Below, one piece after another: positions 1 to 64,000 of a DNA stretch of 64,000 nucleotides. Source of the DNA: Tetmemena sp. SeJ-2015 (lineage: Eukaryota; Ciliophora; Spirotrichea; Sporadotrichida; Oxytrichidae); assembly GCA_027382625.1 (NCBI GenBank), contig JAJKFJ010021523.1:1-64000 (forward strand), read 5' to 3'. Position numbers and translations under genes: made by a program. Position 1 is the first letter of the stretch. Each line of letters begins with the position of its first letter. Below the pieces are notes generated by a model that was not told the origin of the DNA, made no database searches, and worked only from the letters and a program-made list of their open reading frames with translations.

Positions 1-1370
1 GTCATAGTTAGTATAGATAAGACAATAAAGTTACAATAAATTTGTAAATTTAGGCTCGTAGACTTGAATTGAAGCGTTCTCCTTATTCTTGGTTTTCTTT
101 ATTCCAAAGAAAGTATCCAGGGTGGAATTCGGATTTACCTTTGAGAAATCTGGTGCAGGTGAAGCCCTATACTTGCTAAGCTAAGAGGGCATGTCATTGA
201 ATTTCACGAATCTTTCTTCGCTCAAATGGTGGCCTGTAGTTATCTCCGGCCTTTTTATCTGCTTCTAAAATTAGATCGGAGCAATTACATGCTTCTTCAA
301 TTTAGAATAGGCATCCAAGAAAGATAAATCTCTTTGCACAGGTCTCATGCCTTCCATCTTCATAGCAGAGTTTCCATGCTTCAGAAATTGCTAGCGAGTA
401 ATTTCTTCTCTCAATTTATTTGTCCCCTTGAGCAGAGTACTTGAATAAGACTGAGGATTCTTCGAGCTAGAGATGTCCCCTATCAAGTTGACTCCAGAAT
501 TTCCTTTGAGAGCGTTTCTATCCTACACAGGCTAATTTTACTGTTGCGTTATAAAGCTATTGGAATTGAGATCCTCAACCACAGAGTGAAGATTTGGAGT
601 GGTGGATTAAAAGTCAGCTTGAAGTATTGAACTTGAAGCCTGTTGCGCTAGATTCAGGACTGACAGATTTTAGCCAGTGGCTGATAGATTCTGCTTTGTT
701 AAAGAAATTAAGGATTGGAGCTTAGAGTTCTTGACATCTTACTTTATTCTGCTATCGAAGTGCTTGAAAAACTATCTCGATTAGAATGAGCACTCTCTAA
801 ATTTGGAAGTTAGATTATTAAAGTGAGGAATGAAATTTATCACTTACACATTCTTTTGCATACAGTAGGGTTTTACCTCAACGGGCTATTTGGGTACGAC
901 TAGGCTTTCATGAGCGAATGAGATTTTGCCCTTCATTTTTCTCAACCACATTATAGTGGACGTTATACATCCCATCGTTGAGAGGCACTGTAGGCTAACT
1001 TAACTAGACAAAATCTTCAGTAAAGTAATTATTTCTAGTTGCGACCTACCTTGTAAATGAGCTGCTTTTCTCTTGGAACTGATTTAAAAACTGACATCAT
1101 CATCTTCTCTCGAGCCTTACGAGACTTCCTTCCCTTGCTTTATTGCAAAGTCTCTTGTAATTCCTTTTCCCCAAATTAGTCAATCTATAAATGATGATCA
1201 GCATCTTTATCCTCTAAATAAGAAATTGTTCTTACTTTAAGCTGCTCAAGGATGGTGTCTTTGAAAATTTTCTAATCCAAATCAGAAGCTCTAATTCCCA
1301 GGGAATAGCCATTCCTCTCTTTCTCAAGTTCTTCTTCCTCAGCAATCAACAATATTATAAAAATTTAAAA
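1..1370 (-). CDS. Unrecognised protein, 3' end runs off the window
   Basis: A minus-strand gene shown by GC-rich, Lys/Glu-rich coding sequence read with TAA/TAG as Gln. From about 1340 down it has a charged segment (EEEELEKERNGYSLG, then SKGRKSRKAREKMMMS), then a likely GT..AG intron near 1004-1049. Next comes a compact segment containing VPLNDGMYNVHYNVVEKN, then one containing FAHESLVVPKQPVEVKPY, which lies in a different frame and so needs an intron or an IES between them. A second intron-like stretch is near 795-845. The tail contains KFNDMPSQLSKYRASPAP and shows no TGA before the window edge, so the C-terminus is missing. I do not recognise the family. Divergence from an AT-rich spacer at 1376-1735 fits a gene 5' end there. 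Confidence 0.55.
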
Positions 1371-1375
1371 GTAAA

Positions 1376-1735
1376 GCTAGTTTTTTATGAATGGAGTTTC
1401 CCTTGATGTAGTTTGCAATTTATGATGCGGCATGATTTTCCTTTTTTTAACTTACAGAAAATAAATCAATATTAAATTCAATTGCTTTTTGAATTAAAAA
1501 TATTTGATTTCCCCTCAAAAACATGGGATGTCAAATTTTTTTTATTTTAAAAATTGTTTATTTTAATAAGAAATTTTATTAATAAAGTTGGAAAAAAAAA
1601 AATGAAAATTAAATTTAAAATTTCCTTTTTATTTTTAATATTATAATTGAGAACATTTTATTAGTGTGTAAATTTACACTCCCTTAATAAGTTATAAGCA
1701 ATTACTAATCAAACAATTTCATTAATAATTTAGAA
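1376..1735. other. AT-rich intergenic spacer
   Basis: Very AT-rich with poly-A and poly-T runs (for example around 1538-1605) and no coding pattern in any frame. It lies upstream of the minus-strand gene that ends the window on the left, so it may hold that gene's promoter. No specific element could be identified. Confidence 0.6.
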
Positions 1736-1860
1736 GTCCTCTCGACGGAGAGGGGACAAAAATTCGGTCCAACCTCTCAGTTAAGAGATGGATAAGCTTT
1801 CTAATCTGGTTTCAACTTGCTCGAAATGTAGCGAGCAAGCATAAAACAAGACCGAATTAG
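1736..1860. ncRNA. Possible structured RNA (class and strand unknown)
   Basis: A GC-richer island in AT-rich spacer with three nested or adjacent pairings visible by eye. A hairpin at 1736-1757 has the GACG loop flanked by CCTCTC and GAGAGG. A perfect 9-bp long-range pairing joins AATTCGGTC (1761-1769) to GACCGAATT (1850-1858). Inside it, a perfect 7-bp stem TTGCTCG/CGAGCAA sits near 1817-1838. No ORF explains this conservation-like structure. It does not match tRNA, 5S or the spliceosomal snRNAs as far as I can compare, and it lacks a recognisable tRNA B box. It could be a Pol III or small nuclear RNA, or chance. Confidence 0.35.
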
Positions 1861-2242
1861 CTCTACCAGCCATTTGTATGTATAGTTGATTTTTGGGTTG
1901 GGTGTAGCATAACCATCTTCACATTCCGGTCATAAGATAGCTTTTACTCCCTGAAAAGGACGATAAAAGTTAAAGAGACTATTCTATTTTAAGTGAGAGT
2001 GTCCCTAAAAGTTTATGGTTACTGCTGCTGCTTTATCATAGATTAATTACTGGTCTGGTTGTAATGTGAAGAATGCAGGCTGTAATAAAGTTTAATAGAA
2101 TTTTATTTCTTTGAATGCTTACCAATTATCGCTTCCAATTTAGATAAAATCAATGATTTAGGAAATCAAACAACAAATTCAATTGTAAATTCATGTAAAT
2201 CAGTCCAACCAAATTATCAATACAAATGGGCTAGAATGAAAT

Positions 2243-5200
2243 CAAGCTTAGGCTGCTCTGTTGTAGAGTTGCAACGTGCCTTCTTAATTAGTCAAGACCT
2301 TACAAGAAGCAGAGCTAAGGGCCCTACCTTCAGCCTCCAAGACATTAAGAGTCTCCAGCAAATTCACTAGTGTCCCTTGAATAATTATGTGCTCTTCTTC
2401 TTTTTCTTTCAATTTACTAACTGCTCCAGAATTTATGCTAGACCTCGGATCTTATAAAATACCAAAAGAATTGCAACTATTTTTGCATACTCTTGCTTTC
2501 TGTCAAGCTAGTTATCCTCTATTTGAAGAGAGATTTTCTAGAATTCTAGTATATAGCCTATTATAATGAAACTGCTAAATTTGATAAATGAAATATTGCC
2601 ATCGTTTTCCTGCAATTCCTGACTGAGCTTCTAGAATCTTTCAAAGAGTTACTGTATTAAAATACTCTCTCTTTCATTGTAAAAGCTATAAAAATTTTTA
2701 CGTGGGTTTGACTCACTTGCACCTTTCTACTTGCTATTTAGATAGTTAAGAAGGCTTGCTTGATTCGAAGGTGGTCTAATATTATCTAATACTCTATTTA
2801 TCTCTTCAATAGCAGGCATTGTAAAGTTAATCTCAGATTCTTGTGCCTCGGCCAGTCGCCCGGTCTCTTCGGTGTTCATTCCTATCAGCATCTTACACTG
2901 AAAGAGAGCATTTATCAGCTGCTCCAGAGCTTCTCCATCTTCGTGCTAATCCACCTCTAGAATGCGAGCCTGGTCCATCAAGTCAATGTACTATCTACGG
3001 TTTTCAATCAGCTCTTACTCATTAGTCTGCAAGCAACTCATTATTGGCTAGTTCAAAGTCAGATCATCTTTGCTTCCTGTCCCAGAGGGCTAAGCAACAC
3101 CACTTGTAAAATTATGTACACATAAGAACTATAAATTCAACTAAAAATGAAATGAGTATAATGAAGTTAAATCCAAATTTATGTAGAAGGTTAAGGTGCT
3201 GATTATGCTTAGTTTGCAGCTCCAAAAGTAGGTAAAGCTGGGGTTTGAGATGTAGTGGAAGGGGTGAACTTGAATCCAGTAGTGGGGGCGGAGCTTACTA
3301 ATTTCCAGAATTCTTTTACTCCTCAGGAGCTGAAGTAGCAGCTGCAGGCTAACTTGCTGCTATACCTGAAGTTTTATTGGAACAAAGGCTGGTGTCTGAG
3401 TTCCTGGGTTTTGCCCAAACTAAATTTAGCCAGTAGTGCCTGTCTAAGATGCATTCTGATTTTATTAGGAGGGATTTGTTGAAAAAAAACCTTTTGGGGA
3501 AAAATTTTGGTGGTTTGTTGAGGCAAAAAAGGGGATTTGGGTTTTTAAAAACTTCCAAACGGTTAAAACTTTAATCTGGGTTTGGTTTTTTTGGTTTATT
3601 ATATTGCTAGCTGAGTTGACTGAGCAGCTTGGAAGTTAAAAGCAGGGGGCTTATTTTATTACTACTATTGATTGTTGGGATTTGAGTGTTAGCAGTAGGT
3701 GGTTGAGGATTCTAGCTGGTGTTTGATGCAGCAACAGTATTTCCGATGCCTCCCGTATTCTGGTTAGTCTGAGGAGCAGGGTTTTGATTAGCTGCAGTCT
3801 GTTAAGTATTTTACTAAGCAGGGAGTGAATTTATTTTAACACATATAAACCTTAATGAGAGTGCATTATTGTTCCCTGCATTTTGCTAATCGTTTGAAGT
3901 TTGTTAAGCGTTTGGCTTAAAGCAAAATTTGCTAGGTTTGAAGGAGTGATAAAGGGTTTTTTTGTTGACTTATTTCTGTAAATTTTGTTTCCAGGTTTTT
4001 TTTTAAAAAAAAATAAAAAAAAAACTATTGCTGATTCTAGGTTTGAGCTTGGTTAGTGGTGCCTTGAATATCATTCGCATTGATTTTGTTAGCTAAGGAA
4101 CTCATAGTTTGATCTGCAGCCGGCTGAGCCTAGTTCTATTACTGTTGCTACTACTGTTGCTGCTACTACTATTGCTACTATTGCATAGATTAAGTATGAT
4201 TAGCGCCAACAGGAACTCCACTTCCACTGAAGCTTAAATAGATTTAATTTAAAAGTCAATGAAATGTAAACATATATAAATGAAGGGAGTTTTAAAGGGG
4301 GATTATGTAGGTTGATAAGAATTTTGAACTTAGCCAGCATTATTCTGGTTAGGTTAGAAGCTTCAAAATATAGAAAAAAAACTAAAAATTTAAAGCCAGT
4401 AGAGTTACTTTGATTGACAGCGAAGTTAAAGCCTGGGGGTCTAACTGGCTACTACTGCTGCTAATTCATCACCTACTGTTGTTGCTATTGAATCTGGGCA
4501 TTGTTAGGCCAGGAAGTTGATGGTGGGTTAGGCTAATTCTACTGTTGCTACTAGTTCTAGTTTTGCTACTACTACTGTTGGTTGTTAGAGTTTGGATCAG
4601 GATTCTAAGGGTTGCCCATATTTGCATTCGCGCCTTAGTTAGCATTAAAGCCCCCGTTGTTGTTATTGCCACCGCCACTTATAATATACAGTTAAAATAC
4701 TAACTTTTGCTCTAGAATGCACTATTAGCGCTAGTATTTAAGCCACTACTGAAAGGTCTATATGCTATATTGCTAATAGGATTATTAATTCCAAAACTTG
4801 GTCTATTGCTATTGGTGTTTGCATTTGGGTTAGGCTGGAACCCAGACGCATTGTTGGTGTTGTTGGTGGGATTGTTAGTGTTGTTGGTAGTGTTAGGTGC
4901 ATTCCCAAAGCTGGTATTCAGTTGATCGTTGGTTCTATTGTTGTCCCCTTGATTAGGATTGGCGCCTTAATTAGAGTTGCTATTCTGATTAGGGTTGCTT
5001 GACCATTTATATAATGGTCCGCCGCCGCCATTTGCTCCCTAGTTCTGTTGAAAAGGTTGCTGCTGCTGATTTTGTTGTTGCTGCTACTGCTGTTGCTGAT
5101 TTTATTGTTGCTACTGCTGCTAAGGATTGGGGCCGTTGTTGAAAGGATTGGGAGTGGGTTGGTTAGTGGTAGGCTGGTTGTTGTTTCCAAATGAGCGATA

Positions 5201-5560
5201 CTGAGTGCCTCCCATTGGTCGGTTAGTGGAATATACAGTCTAAAAAAAGGTATCAATATTAATCCCATAAGGATCAGAGGAGGGTGATAAAGTGCTAGCG
5301 GAAAATTAATTATTATTCAAATTTGAAATTAAAGAGCTGGAGGTAGTTGATCAGCTACTACTTACATATTTTGGAAGAGTCGAAGCGAGTCCCTAAGTTA
5401 TTGGATTGGGGGGCTGATTATTGCCTTAACTTGAAATCATATTGAAGGGATTGGGATTATTTTGATTGTTGTTGTTGGTAGATTGTTGATCTGAGAAAAA
5501 CTTTAAATTATAGATGCTCAAAATGGTAATATAGTAAAATTACTTAGCTAACTTCATGCA
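2243..5560 (-). CDS. FG nucleoporin, Nup62-like (channel nucleoporin)
   Basis: The protein would line the nuclear pore channel. The N-terminal two thirds (about 5560 down to 3180) are N/Q-rich, low-complexity sequence with scattered FG-type motifs such as SFGNAP, SFGINN, GFNFAV and GFKFTP, including long poly-Gln written as CAG, CAA and TAG. The C-terminal part (about 3110 to 2243) is an alpha-helical region of about 250 residues with ELIENRRQYIDLMDQA, resembling the Nup62 coiled coil that binds Nup54/Nup58. The stop is TGA at 2243-2245. A likely GT..AG intron lies near 2340-2400, others in the FG region, and an 18-bp IES at 5335. Two homopolymer-rich blocks (3480-3600, 3950-4030) break the frame and look like bad consensus. 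Nup54 or Nup58 are alternatives. The start codon is not certain. Confidence 0.7.
5335..5352. other. IES, 18 bp, pointer AGCT
   Basis: AGCT occurs at 5335-5338 and 5353-5356 inside the N-terminal coding part of the FG nucleoporin. Read straight through, the frame meets one TGA here. Removing one AGCT plus the 14 bp between leaves the same frame and removes the stop, giving a continuous Ser/Asn-rich stretch. There are no GT..AG ends giving a readable join. Confidence 0.6.
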
Positions 5561-5940
5561 AGAAATTGAAATTATTATTTAATCTCATTTAATGAGGAGA
5601 GAGTATAATGGAACATAAAAGAAAGAAAAGTAGATAATTCATACTTCAAAGATTACTTACTCTGCCCCTGGTTAATTTTAATTAAAAAAAGAATTTATTC
5701 ACTAATTTAAGCTAAAAAGACAAATGCATATAAACTTGTCTCTTTTTTTTATAAAAGATTAAATAAATTATAATTTTAAATCTAGCATGATTTTAAAAAG
5801 AGGTTGTTATTGCTTGAGAAAAATGGATTTGGACCTGAAGGTTACTAACTCATTTTTAAAAAAAGGAATTTGAATTTAAATTATAAATCAAATCAACCTT
5901 TAAGATTAATATCAAGGATCTCTTGTGAGAATTTAGAACA

Positions 5941-8076
5941 TCATTTTTTATAAAAATCAATATTATACCATGATTTTAACTATTCGTAAATATCTCTCAG
6001 TTGAAGTGCAAGTTCCTAAAAACTAGGTCTCTCATTTTGATCAAAAGCGAGGCATTTCATTATCAATAAGCTTAAATATACTTCGTAAAAATACCATCTT
6101 TTCTTAATTGTTAAGTTTAGCTCATTGGGCACATATTCAGCTTAGAATTGTTCAATCCTTCCAGCACTTACTTCTTTGCAAGCGCCTTCAGTTGTGAACT
6201 AATCCAGGAATGTTTTATTCTGGAGCATCTCCCACATCACTAGCCCTAGCATGTATAAGTCACTCTTTGAACTATAGTTGTTTTTGTCTTCAATTGCCTC
6301 AGGCGCATAGTTCCTCATTTTCCCTCTTGTCATAGAGTGCTTGTCTTCCTCAGTTGCACTTACTCCAAAATCGCAGATCTTGAAGGTTGGATGATGCAGC
6401 CGATAAAAATTTTCTTCATCAAGATCACAATCGCTCGAATCTGGAGAATGAAAGACGAGGATGTTGTTTAGAGTGAGGTCTCTATGATAGATTCCCTGCT
6501 CAGCCATATCTGCGCAGGCATCCGAGAGATCAGCAAAACTCAAAAGCATCTTTGGTGAGAACTTCTTGCTGTATTGAGAATAGAAAGCGCTTGCATAGTC
6601 CCATCCCGACTAGCCATCTTTGCAATGTTCCATTACTGTGTAGACATACTCCTCTTTATTGTTGGCTCCGACTCCAAACAATCTTACGCAACAGTTATGA
6701 GTTATGGAACTAAGAGCTCTTACTTCCCTTGAGAAAGTATCCAACCTTCTCCTTCTTTGCTAGTTTATTTTAATCTTCTTTACTGCCACTTAAATGCATT
6801 TACTACTACTGACTTCCTCCTTAGTCTCTTCTTCACTTATTTCTTTTTCCTCATAAAGCATGTGCTCTACAACTCCTTAAACTCCTCTCCCCAAGATAAC
6901 TGGCCAGTCCTTTATTTATCTCAACTAGCTAAGTGGGATTATCTTAGTTTTAGAAAGATCAACTAGCTCTTAGAGTTTAATGGGCTCGTTTTATGTCTTC
7001 TATTTGGCTTAGCTTTTATTTATGCTGTAGGTGATTTTGTTCTCTAGATGATATTCGATAACTGACAGAGGGAGATACTGAGATAGTTAATCATGCTTAT
7101 TATCATTCACAAGAGCCCTTATCTTTGAAGAGCTAATGTCTAATTCCTTATTCTCTTCATCTCTTAACACCATTAAACAAGAGATTTTTAAGTAAAATCT
7201 AGCTGATTATATTTAACTTTACTACTTTAGAAAGAATGGGGTCTTCTTCTATTTGGGCTTGAGTGTTTTTGAATTTCTCAAAGTGTTCTTATCTATTCAT
7301 GATCAGAGCTATCTTCTGAGTAGGTGTCTAGTACAAAAACTAGGCTATGTTAGCAGCATTAGCTATGTTGTCTATTCCCATTAAGGTTATCAGAGTTATC
7401 TCAGGAATAGTGTCATTTTAATTACTAGCAAGGGATTGCTGCTATTCTGAATAGAACTGCTTTGCTTATTTGGCTATCTCTTTGGTAGCTTTACTCAAGC
7501 CCTCATTTTCATTCGCATCTATCAATTGAAAATAAGGCTGCACCCAATTCCCCTCATCAATTCATCAATAATAGCAAAGCAAATTGAAACTTGAATCATC
7601 TTTAGCCAATTCTTAGAGACTAAGTTTGATGATGTCTTTCCTAACTTGGTTTGCAATTGGCATCATTCCTCCATTTTTCTTTCTGAGGTTGGTATCATGA
7701 GTAGGAACCACGAGCGCTTTAATAACTCTATACTATGTTGTATTCCCAAAGAAAACACCGCTCTCCAATTTCTCTTTTGCCATCTCGAGCATCCTCAAAT
7801 GATTCAGGTCAATTATAATAAACAATCTTATTTGCTTGAAAGGTGGAAGGGACAAAAAGACCCACCGAAAACGATAATACAAGGCTAGAGAGTGACTTGA
7901 GATGAGCTGCTCTCATTTTGAGTTAACTCTATCAACCTATCTAGAGATGGTAGCTATATACTCTGCTGTTCCTTTTTTATCTCTTCTTTTTTTGAAGGGT
8001 CTTAATTTGCTGCTTTCCTTTCTTCTTTTATTTCTCCATTAATTTCGACCGTATTATAAACTCTGAGTTTATGCAT
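5941..8076 (-). CDS. NMN adenylyltransferase fused to a protein kinase
   Basis: Predicted bifunctional protein. The start at 8076 (MHKLRVYNT) follows an AT-rich divergent spacer and the stop is TGA at 5941-5943. After about 75 residues comes an NMNAT domain: IIVFGGSFCPFH, then LNHLRMLEMAKEKLE (the HxxH-type nucleotide-binding region), a middle part with LITLMGIDNIANAAN, and the C-terminal motif DISSSKIRALV near 7130, matching the ISSTxIR signature of NAD-synthesising enzymes. Directly downstream, in the same frame, is a kinase domain: glycine loop GRGVQGVV, VAVKKIK with the ATP lysine, HRDLTLNNIL catalytic loop, CDFG, then YAPEAIED and SDLYMLGLVMWEM. All catalytic residues are present. Two IESs (7545, 7806) must be removed, and one more short gap near 7190 is unresolved. 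NMNAT makes NAD from NMN and ATP; the kinase substrate is unknown. Confidence 0.8.
7545..7565. other. IES, 21 bp, pointer CAAT
   Basis: CAAT at 7545-7548 and 7566-7569 brackets two in-frame TGA codons in the NMNAT domain. Removing 21 bp keeps the frame and joins LLCYY to WVQPYF. A third CAAT lies between, so the exact excision could differ. Confidence 0.5.
7806..7840. other. IES, 35 bp, pointer AGGT
   Basis: AGGT at 7806-7809 and 7841-7844 flanks an AT-rich segment that breaks the first NMNAT motif. Removing 35 bp joins GGSFCPFHL to NHLRMLEMAKEKLE in frame, exactly the arrangement of the family (GSFxPxxxxHLR). The segment has no GT..AG ends. Confidence 0.8.
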
Positions 8077-8346
8077 TTTATATTTTATTCTTCAAATCAA
8101 AAGACAATTAACAACAAAGAAAGACTTCAGATATTGGAAGCTTCGAAGTTAGATTATCATAAATTTCAAAATAATGAAGGAGGGATCCACATTTTCAAGT
8201 TCATAGTTGATTAAGAGTTTAAAATTTCCTACCCCCATTAAATAAGAGTGATTTCTTCATAATATTGATGGAATTTGTGCCTAGAAAGATATACTCTAAT
8301 TCTATTTTTATAATATTGTGATTTTCGCAATAAATTAAAAGTAATA

Positions 8347-11070
8347 ATGAAGAGTAACTAGCAGTGCAAAATAAAATTGTCTTCGCAAGCCTAAGGCATC
8401 AAGACTAAATCACTTGCAAAGTCCTTACTAACACTCAGTGCATTGGCTTCTGCTGTGTAGTTAGCTAATGCATAAAATATCTAGCAGTTTTTGGCCTAGA
8501 AGACTTTGAAAAGACAACTGGCTACTATAGATTGCTTTTCTTGTTAGGTTTAAAACGAGCCACTCAATTCTGAATTTGTTCCATTACAAGGAGATGGCAG
8601 CATTTTCTCCTAAACTTCATCTCTATAAATTAACCTCTATAACTAGAGAACACTATAATGAATTATTTATTATAAGGACTGATATTAAGTAGGAGAATAA
8701 GATTGAGTTTACTGTGAATTATAAGATCAAAGCTCCTGCTGTTAATTTCAGGATGGAGTAGCCGTAGACACAAGCAATGATGTGTGCACGCAAGGAACAT
8801 GCACCTCATCTCAAGCAGGCTAGGCTATATCCGAAGAAAACTTCGAACTTATGTATCCTTAGTGTGCGCTGGCCGATGCTCCAAGGAATCTTAATTTATT
8901 CTTAAACCTCCCTATAATGTTATATTGTATTAGTTAGCGCTATATAAAGCTCAATGAATGATGATGCTTGCGGGTAGAGCAGTTATATCGTAATAGATTA
9001 GGTGATAGAGTCAGTTATGAACCAAATAGTATTAGTTCCCCTCACTCCTGCCAATAACACCAATACGACGGGTAACACGACAGGTGGAACAAACACTTCC
9101 TCTGGGGATACAACAACTCCAACCACCACTAAGAATATATTAGCTATAATTTAAATTTTTACTAACAGGCTGCTTCATATGTACTTATTTCATAATTAGA
9201 TATTCTTGATTGCTTCAAAGCAAAACTACCACCCCAAATGTGTACATGTGCATCTACACTATTCAGTTCACTTATGCAGCAGTTGCTCAGCTAAATGCAC
9301 TCAGTGGAACCTCAAACTTGACCTAACTCACCTTCTATACCACGAGTGACTCTCAGTAGATAATTTATTATAGTTAGATGATGTATCTGATAGAATAGGA
9401 TAAGCAAGTCAAGCAGATTTTGCCAGGAGTCAGCTCCACCATTTAGTTCACACCAGTTGTTACTTACACACAGCCTGAAATATCAAATGGATCTCTAATC
9501 TAAGATTTCAGACTGGGAATCCTCGGAGTCTTCAATGTCAGAAATATTATTTCATAGTACAATTGAAGAAATGCTAATTTTTACAGCATTCTTGAAGATA
9601 TCGTATTTTACTATCAACTTGACCCTGTAATCCTACCTGTGGTGAAACCCTAAGATGATGGGGACAGTGGTTTGAGCACCGGAGCAGTGGTCGCAATCGC
9701 AGTCTGTGTTTCAATAGCAGGTGTAGTTCTGATTATCATACTTGCGCTCTACATTCTCAAGCGTATGAAGGGCCCCAACAGAAAGGGAAATAACTTCAGC
9801 CAGAAGAAGGACCAACTCAGCCAAGCTAATAAAGAGATTAGCGATACTCAAGTTCAGGACCCGAATGATGTGACCGCAGCAGCTGCAGTCAGTTCAAGCG
9901 CCAAGAAGGCCAAGAAGGAGGCAGCTTGGAAGATGATTGAACAGCAGAAGAATGCAGCAGAACACTCACACGAAGGAGAGGATGCAGACAACCATTACAA
10001 TATAATCATTGAAAGAGTAAGTAAGAAGATTAATGCAATTACGATTATGACTATGATGGGCAGGGCTAAGAAGTACATGGACCTAGTCCAGACTAGCAAG
10101 ACACTCACAAAAACTACAGTTCAGTCATGGATGGAGGTCTGGAGAGATCAGTAGATTCATTTGAAGACTCTTTCCAAAAGCAGAGGAAGGGATAGCCTGA
10201 GTCTTTCCAAGCCAAGTCTCCAGACACCAAGAGCCAGAGAACCACTCTTTGATTTTTACTTCACTCACAAATCAAGTGGGAAGTAGAGCCAAGCAAACAA
10301 CTCAAATTCAGTTTAGAATTTTTATAATGATGATAGAACGATTTGGATAGATCAGACCCTAGTGTAAACAGCAGAAACCATCTGAGTTATAAAAGAGGAG
10401 TCTATATTTTGTATCTGTAAAACACTAACATTGAATCCCCTCAGAAGAATGTAAACGTTGAGAGAAACCCAGTGCAACAGTACCAGAATTAGAACATTAC
10501 AGCCATCCAACAGCAAGATCTCCCCAAGGCTAATAAAGCCAGACCTTAAACTGCAAACATCAAGAGATCTTTCTTTAAATTCTTTTAAACTATTTCTTTT
10601 GAAAATCTCAAACTAATATGGTAGCTACTCAACAGAAGCAGCAGAACAACTTGAGCATTATTGATCCTTGTTAATTAATATTTGTAACTTCATTAACGGA
10701 AGCGACGATGAGGGAGAGCAACAACCCAAAGCAGGTAAAAACAACAACAACAGCTTCAAACGCCAGCAAACCGTTAACCAGAGAGGAATTATAATTTTTA
10801 AACTAAGGAAACGACAACAGCCAAGTCGCTGGCAAGCTTGATTTTTCCAAAGCTAATAAAGTCAAGTTTAATTAGTCATTAATTTTTAATTAGGATGAAT
10901 ATTACTTTTTCTATAGTTCTAAGAGCAGTAAGCAAACGAGGATGAGGATGGTGCTTATGAGCAGGATGACGATTATGAAGATCAATATGTTAGAGTATAT
11001 TTGCATATAAATTATTTGAGATGGAGGCCTGGACAGAGGAGATCAGAGTCAAGACGAGGAGGCTCACTAC
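8347..11070 (+). CDS. Single-pass membrane protein with long acidic cytosolic tail
   Basis: Begins MKSNQQCKIKL with a hydrophobic signal-peptide core (LLTLSALASAVQLANA). The ectodomain (to about 9660) is Thr/Asn/Ser-rich with scattered Cys and several frame breaks that need introns or IESs. One strong transmembrane helix is encoded at about 9680-9765 (VVAIAVCVSIAGVVLIIILA), followed by basic KRMKGPNRKG. The cytosolic tail is hydrophilic; a clear GT..AG intron lies near 10017-10063. A first TGA at about 10239 could end the gene. However, similar coding text (NGSDDEGEQQPKAG, QANEDEDGAYEQDDDYEDQ, DGGLDRGDQSQ) continues to about 11070, so the gene may be longer or the rest may be a second exon set. 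I do not recognise the family; it looks like a ciliate surface receptor-like protein. Confidence 0.55.
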
Positions 11071-11459
11071 TTTTGAAATTCATATAGTACCCAATTCTAA
11101 AATTATGGAGTTTGTTCTTCATAATCACCCATTATATAATAGCAACATATCCAAACATATAATAAAACATATTTTATTTATCTTTAATCATATTATTTTG
11201 AAACATTATTGGAAAGACTATTTTTATTTATAAATCTAGCTAACTTTACCAATCTGTTCTTATGGAAAGATAGATGCGTTTTATTTTTTACAGATATTTT
11301 AATTAAGGAGAGTCACCATCAACATCATCACCAGCATTTCTAATAAGGAATAATTTATTAATAAAATGTAGCTTGATTTACTAAATTTAACCAGAGGAGT
11401 CATTAATGAAAGTTAATCTACTACACTGAGCTAGCCCCAAAAATATCCACAAACCTAAA

Positions 11460-14400
11460 ATTATGAAGGATGATAAAATAACTTTCAAATTCGGAGGGAC
11501 TGAGCTTGGCTTAAGTTATCCTATTGCTAGGGTGCGTATTAATATAATCAGTACAAGGGTATACTACTATTACAACAAACTCTGACTGTGTAAAATAAAA
11601 AATATCCAATTAAATATTAAAGGAAATAAGTTATCTATATAGTTTACTTTGCATAGATTAGCAAGTGAATTCGGGTGGGAGGTATTGTCAGGACTACACT
11701 CAATCTTCGCAAGGCTATTGGTAAAATCAATATTTTAATTTCTGACCTAATCTATAGCTGCACAAATTATAATGACTTGAACACAAATTAAAAAATTAAA
11801 GAATAGCTTTTAATTATAATAAATTAATTTTAACGTTCTCAATGTCTGCAAAACGAGCACAAACAAGTGCTCTAATGAGGCTAGCCTTAACTACCTTTAG
11901 TATATGGTTTGCCCTATCAGTCAGAAGAAATATAATAAAAATCTACTTCTTTTTGAATTTTTGTTAGAAGTGTTAGTATGAACCAGAGATAGTGATTTCT
12001 TCAGTAGGGGAATTCTAAAATATAACCGCAGCTCCAATCAAATGAAATTATCTTAGAAGGTTTACTGCTCTTTATATTTTGTTAGTGAATGTATTCAAGC
12101 GATTTCTGTTCCTGGGAGTTGAAAGTAGACAGGAGCAGACACCCCAACAATTCGCTGTCTCTTTTTGTACAGATCAATACTCTAGAGACTATGTCTTCTC
12201 ACCTAGTGCCACCTCTTTTTATTTACAAAAATTTTGCTAGGATTAATAGTAGGTCTACTAGACTTCTAAGTGCTAATTTGATTATTATTATTCATTCCTA
12301 AAATTTTACTTTACTTTACTTTTTTATTTACAAAAATTTGACTGCTTTTGATGGCTCAGCTTCTGATAACAATTATATAATTATTATGAGTAAGAGTTTA
12401 ATAGATAAGACTAAAATCTATACCTTGTCCTAAGTAGGATTGAAGTACCAGTTCAACGTCACAGATAAAGTGCTAATTGCTTTCAAGGGCTCTCAATCAA
12501 CTTCAAATATAAATTCTAAAATTCTCCTTCTATTTGTTAAACTTTACTGAGCTACCTGAGTTTCTCATTGTGGGTGGCAAGACAGTAAATTCATAATAAA
12601 ATTACTCTTACACACGTTTCCTATATTTGCTTAAATGCCTCTCAGTTGAATTCTGAAACAGGATCTGAGAACGAGAACACAGATGACTTATACTCTGACG
12701 TTCCAGAAATCTTGAAGAACTACAAATCTTACCTGAACAGCATGACCACCAAAATCTTCTACATTTTGCTTTACTACGGCATCGCAATATTCGCCTTCAT
12801 GATGGCAATATCAGTGTGTGCTTGCCTCTATCGCCACTGCGGAGAGGATTGCATTTTCCCATGGCTGGATAAGAAAGGGATAATTAACTATAAGGGCGAA
12901 TTTCAGAGGAAGGATCTTGAGCAACAGGAAGATAAAGAAGAATTGGAAGAATAGAAAGAGCTAGAGATAATAACATAATTCTGGGGAGAGGGAGACACCG
13001 TGCTTTGAATTATGAGGGAGCTGAATCCCAATTTGTCAATCACAAAAGGTAGAGAAGGCGTTGCTGTGGAATAAGACTTGTATGGCCTAGGTTTCTATGC
13101 CCTTGTTTGTATAAGATAAGATCAGTTGACGACAGTTACAGGGGTTCTAAATCTTAAAGAGAAGATTTGACCAGAGAGGAAGATCTAGTCAGGAAAATTG
13201 CAAGCATATTTTTTCACTTTAATTTAAATAGACTCCACTGATTTTTAGATCCTAGGACCTGATGATACTTCTTTCATGGACGTTTCTTAGTCAGGACTCG
13301 ACAATGAATATGGGATAAATTAAACAAATGAAAGAAAGAGAAATCTATCGCTCAAAATGGATATGTCTCCTAGGGGAATTGCATCTCCCTAATTGGAGCA
13401 AAAACAATCAACTAAAGAAAATCATTTGCCCGACATTAGCTTGGGGCGCCATCAAAAATAGAAATCTAGTTTGGCAAAAGATACCATAGCTATGCTGCAT
13501 GAGCATAGATCCAATAAATTATGATCAGTTTTTGTAATTTTTAATCTAAGTATCTTCAAGAAGGATCTAATAAGATCTTTGCAAGGCTTGAGCAACTAAA
13601 TTTGATAAAGTTAAATTTTCTAAGAAGCTCAATTTGTTTTATTTATTGTTGCTTTAAGTTATTTTAAATAAGCATGAGAATGTAGATAAAGAATAAAAAG
13701 TTGAAGTTCACTCAAGAGCATGATATATTGAATTCGCTTTTTATTATGACTCAAGGAAGCCTTCGATGATTTTGAATCACAGGAGTCTTTTGAATAAGCA
13801 TATAAGATCTTAGTCAGGAGTGAGTTCTACCTTCTCGAGCAAGCCTATATCTTCCTAGCAACAACAACAGCAACAACATTTTAGGCAATTTTCACATTAC
13901 CAACTTGATAACTAATCCTTAAATCACAATGAATAGATCTCGCAAAAGTCCAACCAAAATTAAAGAAAGCTCACCTATTAAGAGCAAGTGTCACATAATG
14001 ATTAAGAGGAGGAGGATGTTAGTTTCTAAGAAGAGTTATCTCAAATTCAAAGTTTGAGGGTGTCAGAAGAAGAGGAAGAAGAATAAACCAGTGAGTATTA
14101 AATAAAGATAAACAAGCCAATCAGCTCAGCAGATTATTATTTTAAGTAAAAAATATAGACAATAACTTAACTGGCCAAAGCTAAAATTGGCCACTTTCCT
14201 CTCATTAGCAAAACACTGACGTAGAAATATTTAGTACTTTAATTTAATTTAATTTGGTATGTTGTTTAAAGAATAGGTTTCGTAGTAAAATGGAAGCAAG
14301 CCCTTTATTAACAGTGATCGCATAAGCATACAGTTTGAGACCAGGGAATCAGAGGAGAGAGCAAGAGAAAGTCCTTTAAGTAATGAAACAGATATTTAGA

Positions 14401-14745
14401 ATAACGAGTAATCGCATAATTTTAATCCAAGCTATCCAATTTAAGAGACTAATGAAACTGAATCTATAAATGCTATTGTTCTACAGGAAAATTAATCCAA
14501 TGGTGAAGATAGTAATAATGGTTCGCAAGGAGGAGACGATTTCAATGCTTAAAATTTATGCAATATATTTAATGCTCTTGAATAGTAATCTGTACATTAG
14601 CAAGAAAATGTGGATTCAGAGGAAATGAATGATCTTCCTTATTTATTTAAATAAATATTTAAAAGAAAAATCAGAAGAAGTATTCCTTATTTTGAACAAG
14701 AGTTTTAGGATTATCCAAGCTCAATCATATAATTGAAATGAAGGA
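11460..14745 (+). CDS. Second membrane protein with long Q/S-rich cytosolic tail
   Basis: The ectodomain part (about 11460-12640) is badly interrupted and I cannot give a continuous frame. From 12646 the frame is clear: an acidic juxtamembrane segment, a transmembrane helix (FYILLYYGIAIFAFMMAISV), then CACLYRHCGEDC and a basic/acidic tail. Tail blocks include SPRGIASPQLEQKQST near 13370, poly-Gln with NHNEQISQKSNQNQRK near 13860-13970, and an acidic block VSEEEEEEQTSE near 14065. A Ser/Asn/Gln block follows (about 14290-14740). The overall plan (ectodomain, one helix, disordered tail) matches the upstream neighbour on the same strand. Unrecognised family. Whether the last block (14290-14745) belongs to this gene is unsure. 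Confidence 0.45.
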
Positions 14746-14749
14746 AGAA

Positions 14750-15100
14750 GACTAACAAAATAATACAACAGCTATAGATAGCTAAAGATATCAATTATCA
14801 AAATCCAATATTATTCCAAAGATAAAAAACTAAGGAGGTAAAGGTATTTCCATTAGAATAAAATGAAGAGACAGAAAACTTTTGATACAATAATTCCTTA
14901 TTTGAATATAAAAATATCTATCACACTTATCATAGAGGTGATTGTTTTAGAAATCAATAATCTTACTCGTTTTGAATTAGGTTCATATCAGTCTATTACT
15001 GGTCTTCCTCAATTAGCTCTTACAACATTTTTTCCGCTTCAGAGTCTAATTTACATATTTAAAATGCTAAATTTCATTCTTAATTTTAAATAATTCTTGT
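14750..15100. other. AT-rich spacer between convergent genes
   Basis: AT-rich with no convincing codon pattern. Open frames exist only because TGA is the sole stop. It lies between the 3' ends of a plus-strand and a minus-strand gene. Confidence 0.4.
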
Positions 15101-15109
15101 TGCTTTCTT

Positions 15110-17200
15110 TATTGTTCCTGCCTTTCTTCTAAAAGAATTTGAATTCTGTGATTCTTGAGTGTGATGCATTTCATGAGTTTAGAATAGAGATACTTAAGCT
15201 TTTCTATTTTATGCTTCTATAGAGGCATCTTCATGTCCTCTCTCTTTGTCAACTTTTAGTTTATTTTAGCAAACTGCTATCTATATATTGATCAGAATAA
15301 TTTAGGTTAGATGATTAATGTGGGCCCTTATTCTATTCTCTTTGACAGTGAACTCACACTTTTGATAGGTAGGTATCTTCAATTGCTCTTCGTCCAAGTT
15401 ATTGATTTGATCCTAGTAGAGGTCTTAAAACCTTTGAGCGTTGCCATCAGGAGTCTGATACTAATTTTCGTCTTCATCAACGAAGCCTAATTTGGCTTAG
15501 CGGGTTGAAGGAGGCAAGGGACTTCTGAGCTTGGTACGATAGCTTTGCCTCTGTTGTTACTAAGGCATACTGGTATCGATCTGCTCCTCTCCGTTTACCT
15601 AGGCTTCTTAGTTGTTTGAGAGACCACCATTCTGCTGATCTACAGATCCTGGGTTCATTAAGGAGGGAGGCAGGGTCCTTCCATTAAGTCTAGCAGGTTG
15701 AAAGTTGAGAGTAGTTTACAAGAGTCCATTTTTAGTTGGCGCCACATTTCCATTCCCCTTAGCATTATTTGTTGTCCACAATTAAATTAAGTAAATTCAT
15801 TCTAGTCCTATTCTACTCACTCACGCCATTCTCCTCTTGAGGAGATCCGATCAACCCCAGACTCTCCAGGTTGTTTACATAATTATGAGCTGCTTCTCCG
15901 TTCTCCTAGCCTTTAAACTCATCAAGAATATTCAAGTACTCCTCATCTACCTCACCCATATCTTCAATAATATTTTAGTAATACTCTCACATCGAAATCA
16001 GAAACTATATCCTTCAAATTATGAACTACTGTAGCAGTATTAATCAATGAAAGATATCTCTGTCTGACATGTTGCAATTATTCTCTTTGCTAAGGTTCAA
16101 GGACTAGTTTGAGCTTGCATGCTTTTATATGCCGTTTCCATTCAACCTATGATTCAGGTTCAGCTTCTCCTCTTCCTCTTCTTCCTAGAAGCGACTGAGT
16201 TGATGATCTTGAATGTTCCTGCGATCTTCGTAGCTTTAAAATAAAACCTTATAATAAAATTATATTCAAACATATGATTTACTCATGGCCATTTCTATTT
16301 CCACTCTCCATCAACGACTCTCTCGTGGCCCTCTCAAGGTCTCTTTGAAAAGCCTCATCGTCGAGTGAGTCTGGCCAGCCTCCATTTTGCTTGTTCTAGG
16401 GTTTGAGCATTTCGTCAATTTTCTTCTGTCTGGGAGTGGTTTCTCCATCGTTAGATACCCTTCCATTCTGTTTATTCTTCTTACAAAAAGTAAATATATT
16501 TAATAGCTTTGATGACAGTCTAAACTCCTTCTCTTCAATCATCTGCACCTCTTAGTTGTTTTAAATATGTAGATAAATAATAATAGAAAAGATATTTATT
16601 AAAGTTTTGACCATCATCAGCTTGAGGTTTAAGAATGCTAAGATAGTAGAGTCTAAACGGATCCACTTTTTCTTGAGAATTGCAAAATGGGTTGGACAGA
16701 GTAAAGATGCAAGCATTGAATTGATTTCCACGTTCTTACTCCCCAATTTCAAAAGACTCCTCGATAAACTATAAGAAGGAGATGATGAGTTTTTAGGAAT
16801 AATTTTAAAGTAAAAAAGGTTTAACGCTGCCTCCTTCTGTTTATAAATCACGTGGGTTGAATAACTGTCTCTCTCCTACTATATATGACTCGATGCATTC
16901 CCCATCTAATTCCAAAGCAAGTTTCACTTCTAGCTTGAATAAAAAATATGGCATTCTTATTTTATTCGAATGCATATTCACATTTAATGACTATGCTTCC
17001 CACATATTCTCCCTCAAAGCAAACTTTGAAAGTAAATGCCTCCATCAGTTCACCACATTACCAAACATGCTAAGGATCGCAGTTGTTGCAAATTCCTTGG
17101 AGTTCTTTCTATCTGAAACCTTCATAAGTAGAGCTGCCCAAGTGAATAGGAATCCAGTTGTTATTTTGTGAGGAGGATATTTATTGCTCAGCTTTGAGCT
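15110..17200 (-). CDS. UIM-containing protein (ubiquitin-interacting), otherwise unrecognised
   Basis: Minus-strand coding sequence. The clearest element is at about 16300-16360: DDEAFQRDLERATRESLME, which fits the ubiquitin-interacting motif (acidic patch, L-x-x-A-x-x-x-S-x-x-E). It is preceded by a basic/polar linker (GETTPRQKKIDEMLKP). Upstream, at 16560-17180, is a Cys-containing folded-looking region (ICNNCDP, KVCFEGEYVGSIVIKCEY) broken by a frame change. Downstream are an acidic segment (EDMGEVDEEYLNILDEFKG, about 15900) and a charged C-terminal part (NNLDEEQLKIPTYQKCEF, about 15350). The layout would suit a deubiquitinase or ubiquitin-adaptor, but I cannot place catalytic Cys/His boxes. 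Start and stop are approximate. Confidence 0.45.
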
Positions 17201-17404
17201 TGCTTTAGCTCTAAGTTGAGGGATTAGACATTTTATAATTTAATTTTTGATTAACTTGATCAGATTGTAAAAATACTTCACTACTCTTCAGTAATGAATT
17301 CAACTCTGGACAGCAAATCATCATTAAATTGATTTAACTAAGTTCTAATTTTTACAATGTTTTAGTTATAAACTAGCCACAATGATGTGCTAGCTAGTAC
17401 AAAG

Positions 17405-19037
17405 TCAATCTTTCTTCTGTTTTCTATTTTAAGTCTACTATTTATCCTTATAACAGAAACAGACGTAGATTATGTCATAGATTACTAGGAAAGAAATCAA
17501 GAAGCTTAAAGTTCCACCCACTGAGAGGATGAGTAGCAGATCGTAGTCGTGGGCTTTAAAGAATCCTTCGTTCTCTTAGGTCTTTCTATCTGATAGATAA
17601 AAGAATAACAAAATTATTATAGCAATAATAAAGATAGATGATCGAAAATTACCTAATCAATATGATACTAGAGTGATGCCTGATTTCTTAATGATGACGC
17701 ATACTGCGCATTAGCAAGGTCAAGGAATTGAGTTGCTTGACTTTTACTGTTCTGAATATGATTAAAGGCATAAAATAGATCAGTGCTTGATTTAAGTTAA
17801 ATACACAGTCCAATCTGTAAATCGTTTTCAATTTAGTTGCAATGCATTCGCTGTGTTAAAAAAAGACAAAAGGATAATAAAGTAGTTGCATCTATCATCA
17901 AACCTACAATAGGAATTTTGAAGTGCACAGCTTCTAAAATCCTTTTCTTTGTTGGTACTGTAATCAAAGCTTCAACTTGCATCTAAGAGAACTGCTCATC
18001 ATCTAAAATCAGGTTTAGCTCTTTCATTTTCAATAAAAGTTCTGAAGAATAAGCACTTAATCCTTCCACAAAGAACTTTACTGAAAAGTCAGTTGATTTA
18101 GCAAATTCGACCAGCACCTCTAAACTCTCTTCTGATAACCTGTACTGATCGTTTCCAATGTAAACAATCCAGATTTTTCTATCATCATCAACTTCTCTGC
18201 TTAAAATTCTTCCTAGCTAGCTTTCTTAGATGCATCAGTAGTAAAGAAATCAACTCTGATATTGCTTTGAATTTTAACTTAGTCTATGAAAGTAGGACCA
18301 TTTATCAGTACCTTACTAGATATTGCTTACTAATCAAAGAAGGGGATAAACTTTTACACGCCTTAATTAAAAGCAAGAGAAGCAAGTGGCTTAACGAACA
18401 GCTCTTACTAGATTATTGATATGTGATTTATGAATCGCTTAGTGTAAGTGAACTTCGTTAGACTCTCAGGATAGAATTGACCGAAGAAGGTTGAGGTAAG
18501 GGAATTCTTAGGCGCTAGAAGATCGTTGAAGAGTTGTAGTGCACTTACTGGATTGTCTATGAACTAGATGTAAGGTAAGTTTAGCACTTGAGCTATCTCA
18601 TACTCGTAGATCGTCGAACCTATCAAAACCATCTGATAGTTTCCTTCCTAGATTTTGTGAAGAAAGGCTTGCTAAAGTAGTATATTTTTGAGTAACTTAG
18701 CTTCTTTCTTAATTTGCAATAGAGTTTGAATGAGATAAGAGATGACTTTTTTCATAAAACTTAATGTCTAAGCCTTCTTTATCATTTACAGCATAGGTCA
18801 GAAATTATAAGCCAGGATGTTAGCTCAATAACTTTTCCTGAAGTGATTAGGTGAGTAGATCTTAGTTTAGTGCAATAGAGACAGTGTTTTCAGTTTAGTT
18901 AATGCTTTTTAGCAAGAAAGCTAATCTTCAAGTTAAAAGGTATCATAGGCACAGCAGATTAGTAGTTTATGGGCCTGGATAGGACTAGCAATAAATATCA
19001 ATATTTGATGAATAAGTATGAGCAGGATGACTTTCAT
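17405..19037 (-). CDS. UDP-glycosyltransferase-like membrane protein
   Basis: Starts MKVILLILIHQILIFIASP, a signal peptide, and ends with a transmembrane helix (LLLILSVGGTLSFLISFLVIY) and a short Cys/Lys tail before TGA at 17405-17407, the layout of ER-lumenal UGTs. The N-terminal domain contains GNYQMVLIGSTIYEYEI, then NLPYIQFIDNPV. The C-terminal domain contains KIWIVYIGNDQYRLSEESLE, FVEGLSAYSSELLLKMKELN, and EAVHFKIPIVGLMIDATTL, which parallels the UGT donor-binding region (xGGxxSxxEAxxxxxPMVGxPxxxDQ) but lacks its HGG and terminal DQ. A 17-bp IES at 18192 must be removed to keep the frame between the domains; another break follows the signal peptide. Activity is doubtful because signature residues are missing. 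Confidence 0.65.
18192..18208. other. IES, 17 bp, pointer CTTC
   Basis: CTTC at 18192-18195 and 18209-18212. Removing 17 bp joins KKASQE to VDDDRKIWIVYIG in the glycosyltransferase-like gene and repairs a frame change. It is very short for an IES, but no intron borders are available. Confidence 0.55.
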
Positions 19038-19279
19038 TTTTTAAATTATTTCACCCCTAAGATTAAATAAATTTAACTCTTTGAGTAGTAAAAAATCAAT
19101 ATTGAGTTGGATGTTGCCAATTTTCAAAATGTATTGATTTACTTTCCATTATTCCAAAATAACAAGCATCATTCAATTTATTTAATTAAAATTGTCTTTT
19201 GTCATTATGTTTTCATTTTTTTGATGACACTTTCGGAGAGAGCCCATTTCTCTTTGGGTACGAAATCAGTTTGAGTAGT

Positions 19280-21100
19280 TCATCCTTCACATACCATATA
19301 TAAGCATAATGCTATAGTTGTGACAAAAGCCTGAGGATAGAATATTCCAAAGTACTCTACTAGTTTGAATACGTAAAGCTTATGGAAGGTGTAAGACAGA
19401 TTAGAGAGTGTTGCCATCAGAGTAATATAGAGCCCGGATATGCGTTTGTCACAGATTTTAAAGACAGTAGCAAATTTACCTGTGAAGAGACAAGTTTGCA
19501 CGAAAGACTTCACCAGGGAGAGAGATATCACATGCACAAAAGTCCATGCAGTTTGTTCCTAAGGGAAAAAAGCAAACAGTACAAGAATTGTGTAGGCACT
19601 CTATGAAAGGGAATGAAGATAAAGAATGGGATATTCTTACTGAGAGAACGCAAAGAACACTCATGTAAAAAGTAAATCGCATTGGGTTAGTTGAGTTGAA
19701 ATATCCACTAACTAATGAGTAAAGTATCTCAGTAGGAGCACTTATAAGCTGAATCAAAGAAAAGTTTTCCTTGGAAAAGCCCAACTACAGCGTTTAGTCA
19801 AGTCTATTGAATTCTTACCTCATTTGTTAAGTAGATCTGACTAACTCCGCCATCAATTGCCAAGCTCATATTTACAACCAAGTAGTAAATGTTAAGAGTC
19901 AAGATGTATCTATTCGAAAGTAAGTCTTTGAGTACCATGAAAACTTATCCAAGTGAGTAGTCATGACTGTCTTCTTCATGATGATTCATTTCTTAATTAT
20001 TGAGTTCATCTACTACGTGAGTATGTTTAAAGGGTTTATCTTCTGCATCTATAGATGATTTGCTCTAATTTTCATTTGTTGATGCATTTGATGCTTGTTT
20101 CTGATCTTCGCTAACCATGACAAGGATATAAAGAGTGACTAGTACTTGAACTTGCGACCAATAGAACATGAAGTTTCCTATGGATAGCAGAGGCTCAGTT
20201 TATGGAGTAGCATAGAGGTAGGTGTTACAGAACTCAATTGAGTTCAGGGCTATGAAAAGTGAATTTGAGATGAAGGCTCCCAAAGTCTAGCCCACAGTTA
20301 AATATAAAAATGAAACTTTGGCAGGTGGAAGCATAGGAAGAGTTTGACTCGTGGAGTATCTCAACTGCCCAACTATCAACTGCAATATCCTAAGATAGTT
20401 AAAGAGAGATGGGAATTATTTACTTGACAGGTTATGATAAATATCATGACTGTAAATACGATAGTTACTGTATAAATTTCCTTGTTGACTAGCATATCTT
20501 CAAGAGTTCCACTTAAATAGAACAGAAATAGGCTTAACTAAAGAAGACATTATAATTAAATTCTTAAGAAGAGCTCTTACAATTAATTGAGTGGGAATTA
20601 TCCATGACTTTCTCTTTCCTATTCTTTTATTGTAGTATATATCAACGAATGGTGATCAGACAAACACTGATCAAATATAATGACTATCTGTATAACTTGA
20701 ATTCAGTTGCTCAAATATAATTAAGACTTTGAAATAATTTAATTCTAAAGATGTTAGGCGATACTTTATTTTTCATTATAAGTCTACAATGAAGTAGCTA
20801 CATAAATGAAAATTTAGAATGGTGACCAAAGAACTTTAAGACTGAAAGGTGTAGTGCACATCATTATCAATCCCACCTCGGAATAAGAAAGGTATTTCTT
20901 AAACAAAATGGGAACTGAAGATAGAAATAGCCCCATTGGTAGTCCCTAGAGAATTTAAAGCAATCCAGATAATTTACTTGAAAAGAATAGAGAACCGCAA
21001 GCAAGAGCATTTTAGGGAGATCACTTAAGAACAGGTTCTTTTGCTCCCCTTTCTCTTTCTCGCTATTTGTTTTGACTGCGTTCATTAAAGATATTATCAA
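19280..21100 (-). CDS. SLC33A1: SLC33-type acetyl-CoA transporter
   Basis: Polytopic ER/Golgi membrane protein that carries acetyl-CoA into the lumen. The N-terminus (MNAVKTNSEKEKGEQKN, start 21085 or the upstream ATG at 21100) leads to SDLPKMLLLAVLYSFQ, a short GT..AG intron, then GLPMGLFLSSVPILF, matching the family's first helix (LYxxQGxPxGLxxSxPxLL). The middle (20150-20330) has LTVGQTLGAFISNSLFIAL, NSIEFCNTYL and NFMFYWSQVQ, closely paralleling SLC33A1. The C-terminal part has FKICDKRISGLYITLMATL SNL, matching the (G)GTYMTLLxTxSNLG signature. TGA is at 19280-19282. Several introns or IESs are implied by frame changes. Overall order and motifs are complete, so I am confident of the family. 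Confidence 0.85.
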
Positions 21101-21200
21101 AACTTAAATTTCATGATGGTTCTATAATAATTTCTCTTATTTATGTGCATCTTTCTAAACTTCTTTTCTTATTTTTAGAAAACAATTTAAAAATAGTGCA

Positions 21201-21842
21201 ATGAAAGTAAAACATAATAGCCTTATTCAATCTGCAATTATCGGCTCTGTTCTTACTCTAGCTTTATTTTCAACTATTGTGAGCGGCTAAACTTCGGTCA
21301 CAGCAGTGAGTTGCGCAACAACAAAGACTGATGCTTTCTGTAATACCAACTCCAATATAAATCTGGGAGATATGTGCTGCGCAACTGTTACTCAGTCAGT
21401 AAAGGGAAACACGGGCACAATTACAAACACCACTAACTATGAGTGCTTGCCAGTTGATTTTGTCTCCTATGTTGGGGTATATGTATTCAGCTCCACAACT
21501 AACTACACCTATAAATGCGAATCCACTACTAAAACTGGCTCGACTAAATGCTCCAGCGCTTCAGACTCAGCATGCGCTTCTCCCACATTTTGCTGCTCTG
21601 CCAGAGGTGCAGCTATCTCAACTGGATAAGTGAATGCATTCAGTCAGAGCGTGTGCTATAATCAATCATAGAGCGTGAACTACACAATCAGTCAGCTTGC
21701 AACTTCAGCTCCTAATATCACCTATGCAAGGATGTGTCTGATTAGTACCGCATCGTCTTCAGCTGTTTAATCTATTCTTTCTGGAATGAAGCTGTTACTT
21801 TTTAGCATGGCTGTTTTAACAAGTCTTGCTTTTATATTCTGA
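21201..21842 (+). CDS. Cys-rich surface protein with signal peptide and C-terminal hydrophobic segment
   Basis: One uninterrupted frame of 213 residues. It starts MKVKHNSLIQSAIIGSVLTL (signal peptide). The body is Thr/Ser-rich with many cysteines spaced as pairs (GDMCCATVT, SPTFCCSARG) and N-glycosylation sequons (NTTN, NYT, NIT). The C-terminus is hydrophobic (LLLFSMAVLTSLAFIF), followed at once by TGA at 21840-21842, which would suit a GPI anchor. However, a coding-like segment follows at about 21895-22075 (DFELGDYGRSMGGDF, GKPKYKDPYSTQ). If an IES or intron links them, the hydrophobic segment is a transmembrane helix and this is a single-pass receptor. Similar CC-containing proteins occur at 29.6-31.1 and 31.7-33.1 kb. 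Function unknown. Confidence 0.7.
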
Positions 21843-22099
21843 GTATATATTCCATAAATTTTTCTATTTTCATCCTAAGTTATAATTTCAATGATTTTGA
21901 GTTAGGCGATTACGGACGTTCAATGGGTGGAGACTTTTCAGCTCAACCTCGACTTATCCAGGGGAAGCCCAAGTACAAGGATCCCTATAGCACTCAATCT
22001 CATGAGTAAGACTAAGATCCTAATGTTTCATCTTTTTCCTCTGATCGAAAAAGAAACGTTTTCAAAATTTTGATGACAATAACATTTATGAGATATTCT

Positions 22100-23215
22100 C
22101 TGGCTTGCTGATTCCTTATCACACTATAGAGAGTATTACCCCCAGAATATTATGTTTGACATATAAAATACATGGCTGTAGTAGTTTATATATTGCAAGA
22201 GGAAGCACCTATGCTGCTATGGTCATACCTGCCAAAACTTAACTAAAAAATTATAATAAGAAAACAGATACTAGAAAAACTAAGTCATTTAAAAGGCCTT
22301 AGGTAATTTAGCTTTCAGTTGTATAAAAATTAAAAAAAATAGGAGTTGCAGCCTGTGCAGAGAAATATTTACCCCAACAGAGATATTCCCACTCCTGAGC
22401 CTGTACCAGGCAGACTTCACATTGATGTTCAAATCAATAATCAAGTCTACCTGATCAATTTTAATTTCGACTGACAGACAAGCCACCTGAAAGAGAGGAG
22501 GGAGTTGCGACAGAGTTCTATTTGGATAGACCTCCAGTTCCTCTCTTCCAGCCAAAGATGCCCAGTAAAGAGAACTGCAAGGCTACTCAGATCTATGATG
22601 AGGATCCAGAGCTGTTTGACTTTGATGCTGAGATAGAACCCATGCTTAACGTACTTATCTCTAAGACACTAGAGCAAGCTAGAATGAGAGTCCTTGAGGA
22701 AGAGGAGCTCAAGATCATGAAGGAATAGTCAAAAGGGTTTAATCTTCTAGTAAAAATGGTTGAGATATTTATTAGAACGCTGAATTAATCGAAGCTTAGA
22801 GACTTGAGGCTGCTGAGCTTAGAAGGAAACTTGTTAAATGTGGTTCCATGATTGAAAGAGAAGAAGAGTGTAGCAGAAAGCGAGAAGAGAGGAGAAGAAG
22901 GCTGCTCACAAGAAGCATGTAGCGAGAGTGATGGCTAAGTCTTACCTCGTTGGTTTGAAATTCAACGGCTTGAGAGCATTAAAGGATCAGGGCATGCTTA
23001 TTGAACAGTAATAGACTAGAATTTTGATTGTACTTTTTGGGTTCTAGATTTTATGGCTGACTTTATCGATGATGAGGAAGACTAATAAATTTATGAACTT
23101 AGAGGACGTGGTGAGAGATGCATTTGAACTTGGAAAAATGCAGCACAAAGAGAGCATTAAGCTATATGCGATAAATATAATTTACCTTTTTATATAAATA
23201 CTACTGTTGAGTTGC
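22100..23215 (+). CDS. RSP3: Radial spoke protein 3, scrambled in the germline
   Basis: Axonemal radial-spoke stalk protein and PKA anchor. Conserved blocks in order: QNIMFD, ARGSTYAAMVIPA, TPEPVPGRLHIDVQ, LTDKPPEREEGVATEFYLD, RPPVPLFQP, DPELFDFDAEIEPMLNVL, SKTLEQARMRVLEEEELKIM, NAELIEAQRLEAAELRR, AAHKKHVARVMAKSYL and MADFIDDE. These match RSP3 throughout. Four IESs (22162, 22451, 22821, 23074) break the frame in place. Between EEELKIMKE and NAELIEAQ, 11 residues are missing; they are encoded in two pieces at 23291-23324 and, inverted, 23747-23782. The gene therefore cannot be expressed from this DNA order. The true start and stop were not located; one frame change near 23000-23030 remains unexplained. 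Confidence 0.88.
22162..22186. other. IES, 25 bp, pointer TATA
   Basis: TATA at 22162-22165 and 22187-22190. Removing 25 bp joins NIMFD to IYIARGSTYAA in frame, as in RSP3 proteins elsewhere. Confidence 0.65.
22451..22470. other. IES, 20 bp, pointer CTGA
   Basis: CTGA at 22451-22454 and 22471-22474. Removing 20 bp joins HIDVQINNQVY to LTDKPPEREE, the expected RSP3 order, and removes a TGA. Confidence 0.8.
22717..22789. other. Scrambling junctions in RSP3: pointers to displaced pieces
   Basis: The left segment ends in TCATGAAGGAA (22715-22725), which recurs inverted at 23772-23782. The right segment begins with GAACGCTGAATTAAT (22775-22789), which recurs directly at 23310-23324. The 49 bp between (22726-22774) is eliminated DNA. 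If read as a GT..AG intron it would give a worse protein that lacks the conserved residues before NAELIEAQ. Confidence 0.85.
22821..22858. other. IES, 38 bp, pointer AGAAG
   Basis: AGAAG at 22821-22825 and 22859-22863 (a third copy starts 3 bp later). Removing 38 or 41 bp puts LRRRVQQKARREEK in frame with KAAHKKHVARVMAK. Confidence 0.6.
23074..23101. other. IES, 28 bp, pointer GAGGA
   Basis: GAGGA at 23074-23078 and 23102-23106. Removing 28 bp joins MADFIDDE to DVVRDAFELGKMQHKE in one frame at the C-terminal end of RSP3. Confidence 0.65.
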
Positions 23216-23290
23216 TCGAGAGTTTTATTTATACAATTTGAACAACTTGAAGGCTGTGAAGGACTCTATTTATAATTAAGATTCTATTTT

Positions 23291-23324
23291 ATGAGTACGA
23301 AGAAATCAGGAACGCTGAATTAAT
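23291..23324 (+). other. RSP3: Displaced RSP3 coding piece (third in order), 34 bp
   Basis: Begins with an 18-bp pointer (ATGAGTACGAAGAAATCA, 23291-23308) whose reverse complement lies at 23747-23764. It ends with the 15-bp pointer GAACGCTGAATTAAT (23310-23324) shared with 22775-22789. It supplies NEYEEIRNAELI in the assembled protein. Flanking DNA on both sides is non-coding. Confidence 0.85.
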
Positions 23325-23746
23325 TGCTTTAAATTACCTTAAATGTAATAATGAGTACTTAGACTCAAACACAAATGAGAGAGCCATAGTGAGACTAACT
23401 ATTCCTCACAGACTTGTAGAAGTTGATTATCTATGGACCAGTAATACTTTGCTACTCTATCTTCGTCCTGAACGAATTATATTTATTATGTTTGACAAGC
23501 GTATTGCAAGAAAATTAAATACAGCATATAAATGTTTTATGAATATATATTCTAAGTTGATTTCTTGGTCTTCCTGGACTATTTAATTAACTTACCCAAG
23601 GCATTACATTTTCATTCATAACCTGCTCTATTGGTTCAATAATCATTAGAGATAATAATTAAGTTGATTATAATCCATACTTCTCTCAAGTTCTTGTTTC
23701 CTTCTAAATATAAATTGACTTATTAGGATGCTCATAAATCAGTGAA
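23325..23746. other. AT-rich DNA between displaced RSP3 pieces
   Basis: No conserved coding pattern. A 65-residue open frame at 23389-23586 has no recognisable feature and is probably chance in a one-stop code. It would be eliminated if the RSP3 assembly proposed here is right. Confidence 0.5.
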
Positions 23747-23782
23747 TGATTTCTTCGTACTCATTTCTTTGTTCCTTCATGA
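23747..23782 (-). other. RSP3: Displaced and inverted RSP3 coding piece (second in order), 36 bp
   Basis: On the minus strand this reads from TCATGAAGGAA (pointer shared with 22715-22725), through seven unique bases, to the 18-bp pointer shared with 23291-23308. It supplies the residues KEQRNEYEEI. Both ends match their partners exactly, and the joined frame restores the invariant RSP3 spacing before NAEL. Confidence 0.87.
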
Positions 23783-24103
23783 AACTATAAATTATAAGCA
23801 TCATTAATTATATGTCAGCTACTCCACGTATTTCTCAGTTTGAACATCATGCAATATTATAAGATATTACACTCTCTTTATAATTGAGCAACTCCTATTT
23901 TGAAGAAAATATAACTGAAAGCTTATTAGTTATTAGTCAAATATCAACCATCATTAAATGAAAGTTACAAAATGATAATCAAATAAGAACTAATTATCTA
24001 ATGAAGTAAATGATTAAGAACAAAAGCTATTCAAGAAAAGTACTTATTTACAAAACTAATAAATTGTTATATAATCCAAATTTAATTCAATTTTTAAATT
24101 AAA
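23783..24103. other. AT-rich spacer
   Basis: AT-rich, no codon pattern in either strand. It lies upstream of the next plus-strand gene and may contain its promoter; no element recognised. Confidence 0.5.
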
Positions 24104-25442
24104 ATGTATAAGTATGATAGATTTGCGTTTTCTTATCCATTACAATAGCGTCAGGATTGGTACCGGCAGGTATCCAAAATTAATTCAACTTATTCCTCAA
24201 GATTAATGTTTAATTTGAAAGAGAGCATTGAAAGAGAGTACTAGCGAAAGAGAGATTTAGAGGAAGAGAAATCAAGGAAAGCACTTGATAAGCACAACCG
24301 TAGACTTGAAAAACGCAGACTCAGAGAGGAGAGAAGGAAAGAGCAAGAGCGTAAGAAGCTCAGAGATGACATTAAGTAATACTTCGTGGATAAGGGAGAA
24401 GTCAGAGATCACGTTCTGTAACTTGATATCCAAGATATCACTGGCAACTATGACAAGGGAAGACCTTTCGTGGGAGCTATTGGAGGTCAGTTACTGCAAA
24501 TTGCAATCGCCTTGGATGCCGTCAGACTGAGAGATTAGGAAAATCAGTAAGCCAGTCATAGCCAGAGCTAGGAAGATATCCATAAGGACTCGCATAAGGA
24601 TGTCAACAAACCTGGCAAGAAACACATCAGTGAATTACTCACTTGCCCAGGCCTCTACAACTTCATCCTAAACTACATTAGAGACATGAAAAATGATCTA
24701 CTTACTGTCCTCATTAGCAATTAAACTGTTGATAAAATGCAGTGAGAGTTTGAAAGTAGGCCTTGGAGATCTTCATAAGCTAGATGAAAACAACTTGATT
24801 AGAAACATATATCTATTTCAAACACCACAGGATATCTTTCAGTCCAAAGAGTTCAACCTAATGACAGCAGCTAAGCCACAACTAGCAGCCTCAACACTGT
24901 ATTGAAAGTTATCGTAGACATCCTTTCCAAGAAACTTCCTGCTGACGTGAATTTCAATAATGCTAAGCTTGAACAAGTAGTTAGCAAGATCAAGTTGATA
25001 ACTGTCCCCAAGCATATACTTGAATCCCCTCAAATCGTTAATAATGAGTTCATTAATGGAAGAATTCTATAGAAGTTGAAGAGGAAGGAGTTGACCCTGT
25101 AACTGGCCATGAAGTGAAACACATCGTAACCAAGTCAGTCGAGATCGAATAGGATGATAGAGGCTTGCTGATTCCAGCCAGAGTAGATCAACTTCCCTAC
25201 TCTATGATAATTGTTATGCAATGAACGAATTTGTGCCTCGAATCCATCGTCGGGAGGTCTTTAACTACTTAAAGAAGAACTTTGCCGAGTATTTCGATGG
25301 AAAGGATATTCAAAAAGAAACTGATGAAATGGCCAAAAAGGCAGATTCCATAGCAGCTGAGATCGATCAAAGGTTCATTAACTCCATCTCGCACCCTGAT
25401 AACATGCCTGAGTTCTAGTTCGAGATCAATCTCAACGACTGA
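24104..25442 (+). CDS. Coiled-coil protein, probably axonemal, unrecognised
   Basis: Starts MYKYDRFAFSYPLQQRQDWY. Residues about 40-95 form a strongly charged coiled coil (ERRKEQERKKLRDDIKQYF). A globular-looking part follows: DKGEVRDHVLQLDIQDIT, GRPFVGAIGGQLLQIAIALD, then KKHISELLTCPGLYNFIL. After two frame changes near 24740 and 24905 come DILSKKLPADVNFNNAKLEQ, KLITVPKHILESPQIVNNEF, DDRGLLIPARVDQLPYS and NEFVPRIHRREVFNYLKKNF. The stop is TGA at 25440-25442. The frame changes are likely IESs or introns. I do not know the family. The adjacent RSP3 gene and the coiled-coil plan suggest a ciliary protein, but that is inference only. Confidence 0.55.
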
Positions 25443-25729
25443 CCTTGAGAAGAAAGTAAATTCTTGCCGGAGTTTAGTTGATAAATGGATTAAGAGAGAT
25501 TATTTAGATCTTAAAATTAAGAATGTATTATAGAACAATAACATATGAGTAATACTGAGATTGAAATTAAGTATTTAATTAATTATAAAACAGGCAGAGG
25601 ACTTTTAAATATAAATTGAGAGAGATTGAGTATTTAGAAATGATTGATGTTGTATCATCCTTGTAGTAGTGAGGACCCGTGATTGAAAGTATAATATTAA
25701 TATATTAAGTAATCAGCAGCGCTTGAAAA

Positions 25730-27136
25730 ATGGGAAAAAGAGTGGCAGAATCACAAATTACTAAGGAAGATCTCGAAAACTCAAGCGATGACGAGAGAAA
25801 CGTAAGTTTAAGAATTGAATAAGTAAATCCATAATTAGGGTCATCAAGAGGAAGACGAGCAAGAAGAAACTGCAGAATAAATCGCCCAAAGAAAGTAAGT
25901 TTGCAGATTCAATTGCGCAAAAACATCATGATTGATTTTTGAAAGCCACAATATATTGAGCTAATTAATGTAGGATTGTAAAAGTTAAGAGGTCAGTTCA
26001 ATCAAATCAAGATGTGAGCACTGGTAACGGAAAGCTCTAGCTTAGCTCAGGATTGAAAACAGACACTAAGACTGAAAAGGATGTCAAATCGGTAGATACC
26101 AAGAGCGAGGGCAAAGATGCAGCTGCTGCTGGAAGCAATGCCCCATCTCTTAAGACTGCCGGAGGCCTCTTTGGAAATTTATCAACCAGTGCTACTGCAG
26201 GAGGTGCCTCTCTATTCGGATAAGCTCCCTCAACTGGCACTAGTCTCTTTGGAGCAGGATTCAAGTTTACCCCTGCTTCAACTGCAGCTGGTGGATCGAG
26301 TATTTTCGGAGGAGCAAGTTTGTTTGGCTCAAGCGCCCCGGCTGGAACTTCCCTCTTTGGAAATGCAGGAACTCCCTCTCTTTTTGGCAGCGGAAACGCT
26401 GGTGGTTCATTATTCAGTCAATCGGGTTCACTATTCGGTGGCTAGAACTCTCTCTATAAGCCAGCTGCTGCTAAAAACGACCAAGAGGATGGAAGTGACG
26501 ATGACGATGAAAATTTTGGTAAAGGAGATGGCAGCCCTCCCGCTTTCGGAGGAGATAATGCAATCAATTTTGGCGATGCTTCAACTAGACCAGTCAAGCT
26601 TACCATATAATCAAGACCTCCTGAGAAGAGCAATTCAGTCAAAATTTTCAACGTAAGATTACCCCTATCCTACCTTCTTAATAGCAATCTAATTTTTTCT
26701 ATAGTAAACTGTCGAGAAATTTAAGCAAGTCATTCACGAGACCGTGAAAGGCTAGAAAGTTGAGAATAAGAAGTCTATGGGAAAGGGTCTTCTTTCCATC
26801 GAGACAACTGAAATATCTGGTCGCAAAGTTTTCTTGGTGGTCTTCCGCAATATGATTGGCAAATCCCTCTTCTAAGGTCAAATAAACGCAACGTACTCTA
26901 AAATGCGTCGAATCGAAGAGAAAGCCTCTAAGCACTAGCTCAAAATTGCAACCTACAAGATAGATCCAGCCACTAAGAAGCCCAAGGTCGATTATCTTGT
27001 GATTTCCTTCTCCAGGAGTGATGAGCTGAAGCAATTCGAAGGTCATTTCAATGATTCTATAGAGGAACTTAAAAAGGCCGCACCAGTTGCTTCAACCACA
27101 GTTTCAAAGAAAGAAGAGGAGAAGAAGGTCGATTGA
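25730..27136 (+). CDS. NUP50: Nup50-like nucleoporin with RanBP1 domain
   Basis: The clearest complete gene in the window. The N-terminus MGKRVAESQITKEDLENS plus acidic stretch and AQRKIVKVKRS matches the Nup50/Nup2 importin-binding N-terminus. The middle holds FG repeats (GGLFGN, SLFGQ, SLFGAG, SIFGG, SLFGSS, SLFGN, SLFGG). After an acidic linker comes a RanBP1-type domain (GKGLLSIETTEISGRKVFLV, RNMIGKSLFQGQINA, DYLVISFSRSDELKQFEGHF) that would bind Ran-GTP. Three GT..AG introns lie at 25802-25838, 25895-25973 and 26653-26704. TGA is at 27134-27136. Gln at TAA/TAG (for example LFGQAPS, LFGGQNS) fits the repeat context and supports the code. No IES is needed. Acts at the nuclear basket in importin cargo release. 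Confidence 0.9.
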
Positions 27137-27325
27137 GGTGGGTATAATGCTGCTTCGAATATAGTTTCAAGCTAGCTGATAGTAAAGTTTGTGGTACAGA
27201 GTAGTGTTTCATTTAAAGAGGATTAATTAAAGAAATAGTTGTTGAATTCGCATAATTTTTCTCTCTTGATATATCTTGCTTTAGCTTTTGCTAGTCGTTT
27301 AATTACCTAAACATTAAATTTCAAA

Positions 27326-29240
27326 ATGGAAAACAATAGCAGGATTATGATGACAATGAATCATAGATCTTTGGTATCTGAGCCTTTTTAAGATATAACT
27401 GGAGTGTCTCGCTCACAATGGAACAAACAGTCTTCTACGAATTAGACTCTCAGCCTTGATAATACAATGAAACTTAAGGACTGATAAGTGGATGGAAATA
27501 TTCTAGAGATTAAAGACAAATCTGGCAGACCACCTATTCAAATATATCACTCCAAGTAGAGTTCTCAAGGTGAGAGCTCGGGCATATTATCCAATAGGAA
27601 AAGCAAGAGCTATGATTTTGGAATCAAGAACTTCAAAACAGATTAGGCATACTTCAAGATGCTTTAAATTTAGTAGCAAAATATAGATAGAGAGAAGCTT
27701 TCAATTCCTAATGATTTTTTTTAAAAAAAGAGATTGATTTTTGAAAGTTTTTTAATTTATAATGAACATAGTAATGATACTACTTATAGAAAGGAGCAAG
27801 AATTAAATGTGAAGAATAGAATGAAGAAGATTCTCAGTGATATGAATTCAAAGTCCAGCTTATAAACCTAAAGAATTTTATGAAATTTATTTTTACCACT
27901 ACCAGGACTGAGCATACAAGGTTAGATTAAGGAAAAAGTTACTAAAGAATATTCTAAGAGAGCGACGAAGACCATAGAAAATTTGTTCTCCCAAATTTTT
28001 AGCAGCTGACTTATCAAGAAAGTGAGGAGAATCTTAAAGAAGTGAGGGTCTTTAATTAGTCTTTGATGGGCACTCAGAAATTCCTAGATGGGGAGTAGCC
28101 GAAGTATTATAACTTTAATGATGAGAAGTCTTGTCTCTCGGATACTCTGTATAGGATGTGTGAGAGAAATATAATTCCAGATGATAAAATAAATTTATTT
28201 CTTATATTAAGTGGATCATATTAAAAGTTGAATTATGGAAATAATGAAATCGAGAATTTAAATTTGCTGCCATTAATTTATTTTAAAGATGAAAGAAGGG
28301 ATTAAATATTAAAATGTGGGTTAGAAGAGCCTCCGATAAATCTGTATAAGAACTAGTCTTATATAATGACGACCAATCCTCACTCATCTGTGACTAGCAA
28401 TTCTAACTTAGAGTAACTAAATTAAAACTGTAGTGGTTTCTAATAAGATGAAGAGAGCATTCTTCACTATTCTAATTTAAAGGACCCTAATAATAAATAT
28501 GATACAAAGTAGAATTAAGTCCAAGAGTTTAATGCGTATTTATTTATACATGTATTATAATGAGTAGCACATTTAAACTTCTGAGAGACTGGTATTCTGG
28601 AGAGACAGATTCTAATCGCAGTTAAGCCAAGATTTCTAAAAAGTACTTCAGGTGCTAGAAATATCTGAGTTTTAAAACGAGTTTAAGAAGAACGCAATTT
28701 AAATGCTATATCTTTTATTTTCCAATATCTTTTGCTAATTTGTAAGGTTGAAGACCTGTTAATGCTGACTAGAGATGACTTACTTGAATTATAACTGCCT
28801 TTGGGGGTGAGGAATAGACTTCTCTCCTTCATTCAGTTCTTCAAAAACAAACTATTCTTAGTTAAAAGTTAAATTATATTTTCTATCTATAAAACAATGA
28901 GGGTAAAGTGAATTATCAGACTCTAGCACTCTCAGACGTAATCCAGCAGAGAGTTTCACTTTATAGGAGTGAGATAGGTTCTAACTACGAAACTATAGAC
29001 AGCAGATACTAACCAGAGAGAAGTAAGTCTAAAGAAGCGATGACGCTTAATAGAACACTCAACTTTGACTCTACTCAGTAAAAGTAGACTCCCTAAATAA
29101 GCAGAAGCATTAGCAAAGAGAAAGCATAAATTCATTCTAGATAAATTAAGAACTCGAAAGAGCAGCTATTGGAGTAATCTAAAAGCTATTTTGTTAGAAA
29201 TAGATTTTATAAAAGGAGGAGGAGGATAAACTAAAAATAA
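27326..29240 (+). CDS. Ser/Asn/Gln-rich protein with a SAM-like domain
   Basis: Starts MENNSRIMMTMNHRSLVSEP. The frame continues through one in-frame TGA at 27477 (KLKD then QVDGNILEIKDKSG), which suggests an IES or a different start. The body is polar and N/Q/S-rich (FQESDEDHRKFVLPNFQQ, LNYGNNEIENLNLLPLIYF). At about 28740-28855 is VEDLLMLTRDDLLELQLPL followed by GVRNRLLSFIQFF, which resembles the second half of a SAM domain (LxxLxxxDLxxLGIxxxGxRxxIL). The tail is basic and Ser-rich (STQQKQTPQISRSISKEK). Unrecognised; SAM domains mediate self-association or kinase docking. Confidence 0.5.
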
Positions 29241-29640
29241 ATATTTAAAGTATTGAAAATATGTTAATCCTACATATTTAGATTATAGAATTCACTATCT
29301 GATGGGGATATTACCTCCAGATGGAGCCACCTAAATAAATTAAATAGAGAAAATGTTACCTTAACTGGTCTTGTTTAGATAGGCACCATATTTAATCTAT
29401 TAAACTAAAGAATAGCTGGAGAATAAATTTAAAATTAATTGGTGTTTGAGTTTATTAGATGGTGCTAGATTGAATTAAAACTTTAAATTGTATATTTGCA
29501 TTTATTGGAAGATTGATGCTTGTAAATCTCGTGTGAGTGGATATAGGTTTGTCTGCTGAAAACCTGAACATATTAAGTTTGTTTATCTTCGATTCTAGTC
29601 TGTCCTCTAATTCCCTTTAATTAATTAAAACTTTAGAAAA
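29240..29640. other. AT-rich spacer between convergent genes
   Basis: AT-rich with no clear coding on either strand. Probably holds 3' untranslated DNA of both neighbours. Confidence 0.4.
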
Positions 29641-31080
29641 ATGTAGTATAATATTATAATCCCTTTGTATTCTGTCGACATCATCTACGTTTAAGTCTTA
29701 TCTAGTCTATAAGTCCTCAAGGCTCATCTTCTACTTGTTAAAGTATTCTTAAAGCATGCGCTTTTTCTCATATTTTATGAGGTCTTCCTCTGGAAGTCTC
29801 TCTATCCTCCTTATCTCATCAATTTTCTCTAGGTAATTTCGCTAATACTCAGCAGGGGCATTTTTAGGTGGCTGCCTGAATCCTCCTCTCAGCATAGTCA
29901 TTTAATAAACTCTATGATAGAATATTCTCTATGAATATTTCATTTCAATGAGATCCCATTCTCTCTTATCAATGGCTTTTTCGCCTGCCTTCAAATAATC
30001 TGGGTTAACGTCTTTATAACTCTTAGTGCACTTTTTATTAGAGTAGTAAGCTCCGATTATTCCGATCACGATACACAAAAGATAATTATAGAAGTGTTTG
30101 AATGTGGTTATTAATTCTAATAATTAAAGCAAACTTCCTGGGATTAGGGTCCCTGGATAAACGAACTCCCAATCATACACCTACACTTCTCAAATATTAC
30201 ACTATTTAATGGATATAATTTAAATCTTCTGAATAGCTAGAGTAAGTAAGATTTGGTAGCTTTTCAATTATATTGCTTGGAAAAGAACGTAGGTTATATT
30301 GAAAATTGGAGCATAGAGAGAGGTTTCATCTGGCCATGCAGCTATAAATATCTGCTATGCTTTAGTTCCTGACTGCTTTACGCTGTACTTATATGTCTTC
30401 TAAAGAGCGGCAGTGGTTATGTTATTTGTAGTTTGATATGTGCCAGCATTTGAAAGGTAAACATCCGTCGCAAATTTATAATTGATGAAGATTCTAATCT
30501 CTTTAAATAAAAAGTACTTTTGTTCATTTATAAACTTGTGCGTTGGGGTACTCTGTAAGGTTTGCAGTTATTGTGTAGAGGCAAGGAGAATTTAGAGTAT
30601 AATTGTATTAAGAGTTGGCTAAAACATTTTCACAAATTTAACTTAGTCAATTTAAAAACCTGGGTTTCGTTAGTTGCATAGAAAGTGGTTTGCTCTCCAC
30701 AAATGGATTCCTTGATGGGACAGAGTTCGATACCAAACTTTTCTTGAGTATAGGATGTAGTGCATAAGTTACCAGTTGAGGATGAAGTCTTGCACTGAGA
30801 GTAGTTAAACTTGGAGTTTAATTTACAGCAAGTCCCTACATCAGTCTTGCTGTTATAGCAATAGTACACATTATTATACTTCTCTAGGCAATAAGATAAA
30901 TAAATAATTGATGATAATATGAAAGCAATTAGAAAGACACTTAGTTTATTTTTATATTTATGCTCCTTATATTATCAAATAGTTGTATAGACGTAATCGG
31001 CTGTTGTGACAGGATATCCTCCTGGAGCCTTTGCTTATCTTGCAGTGATGAATAAGATTGCGAGTATAATCTCCACTCTC
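29640..31080 (-). CDS. Cys-rich single-pass membrane protein
   Basis: Near 30950 a signal-peptide-like core (LSVFLIAFILSSIIYLS) precedes a Cys-rich ectodomain: YYCYNSKTDVGTCCKLNSKF, CKTSSSTGNLCTTSY, GIELCPIKESICGEQ. Downstream is a beta-type region with DVYLSNAGTYQTTNN and a transmembrane helix (about 30040-30090; LLCIVIGIIGAYY), then NKKCTKSYKDVNPDYLKAGE. A cytosolic tail of more than 120 residues is charged and helical (RNYLEKIDEIRRIERLPEED). The first ATG is not found in frame, so an exon or IES lies upstream near 30985-31080. The GxCC motif resembles the proteins at 21.2 and 31.7-33.1 kb. Function unknown. Confidence 0.6.
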
Positions 31081-31089
31081 TAGAGTAAA

Positions 31090-31690
31090 TTTAATTGTCA
31101 TTTAGATGTTCGTATTTATTTCTAGAAGTATTACTAGTTTTAAGGTTTCTCTGGGTCTTATTCTATTTTATAATAGAATAAATATAATTTGATCATAGTT
31201 TATCAGGTACACTTGTTATTGGGAACTGGTGCTTATTTATACGATTATATAAATATTTGATTGATCTTAATTTTGAAATGGTGGTATTTTGTAGCGGTTT
31301 ACGGTTTAAGATTTAAAAATGGGAATCAGAATCGCGGAAGGAAGGAGGAAATGCTGCCAAAATTTAGACAGTACTAATTATTGAAGAATAAAAATTCTTG
31401 CGAGAATTTTTGAGCTAAAATCAAAAGCTATTGTCATTTTTTTAAATATACAAAGTTTAGCTTCAATTTTTTTAAAAAGCAAATTGATTAAAAATTAGGA
31501 CTATATATTTTGAAGTAACATTTATTAACTCTTTTTAATTAATTTTGTTCTATTTTGATAATTTCCATGTTTAATTTAGTATTTTTAAACTTCGTTTACT
31601 CAAGAATTTCAACTGATATGACAATCTATTTTTAAAACGAAATCTAAGTAAGAGAAATAGTTTTGCAAAAGCTATTCTAACATACGCAAG
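31090..31690. other. AT-rich spacer
   Basis: AT-rich, no convincing gene on either strand. It lies upstream of the minus-strand gene on the left and downstream of the one on the right. No terminator or promoter element recognised. Confidence 0.45.
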
Positions 31691-31699
31691 TCAGTGATC

Positions 31700-33140
31700 T
31701 ATAGGTATTCCACCTCTCTACAAAATGTTTAAAGCACGGTATAAGTCTTACCCCACGAGCACTATAGTCAGTATTACTTAATGTTGGGTTGTTAGTGCCG
31801 AAGTGCTGAGAATCTCCAAACTAAGTAGTGCTTTGAAATCCATCTCTGTATGTTTCGCTCTCTTGAAGCCTAACCATGCCTTTTGAGTTTGCATTTCTTT
31901 CTCTTTCCTCTCTAGAATAAAAATCCTTTGTTTGGTTCCCAAGGCTTATACTTAGGAATTCCCAACTTGCACACCCATTTTATAATTAGGGAAAATATCT
32001 ATTATAAATTTTGCCAAGGCACAAGAAATAGAAAGTGCTATCACACAAGCTCCTGCAGTAAGCAGACCAACCTGCCAAGGCTCTATTCCCACATTGATTG
32101 ATTCTTCACTGACATCTGCATGCTTCATCTCATAGCTGAATAAAATGTCAGGACTGTAAGTTAAATTCAACTACTACTATATTAAAATACCAGCTTAGAT
32201 ATTTTTAAGTGGCTTGATTATCGGGATTTGCTACAATCCAAACTGTGTTCAGAACTCCGTTTAAGTATGTAGGAATTTTGTAAACATAACCTGACTACAG
32301 GACAGTTTAGCCACTTGCCACTCCGAGGACACTTCCCTGGTAAAGCCGCAGATTATTCGCGAAGGTGAAATGAACAGTTATCATATAGTAATCAGAGGAT
32401 AATACACTTTAAATTCAAACTTTTTAAAGGAAGAAGGCGAAGTGGTGGTGGTTATTTTCCAATAGCAGGGTCTTTAACTCGAGTAAGCAAAACCAGTGGC
32501 TCTTATATTTTAGTTCTAGAAGATAGCATTGAGCGTAGTGCTTGTAGAATTGCAACTGCTACTTCTTAAGCAGTATCCATAAGAGATGAGTGGGTCGTTA
32601 GCTGCTTTAGAACAATAGGTATAGTTGTCTGGGACGCATATAGAATCGGACTGAGTATAGTCGCAGCAATATCCCACGTTGTTTTTAAAAAAATTGAATT
32701 TTAGGGAAAGGCCTTTTGGGGAAAATTGAAACAGTTATTCCGTTTAAAAAAGAAAAATAAAAAAACCATTAGAAAAAAAAACAGTGGGAACCTTTGTTTT
32801 TTTTGAAAGGGGTTTTTTAAAATTTTTTTTATTTAAAAAAGAACTATTGGAGGATGTGATTTTGTTCTCTCATTGCTATTTTTATCTCATTAATTTTCAC
32901 TTAAAATGTTTTGATATTTTTCATAAAAGCTATTTGGAAAGCATCCTAAACAGATCAAGAATCTCTCAAGGCTAAAATACAAATCTGCAGCACTATTCTC
33001 AAGAAGCAAGCGTAGACAATTTAAAATCAATACCATAAGAGTAAAAATACCTTAATCAAATATTGATGTCAAATTAAACCTATAACTACTCATAAACTCC
33101 ATAATTCCATTTAAACCAAGAATAAGAAAAAGCTTAAACT
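31700..33140 (-). CDS. Cys-rich single-pass membrane protein, paralogue-like
   Basis: The ectodomain contains NVGYCCDYTQSDSICVPD, NYTYCSKAANDPLISYGYCL and RSSSCNSTSTT (about 32530-32680), with sequons. A transmembrane helix (VGLLTAGACVIALSISCALA, about 32010-32090) is followed by a short tail with LGTKQRIFILERKEKE. The upstream part is spoiled by a homopolymer-rich block at 32690-32840, so the signal peptide cannot be read. The gene is arranged head-to-tail with the similar gene at 29.6-31.1 kb. Stop position not certain. Function unknown; probably a surface protein. Confidence 0.5.
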
Positions 33141-33152
33141 CATTTATAAGCA

Positions 33153-34686
33153 ATGAACAATTCCTATAAATATCCTCCTAATATGGAATAACTGAAAGAC
33201 AATTAGTCTTATGGAAAGCAAAACCCTCAAATGAGTAATTAAATGAACACCTTAAAATCAACTGTTGAGGTATAAGAACTCAGAAATAATCCCCAATTTA
33301 AGATTGCCAAAGAGTCTAATATTTTAAATCCCAGCTTTTACAGCTTCCTTCCATCATACTAATAGCCTCAGACAGAAAGTACAAGTCTAGGGGACTTAAT
33401 TCAAGGTAATGGAAATAGGGATCTGAAAGGATTAGCTAATAACAACAGCAGCAGTAGCTAGGATTTGAGAAACGAAGTCTAGCGAGTTCTAAATGAACTC
33501 AATCACATTATTTCTAAGAATGATCCCTCCGCTACTGCTACTCAAACCTTTTAATAAGCTTATTCTACATCAAACTATAAAGTGCAACAGAAAATGCTAC
33601 ATTCATAAACAATGGACTAAAAACAAACAGGTGCAGTAAATAGAGAACATGACTTCCCTCTATATCATAAAAAGCTCTAGTATTAAACGTGTAATGACAG
33701 AAAATTGACTGACAATTTGAATGAATCAGAGAGATATTTATAGCAAAAGGAATCTATGGATAATTTAATGGCACGATAGAAGTTTATAATCTATCCAGAG
33801 ATTAATCAAAGGGAAGATAAAGAGTAGCTTTTCTACGAAGCCGATAGGTACAGCTAACCTCTTTAGATAGTTGATAATTATAAGTAGAACTATTCAAAAT
33901 ATGGAATTGAAGATACTTATTCGAGAGAAAGAAAGTTCAATCATCAAGATGAAAGACAGGAATACAAATTTAGAGATTTAATAGTTGGAAATACTTTATA
34001 GAGCGACTTTTCTGAAGAAAAAATAAATGTAAATTATCAACAAAAAGACTTGGATTTTAGAAACATTCCGTTGACTTAGACCAATTTAGGAATGTAATAG
34101 AGCAATAGAAAGCCTTCAAATGAAAAGTACAGTAGCTCAAGAGACTGGATTAAAGCATAGGAAGCGTGGTAAGGGAAAGTGTCCGCTCACACTTAAACGC
34201 CCATTGATAAAATGAAAGCCTAGAGATCTAAGAGCAGAGAAATTGCAAAAGTTGACTTCGCTCCCCTTATTAATTTACTTTCTATCTTCTTTTATTTCTC
34301 CTGCATTTAATTAGGTAGAGAAGGACAACCATAAGAATAAGTCACTTGAGAAGAATAAACTCAACTAAAACTCATCCTCTAGGCAAAAGAAATAAAGGAA
34401 TCTGAGCTATGATAATTAAAATAACCCCCCTATAAATCCTTAAAGATTAACTTTTAACTCCACTGCGGGGATGAGTCTCAATTAAACTAGAGTGATAAAG
34501 CAGCAAGAATATTAGAATGAGTTTAAGAGCACTCAAAGACTTAAGAACGAATAGAGAAGCGCTTCTAAAAAGCTAAGCTAGTTAGAGCAAGCCAGGAAAG
34601 ACATTAAACTTATGAATTCTAAAGCATTGTAGTTCTAAAAGAGGATAGAAAAGTTTAAAGACTAATAAATGACTCTCTTTAGGTGA
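33153..34686 (+). CDS. N/Q-rich protein of about 480 residues, unrecognised
   Basis: One long frame from MNNSYKYPPNMEQLKDN to the last exon, ending TGA at 34684-34686. A likely GT..AG intron interrupts it at about 34246-34315. The composition is polar, rich in Asn, Gln, Ser and Lys, with many Gln encoded by TAA/TAG. Short charged helical patches appear (LRNEVQRVLNELNHII; SASKKLSQLEQARKDIKLMN near the C-terminus). No domain was recognised. Low-complexity proteins of this kind are common in ciliates. No IES is required. Confidence 0.6.
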
Positions 34687-35095
34687 ATGACGAAGACTTA
34701 AAATCTATAACTTATTCAATGGTTATTTAATGAAATTTATATTCATTTTTAGATTATCTTCGATTAAATGGACTATAATTAAAAAAAAAAATCCTCAAAG
34801 TCTTCTTAAAAGTACTTATTTATAACCCTAAATCACCCTTTCTTGCTTGTTTATTTATTTATTTTCTTATTTTTTTCAGGACTATTAAAAAGCTTTAAAA
34901 GCCTATAAAACATTGTATAATTACAATTTTATTTCTACTAACTCACCAATTTATTTCTATCAGACTAAATATGCACGAGAACTGAAATGATAACTAATAA
35001 TTTAATGAGGTTTTTAAAGTTTTGGTATAAATAACTGCCTCTTTGGAGAATGAATTATAATTTGTGAATCTACATCGCTGAATATAAGAATAAAA
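34687..35095. other. AT-rich spacer upstream of the TTLL gene
   Basis: Poly-A and poly-T rich, no coding pattern. It separates two plus-strand genes and should contain the 3' end of one and the promoter of the other. Confidence 0.55.
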
Positions 35096-38000
35096 ATGCA
35101 AGTAAAAGCTATGGGAGCACAAGCAGTAGCTTCCGAAGGGCAAACTCTTGAATCCTAAGGAGCTACTAACTCGCAGTCCACCAAACGCAAGTTTAACCAA
35201 CCAGTGGCTAACTACTACAAGGTAAGAGTAAGACACCTAAGATCGCAGATGAGGATTACAAATATATTCTTAAGATAGAGTAATGCTCATTATATAGAAA
35301 TCCTATAAAAATTAAAGATAGACTATCTTAATTAATCTTTTTTTGTATAATCCTATGATTAGGTGAGTGAAATGCTGCAGAGAAAATGAACATAGAGAGG
35401 TGAATAAATAATTGCAAAAAACAAATTCCAACCTCCTTAGTTAAAACTTTCATACTCTATTTTTTCTTTTTTTTTAATCCTTTGGTGTTCTCAGGCTAGC
35501 AACCATTCAAGCACAGCATGAGTGGGAGTATGGGCTCGACTGGCAACTTCCAATAGCAGAGTGACCTTTTGAAATAGTACTTGGCAGCCTAATAGCAGCA
35601 AATACATTAGCTGCAGAAAAAGATAGACCCTAAAACTCTCACTAACGAGCAAATTGCTCATTTAGAGGAGCAGCTAATGGCTCTCACCAGAGGAAACACC
35701 TAAGTTTATAATCTGCAAGCGCATCATATAGTGCAGAAGGGTTCAAGACCCAGTAGTCGGCGGCAAAGTTAGAAAGTATTGAAGCTGGCTGGCTAAACTG
35801 GGGAAGGATAAATCAATGAAATGTTTAAGGATATTTATTAAAAGAGATATTTATTTTTGAATGGCTGGGACTCATTCCAATAAACTTAATAACCACTTAT
35901 CAATTTTTGTTTATAATAAGTCAAGTAAAGAGCAATCATCTGAGTAGAGCAAACAAGAAAAAGCAAGAGGCAAATCCATGCATCACAGAGTCGTTCTAGA
36001 CGCAAATCAAGACTACCTTGCTGCTATGCTTGGTTAAGTTAATCCAAATAGTGATATAGTTAAAGTGTATATTGCGTAATCTTGGAGGCCTCGGAGTTTT
36101 AGTTGGTCCTCAACTAGCACCAAATTAGATGAATAGTCTGGGAGGAAGTAACATCACCCCAAACCATCATTACTACCAAGGCCACTACGCCAAGATGTAC
36201 TACAAGCAGATGAAATAAATAGAGCAGCAGAAGGAATAAAACGCTCTCATAGTCAGGAACATCAAGACTCTTTATAAGTACCCCCAAGAACAACTGTAGT
36301 AGTTTAGTCATTTGCAGAGCAATGGAGGAGGTGCAAACTTCAATTCAGCTGGAGCCATTCAGCACAACCACTATAATTCAGACATCAAATGAAAAGAAGT
36401 GAAAATTAATTTAATTATTGATCATCAATAGAAAGAGCAAGATGAGTGAAGACACTCGAATCACAAACCAGAATGGGGAGGACATGGTAGAATTTGAAGG
36501 AGGTATGAGTGTACTCAGCTAGCCCTAAGCATACCAGTATCAAAGCTAAAGATTTGATAATTTAGCAGAGGAGGATACCAATAACTACATTCCTCATAGG
36601 AACCCTGCAAAAAGAATCAAGAGTTTAGTAGAGTAAGATACATACAAATAGCCTCTTATTAATGTTTGTTTTTAATTAAGATAGAGTTTCAGGTGAAGAG
36701 GAAATAATGGTGGGTGGCGGTGGTGGATATGAGCAATAAAGTGCAGCAGCAAGAGTCTAAAATGAAAATGAATTGCATAAGAATGCGTAATCTGAAATTC
36801 GCTAGGCAACTTTGAGTGTCATGGACAAGGGCTAAAGCTCTATGAATAAAAGGACATTGTTTTATCTTTAAGTAGCTTTGAGGATATGTCTTACTAATTT
36901 AAAACTCAGCAGCTTAGTCCATCCCATAACTGCTTCATATTTTATAAACGACAAGGATAATACGCTTGAGAATAGAAGAAGAGGGGTTTAAAATTAACAT
37001 GAGGAGTTAAGACTTTACTAAGATCCCACTGGAAGGATCAGAATTCATTCTCCAGATATCATTAGAACTGAGAGGTAGTTAAAGGAAGAGGAGTAAATTA
37101 ATTTTTCATTCTCCAATTACTCACCTCTATTATATAAATGATCCAAGAAAAGGCGATCAAAAGTTTTACAGATGAGATAGAAAACGATCAGCAGAAGCTG
37201 CATTAAATAATACTAAACTAACAGCAACTCCAACTTCTTTAAATGCAGCTCACTCAGTAGTCTAACAATCTAGTAAATAACCTGTCCATACCTGGCAAAT
37301 AGAATGCTCCTCATCAACCAAGGCTCATTCTTAACTCCAACTAATCACACTTGCAGCACAACTCAGTTAAACTCAGTAAGCTTTCAAAGTTGCAATAGGC
37401 TCCACAGCTGTAGCTAAAAAGTGGTGCAGAAAATATAAATAAAGCACTGGATCCTTTCACTAAATTTATAGCTCTGACTTACGGGAACTCCTAGTTCGTG
37501 AGTTATGATCCTGTGGGCACTTTTCAAGCAAATGCTACTGGTAGCGGTTTAATGAAAGAAGGCTCTAATCCAAACATCCCTATGAATATCTACATCACTA
37601 GCAACACCATAAACGGTGAAACTCCTATACTCATCAGTTAATCTTATATAAACTAATTCAGATAAGTTATAAGTTAGGTATTTAACGAGGGATTTGAATA
37701 GAACTACTATCCCTCGATGCTTAGTTAAATAGCAAAGTAGCACCTCATTAATTCTATGCACAGTCCAAGTAAGATCAGAACTAACAAGGATGTCATCAAG
37801 AGAAGTAAATTTTAATAATGCAATAAATTAAGTATCTTAGGAGGTCAGCATAATGATGGTGCGTGGGTGTATGAAAAGCAACTTGCAAAAGGAAGGACAG
37901 GAAAAGTAGCAGGCCAGTTGGAGTCGGGATTATGGATGATATTGCAATACAGGGCCAAAGTGTGCCCAATCACCTTGTTCAAGGAGGGGGAGTTAACATG

Positions 38001-40454
38001 ATTAAAAAACACAGAAGAAATAATCTGCAAAGCGCTCGTGGTGGTGGTAGAAGGGAGCGATCTAATTTGCAAAACAGCGAGTATCCTCTGGACGATGAGA
38101 ACTCTATAGTCAGGCCAGGCTCTAAATAAGAAACTGCAAAGCTCAAAGACAGACTGAAATCCAATAATGAAGGAGAAGATTCCATTGCCTAGGACAGAGA
38201 GGCAAAATATCAGCAGGAGTTTACTAAAAGCTTAGTCAAGAGTTAAAATCGCCCTCAGTCTAAGCACAGACAGTTTTCCTAGAAGATTTCAAACACATCG
38301 AGTCAAGCACAAACAGCCTCAAATAACTTACTCAAGAACTCCAATAATGATAAGACAAGTATGAGTTCTATCAATCATAATCAAAGAAACTCCGTTGATG
38401 TAAAACTCAGGAAGACAAGCATAGCTGACTAATTTCACTATTAATCTTAAATTGTTTTGAAAAATAATAATTTGCATAAAAGAATAATCAAAGCAATTAT
38501 CTTACGACGGGAGGTGCCTCTCAAGCAGCTGATAAGAGCGATGAGTCTACAAAAGATTCTTAAAAACCTGAAAGCTCAGATTCAGAGAGACCTCTTGATC
38601 CTTAGAATCCGTCTTAGCAACTTCCTTTACCTTAAATCGACGAATAAAATCCAGCAGTTAGCTTGAATGCCAATAATTTGAACCCAAATAGATAGAGCTA
38701 TTCTATTAGACCAAGAAGGCCACTTATAAATCCTGTTGAGCAAGCCCGACTTGAATAGGAACGTATGATACAACTAAAGCTTGAGGCTAAAGAAAAATAT
38801 CAGTAATTTTCACTTGCAAATAGATAAGCAGGACAAAAATATAAGTTCATAGTTTGCCCAGGTAATAATTCAGGTGTAGTGAAGCGCTGCCTAGAACTCA
38901 GATAAGAGAGATGGGAAGAGACCAATGACTTTGATACTCTCTTTAACTTCAAATGGCACCCGATTTCTAAAGGAATCAAGTTCGATATGGTGAATACTCA
39001 TGGTACAAGATAGCTAGTTAACCATTTCGAGAATCACGATCTCTTTACTACAAAGGATCAAATGTTTAAGAACTTGCTAGCTCTTTGTGAGGTTAGGAAA
39101 TAAAACGTGTTCGAGCATGTTCCTCTAACTTTTGTGATAGAAGTTGACTCTCCAAACTACGCTTATGATCTAGATCGCTTCATCTAGTACTTCTCTTTCA
39201 TAGATAAATCGGTGGAACAGACAGGTAAAACACAGTAAGCTTTACTGAACTACCCAAACATGGTCGAAGATATTCTCTAGACCATAAACCAAAAGTTTCA
39301 GAATGCTTAGATTAACAAGGAAGAGCGAGGGCCATAGTTTGCTAAGAGGATAATTCCTACCTCTCACTTTCAGGCTCAGAATATGTGGGTCTTAAAGGCA
39401 ACTGGTTTCAACAGAGGTAGAGGTATTCATGTCTTCAATAAACTAGAAGATCTTAGAAAACTTATTAAAGAGTACACTGATGGCCTTAATTATGAAAACT
39501 CTTACAACTCTCAGTAGTAAACCAATAAGCTACTCAGCAGCAAATAGCAGAATTAAACTGGTTAAAACAATCAGTTGCAAAAAGACTAAGCAAATCAGAA
39601 CTAGCAGAGCTAGTAGTAAACCTAATAAAACCCAATATAAGATCTCTCCTAAGGTCTTAGATCTACAAGCTTTGTTATTCAGAAATATGTAGAGCATTAG
39701 TAATAATATTTTGCTTTTTATAGAGCATCCTCTATTGCTTCGACGTCGAAAATTTGATATTAGAGTGTGGGTGCTGGTAACTCAAGACGGCAAATGTTTC
39801 TTCTTTAAGGAAGGTTACATTCGTACCTCAAGTGAGGAGTTCACTCTCTCCTAAGAGAGTATTTCAAAGCCCTAAATTCATCTGACTAATAACGCAGTGT
39901 AGAAATTTACAGAGAACTATGGAAAGTTTGAGGATGGAAATCAGCTGAGCTTCTAAGACCTATAGGATATTTTAAATGAGGAGGATCCTTCAGCCGATAA
40001 GGAATATGTGAAAGGTAGATTGGTTCCCCGGATGAAAGAGATCATAGTCACGAGCTTAGATTCAGTTAGAAAGAAATTGAAAATTCCAGTTAACCAAAGG
40101 AACTAAGGCAGCTGCTTTGAGCTCTTTGGCTATGATTTCATAATAGATGGAGAGTACGACATATGGCTTATAGAGGTTAATACTAACCCGTGTCTTGAGG
40201 AATCTTCTCAACTTTTGACTAGATACATACCTCGAATGATAAATGACCTATTGAAGCTCACATTAGACTCAGTGTTTACTCAAAAGAAGGGCCAAGCTCC
40301 ATATGACCCAACCTAGATATGCAAATTTGCTATAGAGGGCTATGCAAACGAAGAAATTATGTGGGAACCTATTGGATAGCTTGAAACTCAGCAAGTCACT
40401 GAGAACAAGTCCAAAGGAGAAATTGATAAGTTTGGAAAGATAAGCAAGATCTGA
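35096..40454 (+). CDS. Tubulin tyrosine ligase-like enzyme with long N/Q-rich N-terminus
   Basis: The C-terminal third is a TTL domain that adds amino acids (usually glutamate) to tubulin tails. It has KYKFIVCPGNNSGVVKRCLE, FNFKWHPISKG, RQLVNHFENHDLFTTKDQM, MWVLKATGFNRGRGIHVF (ATP grasp), FVIQKYVEHPLL, KFDIRVWVLVT, SCFELFGYDFIIDGEYDIWL and IEVNTNPCLE, with the metal-binding Asp/Glu/Asn present. TGA is at 40452-40454. An N/Q-rich insert of about 60 residues interrupts the domain near 39500-39660. The N-terminal part (35.1-38.8 kb) is low complexity with several GT..AG introns; the first ATG at 35096 (MQVKAMGAQAV) is my choice but the first exons could belong to another gene. One IES is at 39690. 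Acts on axonemal or cytoplasmic microtubules. Confidence 0.8.
39690..39720. other. IES, 31 bp, pointer TAGAGCAT
   Basis: The 8-bp repeat TAGAGCAT at 39690-39697 and 39721-39728 flanks an AT-rich 23 bp. Removing 31 bp gives FVIQKYVEHPLL, invariant in TTLLs. A GT..AG reading of the same stretch (39689-39723) is possible in sequence but gives a wrong frame and loses the motif. Confidence 0.85.
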
Positions 40455-40634
40455 TATACTCTTCTCAAAATGAGAGGAGAAAGAATAATCCAAGAAACTA
40501 CTCTAACTGAGAGTGGGATTTGTAGTAAAAATGTTATAGAATAAAATATAAATCGCTATGTTTGACTATTATCACCCTTAATTTAAATTCTATATAGTTA
40601 ATTTGCTGTTGTTTTCTCATGATAAAATTTGCTC

Positions 40635-41365
40635 TCACTTCTTCTTGTTGATTTCGATTCTCTGGACGTTAATCTCGTCATTCACTAGCTCGTAAATGAA
40701 TGCCACTATCTCGTCACCTTGGACTGCAATAAGCATGAATGAAGGTCTAGGCTGACTGTTGAGACTGCAGTAAGCGCCAGTGGCCGAGCCTGGGTTGATG
40801 AAGTACTTTCCATCGTACTGGATAATCTGGTTCTAGTGGGTGTGCCCACTAATCAGATAGAAGTTACAATTATAATCATGATAAATTAAGTAATTAAGAT
40901 ATCAACATCAAGTTGTCTTTGCACAGCAGCGAGGGCCTCAAGGTCTCCCCAAGGAACAACTTAGTGACCATGAATCAACCCAAACTTAAAGTTTCCTATC
41001 TGTACAGTCTTCGTCTCAGGCAAAGACGGCATCTCATCAAAGTCACCTCTAACAGCGTGCATTTGAGATTTGGCTGATGCCAAGTTTTCAAGCCATTCGA
41101 ATGTCTGAAAAGATTTAATAAGAATTCTTAGTTGGAAAAATCTAGTGTCGATTCTAGTTTCATTCTTACCTCTCTTGATCCAACGTTTCCAGGAGAGAGA
41201 ACATACTGTAGCTTGTTAGGAAGTAGTAGCTCTTTGAACTTATCTGGGACATCCACAGATCTCTGAGGGATGTGTAGATCTCCGATGATCAACACGAACT
41301 ATAAACAACAAAAGTTAATAGGCCCTCCTAGGATAGGTGCTTACTTCTCCAAGTTTGATTGCCAT
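40635..41365 (-). CDS. VPS29: VPS29 retromer subunit
   Basis: Small metallophosphoesterase-fold scaffold of the retromer, which recycles cargo from endosomes. Start at 41365 gives MAIKLGE, then a GT..AG intron of about 45 bp, then FVLIIGDLHIPQRSVDVPDK, FKELLLPNKLQYVLSPGNVG, TFEWLENLASAKSQMHAVRG, DFDEMPSLPETKTVQIGNFK, FGLIHGHQVVPWGDLEALAA, SGHTHQNQIIQYDGKYFINP and GSATGAYCSL, matching VPS29 along its whole length (about 185 residues). TGA is at 40635-40637. A further intron lies near 41105-41170 and an IES at 40850. It is head-to-tail with the gene at 41.5-42.2 kb, 108 bp apart. Confidence 0.92.
40850..40890. other. IES, 41 bp, pointer TAAT
   Basis: TAAT at 40850-40853 and 40891-40894. Removing 41 bp joins QLDVDILI to SGHTHQNQ, the conserved VPS29 core, in frame. 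Confidence 0.8.
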
Positions 41366-41473
41366 TTTCTGATTAGATAAATCTTTATCAATAATAATTT
41401 CTCCCTAATCATCTACCTTTCCTCCCATCACAAGCAAGCAATTAACTCATCTATTAATTTGTGATGGAAATAT

Positions 41474-42186
41474 TCATATATCTTCTTCTATGTGAGGAAA
41501 TTCCCAAACGAACTCCAGCTTCTTTAATTCTCCTAAGTCCTTGTTATCAGCTGTCTCGTGCAAACTTACTCCAATCATCGAACAGTTGTTGGGCATCTGA
41601 GTGACTCCAGCATCATATAGGTAGCTAGTTATTAGGCCTCCGTGGGTGAAAATTAGATGGTTGCCTGTCCCAAGCTACCTGAAATAATTTGTGGCTCTTG
41701 ACTTGAGCTGTGGCCAACTCTCTCCCCTCGGGGCTTAGTAAAGAGGATCGCTGAGTTTCTATTTCTCCTCATTCGATAGACCATCATAATGAAGTCCCTC
41801 GTGAGCGCCAAAGTTTAACTCCCTTAGATCCTTACTCTATTATAAAATGAGGGTAGATACATTATGATAATGTTATATTTGATGAGAGCCTCGTCTGGAA
41901 AAGCCAAGGCGTAGAAAGCTGTATCTTTATTCCTCTGCAAATCAGATGAATGGACAGAGATAAACTAGTTTTGATAGTTCACTAGCACCTCGCTGATCTT
42001 GAAGGCTTGCTTACGCCCAAAATCACTGAGTCTTACATCCATCCAGCCGGTTATAGTGCCTGAGAGATTTCCCTGAGATTCCGCAGTTCTTACTAGCAGG
42101 AGCTTTCTAGCGGATTTTGAGTTCTAAGAGTTAGTCAAAAAGTTTTTGAGGTGATTTTCCAAAGGCTTAAAGTCTACTTTTCTCAT
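41474..42186 (-). CDS. Phosphoglycerate-mutase/histidine-phosphatase-fold protein, RHG motif altered
   Basis: Start MRKVDFKPLENHLKNFL at 42186, TGA at 41474-41476. The core aligns with the histidine phosphatase superfamily: SARKLLLVRTAESQGNLSG, TGWMDVRLSDFGRKQAFKIS, SSDLQRNKDTAFYAL, KDLRELNFGAHEGLHYDGLS, PRGESWPQLKSRA and HLIFTHGGLITSYLYDAG. The family's catalytic RHG is here RTA (VRTAES), so the phosphorylated histidine is missing, while the second histidine (FTHGG) and the DLRExxFGxxEG block are kept. This may be an inactive relative, or the sequence may be wrong there. An IES lies at 41847; a short intron is likely near 41680. Next to VPS29 on the same strand. Confidence 0.8.
41847..41881. 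other. IES, 35 bp, pointer ATGAG
   Basis: ATGAG at 41847-41851 and 41882-41886. Removing 35 bp joins FPDEALI to LQQSKDLRELNFGAHEGL in frame. Confidence 0.75.
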
Positions 42187-42603
42187 TTTGTTTCTAGAGT
42201 TAAATTAATTAAGAACAAAACTAAGGCGTTAATTTTTTAATTAGGGATAATATAATTCAAAATGTTTGAGTTTGAAAAATGAAAGAGAGACTTGAAAGAA
42301 AATAATACGTCGACAAAAAAGAGAGTTGTTTGGTTGTTAATGTTATTATTTAATTTTCGCCCTTTAAATCTTTACACAGATATAAACACTAATTAAATAT
42401 ACCTAATGCACTAGCTACTGAATCATCCTCTTTCTGTGCCTTTCTCTTTAGTTTTTCTATTTTGTTTCTTCTTTATTGGCCTAGAAATGTGAAAGTTTTC
42501 TTCATAAGTTCAATTATCTATCTCTTGTTTGATCAGATATTGCTAGGTGCTTTAGATTTATTGGTACAGTAATTTTAACTCATTATTAGTGAGGTGGTAG
42601 CGC
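42187..42603. other. AT-rich spacer between two minus-strand genes
   Basis: AT-rich, no coding pattern. It should contain the promoter of the gene on its left and the 3' flank of the poly(A)-binding gene on its right. No element recognised. Confidence 0.55.
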
Positions 42604-43465
42604 TCAGTAGGGCTTGTAGCCACCTCTGCCTCCTCTTCCGCCTCTCATGCCCCTCATCATCATATGAAGCATACCGGCAAACTAGTTCATCATAGCGCCG
42701 CCTCTGCCTCCTCTGATAACTCTGCCCCTACCTGGCACGTTCTTTCTCTTGGGAAGCACAGTGATTTGTCTCCCCTTGAACAAACTGTCGGTCAACCGCT
42801 TTGCCTTTTGAGCAGCCTCAATAGTCACGAATTCGATAAAGGCGTGCCTATAAGGGAGAATATATACACACAGGTAACGATATGATAAGGGGAAAATAAG
42901 TTGCTTTAAATATTTACCCTTTGGGGTTTTATGACATTTTGTCAACATATATTGTATTTATGCATGATTAAAAATGCTGAAGGAATAATAATTGTCAACT
43001 GGAATGGTGACTCTTTTAACCTCGCCACACTCTTTGAAGTGATCCTTGAGTTCTGCTGGCTCGGCGCTGTAGTCAACATTCTTAACGAAGACAGATCTCT
43101 CATCTGCGTCTCCTGGTCTTCCTTGTCTATTTAACGAGTGTGTTAGCCCCTCATCCGTAATTCAAAGTTTATTGTTTGATAAGTAAATGATTTGCTAGAT
43201 TTTTAAATTAATTATAAAAAATAGCCTCTATGTTTTAAATTGTTAGGTATATACTTACTCTCCTCCAAATCATTCTCCATGTTCTTAAGAGCTTCCTTTT
43301 TGCTCTCTAATTCTGCCAGCTCCTATTTTTATTATCATTATATGATTAGCTTGAGTTGCGAGGGTCTTACATCTCTTTGCTGAGTGGCGCCTTGGTTGGC
43401 TTGGTCTGGCGGGTTTTGACCTACACTTTCTGGATCTTGAGCTCTGTTAAGTAAATTAATCAAAA
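42604..43465 (-). CDS. PABPN1: Nuclear poly(A)-binding protein, PABPN1/PABP2-like
   Basis: Controls poly(A) tail length on nuclear pre-mRNA. The N-terminal half has a short coiled coil (ELAELESKKEALKNMENDL, about 43270-43325), as in PABP2. One RRM follows: DERSVFVKNVDYSAEPAELK (RNP2-type), DHFKECGEVKRVTIPVDK, then after an IES and an intron GHAFIEFVTIEAAQKAKRLT, DSLFKGRQITVLPKRKNVPG. The tail is Arg/Gly-rich (GRGRVIRGGRGGAMM, GMRGGRGGRGGYKPY), the likely target of arginine methylation. TGA is at 42604-42606. A GT..AG intron lies at about 42848-42918 and others near 43140-43260. The start is not fixed. Confidence 0.88.
42939..42991. other. IES, 53 bp, pointer TTGTCAAC
   Basis: The 8-bp repeat TTGTCAAC at 42939-42946 and 42992-42999 flanks AT-rich DNA inside the RRM. 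Removing 53 bp gives VTIPVDKMSQNPKGHAFIEF after the neighbouring intron is spliced, as in PABP2 proteins. Confidence 0.85.
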
Positions 43466-43600
43466 TGAAAAATAATCATATGAGCTTGATGAGATTCCAT
43501 TTCGGCTATATAAAAAAGACACACAATAAAACTAGTTATTTAATAACTTCAGCAATATATATTAATTACAATTTAAATTAGTAGAAATATTCTAATATCG

Positions 43601-46391
43601 ATGGCACAAAATAAGAAGAATCAACCTCCGCAGCTTGACAAGCAGCAACTAGCTGAACTTGAAGAGCAAAAAATTAATCTTCGTAAGTCTAGATATAATT
43701 CAAAAGAGAAAGTGTTAGAATACCTTATTCACTATGGGCAATCTCTAATTTACTTAAATGACCTTGTATAGTGATAAATGAGAGATTCATGGGTGCAACT
43801 GAAGCATATTAGGCTGCAGAGGATATCATAGATGAACTCTCAGCCAATGGAGGTATGTTCTTGTATGAGAAATACCTGGCCACCAAAGATATACCTCACT
43901 GCTCTTAAAGGCTGGTTCAATTCTTTGAGGAAGGAATCCAAGTAACCTACATTTATTGCTCATGCTAATGAACTGTAGTTTTCATATTTCCCAGGTGATC
44001 CTGGAGAAGAGGAAGAGGACTTTGACTCAAATTGGATTGGAGATTCTGAGCCTGTAAGAAGAAAATAAGAGTTTATAGCTAATTCTTTGCTTAGGTTTGC
44101 AGTGAGATAGATCATTGGGCGACCAAGATAGTTAAAACTAAGGAAGTGATGAAAGTGGAGAATCAAATAGACGATGCACCTTCAAGTGGAAGATCAAAGA
44201 GAGCTCCTTCTATCGCTTCCTCTCGCAAAGCTAATATCAAACTCAGAAGCTAAAAGACCATCATCAATAATTCCACTCTCGGTGTAGGATTGTATATATA
44301 TATATATATCTTATATTTAGTAGGAAGAGTAGACTCTGAGTAGAAGAGTCGCTAAGGGGATTCAGTAAGGGGCTCTGAGAGGAAAGAGAATGTTAATATC
44401 TAGGTAAAAGAGGCTGTGCACACTGGGATTCAATTTTTACAACTTATTTGTGATTAGAGACATATTGAGGAAGGATGGAAAGGAGCAAAGTATGTTTGCT
44501 CACTTATTAGTCCCTCTTGAAGTTGAGCCCCCTCGAGAGATACCCGACTCTGAGAAGATTTTAAGAGACCGTAAGGAAAGGCAACTTAAAATGAAGGAAC
44601 TTGTAAGACCATACACACATTTGCTTGCTCGTTTATTCACTATGCTATTTAAATTGCAGTTGCATTCAAAAAAAATATATTAGATATATATTTAGGAGTA
44701 AAAAGAGCAAAGAGAAAAAGAGGAAAGAGAGAGGCAGAAGTTGAAGAACAAGTAGGATGCTTTCGCAGAGATTGAAAAGGGCGATTACACCTACGATCTA
44801 CAAGGCAAGATTCTCATAGTGAAGAAGCCAAACTTACAAAGAATGCCTGCTACTTAGACTGTACAGCCTGAGATACAACTCCACAATTCTACAATGGGCT
44901 TGAATACAGCTGCATCTTTAAAAGGAGAGAAAGTTCCAATTAAATCCAGAGCGAGACTTCAAAGTGCAAAGTAACCTCAATAGAACGAGCTTAAAGTAAT
45001 CAAGGAAGCTGCTACAAGAAAAGAGGAGTCTCTCATGCAAGAAAGAGCAGAATAGGAACTTCAAGAAAACTACGAAAAGATGTTATTAATTATTTGACAA
45101 TATATTTAATATATGTTTAGTCCTTAAGAAGAATCACTCAGAGACTATGGCTTGCAAAAGGATCCGTTAGCTGTATCTGCTGGCATAGCCTTGACAGATA
45201 AAGAGGGTAGAAAGTATCGAGGACCTAACATACCTAGAGAAAATAAAATGACATTGCAGGAGTACCAGAAGGTAGCTCAGCAATTTGAACTCTTCAACGA
45301 TTAAGATAAGATAAGTAGAGTTGGCTCTCAAAAGAAGATAGGGAATGAAGGCATAGGAGCCATTTCATAGCTTGAGGATATCCAAGAAGATGAGGGCTCG
45401 ATGGAACTATACTCTAGAAAAAGAGGGAGCCAAGAACGCATAAGCAAAAGATTGGGAGCTGATGAAATCTTTGATAGGGAAATATCTATGCAAGAGTATA
45501 AACAGGTGCTTAAGGCAAAGAGAAAGGACCTTAAATCAGCTAATGTGAAGAACCTGAATGATAAAGTTCTAGAAAAGCATAATAAGCTAGCTCGAGTAAC
45601 TTCTGCCAAACAGTAGCAGGATGTGAGAATTAGAAGAACTCCTTCTAAAATGGGTCTTAAGGAAAATACATAAATGCAGCAATATATGAAGTCTTGCATT
45701 TGATTTTTAAGGAGAGGATTTTCAACTACGAGAATCATCTAGGGGGAATAGATTTCCAAACTAACTAATTTGGCTCTCAGATATCAGATGTCCGACCATC
45801 GTCAGGCCTACCCACCAATAGTAGGCGTAACCTCCATCTAGGTAAAAACTAACCTACTTCTTTGATCGATGAGTTCAACAAAAAACTCATGGACAAGGGA
45901 ACAGATTAAATTCTATTACCTACTGAAATGCCTCAAGCAAAGGACTATCTATATTTTAATTATCTTTAGTTGAAGTATTTATTAATATTATCTTCAAAAG
46001 AAGCAAGAACGCCCTTAAACTAGCAAGCCAGTAATTGCGACAAGAAACAAGATAACTGTGAATTAGATTAACGACGCCCATGCTTTGTAATCTTCGGTCC
46101 TTGGAGCACAGGCTGCTGACTCTGCGGGCAAAGGACTTGCCAACGCTCGTAGTTAGACAAATATGGCCCAGTCAGAAGTCTCCTTCCTTAATAAATTATC
46201 AGAATCATAAATAAGTACAAATAATTATTGATAATGTTTTAGATTTGTTTACCAGAACATAGATATAGAAAAAGGCTCCTAGGGAGAGAATAATCTCAGC
46301 TAAGCTTCCTTAAGATAAAGAAAAGCTACCTCCGCCTCCTTTTGGCAAGACTATGGGGCATGGATTTTTCATGCCTCCTAAAGTTAAATGA
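43601..46391 (+). CDS. Unrecognised charged protein, possibly ciliary
   Basis: Starts MAQNKKNQPPQLDKQQLAEL and ends PPPPFGKTMGHGFFMPPKVK with TGA at 46389-46391. Segments in order: a helical part (AAEDIIDELSANGG, LATKDIPHCSQRLVQFFEEG), an acidic patch (GDPGEEEEDFDSNWIGD), a basic Ser-rich linker, then DILRKDGKEQSMFAHLLVPL EV. Next come a coiled coil (about 44700-44760), YDLQGKILIVKKPNLQRMP and long charged helices to 45700. Several frame changes, including one in a TA-dinucleotide run at about 44290-44310, imply introns or IESs. I cannot name the family. The proline-rich GxTxGHG ending and coiled coils remind me of uncharacterised ciliary proteins, but this is weak. Confidence 0.5.
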
Positions 46392-46674
46392 CACTCTAGT
46401 CATTCTTAGTGTTAAAAATAAATTTCTTTTGCTTAATTCCAGAAATCTTAGATCTCTAAACTTGTCTGGGGAAAAGTCTTATGCTTAAAATTATTAGATT
46501 TACAAAAGAGCAACAAGGTTACAAAAAGAAAAATTTCATTAGAAATTCTCAAATAATTTCTTTTGCAAATATGAAATGGATGTGGATAAGTAAATGACCA
46601 AATTTTTCAAAATTAAAATTACAAAGCCGTCAACTATAATTATCTCAAAATAATTTATTAATTCTTCTCACCAT

Positions 46675-48010
46675 TCAAAAATTTCCACTCGCCCAAATAT
46701 TCTTCTCAATGAGTTTTCTAGGTTATGATCCTCGCTCACTCATAGATCTCTCAAGCTAGAATAATAATCGTAAATAAGTTAGTTTGATATACTAAAATAT
46801 GAAGCTCACTCTCCTCTGGCTCCACTATCTCCTTCATTCTGTTCATATGTAAAATTAATGAGCATTTTTATCATTTTTCTGCTAAATTTGCTGATTAGAC
46901 TGAGTATTGGAGTCGGAAGTAAACCATCTCATTTAGTCGACTTGCTGCTACTAGTTTTAGAGATCAGAATGCTACTACTGTTACAATTGGCCTTCACTCG
47001 CAAAACTACCAGGTCCTTCTCTGCTGCCACTAGATCTCATCGAAGCCTAGTTTCTGTTCTGAAGGAACATGGCTGGGTCAAACTCTTCAGTTCTGCCTGA
47101 CCTGCTAAGGAAAGGATTTGCAGCGCTAGTTTGAGCTAAATTAATTTACAAGGCCCTTTGGGCAATTGTATATTTTATAGTTTGTTGAAGGAAGGGATTT
47201 CTCTGCGAAGCCTGCACGTTTTGGAGAGAGTTGCCGCTCATTTGATTAAAACTCAGACCCACATTTTGCTACTGAATCTGACTAGTATTGTTTGAAAGAG
47301 AAGCAGCTACGTATTTGGTTGTGAAATCAGCCAGAGTTGAATACTCATTCACTTGTTCTGCTCTAACTGGAGCAGAGCCATTCAAGTTAGCGCTATCTAG
47401 CCTATGACCAAACTTCACAAAGATACTATTAAACATCAATTCCTCTTTATGATTAACTTGCTAAAAGTAGCTTCTCTTCTTTAGCCGATGTTGAAGATCT
47501 GGCTATGGTTAGCTGAGCCAAAGTTTGCTCTCTCTTCCTTGGGATCCATGAACTAAGTGGCATGATTAGTCGAGTCTGAGCGATTGTCATTGAACTAGTC
47601 GGAGAATTGGTTTGATCGTGAATTCGTAGAACTAAAGAAGGGGTTGCTGCTGAAGTTATCTCTCCTCTGACTAAACTACTCAGAGTGATCTTAGTCATAG
47701 GAGCCCCCAATCTTAGAGGAAGACCACTCGCCTTCTCTCATAGTCTGATCTTAAGACTTTGCCCCCATCATCATATCTTAGTCTTTGGCCAGAATATTTC
47801 CAAGCCCAGTTCCTTTCTTCTGTCTCTTGACAACATTGAGTGAATTGAAGTTCTCCTTTTGAGGGTCAGACTAGTCCTCAATTTTCAATGACTGGCTAAT
47901 CTTTCCAGTTTTACCTTCAAAGAACTCAGACTGCAATTCTTGGATGAGGGTCTTGAACGACTCGAAAGGATTCGAAAGATTTATCGCATTCGTAGGCAAG
48001 CCCTGCTTTT
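46675..48010 (-). CDS. Ser/Asn/Gln-rich protein with repeated NPF motifs
   Basis: Minus-strand, polar protein with at least four NPF tripeptides (NLSNPFESF, SNPFFSSTN, QRNPFLQQ, AANPFLSRS). NPF is the ligand of EH domains in endocytosis, so an epsin-, AP180- or AGFG-like adaptor is possible, but no ENTH, ANTH or ArfGAP domain is visible. Near the 5' end is GLPTNAINLSNPFESF, preceded by an AG splice acceptor rather than a start codon. The first exon must therefore lie upstream, and the gene might even continue into the kelch/BTB gene. Another conserved-looking stretch is KRQKKGTGLGNILAKDQDMM. TGA is at 46675-46677. Frame changes near 47160 and 47460 need introns or IESs. Confidence 0.5.
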
Positions 48011-48184
48011 AAATAAAAACTTAAAAACTGTATTAATTATGTTTAGATATAATAGATAAAAAAAATAATCAATAAATATGTTTTAGTCTTTCTTCAAAAC
48101 AAAATAAAAGATTTTATAAGAAGTTCTTTTCTCTTAAGAAAAATCAGAGATAGATTTCTATTTACACTTCTTAAATTTGAATTA

Positions 48185-51100
48185 GTTTAATTGCTTTTGC
48201 TCCTCGTTAGAGTTTCTCAAATTGAAGTTCTTGATCTGCTTCCTTTGCTCTGACTGGTTTTCAATTCCAAGCTCTCTAGCGTACTCCTCAATCTTTTTAT
48301 GAGCCTCAAGATAACATGCCTCATATTAAATTCTCCCTAAAAGAAGCCTACTGCTATAGATATGAGATATTACTAGCCTAAAACTTCAAACAAAAAGAGT
48401 CAGTATTTAGATATGTGTTCAAATTAATTATCGTCAAAGACTTAAAAGTCTTCGTTTATTTTCTAGTCTAAAGAGCTTTCTTACGAGGAAGTCAAGGATT
48501 CAATTGATTCCGAATTCATTTGAGCCTCAAGATAGATGTATGGGAAGTTCATCAATACCTCTGTGAGCTTTGCTTCAACCTCATCCTCCTACTTCTTCTT
48601 AAAGGGATGCAAGACATGCTGGTACAAGTGATAGTTATGATACAGACTCTGCGACTCTCTCATGGCTTCATCCTACTACAAGACTTCCTGCATTCTCTCA
48701 TCGCTCTAGTCTCTCTATGCTCTTGAGCCAGAGCGAGACGACTGCTGATTCTTCCTAGAGGGGATCTAATCAGTCCCATAGATCTGCTCTATGAGGGAGT
48801 TATTCTTCTTATTGAGGTGGCTATTGATGCAAATCTGCACAAAAGAATCCCTCTTCTCCTAATTAAGCTTATCGAAGAAGGCTCTCTTGAGACTCTCATC
48901 GGCTTGGCGCTTGAAGTTGCGGAATTGATAGCTGTTCACAATCTCAAACTCATTCATGACTATGAAATTGATGCAGAAGTCTTCCAGCGATTGAGAGTTG
49001 TGGGCGTGCGCAATCAGGAAAAGCAAGAGAGCACTCTTTGAGTTTACATAGCTCTTCAGATAGCTAGAACAAATTTCAACTAGCCTAGATAAGCTGAAGT
49101 AGTCTGCGTAGATCATGAGGCGCACGAAGAAATCAACTGAGGACTTATTGATGTAAAAGTGGTCTGAGTAGATGTACTAGATGATGCAGGAGAAAAACTG
49201 CTTGGGCACTCCCTCAACTTTTATGAAGGGGTTGCGCTTTGCTCTCGCTTCAGAAAAGTCATAGGACTTTGAGAGCATACTCTTGAAGTAGGCGCAGCGT
49301 TGAGAGAGTACAGTTGAGTTTGTTTTGATGAGAGTATCCTCAACAAGGAAAAGAACGTCAAAGAACTCATCTAAGTTGCGGCACTGGTTCATGTTCATTA
49401 ATGCTTAGCAGTGAAGCCTTTCTTGGCGGTCTTCTGGTGACTGCATCAAGATAAAAGTTTGAAACATTTAAGGGAGTTAATTACAATAAGGGGGTATTTA
49501 TCTTCGCATGAGGCAAAGTCAAACTTCTGAGTTTCCTCAAGCTACTCAAAGTAAATATCATATTACAATCTCATTAACTACTCTTGCTTCTTCTTGAGTT
49601 GTTAGCTGACTGCCTTATCCATCTTTTCAATTTACTAGGCCATATTGATTTGAGCTCCTCTATAAATTTCTAAGAGAAGCTGATGCTAACCGAACTGTAT
49701 GCCTCTTTGAAGCTAAGCGTATGTCTGATCTCGAAAACTTTAAAATAAGCTATCGTAGGTCTGCTTCAAATTGAGTTCGAAGCAAATTTCGGCCACCTTC
49801 TTTACTTCCTTGAGAGTCATAGTCTTGGCGAACTTATCGCAATACAAGTACTCTAGGAAAGTGATAAAGCTGGATCTGCAATTTATCTTGTCCAACACTA
49901 TCTTATCTCCTTTAATTTAAAAACTAACTTGTTATGAAGTTTTATTGCTATTTTTATTATGAAATTTATAAGATTTATAGTAAGCACTTGATGTGAGATA
50001 ATTTATTCTAAAGCTGGTAATAAATGATGACTTTCTAAAAATATATTTCAAAATCATTCTTTATTTCATTTCTTTATAAAAATGGATATCCTTTTTTGGC
50101 AGTGTAGACTTTAGTGATGAAAGGCGCCACGAACTCATTCATTATCATAGCCTCCATCTTTTAGGTCGGGAGAGTAGGAGGGACTTGGCTTTGGATCTCT
50201 CTTTGTATCAGCCTAAATAGAACCAGTCCTCTGTGTGCATGCACCTCCTAGTATTTCCAATGCTGGTCGCCGTTTAACAATGAGTTTATATTTCACACAT
50301 TCCACTTTTCATATGAATGAGTTTTAAGGAGAAAAGAAATTTAGGCAGAAGATGATGTCTGAATTTTCCTGGCAGTTCACAAGAGACCTGTAGTCTTCCA
50401 CAATAGTGGATTGTGAGATCTGAATCTGCTGCTTCTTATGGCTTTGGAAGTCGAGGATATGCAAGTCATCGAAAAACTTTCCATCGAAACCTCCGAATTG
50501 AATGATGGACCCTCCGATAAAAAGAGCAGAGTGTCTCCTACGAGGAGATGGCAAATTTCCAGAGGCACAATGTTCCTTCCAAACAAGAGTTGCGAAATCA
50601 AACTCATGGATATCGCAAACGTCCTTCTCGTTTCTTCCTCCAATGATAAACAGTCTCCCTTAGTGAGTAGTAGAGGCATGGCCCCATCTTGTGCTGGGAA
50701 CTTTCCCCTCCGTTGGTTTTACAGCCTTGCACTCAATCCTGATTTCTAGGTTAGAAGGATCTTTGATGAAGTTACTCAAGTCAAAAATGTGCATCTCATT
50801 CATGTGCTGGTACTCACTATGACACCCTCCAAAAGTCACAACCTCTGTTTCACTGATCGCAGTGAGAGTGTGGAATCGCTTTGGAGTAAAATGGTCAATG
50901 AAATTGATTTCAGGCTTGTGCCAGGTTTCATTATCGAGATCAAAGGCCCATAAGTCCGCCAAATCTGAGAGACCTTCTCCACCCACTACTATTTTAAGAT
51001 TGGAAGAGATCAGGAAAATAGTTTTATTAAAGTTTGCTTTAAGACTGCTAAATATTTAAGTATGTCTTTTGCTATATATAGTCTCCATGACAGCTAAAAG

Positions 51101-52164
51101 ACTATTTAAATTTCTTAGATATCACTAAAGATCAACTAAGACATAGATACATATTTAAAGAAAATTTTCTCAGGCAGAGGTCTTTCTCTATTTCTTTCGA
51201 TTGTTAAATTAAAGAATTAGTAAAACACATTAAAGCATAATATATTTAATATCTTTTCAGAATTATCTTAAAATAGTTAAAATTAATCATAAATTCATGA
51301 TATCATATACTTTCCAAGTCTACAAGAAGCGTGATAGGTCCTAGCTTGTGGAAGAACAGAGTTTTCGGCATATTTAATTTTCTCAACTTTAATAGTCTTT
51401 GAAGCTCCAGATTTTGTTAGTACTGAGTGAGGTTGCTAAAACTGTAGCTTCAAAATATCATTAAATCGCTGCCTCTGAGTGTGTCCTCCTCCAAAAACGT
51501 ATATTCTACAGTTAGGTTTAATGATAAATCCAAGTATGACAAAACTCTTTATGTTACAAATCGGTACAAACTCTCTTAGGGATATTTATGTTCCACTTAC
51601 GAGTCAGTCTTCTCATAGTAGATGCTAGTGTGATTTGACCTGGATACTAAAGCCTTGTCCTCTCCTTCGACAGGAATCTCTTAATAGAGCATGCTTGTGA
51701 AGTCGAACTCCCACACATCGCCCAAATACTAGCCTATTTCATAGTTTAGAACATTCAATTATTATCCTTTCGGGACTATAGCAGTATGCCATTTTTAAAT
51801 ATATCTAACTCTCTCTCTTTAACTCGAACAGCAGGAATTTAGAGTATGGATTAGGAGACTTACCTTCATAACCACCGATGATGTAGAGGCGATTGTGGGC
51901 CTCAACGCATGACTGACCCCACCTGGCGGGTGGCTTAAGTTATCTCTTCTTATAGAGTTGATCGTTGACTGGCTTGCCCTAGTCAAGATGGATAAATTCA
52001 TTCTAGCAGTTCCTTCTAAGGTGGTCTAGGTTTGCCCAGAACATAATTTAAATTCAAATTCTCAATTATAACTCAAGCGTACTATTCTGCGCTTTATTTT
52101 TCCAATCACCTACTCCCCACACCTACTCTATCTCATAAATCATAATGTTACTCTCTATATTCAT
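48185..52164 (-). CDS. Kelch-repeat protein with two BTB domains (LZTR1-like)
   Basis: Order from the N-terminus: kelch repeats (about 52160-50330) with RWGQSCVEAHNRLYIIGGYE, FTPKRFHTLTAISETEVVTF GG, SPRRRHSALFIGGSIIQFGG, then a first BTB-like unit (about 49915-49600; SSFITFLEYLYCDKFAKTMT). A second BTB (49400-49180; FDVLFLVEDTLIKTNSTVLS, FKSMLSKSYDF) and its BACK-like helices (49125-48860; YFSLSRLVEICSSYLKSYV) follow, then a charged tail. This kelch-BTB-BACK-BTB-BACK plan is that of LZTR1, a CUL3 substrate adaptor for RAS-type GTPases. AT-rich gaps at about 49920-50090 and 51020-51320 are large introns or IESs. The start (MNIESNIMIYEIEQVWG) and stop are approximate. A related gene begins at 63.1 kb. 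Confidence 0.75.
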
Positions 52165-52449
52165 ATGATATGCTTCTATCTGGCTTTGCAAGTGTCATCG
52201 CATTTAACTTTAAAGGAGGAAAGTTTACGAACACCTGATTTTTGTAAATCATCATTTCAATGAAAATAAAGGATCAATTATGCAAGTGGATTAGAAATTA
52301 CAAGTTAAAGAGCAAAACTATTTTAGTGGGTGTTGATTATTGCAATTCCTATTCATATTTAATAATTTAGGTAAAGCTCTAAAATGGCACGGTAAATGCT
52401 TCAGCAAAGCTTAATTGATCGCTAAATTATATGCTTTTTTACAAAGGTA

Positions 52450-53384
52450 CAAGGAAGAAATAAAAGACAGGGAAGAGGAAAAGAGAAAGCAAGAGGAGTC
52501 ACTAACGACATCTCAAATATCTCACTCACTCTAAATTCTAGTCTACAGTTTAACCTTCAAACCGATATCAGAAGATTGAAAAGCAGACAAGCTAAAGCTC
52601 CAATTAGATAAAATTCATGTACTCAAGGTCGTAAAATCACTGATTGACTACAACTAAAGACTACTGAAGCAAAGTGGTTTAGAGGGCTAGAACGTTGATG
52701 ATTACATATACATGAAGATAAGTCTGATGAATCCCTCTGACTTTTAGAATGAGAATGTTCCTGTGCAAATCAAACTCCCTCATCCTCTTTACAGCGTGGA
52801 TAATCCATAAAAATGTGAGGCCTTGCTTCTAGTAAAGGATAAGCCTGAGATATACACATAGCTTTGTGCTGAATCAGACTTCCTCTCAATCACATAAATT
52901 AGGACAGTCTTCGATGTAAAAACGGAATGTGGAAACGGGAAAGCTAACGCAGTAAAGAAGTATTTGCAAAAGTTTGATCTTATCCTGATCGATGATAGAC
53001 TTAGCCTTGCTTCAGTATCCGAAAGACTTAGGTGGAGCTGATACTCTGATTAAGAAAAGACATTTCCCCATGCCTGTAAAAGTACATGGATGCGATCTGC
53101 AGTAGTCCAAAAAGAATGTGATAGAGGCATTTTAATCAGTGGGAATGCTTTTGGGTAGCTAAGCAGATTTTATAGTAAAGTGTGCCAAGACAGAGAGCAT
53201 GAGTAAAAAGGAGAGCGTGAAGAACATTATAAATTGCGCTTTGAAGGCTGTTTGCCTTATCATGTATAGCTAGAGAAAAGTGAAGCACAATAAAATTAAG
53301 CTGATCACTTTAGAAACCACTAAATCTCTTCCCTTACCCATCTATGAGGATGAGAGCTTAGTGCAGAAGTTAGAAGTCGAATGA
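52450..53384 (+). CDS. Ribosomal L1-domain protein (Utp30/RSL1D1-like)
   Basis: Nucleolar L1-fold protein likely involved in ribosome assembly. It reads KIHVLKVVKSLIDYNQRLLK, VPVQIKLPHPLYSVDNPQKC, EALLLVKDKPEIYTQLCAES, ITQIRTVFDVKTECGNGKAN, AVKKYLQKFDLILIDDRL, then after a frame change QYPKDLGGADTLIKKRHFPM, PVKVHG, and NIINCALKAVCLIM. The DxxLxDDR then LxxxLGxxxxxKKxxPxPV pattern is the L1 signature. TGA is at 53382-53384. The frame change near 53000 fits a 10-bp removal between two CTT copies, too short for me to call an IES. The 5' part (52450-52600) is basic and its frame is uncertain. Confidence 0.75.
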
Positions 53385-53584
53385 ACTTAATGCTTTCTCT
53401 ACTCAATTTAATTAAGAACAGAATAAATTTCTTTGTAAAGTATCGATTAGTCTAACCTTTTTAAAATAAGGAATAAAAAGTTAGTATCCATTCAATCTAA
53501 GAAGAGAATAACTACTAAGTGTAAGTAGTAGTATCCTTGTCTTTTTATATAAACTTGAAGAATAACTTTAATTCCAAATAAATA

Positions 53585-56500
53585 ATGAGTGACTCTCTAC
53601 ATCCTCTAAGACAAACAGGGGCTAATAACTTGCTGATTTAGCCTCACTAGTCATACATCAGCCAAAATATGCATCACCAAAGACATTAATCTCACAGTTT
53701 CTCCCCCTAAAAGTCGGAAATTTACAACAGTAATAAACTAGATAGCAGAAATTTTATGTTCGCTACAAAAGTAGAACCAATAATTGGTTTATTTTCTTTT
53801 AAATAAATAGAGGAGGTGGGAACTTAATCCACAAAAATAACAGAGCAGAAATTCACCAACAAGCTAGATTAATTATATCAGCAGCTGAATGGAATTGTAA
53901 TCGATTTTATTTTGAAAAATTTAATTAGTACAGAGAATTCAACTTCATAGAATTTTGCATCAAAGGGCAGCCGGTTAATAGAGTTGTAAATGCTGTGGGA
54001 GGTTAGCCAAAAATAGTTCCACAGCCAGCACTATTCACTAACAAAGAACTTAAGCTATTTAATCCCCACTCGAGGGAAATATAGTAACTGGTAAACTAAT
54101 CACTTGAACACGTTGGGTTAAATAATAGCTTGTAGTCCCTTAAATCTACAGCTACTACCAGCAATAAAAGGGATGCCTTTGTTACTCCTATAATAAATGT
54201 CTTTCTATTATCATTTAATAAACTCCCAGAACTAAGCAGAGTTCTATATTTGGCTTTAACAGAGGCATTCATACTTCTGACTCTAAGAATGAAATGAAAA
54301 ACAAAGCTTCCTTCTCACAACCTCCTATTTAAGTCTAGAGAAATCATCTATATTGCTTAGTAACTTTTCTCTTTTAATTTTACTTTTTTATATCAATTTA
54401 CTTTATTCTATGATTTTAATAGCAAATGAGTATCTAGACTGGGCAATCGCCTCTAAATCCTGGAAGTTCAATTTTTGACTCAAAAAGCTTTGAAGACTAG
54501 CAAATCTCTGACAATAAGTGGCAGAAAGTTATGACAAATATCAGGCCAAATGCCTAAATATCAAGGCAGCACTATCGCGATGGAGTCAAGAATCATCTTG
54601 AGAGAACGCTTTAAAATAGATCCAGCCATAAGAGAACTGCTATAACTCAACATTAGAAAGAAAGAGTCAGCACACTAAGATAGTAAAAGCTTAATCAACA
54701 ATAGACCATGAACAGGCAAGAAAACTCTCTAGTTGAGGATTCATTGATGATTGAACTCAGTAGTCAAGATAAAACAGGAAACCTGAACTAGCAATCTTAT
54801 TAAAGCTAAAGAGAGCTTTCAATATAAGTTACTGACGAGCAAAGCTTAAATGTTCTTGATCTGAAGAAGTAGAGGGAGAACTCTTTAGAGAAATATGTTG
54901 AGGGTCAAATTGAGGATACCTATCTCTCTTTGAATTAGACTTAAACTTTTAACCAAAGCCTTAGTAAAGAGAGAAAGATTTCTTTTGTAGACGTTGAGGG
55001 AAAGGTGTAAACCAAAGATATGAAGAGAAACATAGAAATCACTCCTATGAAGCACAGCTTCAATTCTTCAACTGTAGGAGGTGGTCTGAATTCTCTTCAT
55101 CAGACTAAAGATCTCAAACCTTAAAGGAAATTCATTTTATCTTTTCCAGCTCAAGCTCTAAGAAAGCTATTCCAAGCTAGTGGACTACAACTGCAGCTTT
55201 GAAATGAAGATTTCTGAACTGCTTGCTAAAGATAAGCAATAGGAATTCTTCATATTGCTGAAGTAGAGAGAGGATCTGCTTTCAGACCTCTTTCAATAGT
55301 ATTTTTAGTCTAAGCATTTCAAATAGAGATATAACTCATAATATTTTTTATCTTAAAATAGGTTTATGATATAACCTTCTCCCAATCTAAGAAAGACTGT
55401 TATTTGACATTGTGACTTGCCTGAAGGATTAAATGGCAACCTTTGCTAAATTTCACCTCATCTAGAAGGCAGCTTATGAATTCGCATATCGCCAAATTCT
55501 TGCAAAGACTGTGAGCTTAGTGCAGCGCATCTCATCATACAAAAAGAAAGAGCAATAAGACAGAGATTATGAGGATAACCTGTTCAAAAACCTTGGAAAT
55601 TTGGAGGCAGAGTTTCAAGAGTATATAAATATGTTCAAGGACGAGGAAGGGGAGGATAATGAAAGACTTACCAAGAAAACTGAATTCAGTGGCGTCACTA
55701 TAATAAAAGGGTTGGTTTTTAAATGCGAGATATTTGTTGTAAAGACTTAAGAGAAATAAGACAACAGATAGAATTGAAAGCTTCAAATATCGCACAACTT
55801 CAGCAAAAATTTAGATTTTAAGATAAATTTTGATATTTTAAAGCGCACTTTCGATGCTCGTACAATCCCATTCGACCACTTTGAAGATCAAATAAATTAC
55901 AAGTTCAAAGCTCTACAGAATGAAACTGCTAAGAAGGTTTTAAAGAGATTTTATAGGAAAGTTGAAGTCGCAGACTGGTCAACTCAAACAGAAGCTGATA
56001 CTGTGCTGCAAGACAAGATGGAGAAAATTAGAAATGATTATAGATTAAAATTAAACTATAATCAGTAGTTGGTTAATTATAAAATCTGATTTTGAAAATA
56101 TTATCAGCTAACTTGACATAATTAGCTCTCTGTTTTTGTTGAAGAAGTTAAAGACTTAATAATTTAGGTTACTTATTTCTATATCACTTTTGTTTTGCAC
56201 ATAGAAGAGCTATATAGAAACACCATAAAATCCTTGGATCTTCATCAATTAGTAGGAATTTTTAAAAATTTATTTTATGAAATTGAATTTCCTTTATTTA
56301 TCTCATCCAGCAATACTATCAACTAAAGGATGAAAAAGCAGAGTTGGAAAACGCTCACCACAGAACTCTAGAAAAGTTTTCAATGGCAGAGCAGCGAAGA
56401 TAATAGCTGGAAGAGGAGTTTGATTTATTAGAGCAGGAGACAGAGCAATTCAAACTTAAGACTAAGCTTATGACAGAGGAATTGGCTAAACAGAAGGCAA

Positions 56501-58436
56501 TTTATGCCGATCAAGTTTTGAAACTGAAGGAAACGGAAGAAGAATTGGACCACACTAAGAAAGAGATGGGAGAGTTATACTAAGCAAAGGTTGAGGTCGA
56601 GAATACCTTGAAAAGACATGTTACTATGTATGCTTAGAGTAGCTACAGTCTTGTAAAGTAAGTTACTGATTCAGCCTTCTTCACTTTAGTGGTCTTACTT
56701 TAATTGTAGGAGTGGAATGCTGAGCAAGAATCGAAGTACTGAGTAGCTTCATCAGTCCTCTTAAGAGTTTTCAAAGGCTTCCTTGCCAAAGGAAGCACCA
56801 AAGCTAATTGATGTGTAGCAGTTATAGTCCCCTACAGGAGATTCTCCTTTCAAAAGCACATATTAAATTTTAAAAAATTAAGCAAGGATGGTAAGTCTAA
56901 AAGACAAGACACGGTAGATAAGTAAAAATCTAAAAGAGATAAGAACCAATCAAACCTAAAAGGAAAGTTGGCGATACCTCCACGCAAGAATGATTAAAAT
57001 GGTCGTGACAGCTAGAGAATTTAATCTCCAGCTATACCAAACACTACGAATTCAAAGGCACCTTTCAAGGCAAATCATTCTAAGCAGGGTAGCGATTCGA
57101 TTAGAAACAAGGATGCGAATAAAGGGGTAAACTAAAGATCTACTGAGTTCATTAAAAAGAATGGAAATGAAAGAGGAGACTTCAGTCTAAGTAGAGATGA
57201 GCAGGGGATAGATGAATTCAATGTTGGTACTGAGGAAAGTGAAGATGAAAGGAATTAAGAAGGAGCATTGGGGAATGAAGAGGATGACGATTCTGAGTAT
57301 GATGAAATAGATGAGGTGACTGGAGTTACAGTTAAGAGAAGGGGGAAAAATAGAATAATAAGTAATCAGGATAGCATGATCAAAGAAAATGATGATGAAA
57401 GTATGATATCTCCAAATGGATCTCCCTTAAGCAAGCAACGGTTTTAGGTTGATGATATAAGGATCATGCCTCCAAAGGAGACGAGGCATGCTATATAATT
57501 ATAAATTCATGTTCACGTATAAACAGACATCAACAAGCTAAATTGGCCAGGGACTAAAGAACCACCTAAAATACCTATTTCTAATTTACTTATATAATAG
57601 AGGACTGGGTCTATCCTGTTGATAAAAGAGCCGAGATAAGTAAATATTTAATCTGTTATATGGAAGATAAGCAAGAAAATAACCATAATGCAGTTTTCTT
57701 ATTTGTCAAATTAAGGAGGTACACAATAAAATCCCAGATAGATCAATAGGTCAGTCTCTCCCATAAGAGATTTAAAAGAGCCATCAATCTAGAAGGGAGA
57801 AAATGTCCTTGACTTTTACGAATAATATGATGCTTTCCAACCCTCAAATAACACCTCTAGCAATTACTATTCTTACTTTGCTTATTTATGTGTAGCACTA
57901 AGTTGAATTAGCTGATGTCTGCTGGAACTAATGCAACAGATTCAACTGGAATTACATTCCCTCAAAAATCGCCACCAAAAACTAATAAGGGCAAGATATT
58001 CAAGAATAGTTTCAACTATGGATGTAAACAATATTGAATTATATTTTGAATAAAATGGAGCAAGGATTCGAGGATAGGATGATCAGAGAGCCAGAAACTT
58101 TGACGACTTGATGGTTGGATCTCCAAAGAAAATTCAAGAAGCTCTGAAAGAGAAGCAATTGAGTCAGGAAAGAGGAAATGAGTCCTCTCCCAATTTACAA
58201 TCTTTCACACAGCATGCTTTGAGTGCTATCAATAGATTCTTTCATTTAAATATAGTATATAATTATTTATTCTATTAGAAATAATATTTTTAAGAACAAG
58301 GCCAGTGTAAAAGTTAAGTACATTTAAAACTATGATCCCGCAAGTAAACTCTTAGGAAGATACACCTTCCACTAAAGAGCAGATCATAAGACTTTAGAGA
58401 ATCACTCCTTAAATTGATTTTTCAAATCAAGATTGA
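53585..58436 (+). CDS. Large coiled-coil protein, unrecognised
   Basis: Starts MSDSLHPLRQTGANNLLIQ and ends TPQIDFSNQD with TGA at 58434-58436. The first 1.5 kb is N/Q/S-rich. From about 55130 it is helical: MKISELLAKDKQQEFFILLK, then FAKFHLIQKAAYEFAYRQIL, KKKEQQDRDYEDNLFKNLGN and VLKRFYRKVEVADWSTQTEA. At about 56300-56640 is a long classical coiled coil (KDEKAELENAHHRTLEKFSM, EEELDHTKKEMGELYQAKVE). The C-terminal 1.7 kb is disordered, with an acidic block (EEDDDSEYDEIDEVTG, about 57280). Many frame changes imply introns and IESs. No family recognised; a cytoskeletal or ciliary scaffold is plausible. It may be more than one gene. Confidence 0.5.
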
Positions 58437-58641
58437 GTAAGCACTTAAAATTATTAAAACCTGTGCCCCTTATTTAATCTCAAAATTTATTTCATTTACC
58501 TTTACAAATTTTTCCCTTTTCTAGGCTTACCGCCTTTTAATTTTTCATCAGGTATCCTTAGAAAATATTTTGTAAATTAAAGAAGAGGGATAAATAATCT
58601 AAAAGTTTTAGAATAAATTTGTATACCATAGACTTATTTGA

Positions 58642-59036
58642 ATGACATCAAGCAATAAACTAAAAGATGAGTAGCTCTACGGCCACAGAGTTTGGAACTT
58701 ACTTCACTCGGCAGCCGCCTATTATCCTGAAGAACCCACTGAATAAGAGAAACAAGACTAACTGCTTTTCTTGGAAACTTTCATGGAGGTGGGATTAGAC
58801 TACGACCAGTGGGGCAAGAATTTTATTCAAAAAATGAAAGAATAGAACCCCATTCAAACAAAGTATTTGCTCATTCATTAATTTTAACTTGATAGAAAAT
58901 ATTGATTGACTTGGAGAATAGATAGAATTACTCGGAATGGATGTGCAAGCAGCATAATCTATTCAATACTGAGTTACATAAAAAGCAATATGACTGCTCT
59001 TATGAAAACTTAAAGAAGAGGTGGGGACCTCTTTGA
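58642..59036 (+). CDS. ERV1/ALR-like sulfhydryl-oxidase-fold protein lacking the CxxC
   Basis: Start MTSSNKLKDEQLYGHRVWNL at 58642, TGA at 59034-59036. The helical FAD-binding fold is recognisable: GHRVWNLLHSAAAYYPEEPT, LFLETFMEVG, NFIQKMKEQNPIQT, and after an intron or IES (about 58860-58918) YSEWMCKQHNLFNTELHKKQ and YDCSYENLKKRWG. These match the WxxLHxxAxxYP, WxCxxHNxxN and DC blocks of Erv1/ALR. Where the family has the redox YPCxxC, this protein reads GLDYDQW (about 58793-58813), so both active-site cysteines are missing while the distal Cys pair is kept. Without the CxxC, thiol oxidation in the mitochondrial intermembrane space is unlikely. It may be an inactive paralogue. Confidence 0.75.
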
Positions 59037-60095
59037 CATGCTTAAAATGCTAACAGTCCAAAGTACCTAAAAGATCTTATGAGTTTGAGTAAGCATACAA
59101 TTCTTCAATGTCTATAAGTTAAATTTTAGATTTAATTTCTTTAAAATTAAAATTTTTGTGTGAGCTAACAACATTAATTACAAATATTAGATTTTCCCCT
59201 ATAACTATATCTATTTATTATACAAGCAGAATGATTGAGTAAAGGACACTCTTTCTTTATTTTTTTCAATTTTTGGGTGATCATATATTTTGATATTTAG
59301 CGCACTAGTTTAATAATTTTATTAGTCAGTGACTAATAAAATTAAAAATAGATTGTAAATTGAATGAATTGAGTTTAGAATTTAGTTCACTTTTGAGTAA
59401 ATTGATGTCAGACCTTCTTAAGCTTAGGTCTCTATATTCAAAAACTGTAAGTTTGCTGGATAATAAAGGATTTCCTCCCTTTATTGTTTTAACTATAAGA
59501 AAATTTAATCATAAGAGGTAATAAAAAGATGCATTCAATGCTTATTAAATATTTAAGGAAACAGTTTTGTCCTTAATTCCTATTTCTCTTTTTGATAATA
59601 TGTACCAGAAATATTTGAAAAAAATTATTTTATAAATTAAATTTATTTGTTTTTTAAAGGCAACTGAACTATGTCAGCGCAAATAATTCAAACTATTAAA
59701 GTTTTTACAAAATTTGTTTTTCTTTCAAAGATTTGTTTTTGGAATAGATTTTTTTTAATCAAATTTTATAAAAATTTTTTTTAAAATTTTCTTTTAAAAT
59801 ACTTTTCAAGAAAGAAAATTTCTTTTTTAAATTTTTCTTAAGGCTTCCTTTATGATTATTTTCTTGATTTAAGACTCTAAGCAATATTTGGGGAGTTTTT
59901 TAAAAATTTTTAATTTTTTTTTTAAAAAAATTTAAATAAAAAAAAGTTTTAAAATTTAAATTTAACAATATTCTTTTTTTATTTAAATTATTTCTACTTT
60001 TTTTTGGGGGGGGTTAATTATTCTCCTTAATTTATTAAGGGGTTTTTTTCAATTTTAATAAAAAAAAATTTAATATATATTGATTTAGAAGATAA
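59037..60095. other. AT-rich spacer with poor-consensus block
   Basis: AT-rich, no coding seen. From about 59690 to 60070 the sequence is dominated by runs of T, A and one of G (TTTTGGGGGGGGTTAATT region near 60001-60017), unlike real neighbouring DNA. Most likely a gap fill or low-quality consensus. Confidence 0.55.
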
Positions 60096-60099
60096 GAAG

Positions 60100-61690
60100 A
60101 AAAAATAAAATACGCCACTTTCATACTCTAAGAGGGCAATACCATCCATTTAGTTCTTTACCCAATTACCCTTGTATATTGTTTATGGATTTCCAATGGT
60201 ATGTCCATACCCATTTCTTGCTCCATTCTCATAAACTTGCTTTTAAAAATATTAACATAATGCTATATTTTCTCTATTTAAAAATATAAGCAAATAATTT
60301 TGGATTAAAGAAACTGGAAAAAATTTAATTTCAAAATCTCTAAATAAATTTAGTTTCCTTCATGTTTGTCCCCAAGTTAATGATACATAGTGCCTTTCCA
60401 TGAGGGTTACCTTTTTTAATCTCTCCTTCATAAACATCTCCAGGGTATATGATAACCTAAATTAAAGATAAGATTTCTTTTCTTACTCCATAATGCTCAA
60501 GATGAGGACCAGATACATTCCCATAATACTTTCTACCATTTTCCCATTCGTAAATTCCGTAGCCATTCGTAGCCCCAATGCCCAAAAGTTTAAATTTATA
60601 AAACATAAAATTATAAAATTAAAAGCCTGTGAACCTACTTTTCGTATTTGCCCAATTGTATTCCCCAAAACCAAATCTAGCATACCCGATATCAAGTTAA
60701 TACAAAATATGAAATAAGGGATTCAAAGTTCTCCATCATAAGAATCTTACCCTCCTCTATAAGTTCGATGATAAAGTTTCCTTTCAGGGAATATATCTTT
60801 AAAGTATTCAAAGGTTTAGATAATCTCCTCATCTTCATACATTTTGGATGAGTATGAATGAAATATTAATTTATTTAATCTTGAACTTTGTTTGAAGTTA
60901 AAATTTCACAGTATGGTTGCAAGGCATCTAAATTTTACTTTAAATTTAATCCGATATTGTTGGAATAGAAGTTATAGATAAACTGCCAAGTTTGATCACT
61001 CATCTAAAACTGGTACTTTTGCTCTCTGGTTAGCTTTCAAACAAGCCTTCTTAAATATTATAATTCCAGGTAAGATTCTTTCAAGGGAATATTCATTTTT
61101 GGTTCTTTCATTTTGGATTTAACTTCATGTTTTAACTCATCTATTTCTTGATTTGGTTCTGTTTATTTGATTCTATCTGCTTCAAGGAAAATGATAGTGC
61201 AGGTATTTGGCATTTCTTAAAGCTCTTTTAATTAAATCACATGCTTAAATTTTTCCTAATCAAGTAAAATATCTTTTACATAAGGTTCTATTGATAACTC
61301 TTTCCCTTCCGAATCTATTAGCAGAGTATTCTTAAGTGACTTCCTTTGCTTTGCTTTTATCTTTTACTTTAAGGGCAATTCTTTATATTTTTAAGAATCT
61401 TATGTCTACTTTACCCTGGAATGGCCTGAGAAATATATGAAATTTACTTGCAGATTCTTATTTAAATTTCTTTCTAGTTACTAGTCTTCCTACTATTATT
61501 TGATTTCCTCTATTTATGATTTGAAAGTCTTTTCTAGGGAAATTTTTAGACTCGGTTACTATGCGCTCAGTTGTTGCTATAGATCTTACCTGGTAGCTTT
61601 GAGTTTATTGTGGGAGAGCTCAGTGGCTGGGACTATTGTGTTCTTGTTCAGTACGTCAAATCCTGCTTCTTTTAAACACTTAGCCATCCA
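60100..61690 (-). CDS. MORN-repeat protein
   Basis: The C-terminal part (60780-60100) contains several MORN repeats: YRGGKILMMENFES, GYARFGFGEYNW, NGYGIYEWENGRKYYG, PGDVYEGEIKKGNPHG, QVYENGARNGYGHTIGN and YKGNWVKNQMDGIALLEYES. Gaps between repeats are AT-rich and include introns or IESs. MORN repeats bind membranes or act in axonemal and cortical complexes. The upstream part (61690-60800) has a charged, Lys-rich stretch and no recognised domain; its frames are broken. No stop could be fixed at the 3' end, which runs into the poor-consensus block. Confidence 0.6.
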
Positions 61691-61699
61691 AAATGTGTC

Positions 61700-63080
61700 A
61701 ATTTAACTTAAACCAAAAAATAATTGAATATTTTATTAACTATACGCCAAGCACTTGTATTCAATCAGAAAAAAAGAGAAAATTTTTTTTATTTATAATA
61801 TGTAGATATTGGCTATATAATTTTCATTTTAAACTTAAACACTATAAGATATTTTTAAGTTTAATTAATCTTAAAAATCTGTACCTAAACTCCGATAACT
61901 TTTTAGACAATAGATGAGCTTAAATGTTTAAAGTATCATAAATATAACCATTTGGTTATGACTGTAGAGGAAGCTTAATTTCAAACTATTAATTTTGTTA
62001 AATCAGATTTCAAATGAATCATTTGAAGCCTTTATAACTTTAAAATAAAATAAGATGCCAAAAATAAAGATATAAATTGATTTTAACCCATAAATAAATA
62101 GATCAATGAAATGAATAGATTATTTAAATTCAATTTCTGCTGTAATAAATTATATTATTCAGTTTCGTGACTATAGTAGTTGGCGCCAAGTACTATAGCT
62201 CTTTTTGTCAGTGTAGTCTTTTATTAGGATTCATTATAATAGAAAGTATTTATTTTAAAAATGTAATGATATTTCTGAATATAAGAATATTATTTTAATG
62301 ATTGAAATTAAATTTATATTTTCAATAGCAATATTGACTTATCTGTTTCCCATTTTTATTATAATTTGATATATCATATTTAAATTTTTCTTTTTAAAAA
62401 ATCAGGGGATTAAATAAAGTAAAATACTGAGTACTGGCATATAAAAAAAATTTTAAAATAAAAGAAAAAAAAGTTTCAGGTTTTAATGAATATATGTGCT
62501 TTTAATTTAAATTAAGGACAGAATTTAATTCTCATATCGATTCGAATGATTAGAATGGACCACTAAGAGTTATTGTGCATAAGAATTAAATAAAATCAAA
62601 ATTCAATAAAAAAAAGAGCATCAGCTTTTATCTTATTTAATGGGATTAGCATTAAGATGGCTTGTCAATTATTTTTTATTGAATTAGGTTAAAATTTAAA
62701 TGATAAATACAATAAAATGAAAAAATTACTACTGGATAAATAAAAAGTAGATTTACTTTTTAAAAAATAATTTTTCATTTAAGAGAATAAATCTGAGAAA
62801 TTTTGAAAAGTTTGTTGTTTTTTCTCTAAATGAAATATGGAATATATATAATAGAGATTAATTTTTAGCAATAGGATTTTAAGTTCTTTTTAGGAGAAAT
62901 TAAATCTTTTAATTCATAATATATCTATTTAATAAAAATATTTTTGTTAATATCTTTCTAAATTCAGATATGAATTTAGAATCAATCATTTTTAATTGAT
63001 GAAATTCAATGAATTATTTTGTTTGATAATATTAATAATTTGTTTCATAATTTAGAATATTTAGAGGATATTTTGCTTAA
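61700..63080. other. AT-rich region with no recognised gene
   Basis: About 1.4 kb of very AT-rich DNA with poly-A/T tracts. One 74-residue open frame at 61693-61917 has low-complexity composition and is probably chance. No repeat or transposon feature was seen. Confidence 0.5.
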
Positions 63081-64000
63081 TCAGTCTGCATTGTTTGTGG
63101 GCTCTTGATTGAGCTAATTATTATTTATTTCTATTTACAACTTTGATTACTATATTTCTTAGTTAAGCAAAGTTTGAAGCTCTTTTTTGATTTCCTCTCT
63201 TAGAAGGAGCTTTAAATTGGAAGCATCGCTGCTCATAATTGATGCCTCATTCATCGCTATGTAGTTTACGCAATACTTTAGTAATTAGTTTGCTTAGTGA
63301 TCATAAGCGATTTAAAAGAGTTCAAAGACATTGTGCTCACTCACGAAATTCTTCAGCCTGATCTCTAGTAATTCAATCAGTCTTGGTTCTGAAAAATAGT
63401 TCGCGTGTTTTATTAGCTCCACCAGAAAATCCTTATCAAGCTTTTTAGGAATGCAAGAGTCTGAATAGAAGTATTATATGATGCACTCAAAGACTTCTTT
63501 AGGAACTAACTGAATTCTTATTCTATTTTAGGTTGCCTCAGAGAATGCATTAGACTTTGAAAGCATCGCTCTGAAGTATGCACTTCTGTGTATAACTACT
63601 GGAATGTATACCCTCAGAATAGAATTACTAAGCACAATATCCGAGGTTGAAAACTCTTTGAAGAGAAGGCACTAGTTGATAGCAGCAGTTTCGTATGATT
63701 TCTGTCTTTCTTCATTGTTTTATGGCGACTCCTTTGAAATAAACTACTTCTTCAAAACTTAATTTTAATTTAAGAAAAACTAATAATTTATCTTCGAAAT
63801 AGATGAAATCCAATTTCAGAGTTTATTCGAGCTCCTCAAGTAAAAAACTACATTCAATAAACTCTTGCTTATTCTTTATCTGTTACTCGCTGATTTCCTA
63901 GATTTGGTTCTGCTAAAAAGTGCTTCTTTGATGATCAGTTATGATTTTTTTGTGTATAAGCTTCTCTGTTAGCACTATGGCTCTTTAAAGCTGATAGTGG
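63081..64000 (-). CDS. BTB/BACK protein, related to the 48-52 kb gene, 5' part off the window
   Basis: C-terminal part of a gene that continues past the right edge. TGA is at 63081-63083. It contains a BTB domain (FKEFSTSDIVLSNSILRVYI, HRSAYFRAMLSKSNAFSEA, PKEVFECIIQYFYSDSC) and BACK-like helices (HANYFSEPRLIELLEIRLKN FV, CVNYIAMNEASIM). Residue by residue it parallels the second BTB-BACK unit of the kelch protein at 48.2-52.2 kb (CIIQYIYSDHF; NFIVMNE), so the two are paralogues on the same strand 11 kb apart. Upstream (63780-64000) is a helical linker (KLIHKKIITDHQRSTFQQNQ). Confidence 0.7.

Follow-up and report, generated by a model that had tools for sequence, protein, structure and literature searches.

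The question raised by this locus is how a gene for radial spoke protein 3 (RSP3) is laid out in the window (the whole stretch of 64,000 nucleotides that was analysed), and how far its scrambling extends. The initial annotation described four pieces over 22715-23782 with one inverted micro-segment; a scrambled germline RSP3 with an inverted micro-segment holds up, while the count and the span do not, as ~28 germline segments map to 21.9-25.44 kb (~3.5 kb) and seven inverted plus six direct micro-segments share the same spacer. The locus is very probably a germline (micronuclear) copy of RSP3 scrambled in an odd-even pattern.

The join first proposed unites M10, M11, M12 and M13 (segments a, inverted b, c and d). 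Its three shared words are exact: the 11-bp word TCATGAAGGAA at 22715-22725 and 23772-23782 (-), the 18-bp word ATGAGTACGAAGAAATCA at 23291-23308 and 23747-23764 (-), and the 15-bp word GAACGCTGAATTAAT at 22775-22789 and 23310-23324. Joining a, inverted b, c and d yields the frame that had been claimed, ...KIMKEQRNEYEEIRNAELIE... (KIMKE-QRNEYEEIR-NAELIE); the residues said to be missing between MKE and NAELIE number nine, QRNEYEEIR, rather than eleven. The RSP3-like spacing claimed for the site is borne out by 111 of 112 spanning homologs (118 homologs in total), and none of the 112 is without the piece. Single shared words are suggestive only, since repeats of that length also turn up in dinucleotide shuffles: an inverted repeat of at least 18 bp inside the 1,059-bp spacer in 7 of 300, and a direct match of at least 15 bp from spacer to gene in 2 of 300.

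The map of the whole locus, which we infer from germline DNA and protein homologs, was built from exact repeats between the gene and downstream sequence, guided by homologs, four of which also served as tblastn queries (Table 1). The 15 outer segments are colinear and all on the plus strand, with M1 M2 M4 M6 M8 M10 M13 M15 M17 M19 preceding the 1,059-bp spacer and M20 M22 M24 M26 M28 following it. The 13 micro-segments, 23-81 bp long and 482 bp in total, all lie inside the spacer (23159-24217), in the order M21 M23 M12 M25 M27 M3 (+) and then -M18 -M16 -M14 -M11 -M9 -M7 -M5. The seven inverted ones are colinear and form the spacer set for the 5' half, four direct ones are colinear and belong to the 3' half (1/5040 and 1/24, respectively, if the orders were random), and M3 and M12 are the two out of colinear order.

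Each of the 27 junctions has an exact repeat of 5-18 bp (pointer) at both partners, and 25 of them, all except M1/M2 and M19/M20, are scrambled, with pointers of 10.1 bp on average (median 10 bp). Every micro-segment carries copies of 6-18 bp from the edges of the gap it fills, M11 and M12 filling one gap together; own (non-pointer) bases come to 1 of 34 in M12, four in M3 and 7 in M11. M19 and M20 share the 12-bp repeat AAAGAGAGCATT, which flanks the central spacer, and the pointer word of the locus reduces to empty in two rounds of repeat/return removal. GC content is 0.419 in outer segments, 0.367 in micro-segments, 0.192 in the rest of the central spacer and 0.248 in the small spacers; at the edges of micro-segments it is higher inside than outside in 21 of 26 cases and equal in 4 of 26.

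Table 1. Segments and spacers of the RSP3 locus in window coordinates. Pointer test, shuffles of 500 reaching the observed score; homolog fit, shuffles of 120; spacing, homologs with the spacing of the joined protein among those spanning the site.
Feature	Positions	Strand	Content	Pointers (bp)	Gap filled	Pointer test	Homolog fit	Spacing
M1	21908..22008	+	5' end of RSP3 frame (GDYGRSMGGDFSAQP...SHE); segment start a guess					
IES M1/M2	22009..22130	+	ordinary; pointer GAGTA; insertion score null-like	5		389/500		
M2	22131..22161	+	...EYYPQNIMFD; joined frame					
M4	22191..22233	+	IARGSTYAAMVIPA; joined frame					
M6	22256..22320	+	DKKTDTRKTKSFKRP...; joined frame					
M8	22336..22433	+	...YPNRDIPTPEPVPGRLHIDVQ; joined frame					
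M10	22471..22725	+	LTDKPPE...KIMKE; ends in 11-bp word					
M13	22775..22830	+	NAELIEAQRLEAAELRRK; begins with 15-bp word					
M15	22857..23006	+	RRRVQQKAR...DQGMLIE; joined frame					
M17	23037..23082	+	WVLDFMADFIDDEED; joined frame					
M19	23096..23158	+	NLEDVVRDAFELGKMQHKESI; ends in 12-bp pointer AAAGAGAGCATT					
Central spacer (IES), 1,059 bp	23159..24217	.	contains all 13 micro-segments					
M21	23203..23225	+	VELLES	8+8	M20/M22	32/500	5/120	12/13
M23	23241..23271	+	NLKAVKDSI	10+7	M22/M24	32/500	6/120	7/8
M12 (segment c)	23291..23324	+	1 bp own	18+15	M10/M13, with M11			111/112 with M11
M25	23346..23426	+	NNEYLDSNTNERAIVRLTIPHRLVEV; P0092 has KNTNEKAIVRILVPKR	11+10	M24/M26	0/500	1/120	1/7
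M27	23452..23478	+	YSIFVLNEF	9+10	M26/M28	0/500	0/120	9/10
M3	23484..23511	+	IMFDKRIAR	14+10	M2/M4	0/500	0/120	68/68
M18	23551..23575	-	EEDQEINLE; 14% identity	8+8	M17/M19		0/120 (best)	94/97
M16	23594..23642	-	IEPIEQVMNENVMPWV	9+6	M15/M17	141/500 (not significant)	0/120	90/97
M14	23680..23707	-	RRKQELERR	12+7	M13/M15	0/500	0/120	113/113
M11 (inverted segment b)	23747..23782	-	7 bp own	11+18	M10/M13, with M12			111/112 with M12
M9	23813..23849	-	DVQTEKYVEQLT	11+6	M8/M10	9/500	0/120	98/99
M7	23888..23923	-	probably intronic; pointer evidence only	11+14	M6/M8	0/500		
M5	24127..24173	-	IPAGTNPDAIVMDKK	9+10	M4/M6	6/500	0/120	35/83; lacking in 3/83
M20	24218..24732	+	KESIEREYQRKRDLEEE...SNQTV; begins with 12-bp pointer AAAGAGAGCATT					
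M22	24744..24798	+	ESLKVGLGDLHKLDENN; joined frame					
M24	24812..25049	+	SISNTTGYLSV...SPQIVNNE; joined frame					
M26	25070..25205	+	VEVEEEGVDP...DQLPYS; joined frame					
M28	25222..25442	+	3' end of frame, TGA stop 25440-25442; somatic segment end putative					

Single segment edges may still shift, as the map was revised twice while evidence accrued. M4 was at one stage a single segment and was replaced by M4-M5-M6, and a direct join at GAGGA was dropped after tblastn with P0001 and other homologs put 23346-23426 in the 3' half. The use of 23351-23394 as M18 fell for the same reason, and the inverted piece at 23551-23575 then fits that gap.

The pointers were judged by taking the best in-frame spacer insertion for each gap by pointer length alone and summing over 12 gaps. 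The sum is 230, where 500 dinucleotide shuffles of the spacer average 168.4 with a maximum of 180, and where 55 other stretches of the window, used as real-sequence decoys, average 164.8 (sd 4.9) with a maximum of 175; collectively, the pointers exceed what chance produces. Taken singly, M15/M17 (141/500) and M20/M22 and M22/M24 (32/500 each) are weak, and M1/M2, taken as a plain join, is null-like (389/500). The top pointer insertion differs from the mapped one at M10/M13, M15/M17 and M17/M19, and by one edge at M22/M24; the mismatch at M10/M13 is expected because two segments fill that gap. A protein-free chain detector did not tell the RSP3 locus apart from shuffled sequence.

Homologs were brought in by scoring the joined peptide of each of 11 gaps against up to ten of them. 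The top-scoring insertion is the mapped segment in 10 of the 11 gaps, the exception being M10/M13, which needs two segments. Its fit is reached by no shuffle out of 120 at M2/M4, M4/M6, M8/M10, M13/M15, M15/M17, M17/M19 and M26/M28, by one at M24/M26, by five at M20/M22 and by six at M22/M24. The spacing test used 118 proteins, and Table 1 gives for each site how many of the proteins that span it share the spacing of the joined protein; joined queries were used to collect the homologs, and this may favour ones holding these residues. The M5 piece is missing in 3 of 83 homologs, and at the other ten micro-segment sites no spanning homolog lacks the piece. M5 and M25 sit in length-variable stretches of the homologs, their residues being present in P0019 (AGTNPDTMVMEK) and P0092 (KNTNEKAIVRILVPKR), and M18 is supported by its spacing more than by its residues.

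The joined frame runs for 750 residues from GDYGRS, whose start codon is putative, to the TGA at 25440-25442, with a presumed 36-bp intron omitted. This GTAA...TAG stretch crosses the joined M6-M7-M8 (window 22303-22320, 23888-23923 and 22336-22350) and looks like an intron that would itself be assembled from three scrambled segments. Sixteen in-frame TAA or TAG codons occur in the joined frame and the stop is TGA; both of these codons encode glutamine in this ciliate. It would be placed among hypotrich-like ciliates, an assignment for which genetic code and scrambling are the only two criteria.

Family membership was assessed on an earlier joined version, which matches seven distinct solved chains named radial spoke protein 3 or homolog (best E 1.2e-57) and scores 207 bits against the Pfam family Radial_spoke_3 (PF06098; cut-off 26.4). 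The same profile gives 88.8 bits in one piece on the unjoined window and 114.6 bits on a rough unscrambled reading, whose protein is shorter, so that this score and that of the joined version are not fairly comparable. Homologs P0001, P0011, P0019 and P0092 (residues 79-743) align along most of the final joined protein, which makes the 3' half part of the same gene; a homolog search with region 300-740 of the joined protein returned one weak protein. Among this organism's proteins no continuous RSP3 counterpart was found; the best homolog has 66% identity, and the protein is continuous only in those of relatives. Likewise, no joined RSP3 copy was found in the assembly, where a 606-base joined query matched only pieces of the window.

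The gap between M10 and M13 can be read without any scrambling, as a 47-bp IES bounded by the pointer TAG (22726-22728 / 22773-22775), which would leave MKE-Q-NAELIE and lose RNEYEEIR. Such a join stays in frame with TAG read as Q and is the best of six direct joins there; however, it scores 154.2, against 169.0 for segment c alone and 204.6 for a, inverted b, c and d, the local order of the initial annotation and the top-scoring join found at the site (means of the best five among 11 homologs). It also has the spanning homologs against it, 111 of the 112 following the scrambled spacing and none being without the piece, and it gives no account of the shared words of 18 and 15 bp; a plain IES at this site is extremely unlikely. 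A wider doubt is that only the first four segments are real, with plain IESs or fortuitous repeats at all remaining junctions. The weakness of M15/M17, M20/M22 and M22/M24 by pointer length is in keeping with this, but pointer sum, homolog fit, spacing, colinearity and base composition all favour the larger set, and direct joins score below the mapped insertion in all ten gaps where the latter is best; that four segments are the whole of it is very unlikely.

The locus could also be a decayed gene copy, or its spacer could be misassembled. Two further RSP3-family loci lie above the family cut-off, so that a copy could be dispensable, and the locus is known from the assembly alone; against this, the joined frame is open to its 3' end with a full homolog fit, and neither decay nor misassembly would be expected to leave exact repeats at both ends of the micro-segments and GC steps at their edges. 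Either event is considered extremely improbable.

For a germline RSP3 scrambled in odd-even fashion, a continuous gene would arise during formation of a new somatic nucleus, in which template RNA from the old macronucleus would guide recombination at the pointers, the inverted pieces would be flipped and the spacers removed to give a continuous RSP3 chromosome. The exact repeats, their order and orientation, the single open frame and the RSP3 fit are seen in the locus itself, and the rearrangement steps are carried over from Oxytricha and Stylonychia, for which RNA-template-guided rearrangement at pointers, with simple IESs early and inversions or transpositions late, is described in portions of PMC9797194, PMC2394655 and PMC7599177. 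As simple IESs tend to leave first and inversions and transpositions follow, M1/M2 would be expected to be joined early and the spacer pieces late.

Odd-even scrambling is a known kind of arrangement, of which the RSP3 locus is a rich further example. Like the odd-even genes of Oxytricha trifallax, as treated in parts of PMC5940158 and PMC9797194, it combines an ordered set with an interleaving set (often inverted in that species) and its pointers are longer where junctions are scrambled. Its pointer word can be reduced completely, as can those of most scrambled Oxytricha chromosomes, repeat/return reduction holding for 96% of them in the account of PMC5940158. Unlike the O. trifallax genes, the reversed and direct even sets share one spacer at RSP3 and two pieces are out of line. 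The density of ~12 segments per kb compares with a mean of 6.4 per kb given for scrambled O. trifallax chromosomes in the relevant section of PMC10901763, and scrambled genes are put at 15.6% of the genes of that species in PMC9797194. What stands out at the RSP3 locus is the segment density, the reversed and direct sets in one spacer, and an M12 that is nearly all pointer.

In actin I of Stylonychia lemnae, deletion, inversion and reordering are needed, as here, and pointers measure 3-19 bp; however, that gene has ten segments, two of them inverted, and no odd-even micro-segment cassette in the portion of PMC2394655 that describes it. DNA polymerase alpha of Oxytricha and Stylonychia resembles RSP3 in assembling one gene from very many segments, more than 40 in its case, but these come from two loci separated by more than 3 kb according to the passages of PMC7599177 that cover it, whereas RSP3 occupies one ~3.5-kb locus. 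No publication on a scrambled ciliate RSP3 was found in a search that lay outside supplementary scrambled-gene tables, where RSP3 may be included.

The two other RSP3-family loci in the assembly, on C2944 (L010) and C3157 (L011), differ in layout. On C2944 profile positions 6-227 are matched in one stretch on one strand, while the gene on C3157 shows scrambling as well: its 5' and 3' halves lie in opposite orientation, with one large inversion seen in a partial look and a 10-bp repeat GTGCTCCTTA at L011 3100-3109 (+) and 5808-5817 (-). A further contig, C3412, gives a weak family match under the cut-off (E 0.42). Three RSP3 genes are reported for Tetrahymena in part of PMC12399478.

As to origin, odd-even genes have been modelled as products of duplication and decay (Gao et al. 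2015, as cited in the section of PMC9797194 on this point). If the spacers came from a decayed second gene copy, they should resemble the segments they replace; in the final map none of 20 comparisons fell below 50/1000 shuffles, the best being 121/1000. This lack of resemblance may fit an old locus that has lost the trace, or another origin. It is conceivable, though unlikely, that the central spacer is what remains of a second gene copy, complementary to the first and inserted at AAAGAGAGCATT, with its 5' half flipped and its 3' half not, so that the incomplete copies interleave; equally tentatively, some pieces would have been whittled almost to pointers (M12 to one own base, M3 to four). 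The repeats would then account for most of the coding content of such pieces, and their order would have to be set by an RNA template.

The value of the odd-even scrambled RSP3 lies in its compactness, as both odd-even forms, reversed and direct, occur in one short spacer and some segments are nearly all pointer, so that it lends itself well to testing template-guided assembly and the way in which odd-even patterns grow. It also illustrates that germline DNA and distantly related proteins, used with controls, allow the map of a scrambled gene to be worked out; beyond that, it joins the thousands of scrambled genes annotated in other species.

Several minor observations concern the surroundings of the locus and the assembly. 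Rfam returned no match over the window at gathering scores, and the viral_contigs set held no match to homolog P0001. A word from the 5' end of small-subunit rRNA occurs with one mismatch at four places in the assembly (L013-L016); at the Rfam gathering score, L014 and L015 contain no small-subunit rRNA, the only match being a large-subunit rRNA fragment in L015. The germline rDNA may be fragmented. A direct repeat of 14 bp, GGCTTGCTGATTCC, at 22102-22115 (in the M1/M2 IES) and 25162-25175 (inside M26), is unneeded by the map and may be fortuitous or the vestige of some other event. Pfam was run on ten open frames of the window and four match, at 5944-7296 (-), 38429-39754 (+), 48403-49518 (-) and 50312-51121 (-), the matches being a protein kinase, a weak tubulin-tyrosine ligase, a BTB domain and Kelch repeats. 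A separate open frame at 21117-21842 (+) ends ~70 bp upstream of the RSP3 frame, and somatic chromosomes may therefore sit close together here.
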